A program made the position numbers and the translations under genes. DNA of 64,000 nt, taken from Halosolutus halophilus (GTDB taxonomy: Archaea; Halobacteriota; Halobacteria; Halobacteriales; Natrialbaceae). A model generated the notes under the pieces. It saw only the letters and a list, made by a program, of their open reading frames with translations, made no database searches and was not told the DNA's origin. The DNA lies in contig NZ_CP094974.1 of assembly GCF_022869805.1 (NCBI RefSeq), positions 434,001 through 498,000 of the forward strand, read 5' to 3'. How positions within the stretch are numbered: position 1 is the first letter of the stretch; every line of letters starts with the position of its first letter. This document shows positions 1 to 64,000 of the stretch, in pieces.

Positions 1-1281
1 ATCTCCCCGTCCCGGGTTCGCGGACGGGCCCGCGCGCCCCCGTCGAAGAGCTACACCCACCGGGCGATCCTCGCCTCGGGCTACGCGGACAGCGCGACAG
101 TGTACGACGCGCTCTGGAGCGCGGATACGCGTGCGACCGCCCGCGCCGTCGAGCTATTCGGCGGTGACGTCACTCGATCGGACGACGGGACGCTCGCGAT
201 CGAGGGGTTCGACGGCCGCCCGGACGTGCCGGCGGACGTGATCGACTGCGACAACAGCGGGACGACGATCCGACTGGTCACCGCCGCCGCGGCGCTGGCC
301 GACGGCACGTCGGTCCTCACCGGCGACGACTCCCTCCGATCGCGTCCGCAGGGGCCGCTCCTCGAGGCGATCGAAGACCTCGGCGGCGAGGCCGAAAGCA
401 CTCGCGGGAACGGCCGGGCACCGCTCGTCGTCACCGGACCCGTAGAGGGCGGCGCGGTTTCGATCCCCGGCGACGTCTCCTCGCAGTACGTCACGGCCCT
501 GCTGATGGCCGGCGCGGTCACCGACGAGGGGATCGAGATCGACCTCGAGACGGAACTCAAATCGGCACCGTACGTCGACGTCACGCTCGAGGTGCTCGAC
601 GACTTCGGCGTCGAGGCCGGACACACCGACGCCGGGTTCGCCGTCGCAGGCGACCAGAACTACCGGCCCGAGGGCGGCGAGTACGCCGTCCCCGGCGACT
701 TCTCCTCTATTTCCTACCTCCTCGCGGCGGGTGCGATCGCCGGCGACGAGACGGTCACGATCGAGGGCGCACAGCCGAGCGCGCAGGGCGATACCGCCAT
801 CGTCGACGTCGTCGATCGGATGGGTGCCGACGTCGACTGGGATCGCGACGCGGGAACGATCGACGTCACGGCCGCGCCGCTGTCGGGAATCGAGGTCTCC
901 GTCGCGGACACGCCGGACCTGCTGCCGACGATCGCCACGCTCGGTGCGGTGGCGGACGGCGACACCCGGATCGTGGACGCCGAACACGTCCGCTACAAGG
1001 AGACCGATCGCGTGAGCGCGATGGCCGAAGAACTCGCATCGATGGGCGTCGAGACGACCGAGGAGCACGACTCGCTGACGATCCACGGCGGCGAGTCAAC
1101 GCTCGACGGAGCGACCGTCGACGGGCGGGCCGACCACCGGATCGTCATGGCGCTGGCGCTGGCCGGACTGGTCGCCGAGGGCGAGACGACGATCGAGGGT
1201 GCCGAGCACGTCGACGTCTCCTTCCCCGGGTTTTTCGACGTGCTGTACGACCTGGGCGCGACGCTCGATCGACACGAGTAG
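1..1281 (+). CDS. aroA: 3-phosphoshikimate 1-carboxyvinyltransferase (EPSP synthase), 5' end outside window
   Basis: Transfers the enolpyruvyl group of phosphoenolpyruvate to shikimate 3-phosphate in the cytoplasmic shikimate pathway. The frame is open from base 1 and already reads the family's N-terminal [10 protein letters not shown] signature at bases 37-66, so the GTG at 100 is internal and only a few codons are missing upstream of the window. Other family motifs follow in order: DNSGTTIR, the SRPQGPL segment, [16 protein letters not shown] (substrate-binding Lys/Glu and Asp/Arg) and [12 protein letters not shown] near the C-terminus. At roughly 430 residues the length is normal. The partner gene aroC lies about 12 kb downstream, whereas the two are often close in haloarchaea. 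Identification is secure; the exact start cannot be seen. Confidence 0.97.
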
Positions 1282-1631
1282 TCCCTGGCACGCATCGACT
1301 CCCGCACGCATCGACTCCCGATCGAACCGCTCCGCTGTTCGAACGCACGAACCCGATCGACGCTCCGTCGGAACGGAGTCAGAGCGTCGATCGATCGCGA
1401 TATCTCGATCGTCACCGGTGACGAGCAACGAGCGGGCGCGATCGGACGTCCAAACGTCTATTTGGCAGTCTTTCGGTCGTTGACGAATTCCGTGACTACC
1501 GTCTTGCACCGATTAGTACACGGAGTTAGTTACTGATGTATCGCTCACGTATTTCAGATTAATTTCACAACGAGTTATTACTGGGAACCGGTCGCGTGAA
1601 GTATTATCCATGTTGCTAGCTAGGTAATACC
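1282..1631. other. Intergenic gap between aroA and livH
   Basis: About 350 bases with no convincing gene. The first 200 bases are GC-rich; from about 1490 the sequence turns AT-rich, as expected for a promoter region of the following livHMG operon. A 6-base inverted repeat (GTATTA at 1601-1606, TAATAC at 1625-1630) brackets the stretch just before the livH ATG. Confidence 0.6.
1598..1608 (+). promoter_or_regulatory. Candidate TATA element of livHMG
   Basis: An AT-rich GTATTAT stretch sits about 30 bases before the livH ATG at 1632, the spacing expected for a haloarchaeal leaderless promoter. It also forms the left arm of a short inverted repeat with TAATAC at 1625-1630. The match to the TATA consensus is imperfect, so this is a position-based guess. 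Confidence 0.35.
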
Positions 1632-2738
1632 ATGGCGCTCGCAGATGGTCGACGGTACCTCAAGGGGGTGACAATCGAGCAGTGGTTCGGGCTGGTACTT
1701 CTGGCGGGGCTGGGCGCGTTGCTCCTCGATCTCGCGCGTCGAATCGTTCTCGGTGAGCTCCGGTTCGGTACGTTCTCGCTGTTCTTCTGGCGTGGTCTCA
1801 TCGACGGGTTGATCATCGCGCTCGCCGCCGCCGGACTCTCGATGACCTACGCCATCCTCAAGTTCGCAAATTTCTCTCACGGCGATCTCGTCACCACCGG
1901 CGCGTTCACCGGATGGACCGCCGCATACGTCGTGGGGGGAGTCGGAGTCGCCGAGTTCAGGACGAGGATACTTCTGAACGCCGATCGTGGGACCTCCGCC
2001 CGCGAACTCGATATGCACCTGTTCGGGGCACCGCTCGCGATCGGCATCGGATTGCTCGTCGCGGCGGTCGGAACGATTCTCGTGGCGCTGGCGATCGATC
2101 GTCTGGTGTACAAGCGGATGCGAAACGCCGGCGGAATACCGCTGTTGATCGCGAGCATCGGCGTCGCGCTGGTACTTCGGTACCTGATCGTGTTCGTTTA
2201 CGGAGAGCAGACGCGCGGCGTGACGAGGAGTTCGCCGACGATCGAACACGACCTCGTCTTCTGGACCGATTCGTTGCCCGTCCATCAGTTCGTGCTCGTC
2301 GTGATCGGGGTGGTACTGATGATCGCGCTCCACATCCTGTTGCAACACACCAAGCTTGGAACGTCGATGCGGGCGATGGCCGACAACCGGGATCTCGCGC
2401 TGGTCACCGGAATCCCGACCGAGCGAGTGATCCTGATGACCTGGATCGTCGGTGCGGGGCTGACCGGCGTGGCCGGCTATCTGGTCGTCCTCGAGCAGGG
2501 GACGCTCAGCTTCAACACGGGATGGTTCCTGCTCCTGTTGATCTTCTCGGCGGTCATCCTCGGCGGAATCGGATCAGTCTACGGCGCGATAGCCGGCGGA
2601 TTGATCATCGGGCTGGCGACGAACGTCTCGCTGGTGTGGATCCCGGGTGACCTGACCAATGTCGCCGCGTTCACGCTCATGATCTTGATCCTCATCTTCA
2701 GACCGTCCGGAATCTTCGGAGGGGTGGAGACGGCGTGA
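1632..2738 (+). CDS. livH: Branched-chain amino acid type ABC transporter permease LivH
   Basis: Inner-membrane permease of a LivHMG-type importer (hydrophobic amino acids, amides or urea; the substrate cannot be told from sequence). The 368 residues contain about eight hydrophobic segments. The family's early signature is visible as LIIALAAAGLSMTYAILKFANFSHGD (two parts around residues 55-80), and the loop reading GTSMRAMADN around residue 245 is the EAA-like loop that contacts the ATPase. It starts the operon, and its stop overlaps the GTG start of livM by four bases (2735-2738), indicating translational coupling. The length is slightly above the bacterial LivH norm because of an N-terminal extension and a loop near residues 105-125. 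Confidence 0.93.
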   Translation: MALADGRRYLKGVTIEQWFGLVLLAGLGALLLDLARRIVLGELRFGTFSLFFWRGLIDGLIIALAAAGLSMTYAILKFANFSHGDLVTTGAFTGWTAAYVVGGVGVAEFRTRILLNADRGTSARELDMHLFGAPLAIGIGLLVAAVGTILVALAIDRLVYKRMRNAGGIPLLIASIGVALVLRYLIVFVYGEQTRGVTRSSPTIEHDLVFWTDSLPVHQFVLVVIGVVLMIALHILLQHTKLGTSMRAMADNRDLALVTGIPTERVILMTWIVGAGLTGVAGYLVVLEQGTLSFNTGWFLLLLIFSAVILGGIGSVYGAIAGGLIIGLATNVSLVWIPGDLTNVAAFTLMILILIFRPSGIFGGVETA

Positions 2739-4120
2739 CTCGCGATCGTCGCTTCCGGACGGATGGGGGCGAAGACGCCGGCCAGGTGGATTTTCCGACC
2801 GGTGCCGACCCCGACGGACGCTCCCGCTGGCTCGAGGACGTCCTCATCATCGGAGAAACCACGCTCGTGGTGTACGGCCTCTTCATCGTCCTCGGTTTCG
2901 CCGCGGGGCTCGACTTCAACGGCATCGTCAGCACCCTCCAGCAGGTCACGCTGTTGGCGGCATCGTTCGCACTGGTCGTCCTGGCGCTCAACCTCCACTG
3001 GGGCTACACGGGCCTGTTCAACATCGGGGTCGCCGGCTTCATGGCCGTCGGCGCCTACGCGATGGCGCTGACGACGGCCGCACCGGACGCAACCTTCCCC
3101 GGACTCGGACTGCCGCTGTGGATCGGCATTCCGGCGGGAATCGTGGCCGCCGCACTCGTCGGGTTCGTGGCCGCTCTGCCGGCGTTGCGTCTCCACGCGG
3201 ACTATTTCGCGATCGTCACCCTGGCGTTCGCGGAGGTGATCCGACTGCTGTACAACTCGAGTGCGTTCAGAGAGTTCGAACTGTTCGGCACCGAGTTCGG
3301 AACCGGCGGTGGACAGGGAATGTCCTTCCCGAACCTTCGTAACACGATTTCCCGGCAGCTCCTGTACGTCGACGGGGACCCGGAAGCGGGGCCCACCCTC
3401 GTCGGACGGGCGTTCCTGGCGATCGGGGACGCACTGGAGCTAAGCACGTCGGTCGTCGAGGGATGGGCGTATACCGCCGTTCTGGTGGCGTTGGTGGTGG
3501 TCGTCTTCGTCCTCATCTCCTGGATCGGACACTCCCCGTTCGGACGGGTGTTGAAAGCCATCAGGGAGGACGAACTCGCGGCGCGATCGCTCGGCAAGAA
3601 CACCGATCGCGTGAAGATCAAGGCGTTCATGGTCGGGTGTGCGATCATGGGGCTCGCGGGCATCGTCTGGCAGGGTCGTCGGGGATACATCGATCCGAAC
3701 CTGTTCCTGCCGATCATCACGTTCTACATCTTCATCGCGCTGATAATCGGCGGTTCCGGGTCGAACACCGGGAGCGTCGTCGGAGCGCTCCTGTTCGCCG
3801 GATTGCTCTTCGAAGGGCCGCCGTTCGTTCAGCGCATCGTGGACACTACCTTCGACCTGCCACGGACCACGACGGTTTACGAGGGGGTGATCGCGCTCGG
3901 CGACCTCGACCCGATGCCGCTTCTCGGGTACGCGGTGGCGGAACTCCCGAATCTCCGGTTCGTTCTCTTCGGCGTGGTCCTGATCGCGCTGATGATCTAC
4001 CGGCCGGACGGGATGCTGGGCCACCGGAACGAACCGGCATCGCCGATCGATTTGACGAAAGAACGGCCACCGAATGGGCGTGGCTCCTCGTCAGGAAAGG
4101 AGGGTGAGTCGAATGAGTGA
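2735..4120 (+). CDS. livM: Branched-chain amino acid type ABC transporter permease LivM
   Basis: Second membrane subunit of the importer. The 461-residue protein starts at a GTG overlapping the livH stop. A hydrophilic acidic N-terminus of about 35 residues is followed by roughly ten hydrophobic segments. The family signature appears as [18 protein letters not shown] near residue 90, and the ATPase-contact loop as [21 protein letters not shown] near residue 270. A hydrophilic, Pro/Ser-rich tail of about 30 residues follows the last membrane segment. The end overlaps the start of livG by eight bases. LivH and LivM together form the permease heterodimer. Confidence 0.93.
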
Positions 4121-4925
4121 CGCCGCCGTCGACGACCCGGAGGAGTCGGAGTCCGAGTCGGCCATCCTTCGCGTGTCGAACCTCGAAAAGCGATTCGGTG
4201 GGATCGTGGCGGTCGACAGTGCCAGTTTCGAGATCGAACGAGGATCGATGACGGGACTCATCGGCCCGAACGGGGCCGGCAAATCGACGACGTTCGATCT
4301 GATCACCGGCGTCTACAGGGCGGATGCCGGACGCGTGATCTTCGAGGGCGAGGACGTGACCGACTTGAGGCCACAGCAACTGGTGGATCGCGGGCTGGTT
4401 CGGACCTTCCAGATCAGCCGGGAACTCAGCGGGATGACGGTGCTCGAGAACATGCTGTTAGCGTTCCAGGGACAACTCGGCGAGTCGCTCTGGCGAACGG
4501 TCACCCCTGGCGTTCGCAGATCCCTCGTCGCACAGGAACGAGAACTGCTCGAACGCACCTGGGAAACGCTCGAATTGTTCGAGATCGAGCACCTGGCCCA
4601 CGAGGACGCGGCGAACCTCTCGGGCGGGCAGCGAAAGCTCCTCGAACTCGCCCGGGCGCTCCTGACGGATCCGAAAATGCTGTTACTCGACGAGCCGATG
4701 GCCAGCGTCAATCCGACTCTCGAGAAGAACCTCCTCGATCGCATCCACGAACTCAGATCGCAGGGGTACACCTTTCTCCTCGTCGAGCACGACATGGACG
4801 TCATCATGAACAACTGCGAGACGGTGATCGTCATGCACCAGGGTCAAGTGCTCTCCCAGGGCACCCCGGCGGAGATACAGGGGGACGAACGCGTCGTCGA
4901 TGCCTACCTCGGAGGAGAGGTCTAG
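4113..4925 (+). CDS. livG: ABC transporter ATP-binding protein LivG
   Basis: ATPase that powers the LivHM permease from the cytoplasmic face. Visible motifs are Walker [14 protein letters not shown] signature [16 protein letters not shown], Walker B MLLLDEP and the switch His in VEHDMDV; the C-terminus DAYLGGEV is typical of LivG. The ATG at 4113 is preferred over the upstream GTG-like start because AGGAGGGTGA, a strong Shine-Dalgarno match, lies just before it (4099-4108) and the family N-terminus fits; this gives 270 residues. It overlaps livM by eight bases. The companion ATPase LivF, normally next in such operons, is not found: the following 250 bases hold no ATPase motifs. Confidence 0.94.
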
Positions 4926-5177
4926 TGCTCGCGGAAGTGCCCCGGGACGCGACGAACGCGGTCTTCGATCGGTTCTCCCGGAGCCATCGCCAGCACGTCG
5001 GCACCAAGAGCGGCGGGTGACAGCAGATGGCGGCGACGAGTCGGGCGGCGGTGCTGGATCCAGTTCCGCCGGTGCTCGACGCCCTCTCGATCGGCCCGAC
5101 TTCGGATCTCGACGACGGACGGGTTCGACGGGACGTTCCGAGCGTGTTATCGGCCCGAAAACGGGTAGTCGTGGCCG

Positions 5178-6422
5178 TTACTCCGATTCGCTCCCGAATT
5201 CGATCTGTTCGACTACGTTGAGTTCGAAGTTCTCGAACTGGTAGACGTCGAACACGGCGGCCTGTGGATCGCCGTTGTCGTCGAACTCGACGGTACTCGA
5301 GGCTCCCTCGTAGGTGATCTCCTCACCCGAAGCGGCCAGGTCGACCGCCTCGGGGAAGTTCGACGGGCTGACTGTCTCCCCGTTCGGGTTCGCGACGGCC
5401 CGCATCTCGTCCCGGACGGCGGGTCCATCGTTTTCGCCCGCACGGGCGTTCGCCAGGATCATGACGGCACTCGCGTCGTACGCCTGGGCGTTGAAGACCC
5501 CAGGGGCTCTCCCGAACTCGTCCTCGTACAACCCGTTGAACACCTCGACCTCGGGGCCGGCCGCGGCCGGAGCGGTCCCCTGCACGTTGTCCATCGGATT
5601 GTCGACTTGGTTCGGGAGGGTTTCCTCGATCAGGCCGTCGGTGACGATGACGGGCAGGTCGGGGTCGAAGTCCGCGTAGAAGTCCCGGAAGATCTGAATC
5701 CCGCTGACGGGGAACGCGATCACCAGGAGAAAGTCGGGGTCTTCTGCGAGCGTGCTCTGGAGAGCCGAGGTGTACGACGGTTGCTCCGGTTCGAACGCCT
5801 CGGAAGCCGTGACCGTGCCGCCGAGTTCCTCGAACGACTCCGAGAACACGCTTTCGAGTGCCTGTCCGTAAGCGTCGTTCAGGGCGAACGTCGCCGCGGT
5901 CTCGAAACCGCGGTCCTCGAAGGCGAGTTCCGCGATGACCTCCCCCTGTAACGAGTCGCTCGGCGCGGTCCGGAAGACGAAGTCGTCGTCGTTGATGTCC
6001 GTGATGTCCGGACTCGTGCTCGCCGGAGAACACATGACGACCCGGTTGGGAACCGCGACCTCCTGGGCGACGGGGATCGTCACGTCGGACGCCGCCGCGC
6101 CGGTGAACATCGGGAACCCCGCGTCGACGAGCGACTGTGCGGCGCTGATCCCCGTCTCGGAGAGCGTCTGGGTGTCTTCTCGCTGGACCGTAACGTTGAA
6201 CGGACTGCCCTCGTCTGCGAGCTGAATCGCGGGGAGTTCGGCTCCGTCCGCGATCGGCCCCCCGAGTTCCCCCAGATCACCGGATTCCGGCTGCAGGATC
6301 CCCAGCATGATCTCGCGGCCCTGGGCGTCGGTCCCCCGTTCAGCGCTGAGAGTACCCGTGAGCGATAGCGCCCCCGCGCTACCGATACCAGTTAGCACGC
6401 TGCGTCTGCTAATGTGTGCCAT
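5178..6422 (-). CDS. livK: Tat-exported ABC transporter substrate-binding protein (LivK/periplasmic-binding type I)
   Basis: Extracytoplasmic receptor that delivers ligand to the LivHMG importer encoded convergently on the other strand. The N-terminus carries a twin-arginine signal (SRRSVLTGIGSAGALSLTGTLSA), the usual export route in haloarchaea. The mature part, about 380 residues, has the LivK pattern: early MLGILQPESGDLGELG, a region around residue 100 of FTGAAASDVTIPVAQ, and FALNDAYGQALESVF as the hinge-proximal segment. No lipobox is obvious after the signal, so it may be free or anchored another way. It has its own AT-rich promoter near 6501-6510. The specific ligand is unknown. Confidence 0.92.
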   Translation of the reverse strand: MAHISRRSVLTGIGSAGALSLTGTLSAERGTDAQGREIMLGILQPESGDLGELGGPIADGAELPAIQLADEGSPFNVTVQREDTQTLSETGISAAQSLVDAGFPMFTGAAASDVTIPVAQEVAVPNRVVMCSPASTSPDITDINDDDFVFRTAPSDSLQGEVIAELAFEDRGFETAATFALNDAYGQALESVFSESFEELGGTVTASEAFEPEQPSYTSALQSTLAEDPDFLLVIAFPVSGIQIFRDFYADFDPDLPVIVTDGLIEETLPNQVDNPMDNVQGTAPAAAGPEVEVFNGLYEDEFGRAPGVFNAQAYDASAVMILANARAGENDGPAVRDEMRAVANPNGETVSPSNFPEAVDLAASGEEITYEGASSTVEFDDNGDPQAAVFDVYQFENFELNVVEQIEFGSESE

Positions 6423-6893
6423 GGTAGTTGTGCGACGTAATAACTGAAAGAGGTTTCGCGTGGTAGTACTAGCGGGCTGATGTTGGTGATTTTGGTTAAT
6501 ATTATAAATTACACATTAATCATCTAATACTACTGTTACCCCTCCGTCCCGGTCCCGCGCAGGTGCTGGCCGATGTCGCCCGATACTACCCATTTACTCG
6601 CGTGTACCGGGCGAAACGGTATCGAGATCCGACGATAACGATATTTACCTTCTAGCTGAATGACCGATTCCACCGCTATACTCGAACCCCGGGACGGTTC
6701 GCTGCGATACGGCTTCCGCGCGCTGCCACGCTGCTACGAAGAGGATGACGGCCGAGAAGGGGGCCCTCGCGGTCCAGAAGCGCACCGTGTCTCGCTCACG
6801 CCCGGGTTCGCGTATCGTTCGAAGAGATGGGGCTCCTCGTCTCCCACTCCGTGACCGACGCCGGTCGACGGGTCGGCGCGGTCGCCTCTCGTC
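6423..6893. other. Intergenic gap between histidine kinase end and livK start
   Basis: About 470 bases with no supportable gene. The part nearest livK (6480-6540) is strongly AT-rich and contains its promoter. The rest holds only short, arginine-rich chance frames. Confidence 0.6.
6499..6512 (-). promoter_or_regulatory. TATA element of livK
   Basis: On the minus strand AATTTATAATATT fits an archaeal TATA box with A-rich flank. It lies about 80 bases before the livK start at 6422, so transcription would begin near 6475 and leave a leader of about 50 bases, longer than for most genes here. Confidence 0.55.
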
Positions 6894-9800
6894 TCAGTCT
6901 CTGGCGGCCGGCACCGTGAACGACACCGTCGTTCCCTCGCCGGGTTCGGAGTCGACCCAGATCTCGCCGCCGTGGCGTTCGACGATCCGACGACAGAGCG
7001 CGAGTCCGATGCCGGTCCCGTCGTCCTCGTGGCCGTGCAGCCGCTGGAACACCTCGAAGATCCGATCGGTCTCGTCGGGGTCGATCCCGATCCCTTCGTC
7101 GTGGACGGAGACGATCCAGTCGGACCCGTCGTTCTCCGCCGTGATTTCGATCTGCGGCGGTTCGTCGCCGCTGTACTCGATCGCGTTGGAGAGCAGGTTC
7201 TGGAGGACCTGTCGGAGCTGGTCACCGTCGCCGTGGACCGCCGGCAACGATTCGCTCGTGATCTCGGCGTCGGCCTCGTCGATCCGCAACTGGAGGTCGG
7301 TTCGGACGTCCTCGACGACGTCGTCGAGGTCGACCGTCTGGAACGGATCACCGCGCGTCTCGATCCGGGAGTACTCGAGCAAGCCGTCGATCATCTCGCG
7401 CATCCGTTCGGCCCCGTCGACCGCGAACTCGATGAACTCCTCGCCGTCGTCGTCGAGTTCGTCGCCGTAGCGCCGTTCGATCAGTTGGAGGTAGCTCGTG
7501 ATCATTCGCAGCGGCTCCTGCAGGTCGTGGGAGGCGGCGTAGGCGAACTGCTCGAGGCGCTCGTTCGACGCCTCGAGTTGTCGCTGGTACTCCTTGCGCT
7601 CGGTGACGTCCTGCACGACGAGCATGCCTCGGTGGTCTTCGCCGGCGGGTTCGATCGGTAGCGTGTGCGCGCGCAGGTCACGCCCGTGGTACGTTACCTC
7701 GAACGAGTGTTCCTCACCGTCGAGGGCGGCCCTGAAGTGGGGCTCGACCTCCGCGAACAGGTCGTCCGGATACCGGTCCTCGATCGACTGGCCGATCAGT
7801 TCGTTCCGATCGATCCCGAGGTCGCCCACGAGCCGTCCCCCGGCAGCGGTGTAGCGCAGGTCGTCGTCGAACAGCGCGACCACACCGTTCGGGAAGTTCT
7901 CGGCCAGCGTCCGGTAGCGCTGTTCGCTCGCCTCGAGTCGGCGCTGGCGTTCCTTTCGTTCCGTGACGTCCCGGACGACGCCGATCCGCTCGCGCTCGTC
8001 GTCGACGGTCGAGAGTCGAGTTACGGTCGCCTCGACCGGGACGTTGTCTCCGGATTTCGTTTCGAGATCCGCCTCGATCGTGGACACTTCGGCGTGGTCG
8101 GTCGCCACGTCCTCGGCGACGCGCATCACCGACTCGTCGACGACGAGCGAGGCGTGACTGCCGAGCAGTTCGTCGCGATCGTACCCGGTGAGTTCGGTGT
8201 AGGCCTCGTTGACCGTCGTGAACCGCCCGTCGCCGTCGAGGGCGTAGATGCCGTCTTCCATCGTCTCGACGATCGTCTCGTACTTCGCCAGTTCGCGTTC
8301 GCGCTTCTTGCGCTCGGTGTCGTCCTGTGCCGTCGCCATGCCGTTGACGATCCGCCCGTCGTCGTCGGTGATCGGCACCGCCTGGACGTGCCACTCGCGA
8401 TCGGCGTACTCGATCTCGGCCGTCCGTTCCTCGCCGTCGAGAGCCGCACCGAGTATGGATTCGAGGGTCGACGCGACGTCGTCGGGGAAGACGTCTCGCG
8501 GGTGGTTCCCCTCCATTTCGGCACCGGAGATGGGCAGGTTCGCGAAACCCTGGCCGGCGGCGAGCGTGTACTCGAGGTCGTCGTCGTACAGCACGACCAC
8601 CCCGTTCGGATAGGACTCGGCCAGCGTCCGGTAGCGCTGTTCGCTCATCTCGAGTCGACGGAGGTGCTCCTTGCGCTCGGTGATATCCCGGAAGTACACC
8701 GACAGGCCGGTTTCGGAGGGATAGGCCTGGACCACCATCCAGATGCCGAGCGACTCGGAGTAGCGTTCCCACGACACGGGTTCCTGTGCCTCCATCGCCT
8801 CGTGGTACCGATCGAAGAGATCCGGGTTGGCGTCGGGGAATAGCTCACGGATGTCCTCGCCGAGGAGTTCCGTTCGCGAGTAGCCCAGCAGTTCCTCGGC
8901 CCGGTCGTTGACGTGCGTGAACCGCCACTCCTCGTCGAGCGCGTAGAACGCGTCCGATACCCGGCCGAGCACTTCGCCGAGTTCGCTCTCCAGTTCCCGC
9001 TTGCGTCGTTCGAGTTCGCGTTCGTGTTCCTTGAGTCGAGTGATGTCTTCGGCCGTCGTGACGACGCGTTCGACCGCGCCGTCGGCGTCCAGAACGGGGG
9101 CCGCGTTCACCGAGATCCAGATTCGATCGCCCGACGGGCCGTCGATCGCGAGTTCTTCGTCCATCACGGGCTCGCCGGTGGCCCGGACGCGTGCCGCAGG
9201 GGTTTCCGCCGGGTCGAGTACCGTGCCGTCGGCAGCCGAAACGCGCCAGTCGTCGTCCCGATTCGATCCGTCAGTACTCCCCCACTGCGTGAGGCCGGGG
9301 ACGTCCTCGGCACGCCGGTTCGCCAGGACCGTCTGGCCGTCGGCGTCGTCGACGGCGATCGCGATCGGTGCCGTCTGGAGCAGTCGTTCGGTCTGCGTTC
9401 GCTCTCGCTCGAGCCGTTGTTCGTGCTCGATCCGATCGAAGGCGGCATCGAGGCTCGACGCGGCGATTTTTGCGAGCGTCAGGTCGCTCCCGTCGAACGC
9501 TGACTCCCGTTTGGAGCCGGCGATGACGACCCCGTGGTCTCCGATCGGGAGGACGATCTCGCTGCGGATCGGCGTGTCGGTGTTGTAGACGGCCGGAGCG
9601 GCCGTGACGTCGTCGTAGATCACCGGCTCGCCGGACTCGTAGACCTGCCAGGCGATTCCCTCCCCCTCGAACGTCGGCAGATCGTCGAACACGGCGTCGG
9701 CGCGATCGGACCACGCGGTCGGTTCGAGCGCCCGGTCCGCGTCGTCGGCGAGAAAGACGGTGTTGATCTCCAGTCCGAGAACGTCGACGAGCGCCCCACA

Positions 9801-10790
9801 CGCCCGCTCGGCGATCGACTCGGGCGAGTCCTCCTCGAACCACTCGCGAACGGCCGCGTTCAATCGCCGCAACTGAGACGCGTGGCGGTGTCGCTCGGTG
9901 ACGTCGTAGTAAAGTTCGACCCGGCCGCCCGCGTACGGGCCCGAATCGATCGGCTTGCTCCGGTGTTCGAGCCAGCGTTCCTCGCGGTCCTCGCCGGCCG
10001 TGACGTGACACTCGAACCGCTCGACGTAGCTGTTGTCGTCGTACGTCGCCGTCACCGTCTCCGCGAAGGGCTCCCCGTCGTCGATCCGGTCCCGAATGGT
10101 CTCCGCGATCAGTTCCCGTTTGTCCCGACCGATGGCGGCGGTCCGATCGAGGCCGAAGTAGTCCTCCGTGGTCTCGTTGATCCACGCGACCTCGAACGCC
10201 TCGTCGAGGACGAAGACGCCGATCTCCGCCTCGTCGAGGACGGTCCGTATCGAGCCGTCGACCGGGGAACCGGCCGGGGCGGGGTCGGTGCCGGCGTCGG
10301 AGTCGAAGCCGACATCGGGGTCGGGATCGGAGCTGGTGGCGCTCGTGTCGACCCGCGACGAGTCGGCGTCTCGCGGTCGGTCGGCGCGGTCCCGGACGAT
10401 ACCGATCGTCCCCCGTCGCGTCCCGTCGATCGTGAGGGGGCTGAGACGGACTGCACACGGAACGTCCGTGCCGGCATCGGTCCGGAGCGCGAGTTCGTGC
10501 TCCACGACGCTGGAGTCGTCGATCTCGCGTGCGTCCGCCAGTCGTCGATCGATCCGGGCGAGTTCCCGGTCGTCGAACAGGAGCGAGGCGTGTTCCCCGA
10601 GGAGATCCGAGCGGGCGTACCCGGTCAGTTCGACGATCGAATCGTCGACCGCGACGATCGTGTCGTCGGCGTCGAGGTGGTACACACCCCCGTCGACCGC
10701 ATCGGCTAACGTCCCGTACCACTGGAGCCCCTGCCCGTCGGCTCCGTCCGACTGGACCGTTAGCCCGGAATCGCTGACCCGCTTGCTCAT
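6894..10790 (-). CDS. Multi-PAS/GAF soluble sensor histidine kinase
   Basis: A 1,298-residue cytoplasmic sensor kinase without membrane segments. Reading from the N-terminus there are PAS-like domains at about 25-135, 180-300, 460-590, 600-720, 725-850, 850-975 and 980-1085, with a GAF-like domain at about 310-450; several end in the typical DxTERK segment. The HisKA dimerisation domain carries the H-box SHDLQEPLRM with the phospho-acceptor at His1088. The ATPase domain has N-box NLLSNAIEYS, G1 DEGIGIDP, F-box and G2 GTGIGLALC, so it should be catalytically complete. No receiver domain is attached and no response regulator lies nearby. Redox, light or small molecules are possible inputs but cannot be deduced. 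The promoter suggests a leaderless transcript. Confidence 0.93.
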   Translation of the reverse strand: MSKRVSDSGLTVQSDGADGQGLQWYGTLADAVDGGVYHLDADDTIVAVDDSIVELTGYARSDLLGEHASLLFDDRELARIDRRLADAREIDDSSVVEHELALRTDAGTDVPCAVRLSPLTIDGTRRGTIGIVRDRADRPRDADSSRVDTSATSSDPDPDVGFDSDAGTDPAPAGSPVDGSIRTVLDEAEIGVFVLDEAFEVAWINETTEDYFGLDRTAAIGRDKRELIAETIRDRIDDGEPFAETVTATYDDNSYVERFECHVTAGEDREERWLEHRSKPIDSGPYAGGRVELYYDVTERHRHASQLRRLNAAVREWFEEDSPESIAERACGALVDVLGLEINTVFLADDADRALEPTAWSDRADAVFDDLPTFEGEGIAWQVYESGEPVIYDDVTAAPAVYNTDTPIRSEIVLPIGDHGVVIAGSKRESAFDGSDLTLAKIAASSLDAAFDRIEHEQRLERERTQTERLLQTAPIAIAVDDADGQTVLANRRAEDVPGLTQWGSTDGSNRDDDWRVSAADGTVLDPAETPAARVRATGEPVMDEELAIDGPSGDRIWISVNAAPVLDADGAVERVVTTAEDITRLKEHERELERRKRELESELGEVLGRVSDAFYALDEEWRFTHVNDRAEELLGYSRTELLGEDIRELFPDANPDLFDRYHEAMEAQEPVSWERYSESLGIWMVVQAYPSETGLSVYFRDITERKEHLRRLEMSEQRYRTLAESYPNGVVVLYDDDLEYTLAAGQGFANLPISGAEMEGNHPRDVFPDDVASTLESILGAALDGEERTAEIEYADREWHVQAVPITDDDGRIVNGMATAQDDTERKKRERELAKYETIVETMEDGIYALDGDGRFTTVNEAYTELTGYDRDELLGSHASLVVDESVMRVAEDVATDHAEVSTIEADLETKSGDNVPVEATVTRLSTVDDERERIGVVRDVTERKERQRRLEASEQRYRTLAENFPNGVVALFDDDLRYTAAGGRLVGDLGIDRNELIGQSIEDRYPDDLFAEVEPHFRAALDGEEHSFEVTYHGRDLRAHTLPIEPAGEDHRGMLVVQDVTERKEYQRQLEASNERLEQFAYAASHDLQEPLRMITSYLQLIERRYGDELDDDGEEFIEFAVDGAERMREMIDGLLEYSRIETRGDPFQTVDLDDVVEDVRTDLQLRIDEADAEITSESLPAVHGDGDQLRQVLQNLLSNAIEYSGDEPPQIEITAENDGSDWIVSVHDEGIGIDPDETDRIFEVFQRLHGHEDDGTGIGLALCRRIVERHGGEIWVDSEPGEGTTVSFTVPAARD

Positions 10791-10813
10791 GAACCCAGAG
10801 TGGCCATTGCAGC

Positions 10814-10823
10814 GGATAAACCC
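10814..10823 (-). promoter_or_regulatory. TATA element of the multi-PAS kinase
   Basis: Minus-strand GGGTTTATCC is centred about 28 bases from the ATG at 10790, consistent with a leaderless transcript. Confidence 0.5.
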
Positions 10824-11072
10824 TCGGCTCCATCGTCCGGTTCCCTGATCGGTTCGACGGACCCGCGGCGAAACCGATCGCGGTCACTGTGGTCGGTCGC
10901 GAGCACCGTTCGCGGGTCGATGACGCCGTCGAAAGACCCGACGACGTATCGTGCCGTCATCGAACGACCCGACGAACGCGACGCTACTGGACGCTCCGAC
11001 GCATCACGACGCCATCGCACGCCCCGACGCATCACGACGACATTTTTCTCCGTCGAGGCCATCTGGGAGGGT

Positions 11073-12311
11073 ATGCGCACCGATCTCGAGTCCCGGCTTC
11101 GCGATCGGTTGACCGAGGACGGCTACCTGTTTCCCGACTACGGGAAGTACTGTTTCGCCAGGATTCCCGACACCGTCCGGTCGGTGCTCGGCCACGCGGG
11201 AGAGCAGCCGCTCCCGGCGGACGTCCTCGCCGGCCTCGACGGCGAGTACGATCGGGTTCTCGTGTTGCTGGTCGACGGATTCGGTCTCGCGTTCTGGAAA
11301 CGCCATCGCGGACGGGCGGTGCTCGATCGACTCGACGAACGGGGCATCGTCTCCCCGCTCACGACGATCTACCCCTCCGAGACGGCGGCGGCGCTCACGA
11401 CGTTTCACACCGGAACGCTGCCGGCGAGCCACGGCCTGCTGGGGTGGGACGTGTACGATCCGGCCGACGACGCCGCGTACGAGGCCTTCACCGCGACCGT
11501 CAAGGCGGGCGACGACGCCGTCGACCACGACCTTCAGGACGTCTTCGAGGGGGCTCCGATCTACCCCGATTTCGAGGCGGCCGGGATCGACTGTCGCCAC
11601 GTCGTCCCGTTCCCGGAGACCTACGACGGAGCGACCTGCCACTCCTACGGCCCGGACGAGAGCCTCGACGGCTTCGAACCGACGCTGCGGAACGCGTTCG
11701 CCGCCGCCGACGATCCCGCCTTCCTCTTCGCCTACCTGCCACAGATCGACACCGCCGCCCACGCGTACGGGACCCACTCCGACGAGTACCGCGAGACCGT
11801 CGACGACGTGTTCGCGACGATCGATCGGGCCTTCTCGGGGCTCGACGCCGACTCGGCGGGCGACACCCTCGTCGTCCTGACCGCGGACCACGGCCACGTC
11901 GACACCGACGCCGGTCGGACCGTCGACCTCGAGACGATCGACGGGGTGGTCGAGGCCCTGGAGCGCCACGGCGACGGCGAGCCGGTTCGGTACGCGGGCA
12001 GTCCGCGGAACGTCCATCTGCACCTGCGGGACGGCCGGGTCGAGGACGTCCGCTCGATCCTCGACGATCGACTCGATGCCCGCGTCTTCACGCAGGCGGA
12101 CGTGCTCGATCGGAGCCTCTTCGGCGGCGGGCCGCGAAGCGAGACGTTCCGCCGGCGACTCGGCGACCTCGTGATCGTCCACCGCGACTCGGGGGTCTGG
12201 TACGGCAGCGATCGGCCCAAACTCGACCTGGTCGGGATGCACGGCGGCCTCCACCCCGACGAGATGCTCGTTCCGTTCGCGGCGATCGAACTCGAGGGCC
12301 TGCTGGCGTGA
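11073..12311 (+). CDS. Alkaline phosphatase superfamily hydrolase (nucleotide pyrophosphatase/phosphodiesterase-like)
   Basis: A cytoplasmic-looking 412-residue member of the alkaline phosphatase fold, probably hydrolysing phosphate mono- or diesters with two metal ions. The N-terminal metal motif VLVLLVDGFGLAFW is followed by the nucleophile region PSETAAALTTFHTGTLPASHG, where the Thr of the TAAALTT segment is the likely nucleophile. The second metal-binding motifs are LPQIDTAAHAYG and VLTADHGHVDT. The ATG at 11073 is chosen over a reading frame open 90 codons further upstream because the family N-terminus and acidic composition begin here. The extra upstream codons are arginine- and threonine-rich and look non-coding. 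No signal peptide is present. The physiological substrate is unknown. Confidence 0.85.
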   Translation: MRTDLESRLRDRLTEDGYLFPDYGKYCFARIPDTVRSVLGHAGEQPLPADVLAGLDGEYDRVLVLLVDGFGLAFWKRHRGRAVLDRLDERGIVSPLTTIYPSETAAALTTFHTGTLPASHGLLGWDVYDPADDAAYEAFTATVKAGDDAVDHDLQDVFEGAPIYPDFEAAGIDCRHVVPFPETYDGATCHSYGPDESLDGFEPTLRNAFAAADDPAFLFAYLPQIDTAAHAYGTHSDEYRETVDDVFATIDRAFSGLDADSAGDTLVVLTADHGHVDTDAGRTVDLETIDGVVEALERHGDGEPVRYAGSPRNVHLHLRDGRVEDVRSILDDRLDARVFTQADVLDRSLFGGGPRSETFRRRLGDLVIVHRDSGVWYGSDRPKLDLVGMHGGLHPDEMLVPFAAIELEGLLA

Positions 12312-12337
12312 CAGTACCTCGGGTTGCAGCCCTCTAC

Positions 12338-12380
12338 AACTCCTAAGTCGATATAAGGAGTTCCGAATAATTATAAGGAG
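12338..12380 (+). promoter_or_regulatory. Inverted and direct repeats before the DUF4242 gene
   Basis: AACTCCT (12338-12344) and AGGAGTT (12356-12362) form a perfect 7-base inverted repeat. The octamer-plus TATAAGGAG occurs twice, at 12352-12360 and 12372-12380, exactly 20 bases apart. The second copy lies in an AT-rich TATA-like context (AATTATAAGG). Two protein-binding sites at two helical turns, or a terminator for the phosphatase gene, are both possible. Confidence 0.45.
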
Positions 12381-12451
12381 CCTTTATTATGTTCGGTGAC
12401 ATACTAGTAGTGAGAACCCGAACACCGTACTGTTCCTTCTCAGAAAGTACC

Positions 12452-12769
12452 ATGACTAACTACGACGTATTACGTGAGTTCGAAGCGGGAATCACAAACG
12501 AGCAGTTGGAGCAGGCGGTTGAAAGTTCGGGCGAAGCCATCGAGGAATTCCGAAGTGGAGGGGTACCGATGTCGTATCTCGGCTCCCAGACGTTCCTCAA
12601 TGAGGATGGATCGATCGGCGCGACGATGTGTCGGTACGACGCAGACTCTGAAGCGACGCTCCGCGAACACAGTGAGCGGGCCGGTCTTGCTGTGAGCGAT
12701 ATCTTCGTGGTTGGCCCCCCGCACGCTGGGATGGCCCCGAAGACCAGCGGCACGTCGAAGTCGGCCTGA
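12452..12769 (+). CDS. DUF4242 family protein (SCO4226 nickel-binding-like)
   Basis: Small cytoplasmic protein of 105 residues. The pattern of an early FEAGITNEQLEQA helix, a Gly/Val-containing turn, a strand reading GATMCRYDADSEATLREHSERAG and a final I-V-V strand matches the DUF4242 family, whose characterised member SCO4226 of Streptomyces binds nickel as a ferredoxin-like fold dimer. Here Cys and His residues in the MCRYDAD and REHSERAG segments could be metal ligands, but that is inference. The start ATG at 12452 gives the family length; an upstream ATG at 12389 would add 21 residues unlike the family. The flanking DNA is AT-richer than most of the window. Function is unknown. Confidence 0.75.
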   Translation: MTNYDVLREFEAGITNEQLEQAVESSGEAIEEFRSGGVPMSYLGSQTFLNEDGSIGATMCRYDADSEATLREHSERAGLAVSDIFVVGPPHAGMAPKTSGTSKSA

Positions 12770-13164
12770 AGCGCCGGCTACACGCGAAAGAACAGAACGT
12801 TATTTGATAGAAACAGGGTGATGGATACGTGTTCTGTATGCTACGATTCCTTGCTCAAGAGTGAGCGCGTCGGTGAGTGCTGAATACACAGCGCGTGTTC
12901 AGCACGACCCAACGAACTAATCGGTATCCGATCGAAATTCCGGCGTTCAGTTCGCACGCGTACTTACCGTTACTGGTACTATTCCGAATACCGATAGTAA
13001 CTAGACCTGTACGGAGTTCCTCGGGGGAGCGAGTTCCACGGATCGATAGCCGCTGTTATCGTCGTGTCGTCGCAGTCACTGATCATCACGTCTCCGTCGC
13101 CGGCGGCGCCCGATCTTGCGGGAACCCTGCACCGCTAAGTGTCCGCGTCCCCGAGGACGCGCTA
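12770..13164. other. Gap before aroC with three hairpin-forming sequences
   Basis: About 395 bases without a supportable gene. It holds an 8-base inverted repeat GTGCTGAA/TTCAGCAC (12877-12884 and 12898-12905), a two-part stem GTTACT-GGTA / TACC-(GAT)-AGTAAC (12969-13001) and a 7-base stem CGCGTCC/GGACGCG (13144-13161) ending three bases before the aroC ATG. The first 150 bases are AT-rich. It may contain a structured leader, a small RNA or simply transcription signals. Confidence 0.45.
13144..13161 (+). promoter_or_regulatory. Hairpin immediately upstream of aroC start
   Basis: CGCGTCC, loop CCGA, GGACGCG: a perfect 7-base GC-rich stem whose last base is three bases before the ATG at 13165. 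In a transcript with a leader it would sit over the start region and could limit translation. If the transcript is leaderless it would instead be an operator-like DNA palindrome. Confidence 0.45.
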
Positions 13165-14316
13165 ATGAACGGCAATCGCTTCGGTCGTCTCTTCCAGGTG
13201 ACCACCTTCGGTGAGAGCCACGGAGAGGCGATGGGCTGTACCGTCTCCGGCTGTCCGGCCGGCCTCGAACTGTCCGCGGAGGACATTCAGGCGGATCTCG
13301 ATCGACGCAAGCCGGGCCAGTCGATGATCACGACCAGCCGCGGCGAACCCGACGCGGTCTCGATCAAGTCGGGCATCCAGGACGGCTACACGACGGGGAC
13401 GCCGATCGGGATGGTCATCCAGAACAAGGACGCCCGATCGGGCAAGTACGAACCCTTCATCACCGCGCCGCGGCCGTCCCACGGCGACTTCACCTACTCC
13501 GCCAAGTTCGGGACGCGCAACTGGGGCGGCGGCGGCCGATCGTCGGCCCGCGAGACGGTCAACTGGGTCGCCGCGGGCGCGATCGCGAAGAAACTCCTCG
13601 AAGGAGCGGGGATCGAACTCAAGGCCCACGTCAACCAGATCGGGGACATCGAGGCTCCCGAGGTGAGCTTCGAGGACATCAAAGCACACAGCGAGGAGAA
13701 CGACGTCCGCTGTGCCCACCCCGAAACGGCTGACCGGATGCAGGAACGGATCGAGGAGTACCAGGACGAAGGCGACTCGATCGGCGGCAGCATCTACTTC
13801 GAGGCCCGGGGCGTCCCCGTCGGCCTCGGCGCGCCGCGGTTCGACTCCCTTTCGGCTCGTCTCGGTCAGGCTATGATGGCGGTTCCGGCGACGACCGCGT
13901 TCGAGTTCGGACTCGGGAAGGAAGCGCGCGAGTGGACCGGCAAGGAGCGCAACGACGACTGGGAGTTCGATTCGGAGGGGAACCCGACTCCGGTCGAGAA
14001 CGACCACGGCGGCATCCAGGGCGGCATCTCCAGCGGCGAACCGGTCTACGGCGAGGTGACGCTGCACGCGCCGACCTCGATCCCGAAGAGCCAGCAGACG
14101 GCCGACTGGGAGACCGGCGAGATCAAGGAGGAGCAGGTCATCGGCCGCCACGATCCCGTCCTCCCGCCGCGTGGGGTGCCGGTCGTCGAGGCGATGCTCG
14201 CCCTGACACTCGTCGACTTCATGCTGCTGTCGGGCCGCATCAACCCCGATCGGGTCGACGACCGGCCCGGCGAATACGATACGGATTACCACCCGAGCAA
14301 CCCGCGGAACGAGTAG
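13165..14316 (+). CDS. aroC: Chorismate synthase
   Basis: Last common step of aromatic amino acid synthesis: FMN-dependent trans-elimination of phosphate from EPSP to give chorismate. The 383-residue protein begins with the family N-terminus MNGNRFGRLFQVTTFGESHG. Conserved segments follow: RRKPGQS-type (RRKPGQSMITTSRGEPD), RPSHGDFTYSAKFG, GGGRSSARETVNWVAAGA, FEFGLGKEA and DHGGIQGGISSG. The track of open codons extends 96 residues upstream, but that part lacks family similarity, so the ATG at 13165 is the start. It uses the product of AroA, whose gene is 12 kb upstream. Its gap-located leader contains several hairpins that may regulate it. Confidence 0.97.
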   Translation: MNGNRFGRLFQVTTFGESHGEAMGCTVSGCPAGLELSAEDIQADLDRRKPGQSMITTSRGEPDAVSIKSGIQDGYTTGTPIGMVIQNKDARSGKYEPFITAPRPSHGDFTYSAKFGTRNWGGGGRSSARETVNWVAAGAIAKKLLEGAGIELKAHVNQIGDIEAPEVSFEDIKAHSEENDVRCAHPETADRMQERIEEYQDEGDSIGGSIYFEARGVPVGLGAPRFDSLSARLGQAMMAVPATTAFEFGLGKEAREWTGKERNDDWEFDSEGNPTPVENDHGGIQGGISSGEPVYGEVTLHAPTSIPKSQQTADWETGEIKEEQVIGRHDPVLPPRGVPVVEAMLALTLVDFMLLSGRINPDRVDDRPGEYDTDYHPSNPRNE

Positions 14317-14458
14317 CGACCCCAGCGGTCCCGTCCTCCGACGTCCCGGTCTTCCAGCGAACCGCGACCTCTGGCGATTTCCAGACGTTCGTTCGATCCG
14401 ACGCGAGTTGCGACAAGTGGAGCGACCACCTCCTTGTACCATCCTGTGGTAGGTGCTA

Positions 14459-14470
14459 GCACTTATTGCC
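14459..14470 (+). promoter_or_regulatory. Candidate TATA element of the E1 alpha operon
   Basis: GCACTTATTGCC is centred about 33 bases before the ATG at 14498, giving a nearly leaderless transcript for the E1 alpha-E1 beta-acoX group. Confidence 0.35.
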
Positions 14471-14497
14471 GGACCCGTGGTACCCTCTCCTGCCCCC

Positions 14498-15601
14498 ATG
14501 GCAGACTTTGACTTACACAGCACGGCGGGGCGACTGGAAGCACTGCGACGGATGCTAACCATTCGCGCATTCGATGAGGAAGCTGGGGATCGGTTCGCAG
14601 ACGGCGAAATACCGGGGTTCGTACACCTCTACATCGGAGAGGAGGCGGTCGGTGTCGGGACGTGTGCGGCCCTCGACCCGGACGACTTCATTTCGAGCAC
14701 CCATCGCGGCCACGGCCACTGCATCGCGAAGGGACTCGACCCGAAGTACATGATGGCCGAACTCTACGGCAAGGCCGAGGGCTACTGCAACGGCAAGGGT
14801 GGCTCGATGCACATCGCGGACGTCGACGCCGGAATGCTCGGCGCGAACGGGATCGTCGGCGCCGGGCCGCCGCTCGCGACCGGCGCGGCGCTGTCGATCG
14901 ACTACCAGGACGGCGATCAGATCGCGGTCGGCTTCCTCGGGGACGGGGCCGTCGCGCAGGGCCAGGTTCACGAGGCGATCAACCTCGCTGCGACCTGGGA
15001 CCTGCCGGCGGTCTTCGTCGTCGAGAACAACCAGTACGGCGAGGGGACGGCGGTCGAGAAGCAACACAACGTCGACAACCTGAGCGACACGGCACAGGCC
15101 TACGACATTCCCGGACTGACCGTCGACGGGATGGACGTCACCGCGGTCGAAGAGGGCGTCGCCGAGGCGCGCGAACGCGCCACTGCGGGCGAGGGACCGA
15201 CGCTCGTCGAGGCCGAGACCTACCGCTACCGCGGCCACTACGAGGGCGACGAGGAGCCCTACCGGGACGACGCGGAGATCGAACGCTGGCAGGAACGGGA
15301 CCCGATCGACTCGTTCAAGGAACGACTGATCGATCGCGGCGAACTCACGGCCGAGGAGTTCGACGACCTGCAGGCGGCGGTGGAGGCCGAGATAGAGGCG
15401 GCGATCGAGTACGCCCAGGAGGCCGATCGGCCGACGCCGGACGAGGCCTACGACGACATGTTCGCCGAGATGCCACCGGAGATCGAACGCTTTGCGGCGG
15501 CGGCGAAGGCGAGACCCGACGGCGGTGAGCGAATCTCTGATTCGCGAGCCTCGTCGGAGCACAACTCCGACAGCGGCCGTCAGGGAGGTGACCGACCGTG
15601 A
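14498..15601 (+). CDS. 2-oxoacid/acetoin dehydrogenase E1 component, alpha subunit
   Basis: Thiamine-diphosphate-dependent decarboxylase subunit of a 2-oxoacid dehydrogenase complex; substrates of the family include pyruvate, branched-chain 2-oxoacids and acetoin. The 367-residue protein has the ThDP/Mg motif GDGAVAQGQVHEAINLAATWDLPAVFVVENN (in two parts near residues 149-179) and the phosphate-contact segment STHRGHGHCIAKG. The motif GKGGSMH near residue 103 is shared with acetoin dehydrogenase alpha subunits. The C-terminal 45 residues are hydrophilic and Ala/Asp/Ser-rich. The ATG at 14498 is chosen because the family N-terminus starts there. The stop overlaps the GTG of the beta subunit by four bases. 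The following AcoX-like gene favours an acetoin-type assignment, though substrate is unproven. Confidence 0.9.
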   Translation: MADFDLHSTAGRLEALRRMLTIRAFDEEAGDRFADGEIPGFVHLYIGEEAVGVGTCAALDPDDFISSTHRGHGHCIAKGLDPKYMMAELYGKAEGYCNGKGGSMHIADVDAGMLGANGIVGAGPPLATGAALSIDYQDGDQIAVGFLGDGAVAQGQVHEAINLAATWDLPAVFVVENNQYGEGTAVEKQHNVDNLSDTAQAYDIPGLTVDGMDVTAVEEGVAEARERATAGEGPTLVEAETYRYRGHYEGDEEPYRDDAEIERWQERDPIDSFKERLIDRGELTAEEFDDLQAAVEAEIEAAIEYAQEADRPTPDEAYDDMFAEMPPEIERFAAAAKARPDGGERISDSRASSEHNSDSGRQGGDRP

Positions 15602-16611
15602 CCGCACACGCCGAACCGGAGCGCGAACTCGATACCGAAACGGAGACGATGACCGTCCGGGAGGCCATTCGACAGGCCCTCCGCGAAGAACTCGACCGCG
15701 ACGAGGACGTGTTCCTCATGGGCGAGGACATCGGCGTCTTCGGGGGCGTCCTCGAGGTGACCGGCGACCTCTACGAGGAGTTCGGCGAGGAGCGGGTCCG
15801 TGATACCCCGATCAGCGAGGCCGGCTTTACCGGTGCGGCGACGGGTGCCGCGGCAACGGGCACCCGACCGGTCGTCGAACTCATGTTCTCGGACTTCAGC
15901 GGCGTCGCGATGGAACAGATCATGAACCAGATGGCGAAGATGCGGTACATGTTCGGCGGGAAGGCCGAGATGCCGCTCACCGTCCGGACCACCGAGGGCG
16001 GCGGGATGGGTGCCGCGAGCCAGCACTCGGGGACGGTCCACACCTGGATCGCGCACTTCCCCGGCCTGAAGGCCGTCGCCCCCGGCACCGCCGCGGCCGC
16101 GAAGGGGCTGACGAAGGCGGCGATCCGATCGAACGACCCCGTCTTCGTCTTCGAGAACAAGATGATTTACGAACAGCAGGGTGCGGTGCCGACCGACGAG
16201 GACTTCACGGTCCCGATCGGCGAGGCCGCGATCGAGCGCGAGGGCGACGACGTCACCGTGGTCGCGACCCAGCGCCTCGTCGGCGAGTCCTTACAGACCG
16301 CCGAGAGCATCGCCGACGACGTGGACGTCGAGGTGATCGACGCTCGATCGCTGTACCCGCTCGATACCGAGACGATCGTCGAGAGCGTCGAGAAGACCGG
16401 TCGGCTCATCGTCGCCGACGAGAGCCCGCTCTCGTACGGCACCCACGCGGAAATCGTCGCTCGCGTCCAGGAAGAGGCGTTCTTCAGCCTCGACGCACCC
16501 ATCCAGCGGGTGGGGACGCCCGACACGCACATCCCGTTCAGTCCGACGCTCGAAGAGGAGGTGCTCCCCGACGGCGAGGACGTCCGCGAGGCGATCGAGC
16601 GGGTGGCCTGA
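15598..16611 (+). CDS. 2-oxoacid/acetoin dehydrogenase E1 component, beta subunit
   Basis: Completes the E1 heterotetramer. The 337-residue protein has the typical VFLMGEDIGVFGGVLEVTGDL and RVRDTPISEAGFTGAATGAA segments of the ThDP pyrimidine-binding domain, the ELMFSDF strand, and a C-terminal transketolase-like domain with VIDARSLYPLDTETI and a final PFSPTLEEEVLP. The GTG at 15598 overlaps the alpha stop codon (GTGA arrangement); an ATG at 15649, 17 codons in, is an alternative start close to where similarity begins. Coexpression with the alpha subunit is assured by the overlap. The partner E2 lies convergently downstream; no E3 gene is present in the window. Confidence 0.92.
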   Translation: MTAHAEPERELDTETETMTVREAIRQALREELDRDEDVFLMGEDIGVFGGVLEVTGDLYEEFGEERVRDTPISEAGFTGAATGAAATGTRPVVELMFSDFSGVAMEQIMNQMAKMRYMFGGKAEMPLTVRTTEGGGMGAASQHSGTVHTWIAHFPGLKAVAPGTAAAAKGLTKAAIRSNDPVFVFENKMIYEQQGAVPTDEDFTVPIGEAAIEREGDDVTVVATQRLVGESLQTAESIADDVDVEVIDARSLYPLDTETIVESVEKTGRLIVADESPLSYGTHAEIVARVQEEAFFSLDAPIQRVGTPDTHIPFSPTLEEEVLPDGEDVREAIERVA

Positions 16612-16617
16612 CGACTC

Positions 16618-17649
16618 GTGACGCACGTTGGACTGATCGTCAACCCCGCCGCTGGCCGCGACATCCGCCGGCTCACCGGCGGTGCCAGCGTCGTCGACAA
16701 CTACGCGAAGCGCCGGGTCGCGGAGTGCGTGCTCGACGGCCTGACCGCGGTGGCCGATCCGCCGGCGGTACGGGTCATGCCGGACCGATCGGGAATCGCC
16801 GACCACGCGATCGAGGCGTCGCCCGACGTCGTGGACGCAACGCTGCTCGACCAACCGGTCGAGAAGTCGTCGGCCGACACCCGCCGGGCTGCCGCCCGGT
16901 TTCGCGAGGTGGGGGTCGCCGCGGTGGTCGTCCTCGGCGGTGACGGGACGACCCGCGACGTCGCCCGGGAAATCGGGGACGTCCCGGTGATCGCCGTCTC
17001 GACGGGGACGAACAACGTCGTCCCGACGGCCGTCGACGGCACCCTCGCTGGCGTCGCCGCGGCGCTGATCGCGACGGGTGCGGTCCCGGCGGCCGACGTG
17101 ACCGCGCGACACGGGATGGTCGAGGCGCGTGCCGAGACGTCGACCGGCGAGCGCCGACTGTCGGCGCTCGCGGCCGCCGAAGTGTCCTCGCGATCGTTCG
17201 TCGGGACGCGGGCGCTTCTCGATCCGGCCGATCTGTGCGGCGGTGTCGTCTCGCGAGCCCACCCGGGCGACGTCGGTCTCGCGGCCGTCGCAGGTGCGTT
17301 CGAGCGAGTCGCACCCACCGATCCAGGCGGCGTCGCGCTCCGACTGGCCGACCCCGCCGACGCTCCGCGAACCGTTCGGTCGGTGCTCGCTCCCGGCGTC
17401 ACCGCGACCGTCGGGGTCGCGTCCGTCGATCGGCTCGCGTGGGGCGAGACCGCCCAGTTCGACGTCCCCGACGGCGTCGTCGGGGCGGACGGGGAGCGCG
17501 AACTGGAACTCACGGGTGCGACGGTCGACCTCACGCCGGTTCTCGAGGGTCCCCGTCTCGTCGACGTCAACGAGACGCTCTCCGCCGGTGCCGACGCCGG
17601 TGCGCTCGTCGCCGAGGGGCCCGATCGACTGCCGGCGATCGAGGACTGA
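16618..17649 (+). CDS. AcoX-like ATP-NAD kinase family protein
   Basis: Member of the NAD-kinase-fold AcoX group, which accompanies acetoin dehydrogenase genes in bacteria such as Ralstonia but has no established reaction. The 343-residue protein starts at a GTG six bases after the E1 beta stop. The N-terminus GLIVNPAAGRDIRRLTGGASVVDNYAKRR (split here at its G-R step) is characteristic. The diacylglycerol/NAD-kinase signature LGGDGTTRDVA lies near residue 107 and STGTNNV near residue 132. A NAD(H)- or other metabolite kinase or a binding protein are alternatives. A second, longer member of the same superfamily is encoded at 30464-31600. Its operon position is the main reason to consider the whole cluster acetoin-dehydrogenase-like. 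Confidence 0.8.
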   Translation: MTHVGLIVNPAAGRDIRRLTGGASVVDNYAKRRVAECVLDGLTAVADPPAVRVMPDRSGIADHAIEASPDVVDATLLDQPVEKSSADTRRAAARFREVGVAAVVVLGGDGTTRDVAREIGDVPVIAVSTGTNNVVPTAVDGTLAGVAAALIATGAVPAADVTARHGMVEARAETSTGERRLSALAAAEVSSRSFVGTRALLDPADLCGGVVSRAHPGDVGLAAVAGAFERVAPTDPGGVALRLADPADAPRTVRSVLAPGVTATVGVASVDRLAWGETAQFDVPDGVVGADGERELELTGATVDLTPVLEGPRLVDVNETLSAGADAGALVAEGPDRLPAIED

Positions 17650-17727
17650 GAGACCCGATCGGCCGCCGACTCTCTCGTCCGATCGACGGATGGCAAACGC
17701 TAACACGCCTGGAATGGAAGATCTGCT

Positions 17728-18237
17728 ATGGCCAGTGATACCGTTCCACAAGTGGACGTGGAGTTGCCGGAACTCTCGCAGGTCGCGTTCGTCGTCGAGG
17801 ATCTGGAGGACGGGATGGATCGGTTCGACGGGTTACTCGGAGTCGGCCCCTGGCAGGTCTACCGGTTCGAGCCGCCCGCGCTGACCGATCGGACCTTCCG
17901 CGGCGAGACCCACGAGTACTCGATGCGGCTCGCACTCGCGCAACTCGGCGAGACGATGCTCGAACTGATCGAACCGCTCGAGGGCCCCAGCATCTACACC
18001 GAGCACCTCGACGAACACGGCGAGGGGCTGCACCACGTCGCCTGTTTCGCGTTCGAGGACCCACACGCGGTCGTCGAGACGTTCGAGGACGCCGGCATGC
18101 CGGTGATCCAGAGCGGCAACTTCGACGGGGTCGAGTTCTGGTACTTCGACACCGCGGCCGAACTCAACGGGACGATCTTCGAGACCGCGGCGAACGTCGA
18201 CGCGATCCCGGAGCCGGACGCGACCTATCCGGAGTAG
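17728..18237 (+). CDS. VOC (glyoxalase/methylmalonyl-CoA epimerase fold) protein
   Basis: A 169-residue vicinal-oxygen-chelate protein with two beta-alpha-beta-beta-beta modules. Likely metal ligands by alignment to the fold are Gln in LSQVAFVVED (where many members have His), Glu in MLELIEP, the second His pair in LHHVACFAFED and Glu in TIFETAANV. That set resembles epimerase/isomerase members more than ring-cleaving dioxygenases. It follows the AcoX-like gene by 78 bases on the same strand and may act on an acyl-CoA or 2-oxoacid linked to the dehydrogenase complex, but this is inference from context. No signal peptide. Confidence 0.75.
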   Translation: MASDTVPQVDVELPELSQVAFVVEDLEDGMDRFDGLLGVGPWQVYRFEPPALTDRTFRGETHEYSMRLALAQLGETMLELIEPLEGPSIYTEHLDEHGEGLHHVACFAFEDPHAVVETFEDAGMPVIQSGNFDGVEFWYFDTAAELNGTIFETAANVDAIPEPDATYPE

Positions 18238-18284
18238 GGGGAGGGGCGCGACCGTCCGCCCGGCGCGCCGACGAACCCGTCCCG

Positions 18285-20099
18285 TCAGACTCGTTCCCAG
18301 GTGATCTCGACCGGCAGATCGTCCCGGAGGAGCTGCGAGACGTGACAGCCCCGTTCGCCGAGGTCCACGATGCGCTCGATCGTCTCGTCGTCGGCGTCCG
18401 TCTCGAGTCGGACCGTCGCCTCGATCCGTTCGACGGACCCGTGTTCGGGTTCGGCGTCGGTGGTCACGTCGATCGCGTCGATCGGCGCGTCGCGCTTCGA
18501 GGCCTGGAAGCGCACGCTCAGCGAGAGGCAAGCGGCCAGGCCGCCGAGGAAGACGTCGACCGGTGATGGCCCCGTCTCCGTCCCGCCCGCGTCCTCGGGT
18601 TCGTCGAAATCCCACGCGAACGAGCCGGCCTCGATCGTTCCGGCCATGCCATCGGGGTTGTGCGCGGTGACGGTCCGTTCGGGCATCTGCGTTCCGGCGC
18701 CCGATCGGCTCTCGGCTTCGCCCTCGATCTCCGCGGGGAGCAGCGACCACGGCTCCTCGAGGTGATCGACGAGCGTCTCGAGGAATCTGGCGGCGTCGGC
18801 TCCGTCGACGATCCGGTGATCGAACGTGAGATCGAGCGGGAGGTGACGTCGCCACGTCACCTCGTCGTTCGGGCCGCGAACGGGCGTCTCCGAGACGGCG
18901 TCGACGCCGAGGATGGCGACCTGCGGCGGGTTGATGATCGGATCGAACGATTCGACCCCGAGCACGCCGAGGTTCGTCACCGTGAACGTCCCACCCCGCA
19001 AGTCGTCCATCGTGTACTCGCCCTCGATCGCCCGCTGGACGAGGTCGCGTCGCTCCGTCGCGATCGTTTCGAGCGACTTGCCGCCGACGTCGGACAGCAC
19101 CGGCGCGATCAGCCCATCGTCGACGTCCACGGCGATGCCGACGTTGTGATCCGCCCAGAGCCGGTGGACCTCGTCCTCGAACGTCGCGTTGAACGCCGGA
19201 TGATCGCCGAGAGTCGCCGACACCGCGAGCAACAGCACGTCCTGGACGGAGACGTCCGCTCCGAGGCCCTCGTCCGCGGCGTTCGTCGCGGCGAACAGGG
19301 CCTCGGCGTCCGCGGTGCGATGGACCGTCACGTGCACGGCGTCCCGGTAGCTCTCGCCGAGCCGTCTGGCGATCGTCTTGCGCATCCCGCCGAACGATCG
19401 CGTCTCCGCGGGGGTTCGTCCGGTCGCGTCGGTCGCCCCGGTCGCCGCTTCCTCGACGTCCTCTTCGGTGATCGCTCCCTGGTAGCCCGATCCCTCGACG
19501 GACGTCAGGTCGACGTCCAGTTCGTCCGCCCGTTTTCGCGCCCGTGGAGACGCGTCGACGTCGGCTTCGTCGGCCGGTTCGCCCTCGGCCGCTGCCTCGA
19601 CGTCGTCCTCGGTGATCGCTCCCTGGTAGCCCGTCCCCTCGACGGACGTCAGGTCGACGCCGAGATTTTCGGCGCGTTCTCTGGCGCGTGGCGACGCCTT
19701 TACATCGGCCCCCTGGTCGCCGCCAGTTTCGGGTTCGACCACCGGTTCCTCGTGGCTACCCGTGGCCGGATCAGCGGCTGTGCCGGACTCGTGCGTTGCC
19801 GCCTCCGTCTCCGCCGTCAGGTCGGTCTCCGCTTCCGCCTCGAGTTCGGTGATGTCCGCGTCGGCGGGTGCGACGATTCCGATCGGAGTTCCGGGTGGGA
19901 CCGTCTCGCCTTCCTCGATGTACGTTCGCCGGAGGACGCCGTGTTCACGCGCTTCGACCTCGGCGACGCTCTTCTCGGATTCGACCTCGGCGATGACGTC
20001 GCCCTCTTCGACGGTTGCCCCGTCGTCGATTTCCCACGCGAGTAACTCCCCCCGTTCCATCTCCAGTCCCAGTTTCGGCATCTTGACAATGTAGCCCAT
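18285..20099 (-). CDS. 2-oxoacid dehydrogenase E2 (dihydrolipoamide acyltransferase) fused to a C-terminal OsmC/Ohr domain
   Basis: Core acyltransferase with an unusual extra domain; 604 residues against about 400-540 for normal E2. An N-terminal lipoyl domain (residues 1-78) carries the lipoylation site ESEKSV with Lys43. After an acidic linker come two nearly identical peripheral-subunit-binding domains (about 132-170 and 180-219). The catalytic domain (232-453) ends with DHRIVDG, giving His428 and Asp432. Residues 472-604 form an OsmC/Ohr-like domain with GLAACLSLSVR (Cys524) and GERGCHVSQLL (Cys585), the expected two redox cysteines. Ohr enzymes are known to take electrons from dihydrolipoyl groups, so a self-contained lipoyl-dependent peroxidase is a reasonable inference. 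It converges on the E1-acoX-VOC genes and has its own leaderless promoter. Confidence 0.9.
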   Translation of the reverse strand: MGYIVKMPKLGLEMERGELLAWEIDDGATVEEGDVIAEVESEKSVAEVEAREHGVLRRTYIEEGETVPPGTPIGIVAPADADITELEAEAETDLTAETEAATHESGTAADPATGSHEEPVVEPETGGDQGADVKASPRARERAENLGVDLTSVEGTGYQGAITEDDVEAAAEGEPADEADVDASPRARKRADELDVDLTSVEGSGYQGAITEEDVEEAATGATDATGRTPAETRSFGGMRKTIARRLGESYRDAVHVTVHRTADAEALFAATNAADEGLGADVSVQDVLLLAVSATLGDHPAFNATFEDEVHRLWADHNVGIAVDVDDGLIAPVLSDVGGKSLETIATERRDLVQRAIEGEYTMDDLRGGTFTVTNLGVLGVESFDPIINPPQVAILGVDAVSETPVRGPNDEVTWRRHLPLDLTFDHRIVDGADAARFLETLVDHLEEPWSLLPAEIEGEAESRSGAGTQMPERTVTAHNPDGMAGTIEAGSFAWDFDEPEDAGGTETGPSPVDVFLGGLAACLSLSVRFQASKRDAPIDAIDVTTDAEPEHGSVERIEATVRLETDADDETIERIVDLGERGCHVSQLLRDDLPVEITWERV

Positions 20100-20121
20100 G
20101 ACATCTCATACCACAAACGTC

Positions 20122-20129
20122 GCATAAAG
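20122..20129 (-). promoter_or_regulatory. TATA element of the E2-OsmC gene
   Basis: Minus-strand CTTTATGC is centred about 27 bases before the ATG at 20099, so the transcript should be leaderless. Confidence 0.55.
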
Positions 20130-20313
20130 GGTGCCGATGCGCCCGCCCGTTCGATGCCGGCGGATGCGGGTTTCGTGTCCGCTTTCTGTCAGCCGTGAAT
20201 GGGCGATTGCGGCCGATCCTGCATGAATTTTCCATACAAATCAAAACGGACACTGTGCTGAATTGGATGGTTGTTCATTCTTCACGATCGATGCATGGCA
20301 ATGTATAGCAAAG

Positions 20314-20323
20314 GCTTTAGGTT
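20314..20323 (+). promoter_or_regulatory. Candidate TATA element of korAB
   Basis: GCTTTAGGTT preceded by the purine-rich AGCAAAG (BRE-like) lies about 57 bases before the korA ATG, predicting a leader of about 30 bases. Confidence 0.4.
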
Positions 20324-20374
20324 CGGTAGGACGAAACTCCGAATACCGTTGGCCCACCGGCCACAGATCTACCC

Positions 20375-22279
20375 ATGAGCGACGACGAACTCATCTGGCG
20401 AATCGCAGGCGGTTCCGGAGACGGGATCGACTCGACGAGCCAGAATTTCGCAAAGGCGCTGATGCGTTCGGGGCTCGACGTGTTCACACACCGCCACTAT
20501 CCATCGCGGATCCGCGGCGGCCACACGTACGTCGAGATCCGGGCCGCAGGACACGAGGTACAGTCACGGGGAGACGGATACAACTTCCTGCTCTCGCTGG
20601 GCGACTCCTTCGCCCGTAATCCACAGGAGGAGGCCTACTACGGGAACGAGGAGATCAAGCCGCTCTCGGAGAACCTGGACGACCTCCGCGAAGGCGGGAT
20701 CATCGTCTACGACGAGGGTCTCATCAGCGAGGAGGACGTCGCAGACCTCGACCTCGAGGAGCGTGCCGAGGAGAACGACTGGCACGTGTTCCCGATGGAC
20801 CTTCGCGGGCTCGCGAAGGAACACGGCCGCGAGGTCATGCGCAACACCGCCGGCGTGGGTGTCACGGCGGCCCTGCTGGACATGGAACTCGAGCACATCG
20901 AGGACCTGATGTCCGACGCGATGTCCGGTGACGTCCTCGAGTCGAACCTCGAGATCCTTCACGAGTCCTACGAGACGACGAAGGAGGAGTACGACTTCGA
21001 GCACGACCTGCGAGCGCCCGAGGGCTCTCACGAGACCGAGCAGGCGCTGCTGTCCGGCTCGAACGCGATCGCCTACGGCGCGATCGACGGCGGTTGCCGG
21101 TTCATCTCCGGCTACCCGATGACGCCGTGGACGGACGTCTTCACGATCCTCACCCAGAACTTCCCCGACATCGGGGGCGTCTCGGAACAGGTCGAAGACG
21201 AGATCGCCGCCGCCGCGCTGGCCGTCGGCGCGAGTCACGCCGGCGTGAAGGCCATGTCCGGGTCCTCCGGGGGCGGCTTCGCCCTGATGAGCGAACCGCT
21301 CGGCCTCGCGGAGATGACCGAGACGCCGCTCGTCCTCGTCGAGTCGATGCGGGCCGGCCCCTCGACCGGGATGCCCACCAAACCCGAGCAGGGCGACCTC
21401 GAATTCGTCCTCTACACGAGCCAGGGCGACTCCTCGCGGGTCGTCTTCGCGCCGGGGAACATCGAGGAGGCCTACGAGCAGACCCGACTCGCGTTCGACA
21501 TCGCCTGGGAGTACCAGATCCCGACGATCATCATCTACGACCAGAAGCTCTCCGGCGAGAACACGAACGTCGACGTCGAGTTCTTCGATCGCGAACCCGA
21601 ACCGGGACTCGGCTCGACCCTGACCGAGGAGGAACTCAAAGAGGCGGCCCACGACAACTCCGGGAAGTTCAAGCGGTTCAACTACGAGGACGCCGAGAAC
21701 GGCGTCGCGCCGCGATCGCTGCCCGGCCAGAAGGGCGGGCGCTACCTCGCGACCGGGAACGAACACAGCCCGGTCGGGCACATCAGCGAGGACCCCGACA
21801 ACCGGGTCTTCCAGATGGACCGGCGCATCGGGAAACTCGACGCCATCCGCGAGGAACTCGACGAGGAACGGCCCTCGAACCAGACGTACTTCGGCGACGA
21901 GACGGCCGAGTACGGCATCATCACGTGGGGCTCCTCCCAGGGCGCCGTCCAGGAGGCCGTCCAGCGCCTCAACGAGAGCGGCCACTCGGTCAAGGGACTG
22001 AGCGTCTCCGACATGATGCCGTTCGCCGAAGCCGAGGTGACCGACTTCCTCGAGAGCGTCGACGAGGCGATGGTCGTCGAGATGAACGCGACCGCCCAGT
22101 TCCGCGGGCTCATCCAGAAGGAACTCGGCCGCTTCGGCGACAAGATGACCAGCCTGCTCAAGTACAACGGCAACCCCTTCGAACCGGCCGAGGTCGTCGA
22201 GGGGTACGAGGTCAACCTCGCCGACGAGGACCGCCAGCCGACCGCACAGGTCCGAATCGAACCCGCCGCAGGTGACTGA
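20375..22279 (+). CDS. korA: 2-oxoacid:ferredoxin oxidoreductase, alpha (gamma-alpha fused) subunit
   Basis: Large subunit of the enzyme that oxidatively decarboxylates a 2-oxoacid to acyl-CoA with ferredoxin as acceptor, the catabolic route haloarchaea use in the citric acid cycle and for pyruvate. The 634 residues begin with a gamma-type domain (IAGGSGDGIDSTSQ, SRIRGGHTYVEIR; about 1-190). The alpha-type ThDP pyrimidine-domain follows with GSNAIAYGAIDGGCRFISGYPMTP-like sequence (read in two parts near residue 230), then VEDEIAAAALAVGASHAG and GPSTGMPTKPEQGDL. Haloarchaea have pyruvate and 2-oxoglutarate versions; kor is my best guess, por is possible. It is followed after two bases by the beta subunit. 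Confidence 0.9.
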   Translation: MSDDELIWRIAGGSGDGIDSTSQNFAKALMRSGLDVFTHRHYPSRIRGGHTYVEIRAAGHEVQSRGDGYNFLLSLGDSFARNPQEEAYYGNEEIKPLSENLDDLREGGIIVYDEGLISEEDVADLDLEERAEENDWHVFPMDLRGLAKEHGREVMRNTAGVGVTAALLDMELEHIEDLMSDAMSGDVLESNLEILHESYETTKEEYDFEHDLRAPEGSHETEQALLSGSNAIAYGAIDGGCRFISGYPMTPWTDVFTILTQNFPDIGGVSEQVEDEIAAAALAVGASHAGVKAMSGSSGGGFALMSEPLGLAEMTETPLVLVESMRAGPSTGMPTKPEQGDLEFVLYTSQGDSSRVVFAPGNIEEAYEQTRLAFDIAWEYQIPTIIIYDQKLSGENTNVDVEFFDREPEPGLGSTLTEEELKEAAHDNSGKFKRFNYEDAENGVAPRSLPGQKGGRYLATGNEHSPVGHISEDPDNRVFQMDRRIGKLDAIREELDEERPSNQTYFGDETAEYGIITWGSSQGAVQEAVQRLNESGHSVKGLSVSDMMPFAEAEVTDFLESVDEAMVVEMNATAQFRGLIQKELGRFGDKMTSLLKYNGNPFEPAEVVEGYEVNLADEDRQPTAQVRIEPAAGD

Positions 22280-22281
22280 CC

Positions 22282-23217
22282 ATGAGTGCATTCAACGCAA
22301 TCGGTGAAGAACGAGAGATCGACCGGGACGAGTTCACACCCAGTGTCGAACCGCAGCCGACCTGGTGTCCGGGCTGTGGCGACTTCGGCGTCCTGAAGTC
22401 GCTGAAACAGGCCCTGCCCGAAGTCGGCAAGACCCCCGAGGAAGTCCTGACCGTCACCGGGATCGGCTGTTCCGGCAAGCTGAACAGCTACCTCGACACG
22501 TACGGCTTCCACACGATCCACGGTCGATCGCTGCCGGTCGCCCGCGCGGCCAAACTCGCCAACCCGGAACTCGAGGTCATCGCCGCGGGCGGGGACGGCG
22601 ACGGCTACGGGATCGGCGGCAACCACTGGATCCACACGGCCCGCGAGAACCACGACATCACCTACATCGTGTTCAACAACGAGATCTTCGGCCTGACGAA
22701 GGGCCAGACCTCGCCCACCAGTCCGAAGGGCCACAAGTCCAAGACCCAGCCGTCCGGCAGCGCGAAGACCCCGCTGCGTCCGCTGTCGATGTCGCTGAAC
22801 GCCGGCGCGAGCTACATCGCCCGCACGGCCGCCGTCAACCCCAACCAGGCCAAAGAGATCATCGCGGAAGCGATCGAGCACGACGGCTTCGCTCACGTCG
22901 ACTTCCTGACGCAGTGTCCCACGTGGAACAAGGACGCCCGCCAGTACGTTCCCTACATCGACGTCCAGGAGTCCGACGACTACGACTTCGACGTCACGGA
23001 CCGCCGCGAAGCCGCCGAGATGATGTACGAGACCGAGGACGTCCTCAACGAGGGGACCGTCCTCACGGGCCGGTACTACGTCGACGAGGATCGGCCGTCC
23101 TATCTGGAGGAGAAACGAGCCGTCGGCGAACTGCCGGACGAACCGGTCGCCGAACGCTACTTCGACGAGGACGCCGAGTGGGAACGCAGCTACGACCTGC
23201 TCGATCGGCACACGTAG
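22282..23217 (+). CDS. korB: 2-oxoacid:ferredoxin oxidoreductase, beta subunit
   Basis: ThDP- and iron-sulfur-binding subunit, 311 residues. Cysteines for the single [4Fe-4S] cluster are visible in WCPGCGDFG, GIGCSGK and TQCPTW. The ThDP/Mg motif is GGDGDGYGIGGNHWIH followed by FNNEIFGLTKGQTSPTS. It starts two bases after the korA stop with GGTGA as a short ribosome-binding match. Together the two subunits form the heterodimeric haloarchaeal enzyme. An Lrp/AsnC-type regulator gene lies about 630 bases downstream on the same strand. Confidence 0.93.
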   Translation: MSAFNAIGEEREIDRDEFTPSVEPQPTWCPGCGDFGVLKSLKQALPEVGKTPEEVLTVTGIGCSGKLNSYLDTYGFHTIHGRSLPVARAAKLANPELEVIAAGGDGDGYGIGGNHWIHTARENHDITYIVFNNEIFGLTKGQTSPTSPKGHKSKTQPSGSAKTPLRPLSMSLNAGASYIARTAAVNPNQAKEIIAEAIEHDGFAHVDFLTQCPTWNKDARQYVPYIDVQESDDYDFDVTDRREAAEMMYETEDVLNEGTVLTGRYYVDEDRPSYLEEKRAVGELPDEPVAERYFDEDAEWERSYDLLDRHT

Positions 23218-23381
23218 CTCCGCAGTTCACGGTTCGGCCGTCCCACGACGGGGCGACTCATCTCATCCCGCGATATTCGTTCTCGCAGTTCGCGCCGATC
23301 GACCCGGCGACTGCCATCGGCGTTTCGCGCTCGATCGTCGTCTCGGCGCGGTCGGCGGCCCTCGATCGGCCGGCCGCGGGG

Positions 23382-23696
23382 TTACCCCCGATAGCCGACG
23401 CCCCGGGCGAACAGCTTGCTGACGTAGCTCAGAACGAACAGGGTGACGATCAGGCCGCCGAGCGCGTACGGCTGGAAGCCGTAGATCAGTTCGCGGACGG
23501 CGTACGCGACGGTGAGCAGTCCCATGACCATGGCCGTCCCGCCGGCCCACCGGGCGACGTACGCGGCGTCCACCGACTCGTCGTAGTTCGCGTGCAGGTC
23601 CACCCGTCCACGCACGCCGATGAGATAGGCGAGATAACAGATCGCGAGTCCGCAGACGAGCCAGACGGCACCGCTTACGAGATTGAACGCGACCAT
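23382..23696 (-). CDS. Small integral membrane protein, three hydrophobic segments
   Basis: 104-residue protein with hydrophobic segments at about 5-25, 52-72 and 76-94. The first loop holds GVRGRVDLHANYDESVDAAYVARW, quoted here in part as RVDLHANYDESV. The overall layout resembles the DUF3784-type small membrane proteins, but I do not recognise a specific family with confidence. It is transcribed divergently from the Lrp-type regulator at 23850 and converges on korB. Function unknown. Confidence 0.65.
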   Translation of the reverse strand: MVAFNLVSGAVWLVCGLAICYLAYLIGVRGRVDLHANYDESVDAAYVARWAGGTAMVMGLLTVAYAVRELIYGFQPYALGGLIVTLFVLSYVSKLFARGVGYRG

Positions 23697-23803
23697 TCCG
23701 TGTTCCGGTACTGGGTGGGGCGATCGAATAAGTCCGCCGATCGGGCGATCGGGGCCTCGAACCGAACCCGCGAAACGCCCGCTTCAGTCAGGGAATCCGA
23801 CGT

Positions 23804-23819
23804 TTTCGTATACAAAAGA
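23804..23819 (+). promoter_or_regulatory. TATA box with dyad symmetry before the Lrp-type gene
   Basis: TTTTCGTATACAAAAG has a GTATAC core (23809-23814) flanked by TTT and AAA arms with one mismatch per side. It lies about 38 bases before the ATG at 23850, so it is probably the TATA box. The symmetry makes it a candidate site for autoregulation by the encoded Lrp protein. Confidence 0.45.
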
Positions 23820-23849
23820 TATTTTCCCGCCGGAGCAAAACAGTCTACC

Positions 23850-24278
23850 ATGAGTACCCAGGCGACGGAAGATCGCATCCTCGAGGTTCTCGAAGAGGAT
23901 GCCCAGGCCTCCTACGCGGAGATCGCCGATCGGGCGAACGTCTCGAAACCGACGGTCCGGAAGTACATCAACCAGCTCGAAGACGAGGGCGTCATCGTCG
24001 GCTATTCGGCCGACGTCGACCCGAAGAAGCTCTCGAGCAAGACCATCGCGCTCGTCGGGATCGACGTCGCGAGCGAACGCTACGTCGAGGCGACGAAGGC
24101 GCTGAAGGACCTAGAGGAGATCGAGGCCCTGTACAGTTCGAGCGGCGACCACATGCTGATGGCCGAAGTGCGCGCGGCCGACGGCGACGAAGTCGGTGAC
24201 ATCATCTCCAACGAACTGCTCGAGATCGACGGGGTTACAGCGGCACACCCGTCGTTCCTCCAGGAACGCCTGAAGTAA
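23850..24278 (+). CDS. Lrp/AsnC family transcriptional regulator
   Basis: 142-residue leucine-responsive-type regulator. The N-terminal helix-turn-helix reads DRILEVLEEDAQASYAEIADRANVSKPTVRKYINQLEDEGVI (recognition helix VSKPTVRKYI). The C-terminal RAM/AsnC ligand domain follows with IALVGIDV, EIEALYSSSGDHMLMAEV and a final strand ending in HPSF. Proteins of this class sense amino acids or other small molecules as octamers. Proximity to korAB suggests control of 2-oxoacid metabolism, but only context supports that. The ATG at 23850 is preceded by a TATA box with dyad symmetry; the frame stays open far upstream through korB and that part is not coding. Confidence 0.93.
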   Translation: MSTQATEDRILEVLEEDAQASYAEIADRANVSKPTVRKYINQLEDEGVIVGYSADVDPKKLSSKTIALVGIDVASERYVEATKALKDLEEIEALYSSSGDHMLMAEVRAADGDEVGDIISNELLEIDGVTAAHPSFLQERLK

Positions 24279-24437
24279 GGCGCTCGTCGATCGACGTCGC
24301 CCGGCGCGTGGTTCGACTCCCCGGTCCGGGCCGCAGTCGCGCGGCGGTCCGACGGAGCCTGCGATCGAGGCGGTCGACCGCACACCTCGACGTATGGAGG
24401 CCCCGCTATTTTGCCGTTCCATGGCGTAGTGGCGGGT

Positions 24438-24929
24438 ATGCCATTGTACGAACGCGAGACGACCGTTCGGGTGCCCCTCGAGGAGGTGTGGGAGTTTCAC
24501 TCGCGGCTGAGCGGCCTCGAGGCGCTGACGCCGGACTGGATGGGACTGCGCGTCGAGCGGGTGATCGGCCCGGACGGTGAACCGGATCCCGATCGGCTCG
24601 AGGCGGGCAGCGAGGTCGACCTCTCGATGCGGCCGTTCGGCGTCGGCCCGCGCCAGCACTGGACGTCGATCATTACGGAGCGCGAACGCGACGAGGGGAT
24701 GGCCTACTTCCGCGACGAGATGGTCCACGGGCCGTTCGATCGGTGGGTTCACACTCACGCCTTCTACGCCGACGGTGACGAGACGGTGCTGCGCGATCAC
24801 GTCGACTACGAACTGCCCCTCTCCCGGCGGCTGGGCGGAATCGCCGACGCGACCGTTCCGATCTCGCAGGCCGGCTTCGAGGCGATGTTCCGACAGCGCC
24901 ACCGGGCCACGAAGGAGCACCTCGAGTGA
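24438..24929 (+). CDS. SRPBCC (START/Bet v1-like) superfamily protein
   Basis: 163-residue cytoplasmic protein with a helix-grip fold pattern: YERETTVRVPLEEVWEFHS at the N-terminus, the mid strand RQHWTSIITERERDEGM, FRDEMVHGPFDRWVHTHAF and a long C-terminal helix. Such proteins bind hydrophobic ligands or act as cyclases; residues that define a function are not visible. Start at ATG 24438 fits the fold. The final residues RHRATKEHLE match the cell-division-inhibitor/YfcH-like 'ligand-binding SRPBCC' group common in haloarchaea. Monocistronic by its spacing. Confidence 0.8.
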   Translation: MPLYERETTVRVPLEEVWEFHSRLSGLEALTPDWMGLRVERVIGPDGEPDPDRLEAGSEVDLSMRPFGVGPRQHWTSIITERERDEGMAYFRDEMVHGPFDRWVHTHAFYADGDETVLRDHVDYELPLSRRLGGIADATVPISQAGFEAMFRQRHRATKEHLE

Positions 24930-25054
24930 CGATCGATCGCGGGGCACCGGCCTGACGCCGGCGACCGGCCGCCGGGCCCCCGATCCGGGGTGGCCGCCGA
25001 GTTCGACGATCGAACCAGGCCCGTTTTGACGCCGTGCACGCTATGGACGGGTAT

Positions 25055-25678
25055 ATGACCGGACGCGAGGGCCGACCAGCTACCCGCCGTCGATTTCTGG
25101 GCGTCGTGGGGGCCGGTGTCCCCGTCGGCGTCGCCGGCTGTCTCGGTGGAGCCGGCGACGGCACCGGTGGCGACGACGCCGAGGTCGGTGACGACGGCGA
25201 ACATCAGTACGAAACGGACGTCGAGCACCCCGGCGACGAGCCGCTGGAGTTCACCGGCGAGTACGCCTGCCCGGTCTGTAACATGATCCCGGCTGACTAC
25301 CCGACGTGGCAGTGCCAACTCGCCCACGAGAACGGTCAGGGTGCGGCGTTCGACACGCCGGGCTGTCTGTTCGCCTACTACGCCGCGCCGCCGATCGACT
25401 CGGAGATCACCGCGGCGTGGGTAACCGACTTCGGAGACGAGGATCTCGTCGACGGATTCGAGGCGTCGTACGTGCTCGTCACCGACTCTACCCCGGTCCC
25501 CGAAGAGACGATGGGACTCAACCCGCGCCCGTTCGAGGCGTACGACGACGCCGTCGACTACCTCGACGAGTGGGACGCCGAGGCCCTCACCGAAGACGAC
25601 ATCGTCGCCCTCGCCGACGTCGATCGGGAGATCGCCGCGATCTATCGCGGGAACCGGCTTCCCGACGAAGAGGGATAG
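25055..25678 (+). CDS. nosL: NosL-like copper-binding lipoprotein
   Basis: Probable membrane-anchored copper chaperone. The N-terminus has a twin-arginine motif TRRRFLGVVG and a lipobox VGVAGC with Cys29. A low-complexity Gly/Asp linker follows. The NosL core shows CPVCNMIPADYP with the conserved Cys-x2-Cys-x-Met metal site, then TWQCQLAHENG, FDTPGCLFAYY and NPRPFEAYDDAVDYL. NosL serves nitrous oxide reductase maturation; no nos genes are nearby, so it may supply copper to other enzymes. Starts at GTG 25034 and ATG 25043 are possible; ATG 25055 gives the best signal peptide. Confidence 0.85.
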   Translation: MTGREGRPATRRRFLGVVGAGVPVGVAGCLGGAGDGTGGDDAEVGDDGEHQYETDVEHPGDEPLEFTGEYACPVCNMIPADYPTWQCQLAHENGQGAAFDTPGCLFAYYAAPPIDSEITAAWVTDFGDEDLVDGFEASYVLVTDSTPVPEETMGLNPRPFEAYDDAVDYLDEWDAEALTEDDIVALADVDREIAAIYRGNRLPDEEG

Positions 25679-25798
25679 AGAGACCCGGGAACTCACTGCT
25701 TCTCGATCGATCGGTTCCGATCGCGCGGCGGCCGCGCGGATCCGATCGAAGTGTCGCGTTTCGCAACGTGTTTGAGGTATCGGCGACTCGGGGCGGAC

Positions 25799-26722
25799 GT
25801 GAACCGCACGGACCTCGAGGTGACGCCGATCGCCGCGCTGGCGTTTGCGGTGTTCGCCGCCAGCACCAGCGCGATCCTCGTCCGCTGGAGTACGGCCCCG
25901 AGTTCCATCGCGGCGTTCTACCGGGTGCTGTTCACGACCGCACTCATCGCACCGATCGCATTCCTGTCCTACTGGGACGAGTTCGGCCGACTCTCGTGGA
26001 CCGATCTCGGCTTCGCGATCGTCGCCGGCGTCGCGCTCGCGGTCCACTTCGCGGCCTGGTTCGAGAGCCTGAACCACACGAGCGTCGCCGCCAGCGTGAC
26101 GCTCGTCCAGACCCAACCGATCTTCGTGGCGCTCGGGGCGGCGCTGGTGCTCGGTGAACGCGTCAGCCGCGAAACGGTCGTCGGCATCGCCGTCGCGATC
26201 GTGGGCGCGGCGGCGATGTCGTTCGGCGACGCCGGCGAGGCGCCGATCTCGGACACGACGCTGTACGGGAACTCGCTCGCCCTCCTCGGGGCGATCACCG
26301 TCGCGGGCTACGTGCTCGCCGGGCGATCGATCCGCCAGCGCGTCTCGCTGTTTCCCTACGTGACCGTCGTCTACACCGCCTGCGCGCTGACGCTCGCGCT
26401 CCTGGTGGGCGTGCAGGGTCACGCGTACCTCGCCTATGCGCCTCGCGAGTGGCTGCTGTTTCTCGGGATGGCCGTCGGCCCCGGGATCCTCGGTCACACG
26501 ATCGTCAACTGGGTTCTGAAACACCTCGAGTCGGTCGTGGTGAGCGTCGCCTGGCTCGGGGAACCCGTCGGCGCGACGCTGCTCGCGCTGGTTCTGCTCG
26601 CCGAGGTGCCCGACGCGATCACGATCGCGGGCGGGGTGATCGTCCTCGCGGGAATCTACGTGACGACGATCGAGCGAGAGCGACGGCACGGGCCGGACGA
26701 CGCGCCAGCAACGGACGACTGA
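25799..26722 (+). CDS. EamA/DMT superfamily transporter
   Basis: 307-residue integral membrane protein with ten hydrophobic segments in two EamA repeats, the layout of drug/metabolite exporters. Repeat one contains TSAILVRWS and YRVLFTTALIAPIAF. Its end has ASVTLVQTQPIFVALGAALVLGERVS, and repeat two ends with SVAWLGEPVGATLLALVLLAEVP and GGVIVLAGIY. GTG at 25799 is the likely start; the frame is open 16 codons further up to an ATG that begins a basic stretch without hydrophobic character. Substrate unknown (amino acids or other metabolites are typical). Confidence 0.9.
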   Translation: MNRTDLEVTPIAALAFAVFAASTSAILVRWSTAPSSIAAFYRVLFTTALIAPIAFLSYWDEFGRLSWTDLGFAIVAGVALAVHFAAWFESLNHTSVAASVTLVQTQPIFVALGAALVLGERVSRETVVGIAVAIVGAAAMSFGDAGEAPISDTTLYGNSLALLGAITVAGYVLAGRSIRQRVSLFPYVTVVYTACALTLALLVGVQGHAYLAYAPREWLLFLGMAVGPGILGHTIVNWVLKHLESVVVSVAWLGEPVGATLLALVLLAEVPDAITIAGGVIVLAGIYVTTIERERRHGPDDAPATDD

Positions 26723-26762
26723 GGGTCCGGTCGCCGTGCCGGTTCCGCCGTTCGTGCAGTCC

Positions 26763-27491
26763 TCACTCGTCGACGTAGGACGGCCGTTCCGCGTATTCGA
26801 TCGGATCGCGAACCCCGATATTCTGGAACGCCTGCAGCCGGAAGGCGCAGGCGTCGCAGGTGCCACAGGCCGGTTCCTCGTCGCGGTAGCAACTCCAGGT
26901 GTGTTCGTACGGGACTCCGAGGTCGATCCCGTGGTCGGCGATTTCGGTCTTCGACCAGTCGACGAACGGCGCTTCGATCGCGATGTCGGTCTCGGGTTTC
27001 GTCCCGACGTCGACCACCCGTTCGAAGGCCTCGAAGAATTCGGGACGGCAGTCGGGATACCCCGAGAAGTCCTCGCTGTGGGCGCCGATGAAGACGGCGT
27101 CGCAATCGTTCGCCTCGGCGTAGGAGACCGCCATCGCGAGCAGGTTCGCGTTCCGGAACGGGACGTAGGAGGTTGGAATCTCGTCGCTCTCGAGGTCGGC
27201 CTCCGCGACGCTCATCTCCTCGTCGGTGAGACTCGACGCACCGATCGCCGAGAGGTGGCCGGTCTCGATTTGCAAGAAGTCGGCGGCGTCGAGTTCCTCG
27301 GCGAGGCGGCGAGCGCACTCGAGTTCCCGGTCTTCGGTGCGCTGGCCGTAGGAGGTGTGCAGGGCGTAGATCTCGTATCCCCGGTCGCGGGCCACGGAGG
27401 CGGCGGTGGCGCTGTCCATGCCGCCGGAGAGGAGGACGACGGCGCGTTTGGCGGGCGATTCGTCGGGCGTGGGAGCGGTGGCGTCGGTCAT
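26763..27491 (-). CDS. queC: 7-cyano-7-deazaguanine (preQ0) synthase QueC
   Basis: ATP-dependent conversion of 7-carboxy-7-deazaguanine to preQ0, the precursor that archaeal TGT inserts at position 15 of tRNA to make archaeosine. The 242-residue protein has the PP-loop LLSGGMDSATAASVA near the N-terminus, RNANLLAMAVSYAE, and a zinc site CYRDEEPACGTCDACAFR (four cysteines). ATG at 27491 is the start; the frame runs open much further but overlaps queE. It is the last gene of queD-queE-queC, 26 bases after queE. Confidence 0.95.
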   Translation of the reverse strand: MTDATAPTPDESPAKRAVVLLSGGMDSATAASVARDRGYEIYALHTSYGQRTEDRELECARRLAEELDAADFLQIETGHLSAIGASSLTDEEMSVAEADLESDEIPTSYVPFRNANLLAMAVSYAEANDCDAVFIGAHSEDFSGYPDCRPEFFEAFERVVDVGTKPETDIAIEAPFVDWSKTEIADHGIDLGVPYEHTWSCYRDEEPACGTCDACAFRLQAFQNIGVRDPIEYAERPSYVDE

Positions 27492-27517
27492 CGTGAATCG
27501 ATCGGCAGTACGGTCGG

Positions 27518-28312
27518 TTACGTCTCGGGCGCGTCGTTCCAGAGATCGACGTGGAGTCGGGGCGTGTACCGGAACCCGTGTTCCATCGCGAGGTCGGCGA
27601 CGCGGTTGCGCGTCTCCGCGAGTCGCTCCCGGGTCGCGCCCTCGGGCATCAGGAGCACGTCGTCGTCGCCGATCGTGGCGTCCGTAACACCGCGAAGATC
27701 GGCGAGCAACTCGCGTATCTCCGGCAGGTCGTCCGCGTCGGTGACGACGAACTTCAACTGGACGTCGTAGGCCTCGACGAGCCCCGTCAGCGCGTCGAGG
27801 TCGATCCGATCGTCCTCGTGGCGGTCCGCCCACTCGCCGTCGCCTTTCGGGTCTCGATCGGCCGTCGGCGTGCTGCTCGCGAGTTTCGGGCTGATCGAGG
27901 CGAGGTCGATCGGAGCGTCCCGGTAGATCGTCCCGTTCGTCTCGACGGTGGCGTGGTACCCCCGCTCGTCGAGCGCCTCGAGCAACGCCACGCTCGCGTC
28001 GTGGATCATGGGCTCGCCGCCCGTGAGGACGACGTGATCGGCCGCTTCGTGGGACTCGATCCGGTCGACGATATCGTCGACGCCCAGCCACGCGTGTGTG
28101 GGTTCCCAGGAGGTGTGATAGGAATCGCAGAACCAGCACCGGAGGTTACAGCCGCTCGTCCGAACGAACACCGAGGGGACGCCGGCGAGCGTTCCCTCTC
28201 CCTGCAGCGAGTAGAACAACTCGTTGATCGGGAGGCTGTCGGTCGCGTCGTCCGGCGCATTGCCGGGAGTGGCGCTCACGTCGCCCAGATCGGCCGAATC
28301 GGAAACGGGCAT
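27518..28312 (-). CDS. queE: 7-carboxy-7-deazaguanine synthase QueE (radical SAM)
   Basis: Radical SAM enzyme converting 6-carboxytetrahydropterin to 7-carboxy-7-deazaguanine. The 264 residues contain the QueE-specific hallmark NELFYSLQGEG followed by the cluster motif SGCNLRCWFC with Cys55, Cys59 and Cys62. The glycine-rich GGEPM of the radical SAM barrel appears near residue 98. It lies one base after queD and 26 bases before queC. The C-terminal part ENRF-like substrate loop cannot be checked, but all catalytic features are present. Confidence 0.95.
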   Translation of the reverse strand: MPVSDSADLGDVSATPGNAPDDATDSLPINELFYSLQGEGTLAGVPSVFVRTSGCNLRCWFCDSYHTSWEPTHAWLGVDDIVDRIESHEAADHVVLTGGEPMIHDASVALLEALDERGYHATVETNGTIYRDAPIDLASISPKLASSTPTADRDPKGDGEWADRHEDDRIDLDALTGLVEAYDVQLKFVVTDADDLPEIRELLADLRGVTDATIGDDDVLLMPEGATRERLAETRNRVADLAMEHGFRYTPRLHVDLWNDAPET

Positions 28313-28313
28313 C

Positions 28314-28793
28314 TCAGAACCGACCCCCGCCGCAGAGTTCGCTGGTCTCGTTGACCTGGACTGCGACGTCGGTGACGGTGTCGGGAAGCGCAGCGCTCAG
28401 TTTCTCCTCGAGGAGGACGCTCATGACCTCCGCCGTCGGCGGATGTTCGAGGACGATCACGGCGTCGTCGTCGCCGGCCGCTTCGAACGCCTCGACGAGC
28501 GGATCGCCCGCCTCGAGGAGGAACCTGTGATCCCACTCGTCGATCACCTCGGTAATATCAGCTTTGTCGGCGATCCATCCCGCCTCGGTGAGTTCGCCCG
28601 TCACGGTGACGGCGATCTCGTAGTTGTGCCCGTGCGGCCGCGAGCACTTCCCGTCGTGGTGCAGGATCCGATGCCCGGCGCTGATCCTGATCGGCCTATC
28701 GCGCCCCACGCGGAGGACCCGTCGCGTGCCGACGACGGGGTCGTCGGCTCCCGCCTCGTCGATCGACTCGTCCGCATCGGCGTCACTAATCAT
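28314..28793 (-). CDS. queD: 6-carboxytetrahydropterin synthase QueD
   Basis: First dedicated step of 7-deazaguanine synthesis, from dihydroneopterin triphosphate. The 159-residue protein has zinc ligands His41 in SAGHRI and His54/His56 in RPHGHNY, and catalytic Cys50 in DGKCSRPHGH. A later WDHRFLLEAGDP segment holds the catalytic Asp/His, and the glutamate in TSELCGGG near the end binds pterin. An acidic 30-residue N-terminus is an addition common in haloarchaea. It heads the queDEC operon; its promoter contains a perfect 20-base palindrome. The start ATG at 28793 fits a leaderless transcript. Confidence 0.93.
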   Translation of the reverse strand: MISDADADESIDEAGADDPVVGTRRVLRVGRDRPIRISAGHRILHHDGKCSRPHGHNYEIAVTVTGELTEAGWIADKADITEVIDEWDHRFLLEAGDPLVEAFEAAGDDDAVIVLEHPPTAEVMSVLLEEKLSAALPDTVTDVAVQVNETSELCGGGRF

Positions 28794-28798
28794 ACCAC

Positions 28799-28822
28799 AG
28801 TATTCCCGAGGGAATACTTAAC
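28799..28822 (-). promoter_or_regulatory. Promoter and palindromic operator candidate of queDEC
   Basis: AGTATTCCCGAGGGAATACT (28799-28818) is a perfect 9-2-9 inverted repeat. On the minus strand it overlaps the TATA-like GTTAAGTATT (28813-28822) and ends five bases before the queD ATG. A protein bound there would block polymerase, so repression of archaeosine precursor synthesis is the simplest reading. The regulator is not known. Confidence 0.6.
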
Positions 28823-28991
28823 TCTGATCGATCGGCGCGTGTACTCACGCAGGTCGATCATCTTGAGAGGCCGCTCATCGTGAGCGGCGTCTCACCGCGC
28901 TGGCACGCGACGTGGACGAGACGTCGGGTCTCACCGAGAACGGGCGGAGACGACTCGTAACGGACTGTCGACGGCGGTCAGTTCTTGTGGC

Positions 28992-29348
28992 TCAATCCTC
29001 GAGCTGGTCCTGGAGCCTGTTTTTGGCCTCCGTCCGGCGCTTGCGCGAGAACTCCGGCTGGTCGTTCGAGAAGTCGACCTCGATTTCGTCGACCGTTCGT
29101 CGGTAGATGTTCGTTCGGCGTCCCTCCTCGGAGAGCTGCCGCCCTTCGCAGGTCAGCAGCCCCGCGTCGACGAGTTCCTCGATCCGACGGTAGCAGGTCG
29201 CGATCGGGATCTCGATGTCGTCGCTCAGTGCCTGTGCGGACTTCGGAGTCCCGGCCGCACAGAGGATCTCCGCGCTATACTTGCTTCCCAGTGCCGAGAG
29301 GATCGCACCCGAATCCGGATCGTCTTGCTTCGTCCCGCCACGTGACAT
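28992..29348 (-). CDS. Winged-helix transcriptional regulator (ArsR-like)
   Basis: 118-residue DNA-binding protein: SGAILSALGSKYSAEILCAAGTPKSAQALSDDIEIPIATCYRRIEELVDAGLL spans an ArsR/MarR-like winged helix with recognition helix IPIATCYRRIEEL. The C-terminus, RKRRTEAKNRLQDQLED, is basic and helical. It is a typical haloarchaeal regulator of unknown target. It lies about 200 bases upstream of queD on the same strand, so it could be the factor acting on the queD palindrome, but that is only proximity. A TATA-like GATAATTAG lies about 25 bases before its ATG. Confidence 0.85.
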   Translation of the reverse strand: MSRGGTKQDDPDSGAILSALGSKYSAEILCAAGTPKSAQALSDDIEIPIATCYRRIEELVDAGLLTCEGRQLSEEGRRTNIYRRTVDEIEVDFSNDQPEFSRKRRTEAKNRLQDQLED

Positions 29349-29497
29349 CGTTGGGGAGTTACTAATTATCAGAATTGAATCTTGTGGTTATCGTGAGTCT
29401 CAGTTCAGCTTGACTGTCACGACTGGAGTGACGAACCGGACGTGGTCGGGGCCGGCGGGACGAGAGCCATTTCACGTGTCAGTTCGAAGGGACCGGT

Positions 29498-30181
29498 ATG
29501 AACGTCGCGGTGGTCACGGTCGGGGACGAACTGCTCGCGGGACGAACGGCGGACACGAACTCCACGTGGCTCTGTGAACGGCTCGCCGAGCGCGGCGTCG
29601 GCGTCGAACGGATCACGACGGTCCCGGATCGCGTCGCGGACATCGCGCGCGTCGTCAACGAGTATCGCGCGGCGTACGACGCGGTCATCGTCACCGGCGG
29701 CCTCGGGCCGACCCACGACGACGTGACCATGGAGGGCGTCGCCGCGGCCCTCGGCCGCGACCTCGAGGAACACGAGGCGGCCCTCGCGTGGCTCGAGGAG
29801 AACGGCTACTCGCGGGCCGATCTGACGGAGGGGACGACGGAGTTGCCGGCCGGAGCGCGGGCGCTCCACAACGAAGCGGGCGTCGCGCCCGGCGCGGTCA
29901 TCGAGGGGGTCTACGTCCTGCCCGGCGTGCCGGAGGAGATGAAGACGATGTTCGAGACGATCGCGCCCGAGTTCGCGGGCGAACCCACCTACCGGGAGGA
30001 AGTGGTCGCGGCCGAACCGGAGAGCGCGTTACTCGATCGCATCGCGCAGTTGCGCCGGGAGTTCGACGTCTCCGTCGGCAGCTATCCCGGCGAGTCGGTC
30101 CGGATCTCGATCGAGAGCACGGACGAGACGACCGCAGCGGCTGCTGCGGCGTGGCTTCGCGATCGGGTCGAGTCCCCGTGA
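29498..30181 (+). CDS. CinA N-terminal/molybdopterin-binding (MoaB/Mog-like) domain protein
   Basis: 227-residue cytoplasmic protein matching the first domain of CinA: VAVVTVGDELLAGRTADTNS at the N-terminus, the family motif VIVTGGLGPTHDDVT near residue 67, and LPGVPEEMKTMF near residue 148. Archaeal members lack the C-terminal deamidase domain of bacterial CinA, so this is a COG1058-type protein; related enzymes hydrolyse ADP-ribose or FAD. Start ATG at 29498 is followed directly by the family N-terminus. It has no clear operon partner. Confidence 0.9.
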   Translation: MNVAVVTVGDELLAGRTADTNSTWLCERLAERGVGVERITTVPDRVADIARVVNEYRAAYDAVIVTGGLGPTHDDVTMEGVAAALGRDLEEHEAALAWLEENGYSRADLTEGTTELPAGARALHNEAGVAPGAVIEGVYVLPGVPEEMKTMFETIAPEFAGEPTYREEVVAAEPESALLDRIAQLRREFDVSVGSYPGESVRISIESTDETTAAAAAAWLRDRVESP

Positions 30182-30212
30182 CGGCCAGCCCCTGGTGGCG
30201 GCCCGACGGCTG

Positions 30213-30335
30213 TCAGCGGTAGAGGTAGATCAGCCAGACGACGGCGACCAGGAGACCGAGGAGTAGCGTTCCCCAACCGACGAGTCCGATCGGCAGCGGC
30301 GTCTCCGCTGCAAGTGGCAGGACGAGTTCGTTCAT
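30213..30335 (-). CDS. 40-residue single-span membrane protein
   Basis: Short frame with ATG at 30333-30335 and TGA at 30213-30215. It reads MNELVLPLAAETPLPIGLVG, then a hydrophobic segment WGTLLLGLLVAVVWLIYLYR. The composition (acidic/neutral outside, one clean 20-residue span, basic end) is that of real haloarchaeal small membrane proteins rather than a chance frame. Its upstream region reads GGGGCACGG with an AT-poor promoter; a TTAAGG element lies about 25 bases before the start. Function unknown. Confidence 0.5.
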   Translation of the reverse strand: MNELVLPLAAETPLPIGLVGWGTLLLGLLVAVVWLIYLYR

Positions 30336-30463
30336 ACTCGCCGGTCGGTTCCGTGCCCCCTTAATGTTTCAGATACTGGACGACCGTCGGCTGACAGTAC
30401 TCCGAGACGGCGGCGTCTCGCCGGACCACACGGCTCTTTGCGTCGGCCCGTCATACCCCAGTC

Positions 30464-31600
30464 ATGGACGCTCTCGGTGTCGTCGTCAACCCGATCGCGG
30501 GGATGGGCGGGCGGGTCGGCCTGAAGGGTACCGACGGGAACGTCGCGGAGGCGCGCCGTCGGGGTGCGGAACCGCGAGCGCCCGATCGGGCGCGGACCGC
30601 GCTGTCGGCGCTGCGTCGCCGCCAGCCGGACTGTACCGTCTACACGGCAGCGACCGTGATGGGCGAGTACGCGGCTCGCGAGGCGGGGTACGAACCCGAG
30701 GTGGTGTACGAACCCGGCGCGGCGAGTGCCGACGAGGAACCGGCGGACGGGCCGGACGCCGCGACCGACGCGGTCGATCCCGCCGACCCCGGGACGTCGG
30801 CCGAGGACACCCGCGCTGCGGTCCGGGCGTTCCTCGACCACGACGTCGACCTGGTTCTGTTCGTCGGCGGCGACGGGACGGCGGTCGACGTGGCCGACGT
30901 TCTCGAGGCCGACGGGGGCGAGACCCCGATGCTCGGGGTGCCCGCGGGCGTCAAGATCTACTCGTCGGTGTTCGGCGTCACGCCGGCGGACGCCGGTCGG
31001 ATCGCCGCCGAGTTCGAACGGGTCGAGGACCGCGAAGTCAACGACATCGACGAGGCGGCCTACCGCGAGGGCGAGGTCCGGTCGGAACTGAAGGCAATCG
31101 TGCCGGTCCCCGTCGCGCCGGACGTCCAGTCGGGCAAACAGGTGGCGAGCGGAAGCGTCGACTCGCTGGCGTCCGGGTTCGCCCGCGAAATCGATCCCGA
31201 TCGGACCTACGTCTTCGGTCCCGGCAGCACCGTCGGAGCGATCGAGTCCGAACTGGGGATCGATCCCTCCCCGCTCGGCGTCGACGTCTGGCGCGAAGGC
31301 GAGGTCCTCGCGCGCGACGCCTCGGAGTCCGAGATCCTCGCGGTCCTCGCGGAACCGGCGACGATCGTGGTCTCCCCGATCGGCGGTCAGGGCTTCATCT
31401 TCGGTCGCGGAAACCACCAGATCTCGCCGGCGGTGATCGACCGGGCCGACGAGATCGAGGTCGTCGCCTCCGGGGACAAACTCGACGGGATCGGCGCGCT
31501 CCGGGTCGACACCGACGACGAGGGCGTAGACGAGGAGTTACGCGGCTGGCAGCAGGTCCGAACGGGCCGGTTCACGACGCGACTCGTGAAGGTCGTTTGA
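30464..31600 (+). CDS. ATP-NAD/AcoX kinase-like protein, haloarchaeal type
   Basis: 378-residue cytoplasmic protein of the NAD-kinase fold. It starts with LGVVVNPIAGMGGRVGLKGTDG, and the nucleotide site is VLFVGGDGTAVDVADVL near residue 133. MLGVPAGVKIYSSVFG follows, then GPGSTVGAIESELG near residue 255 and SPIGGQGFIFGRGNHQISP near residue 305. This set matches the archaeal ATP-NAD kinase-like group related to AcoX, longer than canonical NAD kinase. An acidic, Asp/Ala-rich insert near residues 85-110 is a halophilic addition. Substrate not established. It is a distant relative of the AcoX-like protein at 16618. Confidence 0.85.
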   Translation: MDALGVVVNPIAGMGGRVGLKGTDGNVAEARRRGAEPRAPDRARTALSALRRRQPDCTVYTAATVMGEYAAREAGYEPEVVYEPGAASADEEPADGPDAATDAVDPADPGTSAEDTRAAVRAFLDHDVDLVLFVGGDGTAVDVADVLEADGGETPMLGVPAGVKIYSSVFGVTPADAGRIAAEFERVEDREVNDIDEAAYREGEVRSELKAIVPVPVAPDVQSGKQVASGSVDSLASGFAREIDPDRTYVFGPGSTVGAIESELGIDPSPLGVDVWREGEVLARDASESEILAVLAEPATIVVSPIGGQGFIFGRGNHQISPAVIDRADEIEVVASGDKLDGIGALRVDTDDEGVDEELRGWQQVRTGRFTTRLVKVV

Positions 31601-31716
31601 ACTCGTGGCGATCGTACGACGACGATCGACCGGCGGGGTCGACCGGCCCCATATAAGGTATACTCGAATTCGACACTTCAGATCAACCATATAACTATCG
31701 CGACCCGCTGTAATGA

Positions 31717-31724
31717 GTATATAG
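31717..31724 (+). promoter_or_regulatory. TATA element of the AbrB-PhoU gene
   Basis: GTATATAG lies about 40 bases before the ATG at 31760 and predicts a leader of about 14 bases. A second AT-rich CATATAAC sits at 31688-31695. Confidence 0.5.
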
Positions 31725-31759
31725 TCAAGATTAAGGTCGGGTCAATCCTACCGAGTGGT

Positions 31760-32791
31760 ATGGAAACGCGGAAAGTGCAGCGACTGGGTCCGTCGACGCT
31801 GGCGATGACCCTCCCCGCCGAGTGGGCCAGCGAACACGACGTCGAGAAAGGCGACGAGGTATCGCTGCGAACCAGCGGCAAGGGCACGCTGACGGTGATG
31901 CCCGAGTCCGCGAGTTCGGAGGAGACGGAAGCGATCATCCATTCGGACGATCTCGACGCCGCCGCCGTCGAGCGTGCGATCGTCGCCCAGTACGTCCTCG
32001 GTCGGCGAGTCATCCGGATCGAGTGTGAAGACGGAGCGCTCGAGTCGGAGACGATCAACGCGGTCTACCAGGCAGAGACCCAGTTGATGGGACTCGGCGT
32101 CATCGAGGAGACCCCCGAAAGCATCTCGATCCGGTGTTCGGTCGATCCGGAGGACTTCACGCTCGACAACCTGCTCGAACGACTCGAGCGAACCGGGCAG
32201 ACGATGCGCAGCGAGGCGATCAAGGCCCTCGCACACGGCAATCCCGATCTCGCACAGCGTGCCCTCAACCGAGAACGACAGGCCAACAAGATCTTCGTGC
32301 TCCTGCTTCGGCTGATCTTCACCGCCTACCAGAATCCGAACCTCGCCCGCGCGGTCGGATTGAACAGCGGGTTCCCGCTCATCGGCTACCGATCGATCGC
32401 GAAGAACCTGGAACTCACCGCCGACAACGGCGAGGACATCGCGGACATCGTGATCGAGACCCCGGGCCACAGCCTCAACATCGACAGTTCCGTGATGCGC
32501 GAGATCCGGGACCTCAACGACCTGGTCGACGAGATCACCTCGAAAGCGGTCGAGGCGGCCGTCGAACGCGATTACGACAAGTCCAACGAGGTCCGGGAAC
32601 TCTTCCACGAGATCTCGAACCAGGAACAGAAGATCCTCACGGAACTGCCGGAGATGTCCAACGAGGACCTGTTGCGCGTCCGTGAGGTACTCGTCAGCCT
32701 CCAGCAAACCGCCCAGTACGCGATGCGAAACGCGGAGATCTCGGCGAACCTCGCACTGAACGAGGAGTCCGAGTACACGACGATCAACTGA
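31760..32791 (+). CDS. PhoU domain protein with N-terminal AbrB/SpoVT-type domain
   Basis: 343-residue regulator. Residues 1-50 (METRKVQRLGPSTLAMTLPA, then SEHDVEKGDEVSLR) form an AbrB/MazE-like swapped-hairpin DNA-binding domain. The remaining 280 residues are two helical PhoU repeats, for example RSEAIKALAHGNPDLAQRAL and VEAAVERDYDKSNEV. Such proteins in haloarchaea occur near phosphate transporters and act as phosphate-responsive regulators, but no pst genes lie within this window. The acidic E/D pairs typical of PhoU metal clusters are present around RDLNDLVDE. Start ATG 31760 agrees with the domain boundary. Confidence 0.9.
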   Translation: METRKVQRLGPSTLAMTLPAEWASEHDVEKGDEVSLRTSGKGTLTVMPESASSEETEAIIHSDDLDAAAVERAIVAQYVLGRRVIRIECEDGALESETINAVYQAETQLMGLGVIEETPESISIRCSVDPEDFTLDNLLERLERTGQTMRSEAIKALAHGNPDLAQRALNRERQANKIFVLLLRLIFTAYQNPNLARAVGLNSGFPLIGYRSIAKNLELTADNGEDIADIVIETPGHSLNIDSSVMREIRDLNDLVDEITSKAVEAAVERDYDKSNEVRELFHEISNQEQKILTELPEMSNEDLLRVREVLVSLQQTAQYAMRNAEISANLALNEESEYTTIN

Positions 32792-32940
32792 CCGGGCCGC
32801 GCTTCTCGCCCGCCCGATCGATCACGTCTATTCGTCAGCCGTCGATCCGCCGGTCGGCTGGCGACTTCTCGCACTCGCGCCCGGATCGAGGCGGCCGAGA
32901 AATGGATGCAATTAAGAAACCCTACCAGAAATCCTCGATC

Positions 32941-33129
32941 ATGGCTACGCAATCGGAGACGACGACGGACAAAGGCGTCGGGCTGACGCTCGCACTCGGT
33001 GCGATCGCGGTCATCGGTGCGGCACTGATGCTTGTCGGCGCGCCCGACATCGAGGCAGCCTGGGGCTTTGCCGCGGCCGTCCTCTTCAGTTCGTTCGCGG
33101 TCGTCGCGATCCACCTGTACTGGGACTGA
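32941..33129 (+). CDS. Small membrane protein, two hydrophobic segments
   Basis: 62-residue protein from the ATG at 32941: a polar MATQSETTTDKGVG start, then hydrophobic segments at about 14-34 and 41-59, ending HLYWD. Conserved haloarchaeal small membrane proteins look like this, but I recognise no named family. An alternative ATG 13 codons upstream is preceded by nothing useful. It is preceded by the AT-rich ATTAAGAAACC at 32910-32920, a possible TATA region for the 32941 start. Confidence 0.6.
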   Translation: MATQSETTTDKGVGLTLALGAIAVIGAALMLVGAPDIEAAWGFAAAVLFSSFAVVAIHLYWD

Positions 33130-33266
33130 TCGCTCGAAACCCACGCCGCCGGGATCGATCGCGGGGCGATCGACGGGCCCTGTGAGTCGCCGCCGGAGCC
33201 ACCGACGCCGTTTTCGGGGTTCGGATCGGCCGTTAAAAGTTAAGACTGCCGACGACCTAGTACACC

Positions 33267-33497
33267 GTGACGATGACCGACTACTCCGACGAAGAGCAGC
33301 GAATTCTCTCGTATCTCCGCGAGAGCGCCGCCCGCGGTGAGCAGTACTTCCGGGCGAAGAACATCGCGGATGCGATCGGACTCTCGTCGAAGCAAGTAGG
33401 GTCGCGGCTGCCACACCTCGCAGAGAAATCGGACGAGGTCGACATCGAGAAGTGGGGCCGGGCCCGATCGACGACCTGGCGAGTCACCATCAGCTGA
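33267..33497 (+). CDS. Small winged-helix protein
   Basis: 76-residue acidic protein with a compact winged helix: YSDEEQRILSYLRESAARGE, FRAKNIADAIGLSSKQVGSRLPHLAEKS, and a WGRARSTTWRV wing at the end. Haloarchaeal genomes carry this short family commonly with no known function. The recognition helix would be SSKQVGSRLPHL. The start could be the ATG two codons in (MTDYSDEE). A promoter-like TTAAAAGTTAAG lies at about 33232-33243, 25-30 bases before the start. Confidence 0.75.
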   Translation: MTMTDYSDEEQRILSYLRESAARGEQYFRAKNIADAIGLSSKQVGSRLPHLAEKSDEVDIEKWGRARSTTWRVTIS

Positions 33498-33632
33498 CCC
33501 GGACTGGAGTCGCGGTTCACGTCCCCGTCCCACTGACGGCCCCCGAACGTCTCGGATCGATCGTGCTACCCGGTCGGTCTCCCGGCCCATCGGTCCACGG
33601 CCTTTTTATCGGTCACACGCCCAGTTAGTAGC

Positions 33633-34067
33633 ATGACTGTACGGGTCGACCGTTCGTTCGAGGTGTCGGCGTCGCCCGAGCGAGTCTGGGAGTTCATCTC
33701 GGATCCGGAAAACCGCGCCCGGGCGATCAGCGTCGTCTCCGATTACACCGTCAGGGACGAGAATGGCCACAGGACGACCTGGCAGGTCGAGTTGCCCATC
33801 CCGCTCGTGCGGCGGACGGTCGCCGTCGACACCGAAGACGTCACGCGACGACCGCCGGAATACGTCGAGTTCATCGGTCGTTCCAAGGTAATGACCGTGA
33901 CCGGCGAACACACGGTCGTCGAAACCGACGACGGCACCCGACTCGACAATCGGTTCGTCGTCGACGGCAAACTCCCCGGCGTCGAGAAGTTCTTCAAGCG
34001 GAATCTCGACGACGAACTGGAAAACCTCCGCCGCGCGCTCGAGCGCGACCTTACGACCCACCGATGA
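33633..34067 (+). CDS. SRPBCC/CoxG-type protein
   Basis: 144-residue helix-grip protein: VRVDRSFEVSASPERVWEFISDPENRA at the N-terminus is the classic opening of the CoxG/polyketide-cyclase-like group. A C-terminal helix follows from VDGKLPGVEKFFKRNLDDELENLRRALE. The family binds lipids or hydrophobic ligands; no specific function can be assigned. The stop overlaps the ATG of the next gene by four bases, so the two are probably coexpressed. Confidence 0.85.
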   Translation: MTVRVDRSFEVSASPERVWEFISDPENRARAISVVSDYTVRDENGHRTTWQVELPIPLVRRTVAVDTEDVTRRPPEYVEFIGRSKVMTVTGEHTVVETDDGTRLDNRFVVDGKLPGVEKFFKRNLDDELENLRRALERDLTTHR

Positions 34068-34906
34068 CCGCCGATCCGACACCGTCCCCCGACGGCACGA
34101 CCACGACGCTCGCGCTCGCACAACTCGAAATCGAACCCGGGAGAGTCGATTCCAACGTCGATCGGGCCCTCGACGCAGTGTCGCGGGCGGCGGCCCGCGG
34201 CGCGGACCTCGTCGCCCTGCCGGAGCTGTTCAACGTCGGCTACTTCGCGTTCGATCGGTACGAACGACAATCGGAACCGTTCGAGGGGGAGACGTTCACC
34301 CGACTCCGCGAGGCGGCCGCGGACCACGGGATCGCGGTCCTCGCGGGTTCGATCGTCGAGGATGTCGCGGCGACCGAATCCGTCGCGACGCCGGCCGACG
34401 AGGGGCTGGCGAACACCGCCGCGCTGTTCGACGGGGACGGTGACCTCCAGCTCGTCTACCGGAAACACCACCTGTTCGGCTACGAGTCCGCGGAATCGGA
34501 CCTGCTCGTCCCCGGGGAGTGCGTCGAGACGGCCGAGATCGGTCCCTTCACCGTCGGCGTGACGACCTGTTACGACCTTCGGTTCCCGGAACTCTACCGG
34601 CGGCTGGTCGACTCGGGTGCCGACCTCGTGCTCGTCCCCAGCGCGTGGCCGTACCCGCGGATCGAACACTGGCAGACGCTCTCGCGCGCAAGGGCGATCG
34701 AAAACCAGTGTTTCGTCGCGACGATCAACGGCAGCGGCGAGTTCGAGGACGCGACGCTGCTCGGTCGATCGACCGTCTATGACCCCTGGGGCGTCCCGAT
34801 CGCGTCCAGCGGCGACGATCCGGCGCTCGTGCTGGCGGACGTCGACCTCGACGCGGTCACCGCAGTTCGAGACGAGTTCCCGGCGCTTCGCGATCGTCGG
34901 CTCTGA
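34064..34906 (+). CDS. Carbon-nitrogen hydrolase (nitrilase superfamily, omega-amidase-like)
   Basis: 280-residue cytoplasmic amidohydrolase with the Glu-Lys-Cys triad visible: Glu in LVALPELFNVGYF, Lys in VYRKHHLFGYE, Cys in VTTCYDLRFPELYR. The late segment WPYPRIEHWQTLSRARAIENQCFVATIN is the family's substrate-loop region. Close relatives are Nit2/omega-amidase and carbamoyl-type hydrolases that remove ammonia from small amides. It overlaps the preceding SRPBCC gene and is followed by a hairpin plus T-tract terminator candidate. Exact substrate unknown. Confidence 0.9.
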   Translation: MTADPTPSPDGTTTTLALAQLEIEPGRVDSNVDRALDAVSRAAARGADLVALPELFNVGYFAFDRYERQSEPFEGETFTRLREAAADHGIAVLAGSIVEDVAATESVATPADEGLANTAALFDGDGDLQLVYRKHHLFGYESAESDLLVPGECVETAEIGPFTVGVTTCYDLRFPELYRRLVDSGADLVLVPSAWPYPRIEHWQTLSRARAIENQCFVATINGSGEFEDATLLGRSTVYDPWGVPIASSGDDPALVLADVDLDAVTAVRDEFPALRDRRL

Positions 34907-35254
34907 GTCGGTTTTCGCGCTTCGCGGTCGCCGGCTCCCGTTGCGAAACCGGATCGGTTGCAGCCGATCGCTGACTTTTTAATCACGCCTCGCTTTGATT
35001 ACGATGCCGGCATAGGCGCTTTTCACGTCTCACCGGCACTGCGCGTCGCTCCGGCCCGTCGCACCGCTCGTTCCCGGGAACGAGCACGCCCGTCTCCTCG
35101 TCCACACCTTTCGCCACTCTCGTTTCGTCCCGAACACCGTCCAGCGTCGAGTCATATCGCTCGAATTCGTCGCGATGGCGCGATTCGAGCGACTGATCGG
35201 TTTCCGATACTGGCCGACGTGGGGGATCGATCGACGGCGCTCGGATCCCCTCTG
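34907..35254. other. Gap after the nitrilase-family gene
   Basis: About 350 bases between convergent genes. Apart from a terminator candidate at 34952-34980 I see only chance frames. Mean GC is high with no promoter-like stretch other than the T-tract. Confidence 0.6.
34952..34980 (+). terminator. Hairpin plus T-tract terminator candidate
   Basis: GATCGG, loop TTGCAG, CCGATC, followed after six bases by TTTTT (34976-34980). It lies 45 bases after the stop of the nitrilase-family gene on the same strand. Confidence 0.45.
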
Positions 35255-35791
35255 TCAGTCGGATCCGGATACCTCGGCGGGGCCGTCACCACGTCGATCG
35301 AGCGCCCACACGACCGCGGCGCAGCAACCGGCGACGAGCACCGGCCACCGATCGCTGCTCAGGTAAAGCCCGCCCGCCGGCGGCCGGTAGTCGGTGAGCG
35401 GCCAGAAGACGGCGTAGGCGTACCCCGTGGGCGTCAGGAGGAGGACGTCGAGGACGTGGTGGGAAACGGCACCGATCGCGAACAGGGCGATCGCCTGCTT
35501 GCGATAGGCGGGAGCCAGGAGGAGCGAGCCGAGCCCGACGACGAGCGCGGAGCCGCCGACGGTGTGCAGCGGAGACCAGGTAACCGGCACGCCGAGTGTC
35601 GATGCGACGAGGCCGCCGGGCAGCACGAGCTGGAGTTTCACGAAGTCCGGGGACAGCGCCCCGATCGTGACCAGCGTGACGTGTGCCGGTCGCAGTGACT
35701 CGTCTCTGAACGAGAGGAGCATCCCGATGACGTAGCCGACGAGGACGTGGGTGAGCAGGTCAGGCACGGCGTTCACCCCCGTCCCCATCAC
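35255..35791 (-). CDS. YdjM-like membrane-bound metal-dependent hydrolase
   Basis: 178-residue protein with about five hydrophobic segments and conserved polar motifs of the LexA-regulated YdjM family: PDLLTHVLVGYVIG at the N-terminus, GALSPDFVK, SPLHTVGGSALV near residue 75 and AIGAVSHHVLDVLLL near residue 110. The His and Asp residues in these motifs would bind metal. Function in archaea is unknown. Its start overlaps the end of the upstream gene by about 30 bases, indicating a two-gene operon. A second member of the family is encoded at 62891. Confidence 0.85.
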   Translation of the reverse strand: MMGTGVNAVPDLLTHVLVGYVIGMLLSFRDESLRPAHVTLVTIGALSPDFVKLQLVLPGGLVASTLGVPVTWSPLHTVGGSALVVGLGSLLLAPAYRKQAIALFAIGAVSHHVLDVLLLTPTGYAYAVFWPLTDYRPPAGGLYLSSDRWPVLVAGCCAAVVWALDRRGDGPAEVSGSD

Positions 35792-36317
35792 CGCGAGGGT
35801 GATCCTGCGGAGTGGCTGATTCGTCCCGCGGCGCGAACGCGAGCGTCGTCCGATCGAAGCGCCAGTCCCGGAGCCATCGGCTGGCGACCCAGAGCCCGCC
35901 CACGAGCGAGACGCCGAGCATGTAGTACGTCTCGGACGGCTCCCGGGTCGTCGTCCGCTCGACGACGAGCGTCGATTCGTCCTCGAGCCTGCCGAAGGCG
36001 GTCACGCGATCGCCTCGTTCGAGCGGTCCGTCGGCGTTCTGGAGGTGATCGTTCGCACCCGCGAGGGTGAACCGTCCGTACCCGCTGGCACGGGTCGCGA
36101 TCACGATGGGGTCGGTGTCGACGACGAAGCCACCGAGGACGACCTGTTCACCCACGTACGTCTCGGGCGACGGCGTCACATCGACTTCGTCGGGGTACTC
36201 GCTCGTCGTCGGATCGCCGGGCGTCGCACCCGCCCAGACCAGACAGCCTGCCAGGAGAACGACGAGGACCAGGGCAGCGAGAGTCCGTCCGCGTTGTCCA
36301 GCCAGACGATGCTGCAT
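35760..36317 (-). CDS. Membrane-anchored protein with OB-fold-like extracellular region
   Basis: 185 residues from the second ATG (MQHRLAGQRGRTLAAL), or nine longer from 36344. A hydrophobic signal/anchor AALVLVVLLAGCLVWAGA comes first, then a domain with VTPSPETYVGEQVVLGGFVV, RASGYGRFTLAGA and GPLERGDRVTAFGRLEDEST, whose short beta strands suggest an OB fold. A second hydrophobic span YYMLGVSLVGGLWVASRWL precedes an acidic, Arg-containing tail. The family is unknown to me. It overlaps the YdjM-like gene downstream. Confidence 0.65.
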   Translation of the reverse strand: MQHRLAGQRGRTLAALVLVVLLAGCLVWAGATPGDPTTSEYPDEVDVTPSPETYVGEQVVLGGFVVDTDPIVIATRASGYGRFTLAGANDHLQNADGPLERGDRVTAFGRLEDESTLVVERTTTREPSETYYMLGVSLVGGLWVASRWLRDWRFDRTTLAFAPRDESATPQDHPRGDGDGGERRA

Positions 36318-36416
36318 TCGTTCTCCGAAGAGATGTAGCTGCACGAAATGTCTTCCGTTCCAGTCGCCAGTGGTCGGTCAGCCGACGGAGTGCTACGGCG
36401 CGATCACGCGGAGTGG

Positions 36417-36461
36417 GTCCCAGGGGATACGCGACCGATCGCGTCCCAAGGGATATGCGAC
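36417..36461 (+). repeat. Imperfect tandem repeat upstream of pcm
   Basis: GTCCCAGGGGATACGCGAC (36417-36435) and GTCCCAAGGGATATGCGAC (36443-36461) match at 17 of 19 bases with a 26-base period, and end 20 bases before the pcm ATG. A duplicated promoter or regulator site is likely; chance duplication is possible. Confidence 0.55.
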
Positions 36462-36481
36462 GGACTCACGTAGCACGGCCT

Positions 36482-37144
36482 ATGGACGATCGTGCGGACG
36501 CCCGCGACCGGCTCGTCGATCGACTCCAGCGATCCGGCCCGATTCGCTCGTCCCGTGTCGCCGACGCCGTGCGGACGGTCCCGCGCCACGTCTTCGTCCC
36601 CGAGGACGAGCGCGATCGCGCCTACGAAGACGCGCCGTTGCCGATCGGCCACGAGCAGGAGATCACCGCGCCGCACCTCGTCGGGCGGATGGCCGATCTC
36701 CTCGACCTCGAACCCGGCACGTCGGTCCTCGAAATCGGCGCCGGGAGCGGGTATCACGCCGCAGTCGTCGCGGAACTCGTCGGGGCCGATCACGTCGTCA
36801 CGGTCGAGCGCGTCCCCGACCTGGCCAGGCTGGCTCGTCGGAACCTCGATCGGGCGGGCTACGATGACGTCGCGCTCCTCGTCGGGGACGGGTCGCGAGG
36901 GCTGCCCGGCGGCGCCCCGTACGATCGGATCAACGTCACGTGCGCCGCACCCGAGATTCCGGAGCCGCTGCTCGATCAACTCGCGAACGGCGGCCGGATG
37001 ACCGTTCCGCTGGGCGACGCCCCGCGCGGATCCCACACGCTCTACCTGGTCGAAAAGGGCGACGACGGCGTCGATCGGACGTCTCACGGCGGGGTGCGGT
37101 TCGTGCCGCTCGTCGGTGCGCACGGGTTTTCGACGGCGGATTGA
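36482..37144 (+). CDS. pcm: Protein-L-isoaspartate O-methyltransferase
   Basis: S-adenosylmethionine-dependent repair of isoaspartyl residues in damaged proteins; cytoplasmic, 220 residues, normal length. The N-terminal helical part contains VPRHVFVPEDERDRAYEDAPLPIGHEQEITAPHLVGRM in family order, and motif I is VLEIGAGSGYHAAVVAEL. Motif post-I VVTVERVPDLARLARRNL follows. The end GGVRFVPLVGAHGF is also characteristic. ATG at 36482 is the natural start; a longer in-frame ATG at 36413 would start inside the tandem repeat. Confidence 0.95.
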   Translation: MDDRADARDRLVDRLQRSGPIRSSRVADAVRTVPRHVFVPEDERDRAYEDAPLPIGHEQEITAPHLVGRMADLLDLEPGTSVLEIGAGSGYHAAVVAELVGADHVVTVERVPDLARLARRNLDRAGYDDVALLVGDGSRGLPGGAPYDRINVTCAAPEIPEPLLDQLANGGRMTVPLGDAPRGSHTLYLVEKGDDGVDRTSHGGVRFVPLVGAHGFSTAD

Positions 37145-37251
37145 ACGGCGGGTCCGTACGGACGGTCCGTGGGCCCCAGTGCGTCCCGGAACTACAGGTG
37201 CTGACCGCCTACTCGTGCCCGTCAGCGCATCGACCGGGTTCGATGTCCGTC

Positions 37252-38148
37252 TTACGCGATGAGGTGGTCGACGAACCAGTCCCGGGCCGCCTCACTGGAT
37301 TCGTCGAACTTCTCGACGTACGCTTCGAAGTGGCCTCCATCGAGCGTCACGAGTTTTTTCGGCTCGCGCGCTCGCTCGTACGTCTCGAACGCTTTATCGG
37401 CGACTGCGAGATCGTCCTCTGCTGCGACGATCAGCAGCAGCGGGGTGGGACTGATCTGCTCGACGTAGTCGATCGGCGCGTACTCGGCCAGCATCTCGAT
37501 CGTCCTGAGCGTCACCTCGTTTTCCCAGTTCGGGGCGCGCTTCTCTTTCGTCTCGGTAAACCACTCGTAGGAGTCCTGCGTGGGTAACGCCGCTTCCCCG
37601 AGCAGGTCTTCGGAGACGACGGGCACCATCTCCGGGTCCTCGTCCCGGAAGCGGGCGCGGCGATCCTGATCGAACTGCTTCCGGTATTCCGTCATGATGT
37701 CCGGCCGCACGAGCCGGCGGACGTTGTGGTAGCCGTCCGTCAGTGGCGCCTGGGAGACGACGGCGCTGACCCGGTTCTCGAGCGCACCGACCGTGAGCAC
37801 GTGCCCACCGCTGTAACTCGATCCCCAGATTCCAATCCGGTCACCGTCGACCTCGTCTCGGGTCTCCGCGTACGTGATCGCGTGCCGGTAGTCCCGGACC
37901 TGTTGCCACGGATCGATCTCGTACCGTGGCTCACCCTCGCTTTCACCGAAGTTCCGGTTGTCGAAGACGAGCGCGCCGAGGCCGGCCTCCGCGAACACCT
38001 CGGCGTACTCGTCGAGGTACATCTCCTTGACCGCTGAGAACCCGTGTGCCATTACGATCGTCGGCACTGGTTCGTCCGTTTCGTCCGGCGTATAAAGCCA
38101 GCCACGCAGGACGTCCCCTTCGGCCTCGAATTCGATGTCTTCTCGCAT
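37252..38148 (-). CDS. Alpha/beta hydrolase (dienelactone hydrolase/X-Pro dipeptidyl-peptidase-like)
   Basis: 298-residue soluble hydrolase from ATG 38148 (MREDIEFEAEGD). Family features: TIVMAHGFSAVKEMYLDEYAEVFAEAG (oxyanion hole HGF), GLGALVFDNRNFGESEGEPR, nucleophile elbow GIWGSSYSGGHVL with Ser in GSSYSGG, the Asp in VAAEDDLAV and the His in LDGGHFEAYV, completing a catalytic triad. Substrate unknown; esters or peptides are likely. ATG 38178 adds ten residues but lies too close to the TATA-like GAATATGCTA at about 38187-38196. Confidence 0.88.
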   Translation of the reverse strand: MREDIEFEAEGDVLRGWLYTPDETDEPVPTIVMAHGFSAVKEMYLDEYAEVFAEAGLGALVFDNRNFGESEGEPRYEIDPWQQVRDYRHAITYAETRDEVDGDRIGIWGSSYSGGHVLTVGALENRVSAVVSQAPLTDGYHNVRRLVRPDIMTEYRKQFDQDRRARFRDEDPEMVPVVSEDLLGEAALPTQDSYEWFTETKEKRAPNWENEVTLRTIEMLAEYAPIDYVEQISPTPLLLIVAAEDDLAVADKAFETYERAREPKKLVTLDGGHFEAYVEKFDESSEAARDWFVDHLIA

Positions 38149-38385
38149 GGTGCGGTATAGCACAGTATCGCCGAACATCTATGTTAGCATATTCACATTA
38201 TGATGGAGTGGGTCACAGGGGAGTAACCAATGGTGATTTAATCTGTGAGTCTTCTCCACGGTGCGTGCCGTGGATACTATCCGTCCGCTGGACGGTTCGT
38301 GATCTTCGTTACGAATCGACGCCCGCGTCTCGGAACCCCGAACACCAAAGCACCTGCTCCGGGTACGTCCACACGGGACGTGCAC

Positions 38386-39570
38386 ATGAACCGAACGCGA
38401 CGAGCCGTGCTCCGGACGGCGGGCGTTGCTGGACTCGCCGGGTTCGCGACCGCCTCCGAAGCACGGTCCGGGGAGGACGACTACGACTCGATCCGGGTTC
38501 CCCAGACCCACCCGACGATCCAGGATGCGGTCGACGACGCCGACGCTGGGGACCTCGTCCTCGTGGACGCGGGGACGTACGACGAGGCGATCGAGGTCTC
38601 GACGCCGGGGCTCACGATCCGCGGGGTCGATCGCAACGACGTCGTGCTCGACGGCGGGTTCGAGCGGCGGGACGGCGTCTACGTGGAGGCGGACGGCGTC
38701 GCGATCGAGAACCTGACCGCCCGCCACTACGTCGGCAACGGGTTCTACTGGCGGGACGTCGAGGGATTTCGGGGGAGCTACCTGACGGCGTACAACAACG
38801 CGGATTACGGACTCTACGCGTACCGCTCTCGCGACGGTCGATTCGAGCAAAGCTACGCGTCGGGCCACACCGACGCCGGGTTCTACCTCGGTCGGAACGA
38901 CCCGTTCGAGGCGATCATTACGGACGTGATCGCCGAACACAACGGTCTGGGATACTCGGGCACGAGCGCGGGAGGCGACCTGACGATCAGGGATTCGGTC
39001 TGGCGGCACAACAGGGCGGGGATCGTTCCGCACACGCTGGACGAGGGGGATCCGCCGCAGCGATCGTCCCGTATCGTGGACAACGAGGTGTACGAAAACG
39101 ATAACCGCGACGCGCCCGCCAAGCCGCTCACCTATCCGGTGTTCGGGACTGGAATCCTCGTCTGGGGTGGCCGGGACAACCTGATCGAGGACAACGAGGT
39201 CCACGATCACGAGCACTTCGGCATCGCCGTCGAACCCAACGTCGTCGAGCCGTCGGGAAACGTCGTCCGGGAGAACAGCGTCTCCGGGTCGGGGACGGCG
39301 GACCTCGCGCTCGGGGACCCCGCGGGAGCCGACAATCGATTCGCGGGCAACGAGTTCTCGACGAGTCGCCCGCCGAACATCGAACGCGACGCGAGCGACG
39401 GCGATCCCGCCGTCACCGACCTGTTCGAAGCCCAGGAGCGCCGCGCCGATCGAGGCGACGTTCCGGCGGGTGACTGGCGTGATCAGCCGACGCCGGCGGC
39501 GCAGCCGACGATGCCGGAGCCGGAGGCACCACCGCGTCCGGCAGCGAAAACGGCGTCGTGGACGGAGTAG
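38386..39570 (+). CDS. Tat-secreted right-handed beta-helix protein
   Basis: 394-residue secreted protein. The twin-arginine signal is MNRTRRAVLRTAGVAGLAGF followed by ATASEARS. The mature part opens with the periplasmic-copper-binding/NosD-like entry IRVPQTHPTIQDAVDDADAGDLVLVDAGTYDEA, then parallel beta-helix rungs such as GVYVEADGVAIENLTARHY, LYAYRSRDGRFEQSYASGH and NLIEDNEVHDHEHFGIAVEP. The C-terminal 60 residues are Pro/Ala-rich and unstructured. Proteins of this fold bind or cleave polysaccharides; no catalytic residues can be identified. The ATG at 38386 is chosen because it starts the signal peptide. Confidence 0.88.
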   Translation: MNRTRRAVLRTAGVAGLAGFATASEARSGEDDYDSIRVPQTHPTIQDAVDDADAGDLVLVDAGTYDEAIEVSTPGLTIRGVDRNDVVLDGGFERRDGVYVEADGVAIENLTARHYVGNGFYWRDVEGFRGSYLTAYNNADYGLYAYRSRDGRFEQSYASGHTDAGFYLGRNDPFEAIITDVIAEHNGLGYSGTSAGGDLTIRDSVWRHNRAGIVPHTLDEGDPPQRSSRIVDNEVYENDNRDAPAKPLTYPVFGTGILVWGGRDNLIEDNEVHDHEHFGIAVEPNVVEPSGNVVRENSVSGSGTADLALGDPAGADNRFAGNEFSTSRPPNIERDASDGDPAVTDLFEAQERRADRGDVPAGDWRDQPTPAAQPTMPEPEAPPRPAAKTASWTE

Positions 39571-39879
39571 TCTGCCGGATGGTCGGTTCGTCTTCCGCCT
39601 GACGGGCGGCCGGCTGTCACGCCAGTTGTGGTGGGCCTCCGAGCTACGCCAGGTGATTCGCGTCTGCATCGTCGGCGATACCGTCTCTGCGGCCCGCGAT
39701 ACGAAGACCGTCCCTCGCAGATCGGAGTTCGAATTGCTGATCGGCCGGGATCGGGTGCGTCTCGACGCGCTCGGGGAGCGACGTCACCCGAACGATTATG
39801 CTGGTTGTTATCGTAGCACGCGCTGCGCGTCGGTGACCCCGCTCGCTTCCCACAGCGGCGCGTACTCCAGGTGAATCCC
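39571..39879. other. Gap between beta-helix gene and thiamine-binding gene
   Basis: About 310 bases with only short arginine-rich frames on either strand. I looked for a TPP-type riboswitch because the next gene binds thiamine and saw none of its conserved blocks. No clear TATA element either; the AT-richest patch is ACGATTATGCTGGTTGTTAT near 39791. Confidence 0.55.
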
Positions 39880-40191
39880 ATGACAGTCATCGCAAGATTC
39901 GAGGTCATCCCCGTCCACGACGGGAGCCTCTCCGAGAACATCGCACAGGCGATCGACGCGCTCGACGAGTTCGACGTCTCGTACGAACTGACCGCGACCG
40001 ATACGGTCGTCGAAGCCGACGAGGTCGACGAGGTGTTCGACGCCGTCCTGGCGGCACACGACGCGGTCGAGAGCGATCGCATCATCACCTCGCTCGAAGT
40101 CGACGAGTACCAGGGCCGCGACCAGGGGGCCGAGGATCGCGTCGAGTCGGTCGCCAGCGTCCTCGGTCACGAGCCCAGACGCGAACGGTGA
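39880..40191 (+). CDS. MTH1187/YkoF-type thiamine-binding protein
   Basis: 103-residue cytoplasmic ferredoxin-like protein: VIARFEVIPVHDGSLSENIAQAIDALDEFDVSYELTATDTVVEAD is the MTH1187 signature region, with the second half VFDAVLAAHDAVESDRIITSLEVDEYQGRD. The C-terminus ends in a Val/Ala/Glu helix. Members bind thiamine or its pyrimidine moiety and assemble as tetramers; they may serve salvage. ATG at 39880 fits the family better than the GTG nine bases earlier. No other thiamine genes adjoin. Confidence 0.85.
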   Translation: MTVIARFEVIPVHDGSLSENIAQAIDALDEFDVSYELTATDTVVEADEVDEVFDAVLAAHDAVESDRIITSLEVDEYQGRDQGAEDRVESVASVLGHEPRRER

Positions 40192-40401
40192 GCGGCCTCG
40201 TGCGCCGGTCCGAGACGGCTTCGGTCGCACCCGGCTACCTCCCGCCGCCGGGTCGTCGTTTTTCACGGGGTTTGGTATCCGGCTGACACGCGAGACGCCG
40301 TCGATCGGACGATCCGGGACGGCGGTGACGATCGAACCCGCCTCCGCTACGACCGACCAACCGAACCGACAGTTCGTCGGATAGGCCGCGCCGATCGGGC
40401 G

Positions 40402-41934
40402 TCATTTCCACCAGTACGCCGGCGTGAGGATGACCAGGACCGTGAGGATCTCCAGACGACCGATCCACATGAGAAACACCATGTAGAGTCTCGCCGTCTC
40501 CGAGAACGGCAGATAGTTGTTCATCGGACCGACGATCCCGAAGCCCGGGCCGATGTTCCCGAGGGTCGCCATCGTCGTGCTCATCACTTCCAGCGTCGAC
40601 AGCGAGAGCCCGTGCCGGACCGTATCGAAGTAGATGAGCACCGTGGAGACGGCGAACAGGAGGAGAAACAGCAGCGTGAACGCAAGGAGCCCGTGAACCG
40701 TGTCCTCGTCCAGTACCTCGCTGGACGTGCGGATCGGTACCACCGCGTCGGGGTGGACGTCCGTGTACAGTTCGCGGCGGATGACGCGCTGGATCACGTA
40801 CCACCGGATGATCTTGACCGAACCGGCGGCGGACCCGACGGAGCCACCGAGGAACATGGCGAACAGTAACACGGTCTGGGTCGGAGTACTCCACGAATTG
40901 AAGTCCATGCTGGCGTATCCGGTCGTGGTGATGAACGCCAGCGACTGGAACAGGGCGTGCCGGGCCGACGATTCGACGTCGCCGGCGAGTGGCCCGACGT
41001 TCACCGGCGTTTCGGCCACCCCGAGTCCGGTGGCCAGGAAGACGAGGAGGATCGCGCCGACGATCCCGATCGCACCAACGTACGATCGGAACTCGGAATT
41101 GCCGAACAGGCGGTCCGGGTCCCCGTTGAACGCGTGCCAGAACAGGGCGAAATTTGTACCGGCGACGAGCATGAACGCCATCGCCGTCCACTGTATCGCC
41201 GGACTGAACACCTCCATGCTCCGCGCTTCGGGCGAAAACCCGCCCGTCGGCATCGTCGTGAAGGCGTGAGCCACGGCGTTGTAGAACGTCATGTTCGGGG
41301 CCGTCCCGACCAGGTGCAGGCCGTAATACAGCCCGAATACCAGCAGTGTGAACCCGACGTAGATCTGCCAGAGCATCCGTGCGGTCTCCCTGATCCCCGG
41401 CGTGAGCCGCTCGATGCTGAATCCAGGTGCTTCCTCCTCCATCACCTGCGCGCCACCGACGGACAGCTGTGGCAGAATTGCGACCATCAGCACGATGATC
41501 CCCATCCCGCCGAGCCACTGGGTGAGCTGTCGCCACATGAGGATCGATCGGGAGTGGCGCTCGAACGAAATCTCCCCGAGGACCGTCGCACCGGTCGTCG
41601 TAAAGCCACTCATGCTCTCGAAGAGCGCGTTCACGGGCATCGCGACCGTTCCCTGTCCCGCGACGAGGTACGGGAGGGAACCCAGGAGCGGCACGGCAAG
41701 CCACGTCAGGGCGACGAACAGGAATCCCTCGCGGTGGCCGAGTTCCGGTTTCGGGTGGAGCCGTTCGAGCCCGGCACCGACGACGATTGCGACGGCGATC
41801 GTGAGGGCGAACGGAAGGACGCTCTCCCCGTACTCGATCGCGACGGTGAGCGGAACGAAAAGCGGGATACTCATATACTTCAGCACGGTCCCGACGAGAC
41901 TCAGCGAGATACGGTACTCAACGTGGGTATCCAT
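40402..41934 (-). CDS. trkH: TrkH/KtrB family potassium transporter subunit
   Basis: 510-residue integral membrane protein with the fourfold M1-P-M2 architecture of Trk/Ktr/HKT. Selectivity-filter regions are visible as SMSGFTTTGATVLG near residue 108, AFTTMPTGGFSP near residue 220, FITTTGYASMDFNSW near residue 335 and ATLGNIGPGFG near residue 455, each with the expected glycine. It carries out K+ uptake, important for the salt-in strategy. No trkA gene adjoins, although a CBS-domain protein is encoded upstream on the same strand. The final TPAYWWK is a typical short cytoplasmic C-terminus. Confidence 0.95.
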   Translation of the reverse strand: MDTHVEYRISLSLVGTVLKYMSIPLFVPLTVAIEYGESVLPFALTIAVAIVVGAGLERLHPKPELGHREGFLFVALTWLAVPLLGSLPYLVAGQGTVAMPVNALFESMSGFTTTGATVLGEISFERHSRSILMWRQLTQWLGGMGIIVLMVAILPQLSVGGAQVMEEEAPGFSIERLTPGIRETARMLWQIYVGFTLLVFGLYYGLHLVGTAPNMTFYNAVAHAFTTMPTGGFSPEARSMEVFSPAIQWTAMAFMLVAGTNFALFWHAFNGDPDRLFGNSEFRSYVGAIGIVGAILLVFLATGLGVAETPVNVGPLAGDVESSARHALFQSLAFITTTGYASMDFNSWSTPTQTVLLFAMFLGGSVGSAAGSVKIIRWYVIQRVIRRELYTDVHPDAVVPIRTSSEVLDEDTVHGLLAFTLLFLLLFAVSTVLIYFDTVRHGLSLSTLEVMSTTMATLGNIGPGFGIVGPMNNYLPFSETARLYMVFLMWIGRLEILTVLVILTPAYWWK

Positions 41935-42101
41935 CGACGCCGTATCCTGCGCTCCGGAGGGTGTTGATATTTACGTCCAGCCGCGAGAGGGGGCCTGCCA
42001 GCAACCGCTCACTAGGGCCCCACCGGCACGCGGGCTTCTATCGGCGGCCGCGGCACGGACGAGCACGGACCGAGCACCGCCGTGTCGGCGGCGGAACGCG
42101 G

Positions 42102-42536
42102 TCAGGTGTGTTCGTAGGGCGGTATTTCGGCTTCGACGACGTCGCCGAGCAGCCTGAGTTCTCGGCCGAGAAGGATAACGAAGTCGTCGAACGTGACGAT
42201 TCCGGCGAGCCGTCCGTCCGAATCGGTGGCCGGGATCCGTCGCACGTTCGACTCCTCCATCGCACGGAGCACGTCGAAGATACCGCTCTCGGCGTCGACC
42301 GTCACGAGGTCGTCGCTCATCACGTCTTCGGCGGTCACCGACGATGGGTCGTTCCCCTGGGAGACCGTCTCGATCGTGATATCGCGATCGGTCACGATCC
42401 CCTGCGGGCGATCGTCGGTAACGATCACGACACTGCCGACGTCCTCCGCTTCCATCCGCTCCGCCAGTTCGGTAAGCGAGGTATCTGGTGATGCGGTCAC
42501 GACCCGTTCGCGGACGATTGACCTGATTTCGGGCAT
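42102..42536 (-). CDS. CBS-domain pair protein
   Basis: 144-residue cytoplasmic protein with two CBS motifs: MPEIRSIVRERVVTASPDTSLTELAERM opens the first, ending VTDRDITIETVSQG, and VMSDDLVTVDAESGIFDVLRAMEESNVRRIPATD starts the second, ending GIVTFDDFVILLG. CBS pairs bind adenine nucleotides and regulate partners. Its place next to trkH suggests, weakly, a role in ion transport control. About 170 bases separate it from trkH. Confidence 0.88.
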   Translation of the reverse strand: MPEIRSIVRERVVTASPDTSLTELAERMEAEDVGSVVIVTDDRPQGIVTDRDITIETVSQGNDPSSVTAEDVMSDDLVTVDAESGIFDVLRAMEESNVRRIPATDSDGRLAGIVTFDDFVILLGRELRLLGDVVEAEIPPYEHT

Positions 42537-42666
42537 GGAGATCCCCTTCCATCGCGCCGGTGCGCGCCACCGGCGGCAGGCGCGTCTACGTGAGGCGGGG
42601 AGATAAACCTCCTATCGCGTCCGATCGACCCGGAACGGACCACCTCCGATCGCGAAGGTGGGCTGC

Positions 42667-42846
42667 TCAGGCGGAATCGGACCCCGCTGCGTCGTACTCG
42701 GCTGCGTCGTACTCCGCGATCTCGATCGACCCACAGACCGGACACGTCCGCTCGGTCGACTCGAGTGTCGTCCCACAGTTCCGACACTCGTAGGTGACGT
42801 CGGGGTCGTCCGACAGCCACCGCCGCACCGCGGCGGTCAGAGACAT
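42667..42846 (-). CDS. Small rubredoxin-like zinc-ribbon protein
   Basis: 59-residue protein from ATG 42846 (MSLTAAVRRWLSDDPDVTYE). Two CxxC knuckles, ECRNCG and TCPVCG, form a zinc ribbon, and an acidic repeat AEYDAAEYDAA ends the chain. This looks like the rubrerythrin-like domain proteins common in haloarchaea. The longer reading frame upstream is basic and unlike haloarchaeal proteins. Function unknown; metal-dependent protein-protein interaction is likely. Confidence 0.7.
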   Translation of the reverse strand: MSLTAAVRRWLSDDPDVTYECRNCGTTLESTERTCPVCGSIEIAEYDAAEYDAAGSDSA

Positions 42847-43183
42847 GTGTCCTGTGGCTCCGAAGTCAACGGAAAAGATTCCGTGCCTTTCAGGTGCGTG
42901 GGTCGGGCCGGTTCGGCGAGCGGTCCGCGAGCCGGATACTCGGCTCCGGTTCGATCGGTGTGACGACCTCGACGCACGCACGACAACGATGTGGGACCGA
43001 CTCGCGGCACTGACCCCCGTCCGTCACCGTGTGCCGTCGCCGGTCGGCTCGCGGACGACCGCTTCGGTGTGGAAAATAGCCCAGCCTTCGACTGCGTCGT
43101 GCTCGATCATCTCGCCCGGCACGTCAGTTGACCGAATGCGGCTTATCACCCGAACGTCGAACGGCGGCGGATGGACCTTGCTG
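42847..43183. other. Gap between zinc-ribbon gene and surface-protein gene
   Basis: About 340 bases with no convincing gene. The left part must hold the promoter of the zinc-ribbon gene (AAAAGATTCC near 42871). The right end contains the palindrome around the stop codon of the surface protein. Confidence 0.55.
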
Positions 43184-43194
43184 TTACAGCAAGG
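43176..43194 (-). terminator. Hairpin spanning the stop codon of the surface-protein gene
   Basis: CCTTGCTG (43176-43183), TTA (43184-43186) and CAGCAAGG (43187-43194) form a perfect 8-3-8 inverted repeat. The loop is exactly the TAA stop codon on the minus strand. Without a T-tract it is only a candidate terminator or RNA-stabilising hairpin. Confidence 0.4.
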
Positions 43195-45097
43195 ACCACG
43201 AGATCAGGATCGCGGCCGCGGTGAGAACGAGAGCAAGAATAACGGCAGCGAGGATGCCGAAGCTGGGGAGGAACCCTGGCAGGACCCCCGAATCGCCAGT
43301 GACGGTCAGCGTGCCGGCACTCGTCCCGCTGACTGCAATCTCGTAGTCACCGGGTTCGTCGAACGATTCGGTGAAGGTGATCCTCTCGCTGGCGCCCGCC
43401 GAGACGGTCACGTCTTGGTCGTCGACGACTTCGCCGTCGACGGTCAGTTCCGCGGTGAACGTTCCGGGTTCGCTCCCGGTGTTCTCCAGGGTTGCCCTGA
43501 CGTCGACGTCGCTACCGACGTCGATTTCGGTGTCACTCAGCGACGCGTCGGTGACCGCGACTGATGAATCGTCCCGGCTCCCCGGTTTGTCGCTGACGGT
43601 AAGCGTCCCGGCCGTGACGGTGTTGACGGCGACCTCGTACTTGCCAGCCTCGTCGAACGTCTCGGTGAACGTCACCGTCTCTTCCTCTCCGGGACCGATG
43701 TCGACGTTCTGTTCGTCGATAACGTCCCCGTCGACGATCAACTCGGCGGTGAACGTCCCGCCACTCTCTCCTCCCTGTTCGCCGACCTTTGCCGTGATAT
43801 CGACGGCGTCGCCGGCCTCGATATTCGTCGCGCTCAGGCCTGCCTTGATCACGCCGAAGTCAGGGTCGGGCGTCGGAGCGGGCGGGGCAGGCGGTGCCGG
43901 TGGCGCCGGGGGCGCGGGGGGTGATGTGGCCTCGAGCGTGAGCACGCCCGTCTGTGCCTGGATCTGATCGTTCGAGGAGCCGGTCGCAACGTGGACCCAG
44001 CGGTAGTCGGTCTCGGACCAGTTCTCGACGGTTTCGACGGTGAGTTCCTCGCTCGCGTTGCCGACGATCGCCGTGGACGAGGCGTTGAGCTGGTCGTCGC
44101 CGGGTTCGGTCGTCGGTTCGTCGAGCCCCGCATCGGTCGCGATGAAGTTCACCACGTCGGTGAATTCGATACCGCCGTCTTCCGCCCGTTCGCTCAGCGA
44201 CTGCTCGAGGATGCTGACGTTATCCCCGTGGTTCTGGACGCCGTTGACCGACTCGAAATCGTGTTTGACGGTGACGTTCTCCATCGAGAGGTTGGCGTTC
44301 ACCTCCTCGGTGGTGTTTAACGTCACTTCGCTCGTGTTGAAGACGGCTGCGTCGTAGAGCACGACGGCGTGGTTCACGTCGTCGGCTCCCTCGAGGGCCG
44401 TCGCGTTGACGTCGAAGGTGACGTTGCCGCCGGGTTCCGGTGTCGAGGGAACGTCGACCGTCGACGGCTCGTCGTGGACGACGATTCGCTCGACGCCGAA
44501 GATCGTCGCGTTGTCGGCATTCGTGATGTTTCCGCCGGTCTCTTCGAGGCCGGAAGCGACGATATACTCGTACCGACCGGGTTTGTCTGGCGTATCTGTG
44601 TGGGTGAACGTGTCGTTCGACAGGCTGTAGTTGTTCTGGTCCTCGAACGTCACGTTCTCGTTGAGGTTCTCGGTCGTAAGCTGATCGAAGGCTATGCTGT
44701 CATTCCCGTGCAGGTAACCCCGGATCACCTTGACGTCCTCGTCGAATTCACCGGTGTCGACGTGGTCTCCGAAGGTGATCGTCGTCTCGGTACCGGTCTC
44801 GTAGACTGCGACCGAGCCACGGTTCAGAGTACCATCGCCCTCCGGCGATTCGACGTAGAGCCCCGGAAGCTCGACCGAGACGTTCGCGTCCGCGGTGTCG
44901 GCCCGGAAGGAGAGTGGTGCCCGGTTCCAGGCCGAGACGTTGTCGGTGAGTTCGACAACATCGTCGTTCGACTCCTGTGTAGTGACGTTCGCCGCCGTTC
45001 CTGTGGCCCCAGCAGTCCATGCGACCCCAGCAACCGGAGCGAGGAGCATGATAGATACCAGGAATGTCACTTTTGCCCATTGTTCCAAATTTTCCAT
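43184..45097 (-). CDS. Secreted surface protein with CARDB domains and C-terminal membrane anchor
   Basis: 637-residue extracellular protein. An N-terminal signal (VTFLVSIMLLAPVAGVAWTAGATGTA, Sec type) leads into a 350-residue S-layer-like region rich in Asn-x-Ser/Thr sites (N-glycosylation). A proline stretch of five PAP-type repeats (about 43875-43925) separates it from two CARDB-like adhesion modules (KAGLSATNIEAGDAV and VTDASLSDTEIDVGSDV) whose C-strands read TVTFTETFDEAGKYEVAV and RITFTESFDEPGDYEIAV. A C-terminal hydrophobic helix anchors it (FLPSFGILAAVILALVLTAA). It probably builds or decorates the cell envelope. Promoter: ACTATTAAATC about 30 bases upstream of the ATG. Confidence 0.8.
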   Translation of the reverse strand: MENLEQWAKVTFLVSIMLLAPVAGVAWTAGATGTAANVTTQESNDDVVELTDNVSAWNRAPLSFRADTADANVSVELPGLYVESPEGDGTLNRGSVAVYETGTETTITFGDHVDTGEFDEDVKVIRGYLHGNDSIAFDQLTTENLNENVTFEDQNNYSLSNDTFTHTDTPDKPGRYEYIVASGLEETGGNITNADNATIFGVERIVVHDEPSTVDVPSTPEPGGNVTFDVNATALEGADDVNHAVVLYDAAVFNTSEVTLNTTEEVNANLSMENVTVKHDFESVNGVQNHGDNVSILEQSLSERAEDGGIEFTDVVNFIATDAGLDEPTTEPGDDQLNASSTAIVGNASEELTVETVENWSETDYRWVHVATGSSNDQIQAQTGVLTLEATSPPAPPAPPAPPAPPAPTPDPDFGVIKAGLSATNIEAGDAVDITAKVGEQGGESGGTFTAELIVDGDVIDEQNVDIGPGEEETVTFTETFDEAGKYEVAVNTVTAGTLTVSDKPGSRDDSSVAVTDASLSDTEIDVGSDVDVRATLENTGSEPGTFTAELTVDGEVVDDQDVTVSAGASERITFTESFDEPGDYEIAVSGTSAGTLTVTGDSGVLPGFLPSFGILAAVILALVLTAAAILISWSLL

Positions 45098-45235
45098 ATA
45101 TCAGCAGATCTGACTCTATTGATTTAATAGTTGCGGGGCCTGGCTCGGACGTCGAGTACTCCGCTGCGGACGATCTCTCGCGATCGACGATCGGGTTCCG
45201 TTCAGCCGAAACCGGACTATTAGGTTCAGTGACAG

Positions 45236-46384
45236 TTAGGTCTCGTTCCGAACAGTGGCAGCCAGAAGCAGGAGGGCGATCGTGAGCAGAGTCGGGAGCG
45301 CTCCCGGCGTCCCGAGTTCGTCGTCGGGGGCCGGATCGTCCGTCACCGCGTCGTCGGGGTCGGTCGGTTCGAGTACGTCGTCCGTCTCGTCGTCCTCGTT
45401 CGTGTTGCGCTCGTCGTCACCGGCGCCCGAATCGGTGTCGGCGTCGCTCCCGCTCTCGCCGTCGGTCGACTCGTTGCGATCGGCCGTCTCGTCGCCGTCG
45501 TCGGCGGTCCCGTCGTCCGCATCGGTCTCGTTGTCGGCTTCGCTGTCCGTATCGGTCTCGTTGTCGGCTTCGCTGTCCGTATCGGTCTCGTCGTCGCTCT
45601 CGTTCCCGGTCGTGGCGTCACTATCGCTCCCGTCGGCATCGGTCTCGTCGGACGTCACGGTGAGCGTCGCACCGTTCTCGACGGCGAGGGTGGTCGGATA
45701 GCCGTCGACCGTCTCGTCGCCGACGACGGCGCCATACACGTCGTAGGTGCCGGTGTCGAACGCCGCCAGGGAAACCGTCGTCCCGTAGCTCGTTTCACCT
45801 TCGTGCTCGAGCGTCACCTCGGTGACGTCGTTCCCCTCCCAGATCGCGACGTCGACGGTCTCCGGTCGGGCCAGGCCGTCGATCGGCTCGACCGTCGCCT
45901 CGACCTCGATCTCGCTCCCCTGTTCGGCCGTCGTCGGATACGCGAGGGTGACGTCGTACCCCTGCACGACGACCGGCGTCACCGCCTCGCGACCCTGATC
46001 GTCCGGTTCGAGGGAGAGCATGTAGGTTCCGGACTCGAGGGCACTCGTGTCGAAGTCATCACCGTCGTCGCCCATCGTCACGGCGGGTTCGTCGGCGGAC
46101 AGGTACTCGCGGTATTCAGAATCGCCGTCAGTGTTGTACAGGATGACGTAGTAGTTCTCAGCCGACGTGACCTCCATTTCGATCGGTTCGCCGGATTCGA
46201 TCACGGCGATCTCGTCGATGTCGTACTCGCTCCCTTCGATCTCGACCGTTTCCGTCGGCGTCTCGATCGCGTCGTCGACCGTCAACTCGTACTCCGAATC
46301 GGCGGCCACCACCGTGAGCACCGTGAGCGAGGCCGCGCCGAGGATCAGAAGAACAGCAACTGCAACGCCGACGATGTTACGCAT
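45236..46384 (-). CDS. Anchored acidic surface protein with Asp/Thr/Glu-rich stalk
   Basis: 382 residues from the second ATG (MRNIVGVAVAVLLILGAASLTVL). A Sec-type signal/anchor is followed by a folded extracellular part with beta-rich segments (YELTVDDAIETPTETVEIEG, VTLAYPTTAEQGSEIEVEATVEPIDG). The C-terminal third is a stalk of Asp, Glu, Thr and Ser, including two perfect copies of the decapeptide ETDTDSEADN, then ELGTPGALPTLLTIALLLLAAT as a membrane segment resembling archaeosortase-type tails (Pro-Gly-Phe is absent, so a simple anchor is more likely). Function unknown. A TATA-like AAGATTTTATT lies just before the ATG. Confidence 0.75.
   Translation of the reverse strand: MRNIVGVAVAVLLILGAASLTVLTVVAADSEYELTVDDAIETPTETVEIEGSEYDIDEIAVIESGEPIEMEVTSAENYYVILYNTDGDSEYREYLSADEPAVTMGDDGDDFDTSALESGTYMLSLEPDDQGREAVTPVVVQGYDVTLAYPTTAEQGSEIEVEATVEPIDGLARPETVDVAIWEGNDVTEVTLEHEGETSYGTTVSLAAFDTGTYDVYGAVVGDETVDGYPTTLAVENGATLTVTSDETDADGSDSDATTGNESDDETDTDSEADNETDTDSEADNETDADDGTADDGDETADRNESTDGESGSDADTDSGAGDDERNTNEDDETDDVLEPTDPDDAVTDDPAPDDELGTPGALPTLLTIALLLLAATVRNET
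45521..45590 (-). repeat. 30-base minisatellite within the acidic stalk
   Basis: Two identical 30-base units (45521-45550, 45551-45580) plus the first 10 bases of a third encode ETDTDSEADN. Exact DNA identity, not just amino acid identity, indicates recent slippage or unequal exchange. Confidence 0.8.
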
Positions 46385-46390
46385 AGCCAC

Positions 46391-47513
46391 CGATTTCTCG
46401 GTTCGGAATAAAATCTTTCTGCTCTACTGATCGACCGCGTAATTCGATTCGGCCGGTCGATCGCCTCGACAGTTCCGATCGACTCGCGCGTCGATCCCGA
46501 TCGGCGCTTCGAGTTCGGCGGCCTCACGGAACTGGTCGACGACGTCCGCATCGCGCGCCGGCCGTGCCAGCGTGTACAGACGTCTCTGCCACTTCTGCCG
46601 GGATACGCGTCGGCACGATCGAACAGTTCTTCGCGGGCCTGGACGCGAACGCGATCGGGACGATCACGAGACGACGGTCCGGAACACCACACACCCGATC
46701 GGCCATCGCCCCGACGCCACCGCCGCGGAGCGCCGAGAGACGCTCTCCGGACCCGTTTCTGCCGACTCGACGGGTGCCGTCCCGCTCGCATGGTTCGCCA
46801 GAGTGCCACCGAGGACGCCTCGCGGTGACCGCGCTGTGCCCGTTTTTTCCGACGGGGGTGGTTCCACCAGAATCGTTAGTTGGCCAACAGACTTATTCTG
46901 AACTGGCGGAACTACTCGACTGGCGAGGGGGAGACCGCTATCGGGACCCGATAGCAATCCGGCTGTACACCCACGACAGTCACCCGGTCACCCTCGCCCG
47001 TCGTCAGCACCGATCCGCGATAGCCAGTCCTGGGACCGCGGCGACACCTGCAGTTGGGGGGACCGTCCCGCCGGCTTCCAGTCGGCGCATTTTTGCGTCC
47101 ATCGGTCGGCACAGGATGCTCTTCGGATTGAACCGGGGCACGTGCGGTCTGGTCTCCGTGGTCTGGTGAGAGTGTCATCCGGACAGGCGCTGTGAGGACG
47201 GTGCGCTGGTCGACTGGTGAACCGAGTCCAGCCCTGAATCGGGCTCGAATCGGGGATTTCAGGCTGGTCGCGACGTCAACAGCCGCTCTCGAGTCGACGA
47301 TCTACAGCGAACCGTTCGTGGTCCAGAGCACCACGGTCGTCGCTACTGGATCGAGAACGCTCGGGTCGACGGTAGGTGGTGGTACGGCGGGTTCCGACCC
47401 GAGCACCTCGGTATTCACTCCTGTGATTTATTAATACTGTGTACATGTATTCCGAGAACCATTATTCAGAGTTATCGCCGATCGACGTTCGTCCTCGCTC
47501 TCCTGCCGGAACG
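46391..47513. other. 1.1-kb gene-poor gap with a perfect 19-base palindrome
   Basis: No frame shows haloarchaeal composition or recognisable motifs on either strand. GC and amino acid content of the longest frames (Arg/Ser/Pro-rich) are those of chance frames. A perfect inverted repeat GCTATCGGGACCCGATAGC lies at 46937-46955. Decayed coding sequence is possible but I cannot reconstruct any. Confidence 0.55.
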
Positions 47514-48836
47514 TCACCGTGGTTGGATCCCCTGGCCGTACAGCGGCGTCTCGAAGTAGGGCTCCACGCTATACTCGCCGAGAGCGGGGTCGTCGGCGAG
47601 CGCGGCGAACGACTCGAGGAAGCCGACCGTCGTGAGTTCCAGCTGGCGACCGAACGCTTTCTGGCCGAGGTCGTCGGTCTGATAGGCGACCTCGTAGAGC
47701 ATCCCCGCGACCCCGTCGCCGCCGTTGGCGACGTTCGGACACAGGCCGTCGAGGTACGATCCCCACAGGGGGAAGTAGCCGTAGCGGGTGATGCTGTCGA
47801 AGACGCTGTCCCCGCGTTCGGCGAGGGCCTCGATGACCAGCGAGTTCAGCTTGATCGATCGCGCGCTAGTCTCGGCATCGAGGAACGGGTTGACCGCCTC
47901 CGAAACGGGGGCGTGATCGGCCGGGTAGAACGGCGAACGGTCGAGGTACTCCGGACCGTACGCCGCCATCACGCTCATGAGCGTCTGTTTTGTCGGGCGC
48001 TTCCCCTCGTCGCTTCCCGGATACAGGCTCCCGCCTTTGTGGTGGTGAGTGATCGCGTAATCGGGGTTCGTCTCCATAAACGACTCCGTGACGGCGCGCA
48101 CTTCGGGTGCCAAGCGGAGGCCGCTCCCGAAGAGCGTGTGCCCTTCGTAGGGCATGTCCAAGTACTGCTCGTCGGCCCACCACGCGGCGTCGTCGTCCGT
48201 GCGCGGGTCGAACTCCGAGGGCGGCCGCACGTTGAAGTCCCGGTTCATATCGTAGCCCGGCGCCTGACCGTCGGGGTCGTAGTGGTAGTACGGCCGATAC
48301 CGCGACTGGTCGGCGGTCCACGCCTGGGTGTTGTATCGGCGCCCGACTCGTTCTTTCCCCCCGTCGCCGTCGACGTCGTAGCGATACATCGCGCCGTCGG
48401 GGTTGACCCGGGGAATGATCGTGAACGAGAGGTTCTCGAGGATGTGATCGACCTGGCGCGAATCGCTCAGCCCGAGGCGCCGGATCAGCTTGAGCGCCGC
48501 CTCGGTTCCGATCGCTTCGTCGCCGTGGATCTGCGTGACCAGGTGGACATCGACGTCGCCGCCGCCGACCTGCACTTCCCAGATCGGGTCGTTCCGGCCG
48601 GCCGAACGGCCGCGTTCTCGCAGCGAAACCCGGCCGCTCTGGCGCGCGATGGATTCGAGCGCCGCCGTGAGTTGCGCGTTCGTGTGAAACGCGTTCAGAT
48701 TGATCGCGTTCGGTTGCCCGAGCGCGGGCCCGCCCGGCCGGTACCGCTCGCGGTCCGGCGCAGCGCTCGCCGCGCCAACGGCCGTCACTCCAACTGTCGC
48801 TGCGCCAGTCGCCTTGAGGAACGTTCTGCGGTGCAT
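47514..48836 (-). CDS. Tat-exported M14 family zinc carboxypeptidase
   Basis: 440-residue secreted metallopeptidase that should trim amino acids from the C-terminus of peptides outside the cell. Tat signal: MHRRTFLKATGAATVGVTAV then GAASA. Zinc ligands of the M14 fold are HGDEAIG (His and Glu of HxxE) near residue 120 and the His in YAITHHHKGG. The substrate-anchor region IPRVNPDGAMYRYDV holds the typical NPDG. The catalytic Glu should lie in the last 100 residues (MLYEVAYQTDD gives a candidate). ATG 48836 begins the signal peptide; an in-frame ATG 16 codons earlier is unsupported. Confidence 0.9.
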   Translation of the reverse strand: MHRRTFLKATGAATVGVTAVGAASAAPDRERYRPGGPALGQPNAINLNAFHTNAQLTAALESIARQSGRVSLRERGRSAGRNDPIWEVQVGGGDVDVHLVTQIHGDEAIGTEAALKLIRRLGLSDSRQVDHILENLSFTIIPRVNPDGAMYRYDVDGDGGKERVGRRYNTQAWTADQSRYRPYYHYDPDGQAPGYDMNRDFNVRPPSEFDPRTDDDAAWWADEQYLDMPYEGHTLFGSGLRLAPEVRAVTESFMETNPDYAITHHHKGGSLYPGSDEGKRPTKQTLMSVMAAYGPEYLDRSPFYPADHAPVSEAVNPFLDAETSARSIKLNSLVIEALAERGDSVFDSITRYGYFPLWGSYLDGLCPNVANGGDGVAGMLYEVAYQTDDLGQKAFGRQLELTTVGFLESFAALADDPALGEYSVEPYFETPLYGQGIQPR

Positions 48837-49370
48837 AGTGATCACCAGGGAGGGGATGGCGCGCGGGCGCCATCGAATACCCATCGAGTGTGATCATTCC
48901 CGTCCTCTTATACTTACGGAGCTTTTTCAGCCCCAGAGCAGCGTCCGAAACACGACCCCCGAGGCTGCACCGGCCATCGATGCCCCGTTTCGGTGCGAGT
49001 GCCGTTTCGGATGGCGCCGCCGCTCGCCGAATGGGATGGCAGTATCGGCCACACAGCGCCGCGCTGTGGCCGTTCTTCTCGCCGTACTCGGTGGCGAACT
49101 CGTGGACGGGTTCTGCGGATCCGTGATGTTCGCGACCCGCGTCCCCCTGAATATAGCCACCGTCGATCAGCAGCGTTTCGTCCCCTCTGGGGGACGATGT
49201 CGTGGAAGTGTGACGTCCAGACGACGCGACCTGCGTCTTGGCTGCGAGCGTCCGGCGAGTAGACGCGACCAAAAACGCTGCCACTCACCTAGAATAGTTA
49301 TTATTCCGTTATCAGCACGTGACGTCTGACAAAATAGTTTTCATTGCTATCATAAAATGTGCCTTCGTTC
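48837..49370. other. Gap upstream of carboxypeptidase and gamma-glutamyltransferase
   Basis: Divergent 534-base region that carries the pseudogene at 48914-49300, the promoter of the carboxypeptidase (minus strand, about 48860-48880) and an AT-rich patch with TCATAAAATG at 49349-49358 for the gamma-glutamyltransferase. Confidence 0.55.
48914..49300 (-). pseudogene. Frame-shifted remnant of an LVIVP/beta-propeller-type repeat protein
   Basis: Three minus-strand frames each carry part of a coherent peptide. Frame one gives GRVVWTSHFHDIV (about 49160-49240), frame two PRGDETLLIDGGYIQGD (49140-49190), frame three TRVANITDPQNP (49110-49140), then frame two again VHEFATEYGEKNGHS (49060-49110). Joined they resemble the alternating 'I-D-G-G-Y... 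V-x-N/D-I-T-D-P... V' rungs of LVIVP-type secreted propeller proteins. At least three frameshifts are needed, so the gene is broken. It lies just upstream of the M14 carboxypeptidase. The family assignment is a by-eye inference. Confidence 0.55.
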
Positions 49371-51221
49371 ATGTCGGAACGATACGAGTCACCAGCGCAG
49401 GAGAACCGAACCGGAACCGACGGGAGCCCCCCGGGAATCAACCGCCGTCGGTTCCTCGCGCTCACTGGAACGACCGCTGGCGCGCTCACGGCCGGTACGA
49501 CTCCGACGACGGCAGCGTCTCGGGCGGCCACCGACGTCTCCGGCTTTAGCTGCGACCACCCGCAGTTCACTTGCGGCCGCGAAATCACCGCCGCCGATGG
49601 GATGGTCTCGACGGTCGATCCGATCGCCGGCGGCGTCGCCGCACGCGTCCTCCGGGAGGGCGGGAACGCGATCGACGCGGCGATCGCGCTCCAGTACGTC
49701 CTGAACGTGACCCAACCCCACGGCTCGGGCATCGGCGGCGGCGGATTCATGGTCGTCTACGACGCCGAGGCGGACTCGGTCGACGTCGTCAACAGCCGCG
49801 AGCGCGCGTCCCAGGGGGCCACCCCCGACATGTTCCTCGACGACGACGGGGAGGAGCTCCCCTTTTCGCAGGCGATCCAGACCGGTGAGGCGATGGGGAC
49901 CCCCGGAACGCTGAAAGGGCTCGAGACGGCGCGCGAACGGTACGGCAGTCGGTCCCGACAGCGGCTGATCGAACCGGCGATCGACCTCGCCCGCAACGGG
50001 TTCACGGTCGACTGGTTCCTCGCCGAGCAGATCGCGGCCAACACCGGGAAGTTCAACGACGCGGCCCTCGAGGTCTTCAGCGACGAGAACGGGACCCTCT
50101 ACGAGGAGGGCGACACGATGACCAACCCCGACCTGGCCGAGACGCTCGAACGCATCAAGCGCGACGGCGCCGAGGCCTTCTACGAGGGGCCGATCGCCGA
50201 GGACCTGGCGGCGGAGATCCAGCGCCACGCCCGCGACCCCGATCGCACCGTCGACGAGGCCGACCTCGCGAGGTACGACGTTACGCTCGACGACCCGGTC
50301 CGCAAGGAGTGGCGCGACGTCGAACTCGTCGGCCAGCCGCTCCCGAGCTCCGGGCCCACCGTCGTGTCGATGATCCTCCGGATGCTCGAGTTCCTCGAGA
50401 TCGACGACTACGACCTCCGGTCGCCGGAGATGTACCACCTGCTCGCCGAGGCGATCATCGTCGCCTGGGGCGATCGGATGGAGTACATGGGCGACCCCGA
50501 GTTCGTCGACGTTCCCATCGACGGCCTGCTCTCGGACGAGTACCTCCAGGAACGCGCGGAGATGATCGAACTCGGGCAGTCGGTCCTGACCGAGGGCTGT
50601 TTCGGAGGCGGCGAGACGGATCGGATCAGTACCGGCGGCCAGACGACGCACTTCTCGGTCGTCGACCGGTGGGGGAACGCGGTCTCGTACACCTCGACGA
50701 TCGAGCAATTCATGGGCTCGGGCAAGATGGTTCCCGGTCGCGGGTTCATGATCAACAACGAACTCACGGACTTCGATCGCACGCCGGGCGGCGCGAACGA
50801 GCCCGAACCCTGGAAACGCCCGCTGAGCAGCATGAGCCCGATGATGGTCCTCCGCGACGGCAAACCGGAGTTCACCGCCGGTTCGCCCGGCGGGTGGCGG
50901 ATCATCACCTCGACGATGCAGGCGATCCTCTTCCGGTACGTCTACGGGCTCGACCCGCTGGCGGCGATCACCGAGCCGAGTATCTATACCCACTACTGCG
51001 GGGGAATCGGCTGGGACGCGGGCGTCCCCGCGGAGGCCCGGCAACGCACCTCGGAGTGGGGCCAAGACTGGGACGACACCCCAAGCACCCTCGGCAACGT
51101 CCAGGTCATCGACATCGGCGAGGACGAACTGACCGGCGCGGCTGATCCGAACCGCGACGGTCAGGCCGTCGGCTTCGACCGGCCCGGACGCGGTCGCGGG
51201 CGGGGCCGGCGACGCGACTGA
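49371..51221 (+). CDS. ggt: Gamma-glutamyltransferase (Tat-exported)
   Basis: Secreted N-terminal nucleophile hydrolase acting on gamma-glutamyl peptides; the precursor of 616 residues is self-cleaved into two chains. A Tat-like signal (INRRRFLALTGTTAGALTAG) follows an 11-residue hydrophilic start. The large chain shows GGNAIDAAIALQYVLNVTQPHGSGIGGGGFMVVYD; the nucleophile Thr425 heads TTHFSVVDRWGNAV, and SSMSPMMVLRDGKPEFTAGSPGG is the glycine-rich substrate loop near the end. A Gly/Arg-rich tail GRGRGRGRRRD is unusual. It may release glutamate from extracellular gamma-glutamylcysteine or polyglutamate. ATG 49371 is preferred to the GTG at 49359. Confidence 0.93.
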   Translation: MSERYESPAQENRTGTDGSPPGINRRRFLALTGTTAGALTAGTTPTTAASRAATDVSGFSCDHPQFTCGREITAADGMVSTVDPIAGGVAARVLREGGNAIDAAIALQYVLNVTQPHGSGIGGGGFMVVYDAEADSVDVVNSRERASQGATPDMFLDDDGEELPFSQAIQTGEAMGTPGTLKGLETARERYGSRSRQRLIEPAIDLARNGFTVDWFLAEQIAANTGKFNDAALEVFSDENGTLYEEGDTMTNPDLAETLERIKRDGAEAFYEGPIAEDLAAEIQRHARDPDRTVDEADLARYDVTLDDPVRKEWRDVELVGQPLPSSGPTVVSMILRMLEFLEIDDYDLRSPEMYHLLAEAIIVAWGDRMEYMGDPEFVDVPIDGLLSDEYLQERAEMIELGQSVLTEGCFGGGETDRISTGGQTTHFSVVDRWGNAVSYTSTIEQFMGSGKMVPGRGFMINNELTDFDRTPGGANEPEPWKRPLSSMSPMMVLRDGKPEFTAGSPGGWRIITSTMQAILFRYVYGLDPLAAITEPSIYTHYCGGIGWDAGVPAEARQRTSEWGQDWDDTPSTLGNVQVIDIGEDELTGAADPNRDGQAVGFDRPGRGRGRGRRRD

Positions 51222-52070
51222 GAGGGCTTGCGTGGCCACCGTCCCCGATGTGCAGCGGACGCGTCTGCGGGTCCCCATCCGATCGCTAGTACTTTTCCGC
51301 TCGTACGTCCCGACGTGACTACCGGAACGAATGGCTTAACGGCCACAATTCTCCAGGAAAGATATAGTTTCGCTACAACTGTTTGGAACCAATTCCCTCG
51401 GCGGTCTGCTACCGGCGATCGTAGTGGCCCTTCTGCTTGTCGCTTTCGGCACGTACGTTGGTCTCCTCGTGGCACTTCAATCGTTCTTCGGTGCATCGAC
51501 GCGTGAAGAAGTGAACGGATCCGAAACCGATTGAAAATCCACTGCTACAGAAGAGTATCCGACGACTCCACTTCGATCCGAAGTGACTGATGACTATTCT
51601 TCTCCGACGGGCCAACCAAGGTACGTGCTGCGTACGCGCCATCTCTGCAGCAGCGCCCGACCAAACTGCCGAATACGTCGCCAGAAACGGCGCGTTGCGT
51701 ACGGAGGATGACTTCGTCGATCTCACCCCGGACGCGTGATCGTACCGATGGACGACCGAGCAACGACCAGTTGCTGATGAGAAAGAGGATTCCCATCGTA
51801 CCGGTGATGGCTAGCGATACAGGGTTATTTCGGTATGTTCGGTATTGTATGTGCTCGATCCACTGCCCCGTTACTGGGTGTAGAAAGCCGATCTGAAGAA
51901 TACGGAATATTACAGGAGTACCAAGGAATATATAGGATCTCCACAATGTCCGTAACCACAACTGGTCCAAGGGAGTTCACCAAGAGAATGAACGGGTATA
52001 CACATCGAGTAGGACCGGGACACGAGACGTCTCCTGTTGCTGCAACACGAACCGACGTGAGGGACGGCCC
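51222..52070. other. 850-base gene-poor, AT-rich gap before the transhydrogenase operon
   Basis: No complete gene is supported. A plus-strand frame 51361-51534 encodes a clean hydrophobic peptide (LGGLLPAIVVALLLVAFGTY then VGLLVALQSFFGAS) but lacks any start codon. A minus-strand frame 51545-51970 encodes 141 residues with two hydrophobic stretches (LWRSYIFLGTPVIFRILQIG, VSLAITGTMGILFLI) and no recognisable family. The last 150 bases are strongly AT-rich, including AATATATAGG near 51926-51935, and probably contain the pnt promoter. AT content above the window average points to relaxed or foreign sequence. Confidence 0.5.
51361..51534 (+). pseudogene. Small membrane-protein frame without a start codon
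   Basis: The frame from 51361 to the TGA at 51532-51534 reads DIVSLQLFGTNS, then a 25-residue hydrophobic segment, then FFGASTREEVNGSETD. The transmembrane segment and acidic tail are typical of small haloarchaeal membrane proteins, but no ATG, GTG or TTG occurs in the N-terminal part before the hydrophobic core. It is therefore read as a decayed small gene or one with an unusual start; a GTG inside the core is the only candidate. Confidence 0.35.
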
Positions 52071-53291
52071 GTGATCGTCGGCGTCCCTACCGAGACGGCC
52101 GAAGACGAGAACCGCGTCGCAGTCATCCCGTCCGTCGCCGCGGACCTGATCGACGACGGCCACGAGGTCATCGTCGCGGCCGGGGCCGGCGAGGCTTCGA
52201 ACTGGGCCGATACGGAGTACGAAGCCGTCGGCTGTGAGGTACTTTCGGACCGAAAGGCGGTGTTCGAACGGGCCGACGTCGTCTTCCAGGTCCGCGGGCT
52301 CGGTTCCGCGGACGTCGAGACCGATCCGTACGAAGAGGGCCAGATAGCCATCGGGATGTACAGTCCGTACGAGATCGCCGATGGTACTCTCGAGGAACTG
52401 GCTGACCAAAACGTGAGCGCATTCTCACTCGAGTTGATGCCCCGAATCAGCCGGGCACAAAGCATGGACGCGCTATCGTCACAATCCAGCCTCGGTGGGT
52501 ACAAGGCCACTCTGCTGGCTGCAGAGGAACTTCCCAGAATGTTCCCGATGGAGATGACCGCTGCTGCCACCATCCAGCCGGCGGACGTGTTCGTCATCGG
52601 AGCTGGCGTCGCCGGCCTCAAAGCCATCGCAACTGCCGAACGGCTCGGGGCGGCCACGCGCGCCTACGATATCCGGCTCGAGGTCAAACGTGAGGTCGAG
52701 AGCCTCGGCGCTGATTTCGTCGAACTCGACCTCGAAACTGAGGGGTCGGGTGATGAGGAGGGCTATGCCCAGGAGATGGACGAGGAGTTCTACGCCGAGC
52801 AACGCAAGCAGATGAAGCGGGTCGTCCCCGAATCGGACGTGGTCATCACGACGGCAGCTATCCCTGGCGCGCCCGCACCGGAGCTGGTCTCGACAGAAAT
52901 GATCGAGCGGATGGATCCCGGATCGGTCATTGTCGACCTCGCGGCCCCGACCGGGGGCAACTGTGAGCCCACCGTGGCCGATGAGACGGTCCACCACGAG
53001 GGAGTCACCATCTTCGGGCCGACGAACCTGCCCTCGAGGGTCAGCCACACTGCGAGCCAGCAGTACGCCAATAACCTGCGTAGCTTTCTCGAGAACCTGC
53101 TCGACGAGGACGGCAACCTCGATATCGACGTCGAGGACGAAATCATCGACTCGACGCTTCTGGTCCACGCGGGAGCCGTTCGGAATCCACACGTCAATGA
53201 CGAGGACGACACGGACACGAATGACAGCGAACCCGACGAGACGGTGGATGAGGACGAAGACGATTACGTGGAGGCAACTGATGCCGAGTAA
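52071..53291 (+). CDS. pntAA: NAD(P) transhydrogenase subunit alpha part 1 (dI, NAD(H)-binding)
   Basis: 406-residue cytoplasmic subunit of the proton-translocating transhydrogenase, homologous to alanine dehydrogenase. It starts at GTG (MIVGVPTETAEDENRVAVIPS) and shows the MPRISRAQSMDALSSQSSLGGYKA region and the Rossmann motif VIGAGVAGLKAIATAERLGA. VITTAAIPGAPAPEL and NLPSRVSHTASQQYANNL follow in family order. A C-terminal tail of about 40 residues, nearly all Asp/Glu/Thr, is a haloarchaeal extension not needed for the fold. It interacts with PntB dIII to pass hydride between NADH and NADP+, driven by the membrane. It heads the pntAA-pntAB-pntB operon. Confidence 0.95.
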   Translation: MIVGVPTETAEDENRVAVIPSVAADLIDDGHEVIVAAGAGEASNWADTEYEAVGCEVLSDRKAVFERADVVFQVRGLGSADVETDPYEEGQIAIGMYSPYEIADGTLEELADQNVSAFSLELMPRISRAQSMDALSSQSSLGGYKATLLAAEELPRMFPMEMTAAATIQPADVFVIGAGVAGLKAIATAERLGAATRAYDIRLEVKREVESLGADFVELDLETEGSGDEEGYAQEMDEEFYAEQRKQMKRVVPESDVVITTAAIPGAPAPELVSTEMIERMDPGSVIVDLAAPTGGNCEPTVADETVHHEGVTIFGPTNLPSRVSHTASQQYANNLRSFLENLLDEDGNLDIDVEDEIIDSTLLVHAGAVRNPHVNDEDDTDTNDSEPDETVDEDEDDYVEATDAE

Positions 53292-53345
53292 GAGTTCGAG
53301 GCTGCCACGTGTCCTGTCGCGCTTGACGGCCCGGGAGGTGATCGC

Positions 53346-53630
53346 ATGACGTTCGTCGAGAATCTGACGCTATTCGTGCTGGCTGCCTTCGTCGGCTACG
53401 AAATAATCACAAAGATCCCGACCAATCTGCACACGCCGCTAATGTCCGGGGCGAACGCCATCTCGGGGATTACGCTGCTGGGGTCGGTCGTAGTTGCCGG
53501 ATCGGGGTCGACGACGATAGCGACGGTGCTCGGCTTTCTGGCGGTCGTCATGGCGACGATCAACGTCATCGGCGGTTATCTGGTGAGTCACTTCATGCTC
53601 GACCAGTTCAGTCACGGAGGACGTAATTGA
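53346..53630 (+). CDS. pntAB: NAD(P) transhydrogenase subunit alpha part 2 (membrane dII)
   Basis: 94-residue membrane subunit with three or four hydrophobic segments: ENLTLFVLAAFVGYEIITKIPT, NAISGITLLGSVVVAGSG and ATVLGFLAVVMATINVIGGYLVSHFML. The conserved PTNLHTPLMSGANAISGI segment is the family signature. It forms part of the proton pathway with PntB. It lies 54 bases after pntAA and its TGA overlaps the ATG of pntB by one base. Confidence 0.95.
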   Translation: MTFVENLTLFVLAAFVGYEIITKIPTNLHTPLMSGANAISGITLLGSVVVAGSGSTTIATVLGFLAVVMATINVIGGYLVSHFMLDQFSHGGRN

Positions 53631-55075
53631 TGACGGGTATTATCGGCGGGCTGCCGGACTCGATCCTTCAGTTCACGTATCTCGTCGCCGGCGTCCTGTT
53701 CATTCAGGGGCTCCGGGATATGACCCACCCGCGGACGGCGACGCGCGGGAACAAAATCTCCTCCGGAGGGATGTTCCTCGCGGTGGTCGTCACTATCCTC
53801 TGGTTCGAGGTTCTCTCCCCGCTGGTTCTGGGTGCCGGGCTGCTCGTCGGCGGAGCGATCGGCGTCTGGCTGGCCGTCACCGTCGAGACGACGGAGATGC
53901 CGCAGTTGGTCGGGCTGTTCAACGGGTTCGGCGGCGGCGCGTCCGCGCTGGTCGCAGGTGCGGAACTGATCGACGTGATGGAATCCGGTAACTCACTCTC
54001 CGTGGGGTTAGCCTCGACGGCCGCAATCGCCGGCATCATCGGAGCTGTCACGTTCTGGGGCAGCCTCGTCGCCGCCGGGAAGCTCCACGGGGTAGTCGGG
54101 GATTCGCCGGTTAGCGAGACCGTCGGCCACGGCATCAAGGTCCTCTTCTTGTCGGCGGCCGTGATGGCCGGCCTGTTCCTGATCGTCCGACCGGGGACTT
54201 TCGGGTCGGCACCGCTGGCCGCGTGGATACCATCCTACTGGGTGCTGGTCGCGGCCGCGTCCGTTCTCGGTATCTTCCTCGTCGTCCCGATCGGCGGCGC
54301 GGATATGCCCGTGGTCATCGCCTTGCTTAACTCCTACTCCGGGCTGGCGGCAGCGACGACGGGGTTCGTGCTGAACAACACCGTCCTTATCATCGCTGGA
54401 ACGCTCGTCGGTGCTTCGGGACTCATCCTGACGGTCATCATGTGCGAGTCGATGAACCGCTCGCTGACGAACGTTCTGTTCGGGGGACTCGGCACCGGTG
54501 ACCGAGACAGCGAGGACATGGAGGACATCTACGAAGGGAAGATCACCGAATCCTCCCCCGAGGAGATCGTGATGCTCATGGAGACGGCCCAGCGCGTCGT
54601 CATCGTTCCCGGGTACGGGATGGCTGTCGCGCAGGCACAACACGCCGTCGCCGAACTCGTCGAACTCCTCGACGAGAACGGTGTCGACGTCGAGTTCGGT
54701 ATCCATCCCGTCGCCGGTCGGATGCCCGGCCACATGAATGCGCTGCTGGCCGAAGCCGACGTACCCTACGGCAAGATGCGCGAACTCGAGGAGGTCAACC
54801 CGACCTTCTCACAAACTGACCTCGTGATCGTCACGGGTGCGAACGACGTCGTCAACCCGAAGGCAAACACCGACGACTCTAGTCCCATCAGCGGCATGCC
54901 CGTGCTGAACGTTGCAGAAGCACAATCGGTGGCCGTCAACAAGCGGAGTCTCAGTCCGGGCTTTTCCGGGATTCCGAACCCGCTGTTCGCGGAGGACAAC
55001 GCGAGCATGCTCTTTGGCGACGCCAAAGAATCGATGCAGGGACTGGTCAACGAATACAAAGACGCGACTTCGTAA
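53630..55075 (+). CDS. pntB: NAD(P) transhydrogenase subunit beta (dII/dIII)
   Basis: Completes the transhydrogenase; 481 residues from ATG 53630. The N-terminal half is membrane-embedded, about eight segments, with GLRDMTHPRTATRGNKISSGGM and GFGGGASALVAGAEL; the C-terminal dIII domain binds NADP(H) with VPGYGMAVAQAQHAV and EFGIHPVAGRMPGHMNALLAEA. The end NPLFAEDNASMLFGDAKESMQGLV is the mobile loop region. GGAGG at 53616-53620 is a Shine-Dalgarno match ten bases before this ATG and decides it over a TTG one codon earlier. The enzyme balances NADH and NADPH pools. Confidence 0.96.
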   Translation: MTGIIGGLPDSILQFTYLVAGVLFIQGLRDMTHPRTATRGNKISSGGMFLAVVVTILWFEVLSPLVLGAGLLVGGAIGVWLAVTVETTEMPQLVGLFNGFGGGASALVAGAELIDVMESGNSLSVGLASTAAIAGIIGAVTFWGSLVAAGKLHGVVGDSPVSETVGHGIKVLFLSAAVMAGLFLIVRPGTFGSAPLAAWIPSYWVLVAAASVLGIFLVVPIGGADMPVVIALLNSYSGLAAATTGFVLNNTVLIIAGTLVGASGLILTVIMCESMNRSLTNVLFGGLGTGDRDSEDMEDIYEGKITESSPEEIVMLMETAQRVVIVPGYGMAVAQAQHAVAELVELLDENGVDVEFGIHPVAGRMPGHMNALLAEADVPYGKMRELEEVNPTFSQTDLVIVTGANDVVNPKANTDDSSPISGMPVLNVAEAQSVAVNKRSLSPGFSGIPNPLFAEDNASMLFGDAKESMQGLVNEYKDATS

Positions 55076-56101
55076 GCGAACCAGGACCTTCTGGAGGGGT
55101 GGATCCGCCCAAATCGAACGTCCGCATCCGCGGTGTTCGGATACGGTTGACGGAATGAGGCGTGGTAGTTCCTGCGTGATTCGTGCCCGAAAACGCTCGC
55201 TTCGGTACCACTCTCGGCCAGATCGACGTGGGTTCCGCCTTGCATAATTCTCTGTTTCGGATACTGTTCGAATTTTATATATATATATTCGGTGTTGAGC
55301 GGGCTCGATCGACGGTACAGAACCGGGTTCAAAAAGACGATCTCCAACCCGTCACCGATCGGAACCCGGATCGCGTCGCGATCGACGACCCCGCGATCCA
55401 CCTCGACGATCAGCGCGACTGACTGTACGCTGTGGTCGATCCGAAACCAACGAATTTTCCTCGTGAGGCGTTTTTCAGCGCGAATAGCAGCACCTTACCC
55501 CGATATTTCTCAGCGATCGCCAGGCGAGACACGATGTCGAACACGCCGGGTTCTACGTCGACTCAGCACCGTGGCCGAACGCTGCACTTCACGTTCGTGG
55601 GCACCGATTTCGATGCGAAAACCGTGGACATCGGACCGGTGCTGAACATATATCTTAAAAGACATAAGAGCGTACATCTCAGTCTGGAAACTGCTTTAGC
55701 GACGTTGAACCTGTAACCGCTGACGCATGGCACCAGAGCTACACGTTCCGCTGGAATCAGCTACGCTGAACAGTGCTACCGAACACCACGTAGCGGATCG
55801 GCCCCCAGACCTCGAGCAACGCTCACCGCCGCGGGTCGGCGTCGGTTTCGGATCCCGCCAACCTCAACTCCCCCACAGACGACCGCTCGGAATGGCTATC
55901 GTGACGGACCTGCTGACGCGCCGGTGGCGAACGCCGATCGGCGCCGAGCTAACCCTGCCCGTTCCGCGTCTGTCGAGGACTGGCCGGATGCTGTGCGATC
56001 TCCCCCGGTCTGTGGCCGTCGGTATGGCTGCGCTCGGAAGCGGACGAGTAATGTCGTGTTATATGCTAACAGTTACCGTGTTACTGGGTATAGCGTTACC
56101 T
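55076..56101. other. 1-kb gap between pntB and the SPFH gene
   Basis: Holds only short frames. An extremely AT-rich TTTTATATATATATATTC lies at 55272-55289, a strong TATA-like patch without a matching gene. A plus-strand frame ending in VAIDDPAIHLDDQRD (to about 55422) and a 60-codon ATG frame at 55534-55716 have no recognisable family. The frame of the SPFH protein stays open from 55727 but that part is arginine-rich and unlike an archaeal N-terminus. Confidence 0.5.
55272..55289 (+). promoter_or_regulatory. Isolated AT-rich TATA-like patch
   Basis: TTTTATATATATATATTC stands out in the GC-rich context. It could be a promoter for an unrecognised transcript in the gap; no gene starts at the expected distance. 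Confidence 0.3.
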
Positions 56102-57205
56102 ATGGGACCCACGATACCGTTCCAAACCGTCCCTAGTGTCGAACCGTTCGCCATCGTCGCCATGCTCGTCCTCGGACTGGCGCTCGTGACCATCTGGTCG
56201 CTGGTCGAAATCGTCGACGCGTACGAGCGGGAGGCGCTCACCGTGTTCGGCGAGTACCGAACCATCCTCGAACCGGGGATCAACTTCGTCCCGCCGTTCG
56301 TCAACAAGACCTACACGTTCGACATGCGGACTCAGACGATCGACGTGCCGCGCCAGGAGGCGATCACGCGTGACAACTCGCCGGTCACCGCCGACGCGGT
56401 CGTCTACATTCGGGTGATGGACGCCAAACGCGCGTTCCTCGAGGTCGAGCATTACCACAACGCCGTCTCGAACCTCGCTCAAACGACGCTGCGTGCCGTG
56501 CTCGGCGACATGGAACTCGACGAGACGCTGAACAAGCGCCAGCAGATCAACGCCAAGATCCGCGAGGAACTCGACGAACCCACCGACGAGTGGGGGATCC
56601 GCGTCGAGAGCGTCGAGGTCCGCGAGGTCAACCCCTCGAAAGACGTCCAGCAGGCGATGGAGCAACAGACCGCCGCCGAGCGCAAGCGCCGGGCGATGAT
56701 CCTCGAAGCCCAGGGCCAGCGCCGGTCCGCGATCGAGCGGGCCGACGGTGACAAGCAATCCAACATCATCCGCGCCCAGGGCGAGAAACAGAGCCGGATC
56801 CTCGAAGCCCAGGGGGAGGCGATCTCGACGGTGCTCCGGGCGCGGGCGGCCGAGGCAATGGGCGAACGCGCCGTAATCAACGAGGGACTGAGCACCCTCG
56901 CCGAAATCGGCCACAGCGAGTCGACCACGTTCGTCCTCCCGCAGGAGTTGACCGCGATGCTCGGTCGGTACGGGAAGCACCTCACCGGCAGCGACGTCAC
57001 GGAGGGCGGTCACGAACTCGAGAGTCTCCCGTTCGATGCGGAGACGCGTGACCTGATCGGCCTCGACGAGATCAGCGAGATCGTCGGGGAGATCGATACG
57101 CTGGACGTCGACGCGCTGGATCGGGAGGTGCCGGTCGAGACCGACGGCGTCGAGCCCGCGGCCCGCGCGGATGCCGACGCGGTCGAAGAGTCCGAGGCGG
57201 AGTAA
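56102..57205 (+). CDS. SPFH/band 7 (stomatin-like) membrane protein
   Basis: 367 residues from ATG 56102, anchored by one N-terminal membrane segment (FAIVAMLVLGLALVTIWSLV) with the rest cytoplasmic. The SPFH domain runs from about residue 25: VDAYEREALTVFGEYRTILEPGINFVPPFVNKTYTFDMRTQTIDVPRQEAITRDNSPVTADAVVYIRV in segments. The stomatin-like helical coiled coil follows, with AERKRRAMILEAQGQRRSAIERADGDKQSNIIRAQGEKQSRILEAQGEA (in heptads) and an acidic C-terminus. SPFH proteins organise membrane microdomains and work with NfeD or proteases; no nfeD gene is adjacent. ATG 56063 would add 13 hydrophobic residues. A TATA-like TTATATGCTA lies about 40 bases before 56102. Confidence 0.88.
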   Translation: MGPTIPFQTVPSVEPFAIVAMLVLGLALVTIWSLVEIVDAYEREALTVFGEYRTILEPGINFVPPFVNKTYTFDMRTQTIDVPRQEAITRDNSPVTADAVVYIRVMDAKRAFLEVEHYHNAVSNLAQTTLRAVLGDMELDETLNKRQQINAKIREELDEPTDEWGIRVESVEVREVNPSKDVQQAMEQQTAAERKRRAMILEAQGQRRSAIERADGDKQSNIIRAQGEKQSRILEAQGEAISTVLRARAAEAMGERAVINEGLSTLAEIGHSESTTFVLPQELTAMLGRYGKHLTGSDVTEGGHELESLPFDAETRDLIGLDEISEIVGEIDTLDVDALDREVPVETDGVEPAARADADAVEESEAE

Positions 57206-57504
57206 CGCGGGCCACGGCGTCCCGATCGGACTCCCGCGCTCCCGCCGTCGCAGTGACGCCCGACGCTGTGACCATGCCCGCGTCCAACGGGACCAGCGAG
57301 ACGATCGGGTGCCGGAGCGCTGATGAGTCGATCATCCCGCGGAGCCGTCCGTTTCGCGTCGCTGACTGACGGCTCGCGGTTGGAGACGGCGCTGCGCACC
57401 GCCACGGGGGTCCCGATCCGAAAGGCGCCCTTTCCCGGCGGAGTCCGTACGAACACTCGATGACGGGATCGATGGTTCACCGGGATTCTCGAGCGGCTAC
57501 CGCT

Positions 57505-58536
57505 CTATTCCGTCCAGAGGTCGATCCAGTCCCGAAGCCAGTCCGGAAGGTCGATCCCGTCCGGGGACTCCGGTTCTTCCGGGGCGTTCTCAAACGTGCC
57601 GTTGAGCGCCATCGAGTGATCGTCGTAATAGGCGTAGAGATTTTGCGGTGCCAGGTACTGGCCGCCGTAGTATCCCGCAGGCCCGTTCGATTCGATGCTA
57701 TTGTTCTCGTAATCCTCCGTGAACCGGAAGTCCCGCCGATCGTATATCAGATCGCCGTCGAGCCAGTACTGGACGACGCCATCCGAGTTGGCCGTCCCGT
57801 TGTCGGCGGTATTCACGCGTACGTAGTACTCGAATTCGTACCACTGTCCGGGAACGATCGCCGGTTGCCGGACGGCGTACTCCTCGCCGTCAACGAGAAA
57901 ATCGTGGTCTTGATTCTGATCCATATGATACGTGTACGACAACAGGTGGAACGGTCCGTCCGAAGTCGTGTCCCTCGTAGTGACGTACAGTCGGTTGCTC
58001 CATCCGTTGGTCCCGTCAGGGACGCCGCCACCCGCACTGCCCTCACCCAGAGCCATTGCACAGTTCCAGATCCGACAGTTGGTTGTACCTCCGTTGATCA
58101 TCGTCCAGTTGGTGTTGAGCGCAAAGTGCACGCGGCCGTTGAGTTCGAGTAGCCCGTCTTCGAAGTCGTAGTGGGTACTCGCCCCCCAGTTGTCGCCTTC
58201 ACGAACCCGGAGTTCGATCGCGGTCTCTCCGGAGTACGTCGGACTGGAAACGAACGATATATTGTCGCTGTCCCCGTTTGACAGCCGATACACGTCGTTC
58301 CAGCTCTCGTACGCGTCGTAATCGATGTGGATGACCTCGTCCGGTTCGCCGTCGTGACTGTCCGCCGCCGCACGCCCGACTCCGGACCCAGCGGCGCCGA
58401 GCAGGCCACCGGCACCCAGCAGACCTCCTATCCGAAGCGTCCGGCGTCGAGTCACGCTCGTGGTAGTTTTCGGCTCGGTCACGTCGTTTCTGTCGCTTCC
58501 CTCCGGGACCGCGCGATTGGTCTGAGTGTCCTCCAT
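57505..58536 (-). CDS. Tat-exported PL14-like polysaccharide lyase
   Basis: 343-residue secreted protein from ATG 58536 (MEDTQTNRAV). The twin-arginine signal VTRRRTLRIGGLLGAGGLLG follows a 25-residue hydrophilic lead. The mature domain is a beta-jelly-roll: ISFVSSPTYSGETAIELRV, RLYVTTRDTTSDG, FHLLSYTYHMDQNQDHDF, and the PL14-type segment GQWYEFEYYVRVNTADNGT then VVQYWLDGDLIYDRRDFRF, with GYYGGQYLAPQNLYAYYDDHSM near the end. PL14 enzymes are alginate/glucuronan lyases; Tyr and His in the YTYHMDQ and YYGGQY segments are candidate catalytic residues. Substrate unproven; a carbohydrate-binding role is an alternative. Confidence 0.7.
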   Translation of the reverse strand: MEDTQTNRAVPEGSDRNDVTEPKTTTSVTRRRTLRIGGLLGAGGLLGAAGSGVGRAAADSHDGEPDEVIHIDYDAYESWNDVYRLSNGDSDNISFVSSPTYSGETAIELRVREGDNWGASTHYDFEDGLLELNGRVHFALNTNWTMINGGTTNCRIWNCAMALGEGSAGGGVPDGTNGWSNRLYVTTRDTTSDGPFHLLSYTYHMDQNQDHDFLVDGEEYAVRQPAIVPGQWYEFEYYVRVNTADNGTANSDGVVQYWLDGDLIYDRRDFRFTEDYENNSIESNGPAGYYGGQYLAPQNLYAYYDDHSMALNGTFENAPEEPESPDGIDLPDWLRDWIDLWTE

Positions 58537-59158
58537 GCAGCCTGAGACCACTTTCTGCCGGACGATAGTATTAGCACGATTTACAAACGTTAACTTACAT
58601 CATCGGAAGTTCGTCTCGTGGGAATCACCATCGACTACGACAAACGGGGTCCTTATCCACTGTTTCTCGTCTGAAATAAACGGCCGCCGTCCTGCAATAT
58701 GTTAACGATACTCTATCGAGATTCTCGATAGATACTCGATACCGGTCCCGTGTCTCGATGGAGATGAGGACAGATTACGGTGGCAGCCCGTCCGCCGACG
58801 ACCTGCCAAAACCACCGTCCCGCGATAGCCGATCGAGTTTCGTCGCGTGAATTGTGGTTGAACGTCGGGGGAACGCGTGATGGACGCGCTGAAGCTGCTC
58901 TCGATGAGGAGCCACCCGATCACGGTCGGCCACCGGCCGGGTTCGGCACCGCCTCGCCGTTCGCTCGAGGCCCTCGCGGAACGAGCCTGTCGGATCGCCG
59001 CCGCGGTCACGTCTGCCGTTCCAGTTACGATCGTTGTCCGTCCTGTATTCGAGGGTACGGGGCCGGTATTCGATCCGCGCTCTCCTCCGCCAGAACTGAC
59101 AGTTCGGTGCCCGAAACTATATTTCTACTTACAATTAGATTTTTTACAGGCAGAGTTG
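58537..59158. other. 620-base divergent gap with a perfect 9-3-9 palindrome
   Basis: No supportable gene. Contains the inverted repeat TCTATCGAG / CTCGATAGA (58712-58720 and 58724-58732) followed by another CTCGATA, plus an AT-rich patch ACTATATTTCTAC near 59116-59128 that may be the nhaC promoter. Confidence 0.55.
58712..58732. promoter_or_regulatory. Perfect 9-3-9 inverted repeat in the divergent region
   Basis: TCTATCGAG, spacer ATT, CTCGATAGA. Immediately after it the half-site CTCGATA is repeated. It lies 176 bases before the lyase gene and 430 before nhaC, so it could serve either as an operator or as a structured RNA element. Confidence 0.45.
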
Positions 59159-60922
59159 ATGACGATTTCTATGGCAGAACACTTCGGCGTACTCGCACTG
59201 GCGCCGCCACTCCTGGCGATCGTCCTCGCGATGACGACGCGGCAGGTGTTGGTGTCGTTGTTCGCCGGCGTCTGGATCGGGGCGTTGCTCGTCGCCGACT
59301 GGAACCCGATCGGCGCCACGGCGCTGACGATGGACTGGCTCGTAGAGGTGGTCCGATCGCCGTTCGACACGAAGTTCATCATCCTGATCCTGTTCATGGG
59401 CGCCGGGGCTGCGTTCATCTACCGCTCCGGTGGGATCCTGGCGCTGGAACGCTGGATCGGCGATCGGGTAGACACCGCGCGCGACTCGCAGATCCTCACC
59501 TGGCTGATCGGCGTGTTCATCTTCTTCGATTCCTACACCAGCACCGTCGTCACGGGCAACGCCACGCGGGAACTCTCCCAGGAGAACCGCTCGTCGAGGG
59601 AGATGCACGCGTACGCGCTCGACTCGACGACGTCGCCGGTGACGACGTTCGGGCCGGTGTCGAACTGGATCGGGTTTCAGGTGTCGATGATCATCACCGG
59701 CTTCGAGGCGGCGCAGTTCTCCGCCGACGAACTCGGCGTGACGGCGTTCGGACTGTTCCTCCGGTCGATCCCGTGGAACATCTACTGCTTCATGGCCTTT
59801 TTTATGGTCGGGTTCATCGCGATCACCCAGCGCTTTTACGGCCCGATGCTGGACGCCGAGTGGCGCTCCCGCACGACCGGGAAGACGATCCGCGAGGACG
59901 CGACGCCGCTGTCGGACGTCTCCGCCGACGTCGGCGAACCGAGCGAGAAGAACCCCTCGCTGGTGAACTTCTTTGCGCCGATCGTCGTCCTGCTCGTGGT
60001 CGGCCTCGTCTCGATGTGGTACCTCGGCGGGGGCCACCAGCCCGGCGTCGATATTTCGACGGCCTTCCAGGAGACCGACGTCGCGCTCGGCCTGCTGTAC
60101 GGCGCGTTCGCGTTCATGCTCACCGGGTTCGTCGGCTCGCTCGCGTATCGGACGATGGACCTGGAGGAGGCCAGCGAGACGATCATCGACGGCTTCAAGA
60201 CGATGGTAATCGCCCTCGCGATCATCGTGCTCGCGTGGGCCATCGGCCTGGCCGCCGAGAACGTGGGCACCGCCCAGTACATCGTGGACGTCATGGTCGG
60301 AAGCGGCGTCCCCGGCGGCTTCCTCCCGCTGATCATCTTCGTCGCCGCGATGTTCGTCGCGTTCACCACCGGGACCTCCTGGGGGACGATGGCGATCCTC
60401 ACGCCCCTGGCGATCCCGCTTGGCTACCAGCTCGTCGGCCCGTCCGTGCTCCCGGTCCTGGTAGCAGTGCTGTTCGGCGGCGCCATCTGGGGCGACCACA
60501 GCTCACCGATCAGCGACACCACCGTGATGTCATCGATCTTCGCCGGCTCCGACCACATCGACCACGTCAACACGCAGATCCCCTTCGCCGCGACGGCCGC
60601 CGGCGTCACCGCGATCGTTCTCGTGCTGTACGGCTTCGGCCTGCGGAACCCGGTCGTCGCGCTTGGGCTCGCGTTCGTGCTGACGGCCGTGGCGGTCCTC
60701 GCACTCAACAAGCTCGACGCGCGGCGCAAGGGACTCCCCGAGGTGATGCCCACCGCCGAAGCCATCGAGTCCGGCGAGGTCGACGTCGAGCGCATCGAGC
60801 GCGGCGAGGTCGACGGGAGCAACGGCAGTTACGACCACCTGTCGCCGGTCACGGTCACGGCAGTCGTCATCGTCGTCGCGTACGTCGCGCTCGTGTTCGC
60901 GTTCGCGGCGCTCGGAGGATAA
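59159..60922 (+). CDS. nhaC: NhaC family Na+/H+ antiporter
   Basis: 587-residue integral membrane antiporter, about 12-13 hydrophobic segments. Conserved pieces include FIFFDSYTSTVVTGNATREL near residue 115, the SPVTTFGPVSNWIGFQ segment near residue 160, FVAFTTGTSWGTMAILTPLAIPLGY near residue 405 and FGGAIWGDHSSPISDTTVMSS near residue 445, which is the NhaC signature. It exports Na+ in exchange for protons and supports pH and salt balance. ATG 59159 is used; a second ATG four codons on (59171) is equally possible. A cytoplasmic, acidic loop with repeated GEVD precedes the last membrane span. Confidence 0.93.
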   Translation: MTISMAEHFGVLALAPPLLAIVLAMTTRQVLVSLFAGVWIGALLVADWNPIGATALTMDWLVEVVRSPFDTKFIILILFMGAGAAFIYRSGGILALERWIGDRVDTARDSQILTWLIGVFIFFDSYTSTVVTGNATRELSQENRSSREMHAYALDSTTSPVTTFGPVSNWIGFQVSMIITGFEAAQFSADELGVTAFGLFLRSIPWNIYCFMAFFMVGFIAITQRFYGPMLDAEWRSRTTGKTIREDATPLSDVSADVGEPSEKNPSLVNFFAPIVVLLVVGLVSMWYLGGGHQPGVDISTAFQETDVALGLLYGAFAFMLTGFVGSLAYRTMDLEEASETIIDGFKTMVIALAIIVLAWAIGLAAENVGTAQYIVDVMVGSGVPGGFLPLIIFVAAMFVAFTTGTSWGTMAILTPLAIPLGYQLVGPSVLPVLVAVLFGGAIWGDHSSPISDTTVMSSIFAGSDHIDHVNTQIPFAATAAGVTAIVLVLYGFGLRNPVVALGLAFVLTAVAVLALNKLDARRKGLPEVMPTAEAIESGEVDVERIERGEVDGSNGSYDHLSPVTVTAVVIVVAYVALVFAFAALGG

Positions 60923-61108
60923 CCCATCGGCGACGAGGTACCGCTCGCCCCGTCTCTCGGCATGGAGACGTTGGAGTCGTTGCTGATGGCTGTTTACCCG
61001 ATCGATCCCTCGTTCTCGATCGACGGGGTCTTCGCGACCGTCCGGGCGGCGCTCGCCTCGGGTGTACTGGCAGCAGTCCTTTACCGACGGAACGTAACGG
61101 TTCAGATA

Positions 61109-61765
61109 ATGGCTACTGAGGCGACCTTTACGGTTCCGTCCGACCAGTTCCCCCTGGGAACCGTGTTCGAACAACTTCCGGGAGTGACGGTCGAACTCGA
61201 GCGAATTATCCCCGCAAAAGACGTCGTGATCCCCTACTTCTGGGTTCGAGGGACTGCGATTGACGATATCGAGGGTGCGTTTCTCGACCATCCGGGCGTG
61301 GAGAATATCCAATTCATCGATTCCGTTGCAGACCAGTATCTGTTGCGTGTCGAGTGGACGCTGGAGTACGACGGTGTGTTGAGCACGCTGATGGAGACGA
61401 AGGTCCCGCTCATCAAGGCCGTCGGCACGAACCAGCAGTGGACGTTCGATATCCGTGGGGACGACCGCCAAGACATTTCGAGATTTCAAGAACGCTGCCG
61501 GGAGTTGGACATCCAGATCACGCTAACCAAACTGCACGCCCTTACGCCGATCGAGTCGGAGGCCGAGAGCGCGCTCACCGACACGCAGCAAGAGGCGCTG
61601 GTACTCGCGTACGAGCGCGGCTACTTCAACACGCCACGAGACGTGACGATGGCAGACCTCGGCGACGAACTCGACATCACACAGCAAGCAGTCGCGTCCC
61701 GACTCCGCCGCGGGATCAGTTCGATCCTCGGAAATGTGCTGGCCGAATTGGGCGCTCCGGAGTGA
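61109..61765 (+). CDS. HTH_10 (bacterio-opsin activator-type) regulator
   Basis: 218-residue transcriptional regulator of a class expanded in haloarchaea. The N-terminal 150 residues are the GAF-like Bat sensor-associated fold (EATFTVPSDQFPLGTVFEQL, LERIIPAKDVVIPYFWV, FQERCRELDIQITLTKLH). The C-terminal HTH_10 reads LTDTQQEALVLAYERGYFNTPRDVTMADLGDELDITQQAVASRLRRGISSILG with a recognition helix ITQQAVASRLRRG. ATG 61109 is the start because the 49 upstream codons, though open, have hydrophobic non-family composition and overlap the nhaC end region. It may control the neighbouring nhaC or an unlinked target. Confidence 0.88.
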   Translation: MATEATFTVPSDQFPLGTVFEQLPGVTVELERIIPAKDVVIPYFWVRGTAIDDIEGAFLDHPGVENIQFIDSVADQYLLRVEWTLEYDGVLSTLMETKVPLIKAVGTNQQWTFDIRGDDRQDISRFQERCRELDIQITLTKLHALTPIESEAESALTDTQQEALVLAYERGYFNTPRDVTMADLGDELDITQQAVASRLRRGISSILGNVLAELGAPE

Positions 61766-61834
61766 TCGCTGCTTAAAGCCACCTTGGATACTAAAAAACA
61801 GAGCGGAAGCGCGCGGGCCGTCTACGGGAGCGTA

Positions 61835-62194
61835 ATGGTTGGGCCTACCATCGAGTTCGACACGGTTCTCGAACTGTGTCAAGATCAACACCGGCGCATC
61901 GTCCTCGCGGTACTCGCACACGAGAAGCGGTCGTTAACGCTGAACGATCTCACGAAGACGATCCTCAAACACAATCATCACGCGCCCATTATGGAGATTC
62001 CCGAAGCGGAAGCGACGCAGATTCGGATCTCACTGTACCATATGTACATCCCGGCGCTAGCGGAGCTCTCGCTCGTCGAATACGATCGGGAACGTCGGCT
62101 GGTGGAACCGACATCCCGGTTGGAACAACTGGAGCCCCAGCTGTCGGCGATCATCAGTGCTGATCCCGGTCTCGAACCGCCAGTTACGCTGTGA
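61835..62194 (+). CDS. Winged-helix protein of the haloarchaeal DUF7344 type
   Basis: 119 residues from ATG 61835: FDTVLELCQDQHRRIVLAVLAHEKRSLTLNDLTKTILKHNH is a helix-rich half with QHRRIVL as the family mark; the second half is IRISLYHMYIPALAELSLVEYDRERRLVEPT, the L-x-H-x-x-L-P-x-L-x-x-L-V-x-Y-D pattern typical of this group. It is predicted to bind DNA and lies just downstream of the HTH_10 regulator. The TTG-initiated frame at 61784 is not needed. No target known. Confidence 0.8.
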   Translation: MVGPTIEFDTVLELCQDQHRRIVLAVLAHEKRSLTLNDLTKTILKHNHHAPIMEIPEAEATQIRISLYHMYIPALAELSLVEYDRERRLVEPTSRLEQLEPQLSAIISADPGLEPPVTL

Positions 62195-62314
62195 GTTCAT
62201 CTCCCACCGCGTGGATGACGTGGCCGTCGATCGTTTTGCTATGCAGTGGCTGACCTCATGCGCGTACGCACGGTACCAGCGTATCTGAACACGACTCCGC
62301 GAAACGCCGATACT

Positions 62315-62351
62315 GTTAAATACGGCCGCGAGTATTGGTATCACATACCAA
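62315..62351 (+). promoter_or_regulatory. Promoter with palindromic operator of the zinc-finger gene
   Basis: GTTAAATAC (62315-62323) is a good archaeal TATA element. About 25 bases on, where transcription should start, lies TTGGTATCACATACCAA (62335-62351), a perfect 7-3-7 inverted repeat, 11 bases before the ATG at 62363. The layout is that of a repressor operator over the start site. Confidence 0.55.
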
Positions 62352-62362
62352 GGTGAGCATCG

Positions 62363-62521
62363 ATGCCGACCTGTCCAAACTGCGACGAAATGGTGTCCAG
62401 CGATTTCGTCCGCGTCTTCGGGGACAACCGCGGACGAATCGATGGCTGCGTACACTGTCTCACATCGAGTGAACTCACCGGCGACGCAGCCGAGAGTGGG
62501 TTTCTGCCTCCGGCCGTATAA
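62363..62521 (+). CDS. 52-residue zinc-finger protein (DUF7563-like)
   Basis: ATG at 62363, TAA at 62519-62521. It reads MPTCPNCDEMVSSDFVRVFG and DNRGRIDGCVHCLTSSELTG, with two CxxC pairs (CPNC, CVHC) forming a zinc ribbon and FVRVFGDN between them, the pattern of the short DUF7563 proteins scattered through haloarchaeal genomes. The tail DAAESGFLPPAV is neutral. A TATA element and a palindrome upstream support expression. Function unknown; DNA, RNA or protein binding are possible. Confidence 0.7.
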   Translation: MPTCPNCDEMVSSDFVRVFGDNRGRIDGCVHCLTSSELTGDAAESGFLPPAV

Positions 62522-62890
62522 ATCGACGCTGGCGTTCTGGGGCAGTGTGCACCGACTGGTCTGGCCCGGTTGCGGTGAGCTACTCTCGGCGTCACGCCTT
62601 CTCACACGGCACGAAACGAGACTGAGATGGAACCCCTCCGGTGAATGGCGATCGGGCACAGCGAAGCGATGACGGGAACGAGCGGCTTGCATCCCCACTG
62701 CTCTCATCCCCGTCGGTGTGTCCATCCACGTCGGTAGTTGTGAATGTAACTCGCAGCCTCACGCGCTGATCTCACCGGGGTAGCTCCTCTGGCCAGCATG
62801 TTCGCTGTTGGGTTTTCAACCAGTTTTGATCGCTCCCTATACCAGTGGGTTGCCGTTCCGTTCGGGTCTGACCGCCTCCTCTCAACGGTG
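62522..62890. other. Gap between zinc-finger gene and YdjM-like gene
   Basis: About 370 bases. A minus-strand frame around 62704-62860 reads SKLVENPTANMLA and RSAREAASYIHNYRRGWTHR, which look protein-like but match no family I know; a decayed mobile element end is conceivable. Otherwise nothing recognisable. Base composition is slightly AT-richer than the window. Confidence 0.45.
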
Positions 62891-63430
62891 TTATTCCGGT
62901 GCCTTCCTGTCTCGTTCGATGGCGGCACGGAGTGGCTCGAGCCCGGGAGAGCCGTCCCACCTCCAGCGGACGACCGCGAGGGATGCGAAGCCGACCTCCG
63001 AGAGGCGGTAGAACAGACCCAGCGGCGGGTGAGCGGCGGCGAGCACGGGTGGGATCGGGACCGCGATCAGCGGCCAGAAGAGAAACGGAACGCTCGCGGT
63101 GGGGTCCCACAGCAGCGGCGTGATATCGAGCAAACTGTGGGTGATCGCGCCGATCGCGAACGCGATTCCGTACTCGCCGCGGCCGTAGCGCCGCGCGAGG
63201 AGAGAGAGCCCGATCGCGAGCGGGACGAGGAAGAGTAACGAGTGGCCAAGTGACCGACCCGAGGGGAGGAGCCCGAGCGACCACGCCAGCGGTTTGTCGA
63301 CCAGATCCGGAAAGAGGCTCCCACCGAGGACGAGAAGAACCGGGACGGCCGTCGGCGGGCTGAGAGCGCGGAGACGGGTCGCGAGGCTGTAACAGAGATA
63401 GGCGACGGCGAGGTGACCGAGCGGGAGCAC
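62891..63430 (-). CDS. YdjM-like membrane-bound metal-dependent hydrolase (second copy)
   Basis: 179-residue membrane protein with four or five hydrophobic segments. It has MLPLGHLAVAYLCYSLA at the start, the metal motif GGSLFPDLVDKPLAW near residue 37, SGRSLGHSLLFLVPLAIG near residue 57 and AIGAITHSLLDITPLLWDP near residue 93, matching the His/Asp positions of the YdjM family. The family member at 35255 shares these motifs but little else, so they are distant relatives. Physiological role unknown. The start GTG/ATG at 63430 is followed directly by the family N-terminus. Confidence 0.85.
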   Translation of the reverse strand: MLPLGHLAVAYLCYSLATRLRALSPPTAVPVLLVLGGSLFPDLVDKPLAWSLGLLPSGRSLGHSLLFLVPLAIGLSLLARRYGRGEYGIAFAIGAITHSLLDITPLLWDPTASVPFLFWPLIAVPIPPVLAAAHPPLGLFYRLSEVGFASLAVVRWRWDGSPGLEPLRAAIERDRKAPE

Positions 63431-63853
63431 AGGTCATCACACGAAGCGGAGCATATAAAGGATCGTTGTCGAGGTGGGTCAGGAGCCGATCGGGCCGTTC
63501 GATCGCGTCGGTCGCGGCGTCGACGTCCGCCTGGGTCGCCTCCGGACGTTCTGCGTCGGCCCTGCCGCTCGGTCGTTCGCCGGCATCCCCGATCGCGTCG
63601 TCGGTGTGGTATCCACGATATCTGTGGTGGTGGCACCACCGTCCCGATCGCGTTGTGCCACGCCACCCGGGGACGGCGCCACGGGGCGCGCCGACGAGAC
63701 GTGGTAACCGGAGGCCGACTGCTCGCTTCGGTGTGCGGCGATCGGTTCGCGTGGCGCGGCGAGTCGACGATCCTTGCGTCGCGGCAGTCGCCCAGCGACG
63801 TGGCCCCGGGCGACCGGGAAACACTCAATGTGGGTCCCGCAGAACGAGTCCAT
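63431..63853. other. Gap before the last gene
   Basis: About 420 GC-rich bases with only chance frames. A TATA-like ATATAAAGG on the minus strand reads CCTTTATAT just upstream of the YdjM-like gene (63450-63458) and is its probable promoter. Confidence 0.55.
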
Positions 63854-64000
63854 ATGGCAGACACACTCCGGCTCGTGGGGCTCGCCGTCGTCGGCCTGGT
63901 CGCCCTCTGGGTCCTCCTCGAACTGGTCGCGATCGCCGTCGGGTTCGTCTCGTGGGTCGTAACCACCGTCGTCTCGCTGGCGGTGCTCGCCCTCGTGCTG
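63854..64000 (+). CDS. Small membrane protein, 3' end outside window
   Basis: From ATG 63854 the frame reads MADTLRLVGLAVVGLVALWV and continues with LLELVAIAVGFVSWVVTTVVSLAVLALVL to the window edge, giving two hydrophobic segments in the first 49 residues. Typical of short haloarchaeal membrane proteins; no family can be named from the visible part. Confidence 0.65.
   Translation, partial: MADTLRLVGLAVVGLVALWVLLELVAIAVGFVSWVVTTVVSLAVLALVL

What the first reader, a model, noticed from the sequence alone, without database searches (positions are those of the whole stretch)
18285..20099. E2 acyltransferase fused to an OsmC/Ohr-type thiol peroxidase domain
One continuous 604-residue frame contains a lipoyl domain (Lys43), two subunit-binding domains, a complete acyltransferase domain (His428/Asp432) and, from residue 472, an OsmC/Ohr-like domain with both redox cysteines (Cys524, Cys585). 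Ohr/OsmC enzymes are known to be reduced by dihydrolipoyl groups of 2-oxoacid dehydrogenase complexes. A fusion would place the peroxidase within reach of the swinging arm, giving a complex that both oxidises 2-oxoacids and removes organic hydroperoxides with the same electrons, or protects itself during oxidative load. I am not aware of a characterised example.
Basis: partly seen in the sequence, partly recalled or inferred. Interest (0 to 1): 0.82.

Follow-up and report, generated by a model that had tools for sequence, protein, structure and literature searches.

The report
E2 acyltransferase–OsmC thiol-domain fusion
In many salt-loving archaea the core protein of an acetoin-dehydrogenase-like enzyme complex carries an extra OsmC-type thiol domain at its tail; the fusion is real and widespread, but at least six lineages lost the complex and the lipoyl lysine and kept the OsmC domain, so that domain probably does a redox job that does not need the complex's swinging arm.

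Summary
Window 18285-20099 (-) is one 604-aa frame: lipoyl domain (Lys43), two E3-binding domains, an intact acyltransferase (His428/Asp432) and an OsmC domain (about 470-604, Cys524/Cys585). It is no assembly artefact: I collected 55 distinct fused homologues from at least five Halobacteriales families, most beside E1alpha-E1beta-AcoX genes.

The domain is OsmC-fold, but not Ohr or classical OsmC by NCBIfam cut-offs, and it lacks the catalytic Arg/Glu of true peroxidases. Its active site is of the YhfA / OsmC-esterase type, for which activity is unknown or was sought and not found.

New evidence comes from natural deletions. Thirteen homologues, at least 6 independent origins, lost E1, the E3-binding domains and the acyltransferase, leaving a short lipoyl-OsmC protein. 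In all 13 the lipoyl lysine is gone while both OsmC cysteines persist (72/72 overall), and OsmC dN/dS in three short-form pairs is as low as in fused pairs. So the OsmC domain works without a tethered swinging arm, though lipoyl groups elsewhere could still reduce it.

Best reading: an autonomous two-cysteine redox module hitch-hiking on E2. New variant of a known kind; interest moderate.

The parts
18285..20099 (-). whole gene: E2 acyltransferase-OsmC fusion, 604 aa plus stop
19878..20087 (-). lipoyl domain (residues 5-74); lipoyl lysine K43 at 19971-19973
   Evidence: Pfam PF00364; position; K43 kept in E2-OsmC proteins that retain E1
19590..19700 (-). first E3 (peripheral subunit)-binding domain, about residues 134-170
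   Evidence: Pfam PF02817 two stretches; helices 137-146 and 164-172 in the model
19452..19553 (-). second E3-binding domain (residues 183-216)
   Evidence: Pfam PF02817
18738..19406 (-). acyltransferase catalytic domain (residues 232-454) with FDHRIVDG (H428, D432)
   Evidence: Pfam PF00198, 218 bits; motif
18288..18692 (-). OsmC domain (about residues 470-604); C524 at 18528-18530, C585 at 18345-18347
   Evidence: Pfam PF02566; AF2 pLDDT 94.8; PDB folds; both Cys 72/72
14501..15601 (+). E1 alpha of the complex (convergent cluster)
   Evidence: Pfam E1_dh; TIGR03182 372.7 bits, just below cut-off
15598..16611 (+). E1 beta of the complex
   Evidence: Transket_pyr + Transketolase_C; NF006667 above cut-off
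16618..17649 (+). NAD-kinase-like protein, AcoX-type by position and family (acetoin cluster)
   Evidence: PF01513; conserved next to E1 beta in relatives
17728..18237 (+). glyoxalase/methylmalonyl-CoA-epimerase-like protein, often kept in the cluster
   Evidence: PF13669

Best explanation
The protein is the E2 core of an acetoin-dehydrogenase-like 2-oxoacid dehydrogenase complex with a C-terminal OsmC domain of the YhfA / OsmC-esterase active-site type. The OsmC domain is an autonomous two-cysteine redox module: the helix cysteine (C524) attacks an oxidised or electrophilic substrate, forms a disulfide with C585, and is re-reduced by thiols. In the intact complex the dihydrolipoyl arm is the handiest reductant, but the domain does not depend on it: when lineages lose the complex they keep the OsmC domain, with both cysteines, and let the lipoyl lysine go. 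Shown: the fusion, its conservation, the repeated losses, lysine loss and cysteine retention. Inferred: that the cysteines are redox-active, what they act on, and that they take electrons from the arm when it is present.
For: Both cysteines in 72/72 distinct homologues, fused, short or free. 13/13 short forms lack the lipoyl lysine (S, A, T, G, R or H there) and lack E1 and acyltransferase at the locus; nine of the ten Natrialbaceae short forms sit beside korA like the fused gene. Seven short-form genomes keep no close E1alpha (at most 39% identity) and no full-length orthologous acyltransferase (PDH-type, at most 40%, plus a 90-residue fragment in G044); G154 and G152 do keep a further E1alpha elsewhere. 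Short forms nest inside the fused clade: 7 changes, 6 forced by well-supported branches, single origin rejected (AU p 3.6e-92); lysine loss goes with the short form in 6/6 independent pairs. dN/dS of the OsmC part in three short-form pairs 0.16-0.19, as in fused pairs (0.12-0.18), against 0.29-0.46 in the lipoyl remnant (fused 0.04-0.20). Active-site class: Ohr Glu column is Val/Ile/Pro, Ohr Arg column mostly Met, acidic residue one position on in 72/72.
Against: In the fused proteins that keep E1 the lysine is intact (one frameshifted locus, L114, set aside), so coupling inside the complex is not excluded. In short-form genomes other lipoylated proteins remain (PDH-type E2), so reduction by lipoyl in trans is possible. 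Four free OsmC genes sit in the aco-like cluster beside E1 (L048-L050, L124), hinting at some link with the complex. No activity is known for this active-site type.
Confidence: 0.6

Rival explanations
1. One reading: the swinging dihydrolipoyl arm reduces the OsmC disulfide in cis, so the complex is also an organic hydroperoxide reductase using electrons from the E1 substrate or from NADH through E3.
For: Intact Lys43, two E3-binding domains and cysteine pair in one chain; Ohr/OsmC are known to be reduced by lipoylated proteins (PMC8945050); the E2-OsmC genes keep the lysine while E1 is present.
Against: All 13 lipoyl-OsmC short proteins, which would be minimal E3-driven lipoyl peroxidases, lost the lysine and the E3-binding domains. 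No Ohr/OsmC catalytic Arg/Glu. OsmC-esterase inactive as peroxidase with DTT (PMC5113044).
Confidence: 0.2
2. The OsmC domain is structural: Ohr/OsmC proteins are homodimers, and a dimerising tail would cross-link E2 trimers.
For: Ohr/OsmC are tight homodimers (PMC5962072); the domain sits at the C-terminus of the trimer-forming core.
Against: Invariant cysteine pair and the domain's survival without the E2 core are not expected of scaffolding; related complexes have E2 without OsmC.
Confidence: 0.06
3. The OsmC domain maintains lipoyl cofactors (removing oxidised, alkylated or mis-acylated lipoyl species), in cis in the complex and in trans in short-form species.
For: Ohr structures with bound dihydrolipoamide exist (6ebg, 6ebd); short-form genomes keep other lipoylated complexes.
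Against: No direct evidence; other E2 proteins of the same genome carry no OsmC.
Confidence: 0.1

Closest known systems
OsmC-esterase family (EstRM and relatives; PMC5113044)
   Same: an enzyme with a C-terminal OsmC domain that keeps both cysteines; a 400-residue chain annotated as an OsmC protein (9wo1) is the best PDB sequence match of our domain; that 9wo1 belongs to this family is my inference from its length and layout
   Different: partner enzyme is a serine esterase, not a lipoylated E2; no swinging arm nearby
YhfA subfamily of Ohr/OsmC proteins (E. coli YhfA, PDB 1ml8)
   Same: two cysteines kept, catalytic Arg and Glu absent, acidic residue 9 before the first Cys; fold match (VIA Z 15.1, 2.1 A over 126 residues)
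   Different: does not score in the YhfA model NF008009/PRK10738; nearest NCBIfam domain is OsmC_like_Se, itself below cut-off
Ohr lipoyl-dependent peroxidase (Xylella Ohr)
   Same: fold, cysteine pair, biochemical link of the family to lipoyl proteins
   Different: separate protein; has the Arg19/Glu51 catalytic residues (PMC5962072), absent here
Acetoin-dehydrogenase-type complex (acoX-acoA-acoB-acoC) and haloarchaeal 2-oxoacid dehydrogenase complexes
   Same: E1alpha, E1beta, AcoX-like protein and a lipoylated E2 with E3-binding domains
   Different: E2 carries OsmC and lies on the opposite strand; substrate unknown (for Hfx. volcanii oadhAB3, similar to AcoAB, no substrate was identified, PMC8305020)

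Membership tests
2-oxoacid dehydrogenase E2 (dihydrolipoyl acyltransferase) | lipoyl domain with lipoyl lysine | tested here: met
   PF00364 and K43 in ESEKS
2-oxoacid dehydrogenase E2 (dihydrolipoyl acyltransferase) | E3/E1-binding domain | tested here: met
   PF02817, two stretches
2-oxoacid dehydrogenase E2 (dihydrolipoyl acyltransferase) | acyltransferase domain with HxxxDG | tested here: met
   PF00198 218 bits; FDHRIVDG
OsmC superfamily (Pfam PF02566) | profile score over cut-off and OsmC fold | tested here: met
   61.7 bits against 27.5; AF2 pLDDT 94.8 and PDB matches
OsmC superfamily (Pfam PF02566) | two conserved cysteines | tested here: met
   C524 and C585 in 72/72 homologues
Ohr subfamily (peroxidase) | NCBIfam TIGR03561 cut-off | tested here: not met
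   28.8 bits against 88.85
Ohr subfamily (peroxidase) | catalytic Arg and Glu | tested here: not met
   Arg column Met485, Arg in 4 of 72; Glu column Val514
OsmC subfamily (peroxidase) | NCBIfam TIGR03562 cut-off | tested here: not met
   18.2 bits against 85.8
OsmC subfamily (peroxidase) | catalytic Arg in the Gly-rich loop | tested here: not met
   no Arg in FDEPEDAGGTETGPSPVD
YhfA-like class | cysteine pair kept, Arg and Glu absent (PMC8945050) | tested here: met
YhfA-like class | YhfA model NF008009/PRK10738 | tested here: not met
   not among the hits of the domain
acetoin dehydrogenase | AcoX-like neighbour with E1alpha/E1beta | tested here: met
acetoin dehydrogenase | acetoin as substrate | not testable with these tools
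   needs an assay
lipoyl-dependent peroxidase | hydroperoxide reduction with dihydrolipoyl electrons | not testable with these tools
   needs an assay

The most novel reading that the evidence does not exclude
A 2-oxoacid dehydrogenase complex with a built-in thiol redox enzyme fed by its own swinging arm, i.e. a dehydrogenase-peroxidase chimera, in which a non-canonical (Arg/Glu-less) OsmC active site is nonetheless a working lipoyl-dependent reductase.
Probability: 0.2. Interest if true: 0.8.

Novelty: new variant of a known kind. Interest (0 to 1): 0.52.

Why it matters
The YhfA-like and enzyme-fused OsmC domains have no established activity. Here nature supplies a comparative series in one clade (fused to a live complex; free beside a complex; stranded after the complex was lost), which shows that the cysteine pair is selected for independently of the partner enzyme. 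It gives small, tractable proteins in which to find the activity, and it warns against reading the fusion as proof of lipoyl-driven peroxidase coupling.

Tried and rejected
Assembly or frameshift artefact at the junction: rejected, same fusion in dozens of genomes. Ohr subfamily membership: rejected on cut-offs and residues. Short lipoyl-OsmC proteins as minimal lipoyl peroxidases, my own first reading: rejected because the lipoyl lysine is absent in all 13. Short form as one ancestral clade: rejected by the AU test. Internal translation start at the conserved Met of the OsmC domain: no Shine-Dalgarno at proper spacing seen, not pursued. Fusion in bacteria: a plasmid search gave E2 matches that stop near the end of the E2 part in the rows listed; bacterial chromosomes were not surveyed. 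Literature: no paper found in the open library describing an E2-OsmC fusion; subscription papers are not held. Full-chain AF2 (mean pLDDT 75.7) is too weak to place the OsmC domain relative to the lipoyl arm; it modelled residues 466-512 poorly although the OsmC domain alone modelled well.

Full report
WHAT IS THERE. The minus-strand frame 18285-20099 encodes 604 residues without interruption. Pfam finds, all over the curated cut-offs, a lipoyl domain, two E3-binding domains, the acyltransferase domain and an OsmC domain. The OsmC part folds with high confidence on its own (pLDDT 94.8) and its top solved matches are OsmC/Ohr-family structures: 2onf, 6mjn, 1ml8 (E. coli YhfA), 1lql. The gene converges with E1alpha, E1beta, an NAD-kinase-like AcoX-type gene and a glyoxalase-like gene, and diverges from korAB. 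The AcoX neighbour makes this an acetoin-dehydrogenase-type cluster; that is inference, and the substrate is unknown. A lipoamide dehydrogenase above the family cut-off exists elsewhere in the genome.

IT IS NOT AN ARTEFACT AND NOT RARE. The whole protein matches full-length fusions in many Natrialbaceae and in Halogranum. In the family, 55 of 125 genomes hold a close OsmC relative; in a sample of the order, 57 of 392, with fused frames in further families f4, f5, f12 and f14. After removing duplicates I had 72 distinct loci: 55 fused, 13 short, 4 free OsmC genes.

WHICH KIND OF OsmC. The domain scores far below the NCBIfam cut-offs for Ohr and for OsmC; its best domain model is OsmC_like_Se, also below cut-off. 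In the alignment with B. subtilis OhrB and E. coli OsmC and YhfA the Ohr/OsmC glutamate column is Val/Ile/Pro, the Ohr arginine column is mostly Met (Arg in 4 of 72), and there is no arginine in the Gly-rich loop of the window protein; as in YhfA, an acidic residue sits nine before the first cysteine, in 72/72. The literature describes YhfA proteins exactly so, two cysteines but no Arg/Glu, activity unknown (PMC8945050; PMC5962072). The closest PDB sequence is a 400-residue OsmC chain (9wo1), consistent by length with the OsmC-esterases; one of these was assayed with H2O2 and cumene hydroperoxide in the presence of DTT and showed no peroxidase activity (PMC5113044). An OsmC-like protein of Francisella likewise showed none (PMC4069020). 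So 'thiol peroxidase' is a guess here, not a property read from the sequence.

THE NATURAL EXPERIMENT. In some relatives lies a short protein of about 220-280 residues: a lipoyl-like domain joined straight to OsmC, with no E3-binding domain, no acyltransferase and no E1 genes next to it. Nine of the ten Natrialbaceae cases sit beside korA, exactly where the fused gene lies; one is in the window's own genus (L051). Of nine such genomes tested, seven have no close E1alpha; G154 and G152 have a further complex elsewhere. Acyltransferase searches of nine short-form genomes (seven of those plus G190 and G285) gave only PDH-type domains at most 40% identical and one 90-residue fragment (G044); a tenth, G005, is 70% complete and gave none. 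I first read these short proteins as minimal lipoyl peroxidases. They are the opposite: in all 13 the lipoyl lysine is replaced (S, A, T, G, R or H) and the hairpin is sometimes enlarged, while both OsmC cysteines stay. On the OsmC tree the short forms nest inside the fused clade and need 7 origins, 6 forced by well-supported branches; one origin is rejected (AU p 3.6e-92), and lysine loss goes with the short form in 6 of 6 independent pairs (sign test p 0.03). The tree has few columns and some long branches, so exact branching is soft. In three pairs of short forms dN/dS is 0.16-0.19 for OsmC, as in fused pairs (0.12-0.18), but 0.29-0.46 for the lipoyl remnant against 0.04-0.20 in fused pairs (Nei-Gojobori, few pairs, descriptive). 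An intermediate exists in G016 (L028/L126): acyltransferase and OsmC kept, lipoyl lysine changed to Glu, E3-binding domains and neighbouring E1 gone.

The coupling is loose the other way too. Related aco-type clusters in Haloferax, Haladaptatus and some Natrialbaceae (L041-L044, L063) have an E2 with the lipoyl lysine and no OsmC. In genus g28 OsmC is a free gene in the same cluster (L048-L050, L124). In the catalytic-domain tree two rows labelled plain (L064, L118) are in fact duplicates of fused loci, so its change counts are too high and are not used here.

MECHANISM. I commit to an autonomous two-cysteine redox module: C524 reacts with an oxidised or electrophilic substrate, C585 resolves to a disulfide, thiols restore it. 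In the intact complex the arm can plausibly serve as one reductant, which could explain how the fusion arose and persists, but selection does not require it. Steps shown: fusion, conservation, independent losses, cysteine retention, lysine loss. Steps inferred: redox activity, substrate, reductant. Main caveat: short-form species still have other lipoylated complexes (PDH-type E2), so lipoyl groups in trans could feed the domain; the data argue against dependence on the tethered arm, not against lipoyl as such.

VERDICT. Observation confirmed, interpretation partly supported. OsmC domains fused to enzymes are known (OsmC-esterases) and E2 complexes are known; the E2-OsmC pairing and its repeated reduction to a lysine-less remnant are, as far as the open literature searched shows, undescribed. 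New variant of a known kind.

Noticed in passing
L049 9413-10921 (-), L050, L124, L045 8001-9341 (+), L130 5734-7044 (+): E2 proteins of aco-like clusters that keep the lipoyl ESEK lysine, E3-binding domains and E1/AcoX neighbours but whose acyltransferase domain lost HxxxDG (YDARAIGG, YDTNAIGF, YDTHAIDG): apparently pseudo-acyltransferases. In L049, L050 and L124 OsmC is a separate gene beside the complex.
   Followed up: partly
L126/L028 (genome G016): Possible decay intermediate: acyltransferase with FDHRVVDG plus OsmC, but lipoyl lysine changed to Glu, no E3-binding domain, no neighbouring E1.
   Followed up: partly
L114 (genome G168): Lipoyl part and acyltransferase part of the E2-OsmC gene seem to lie in different frames: a frameshift or sequencing error.
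   Followed up: no
L048 6076 (+): The E2 frame stops after 168 codons in this genome although close relatives are full length: frameshift or sequencing error.
   Followed up: no
window 20375-23217: korAB (2-oxoacid:ferredoxin oxidoreductase) lies directly upstream and divergent, and is next to most fused and short forms in Natrialbaceae.
   Followed up: no
G075:C1:3945580-3945846: Second partial OsmC copy (66% identity) with an internal stop, likely a decaying duplicate.
   Followed up: no
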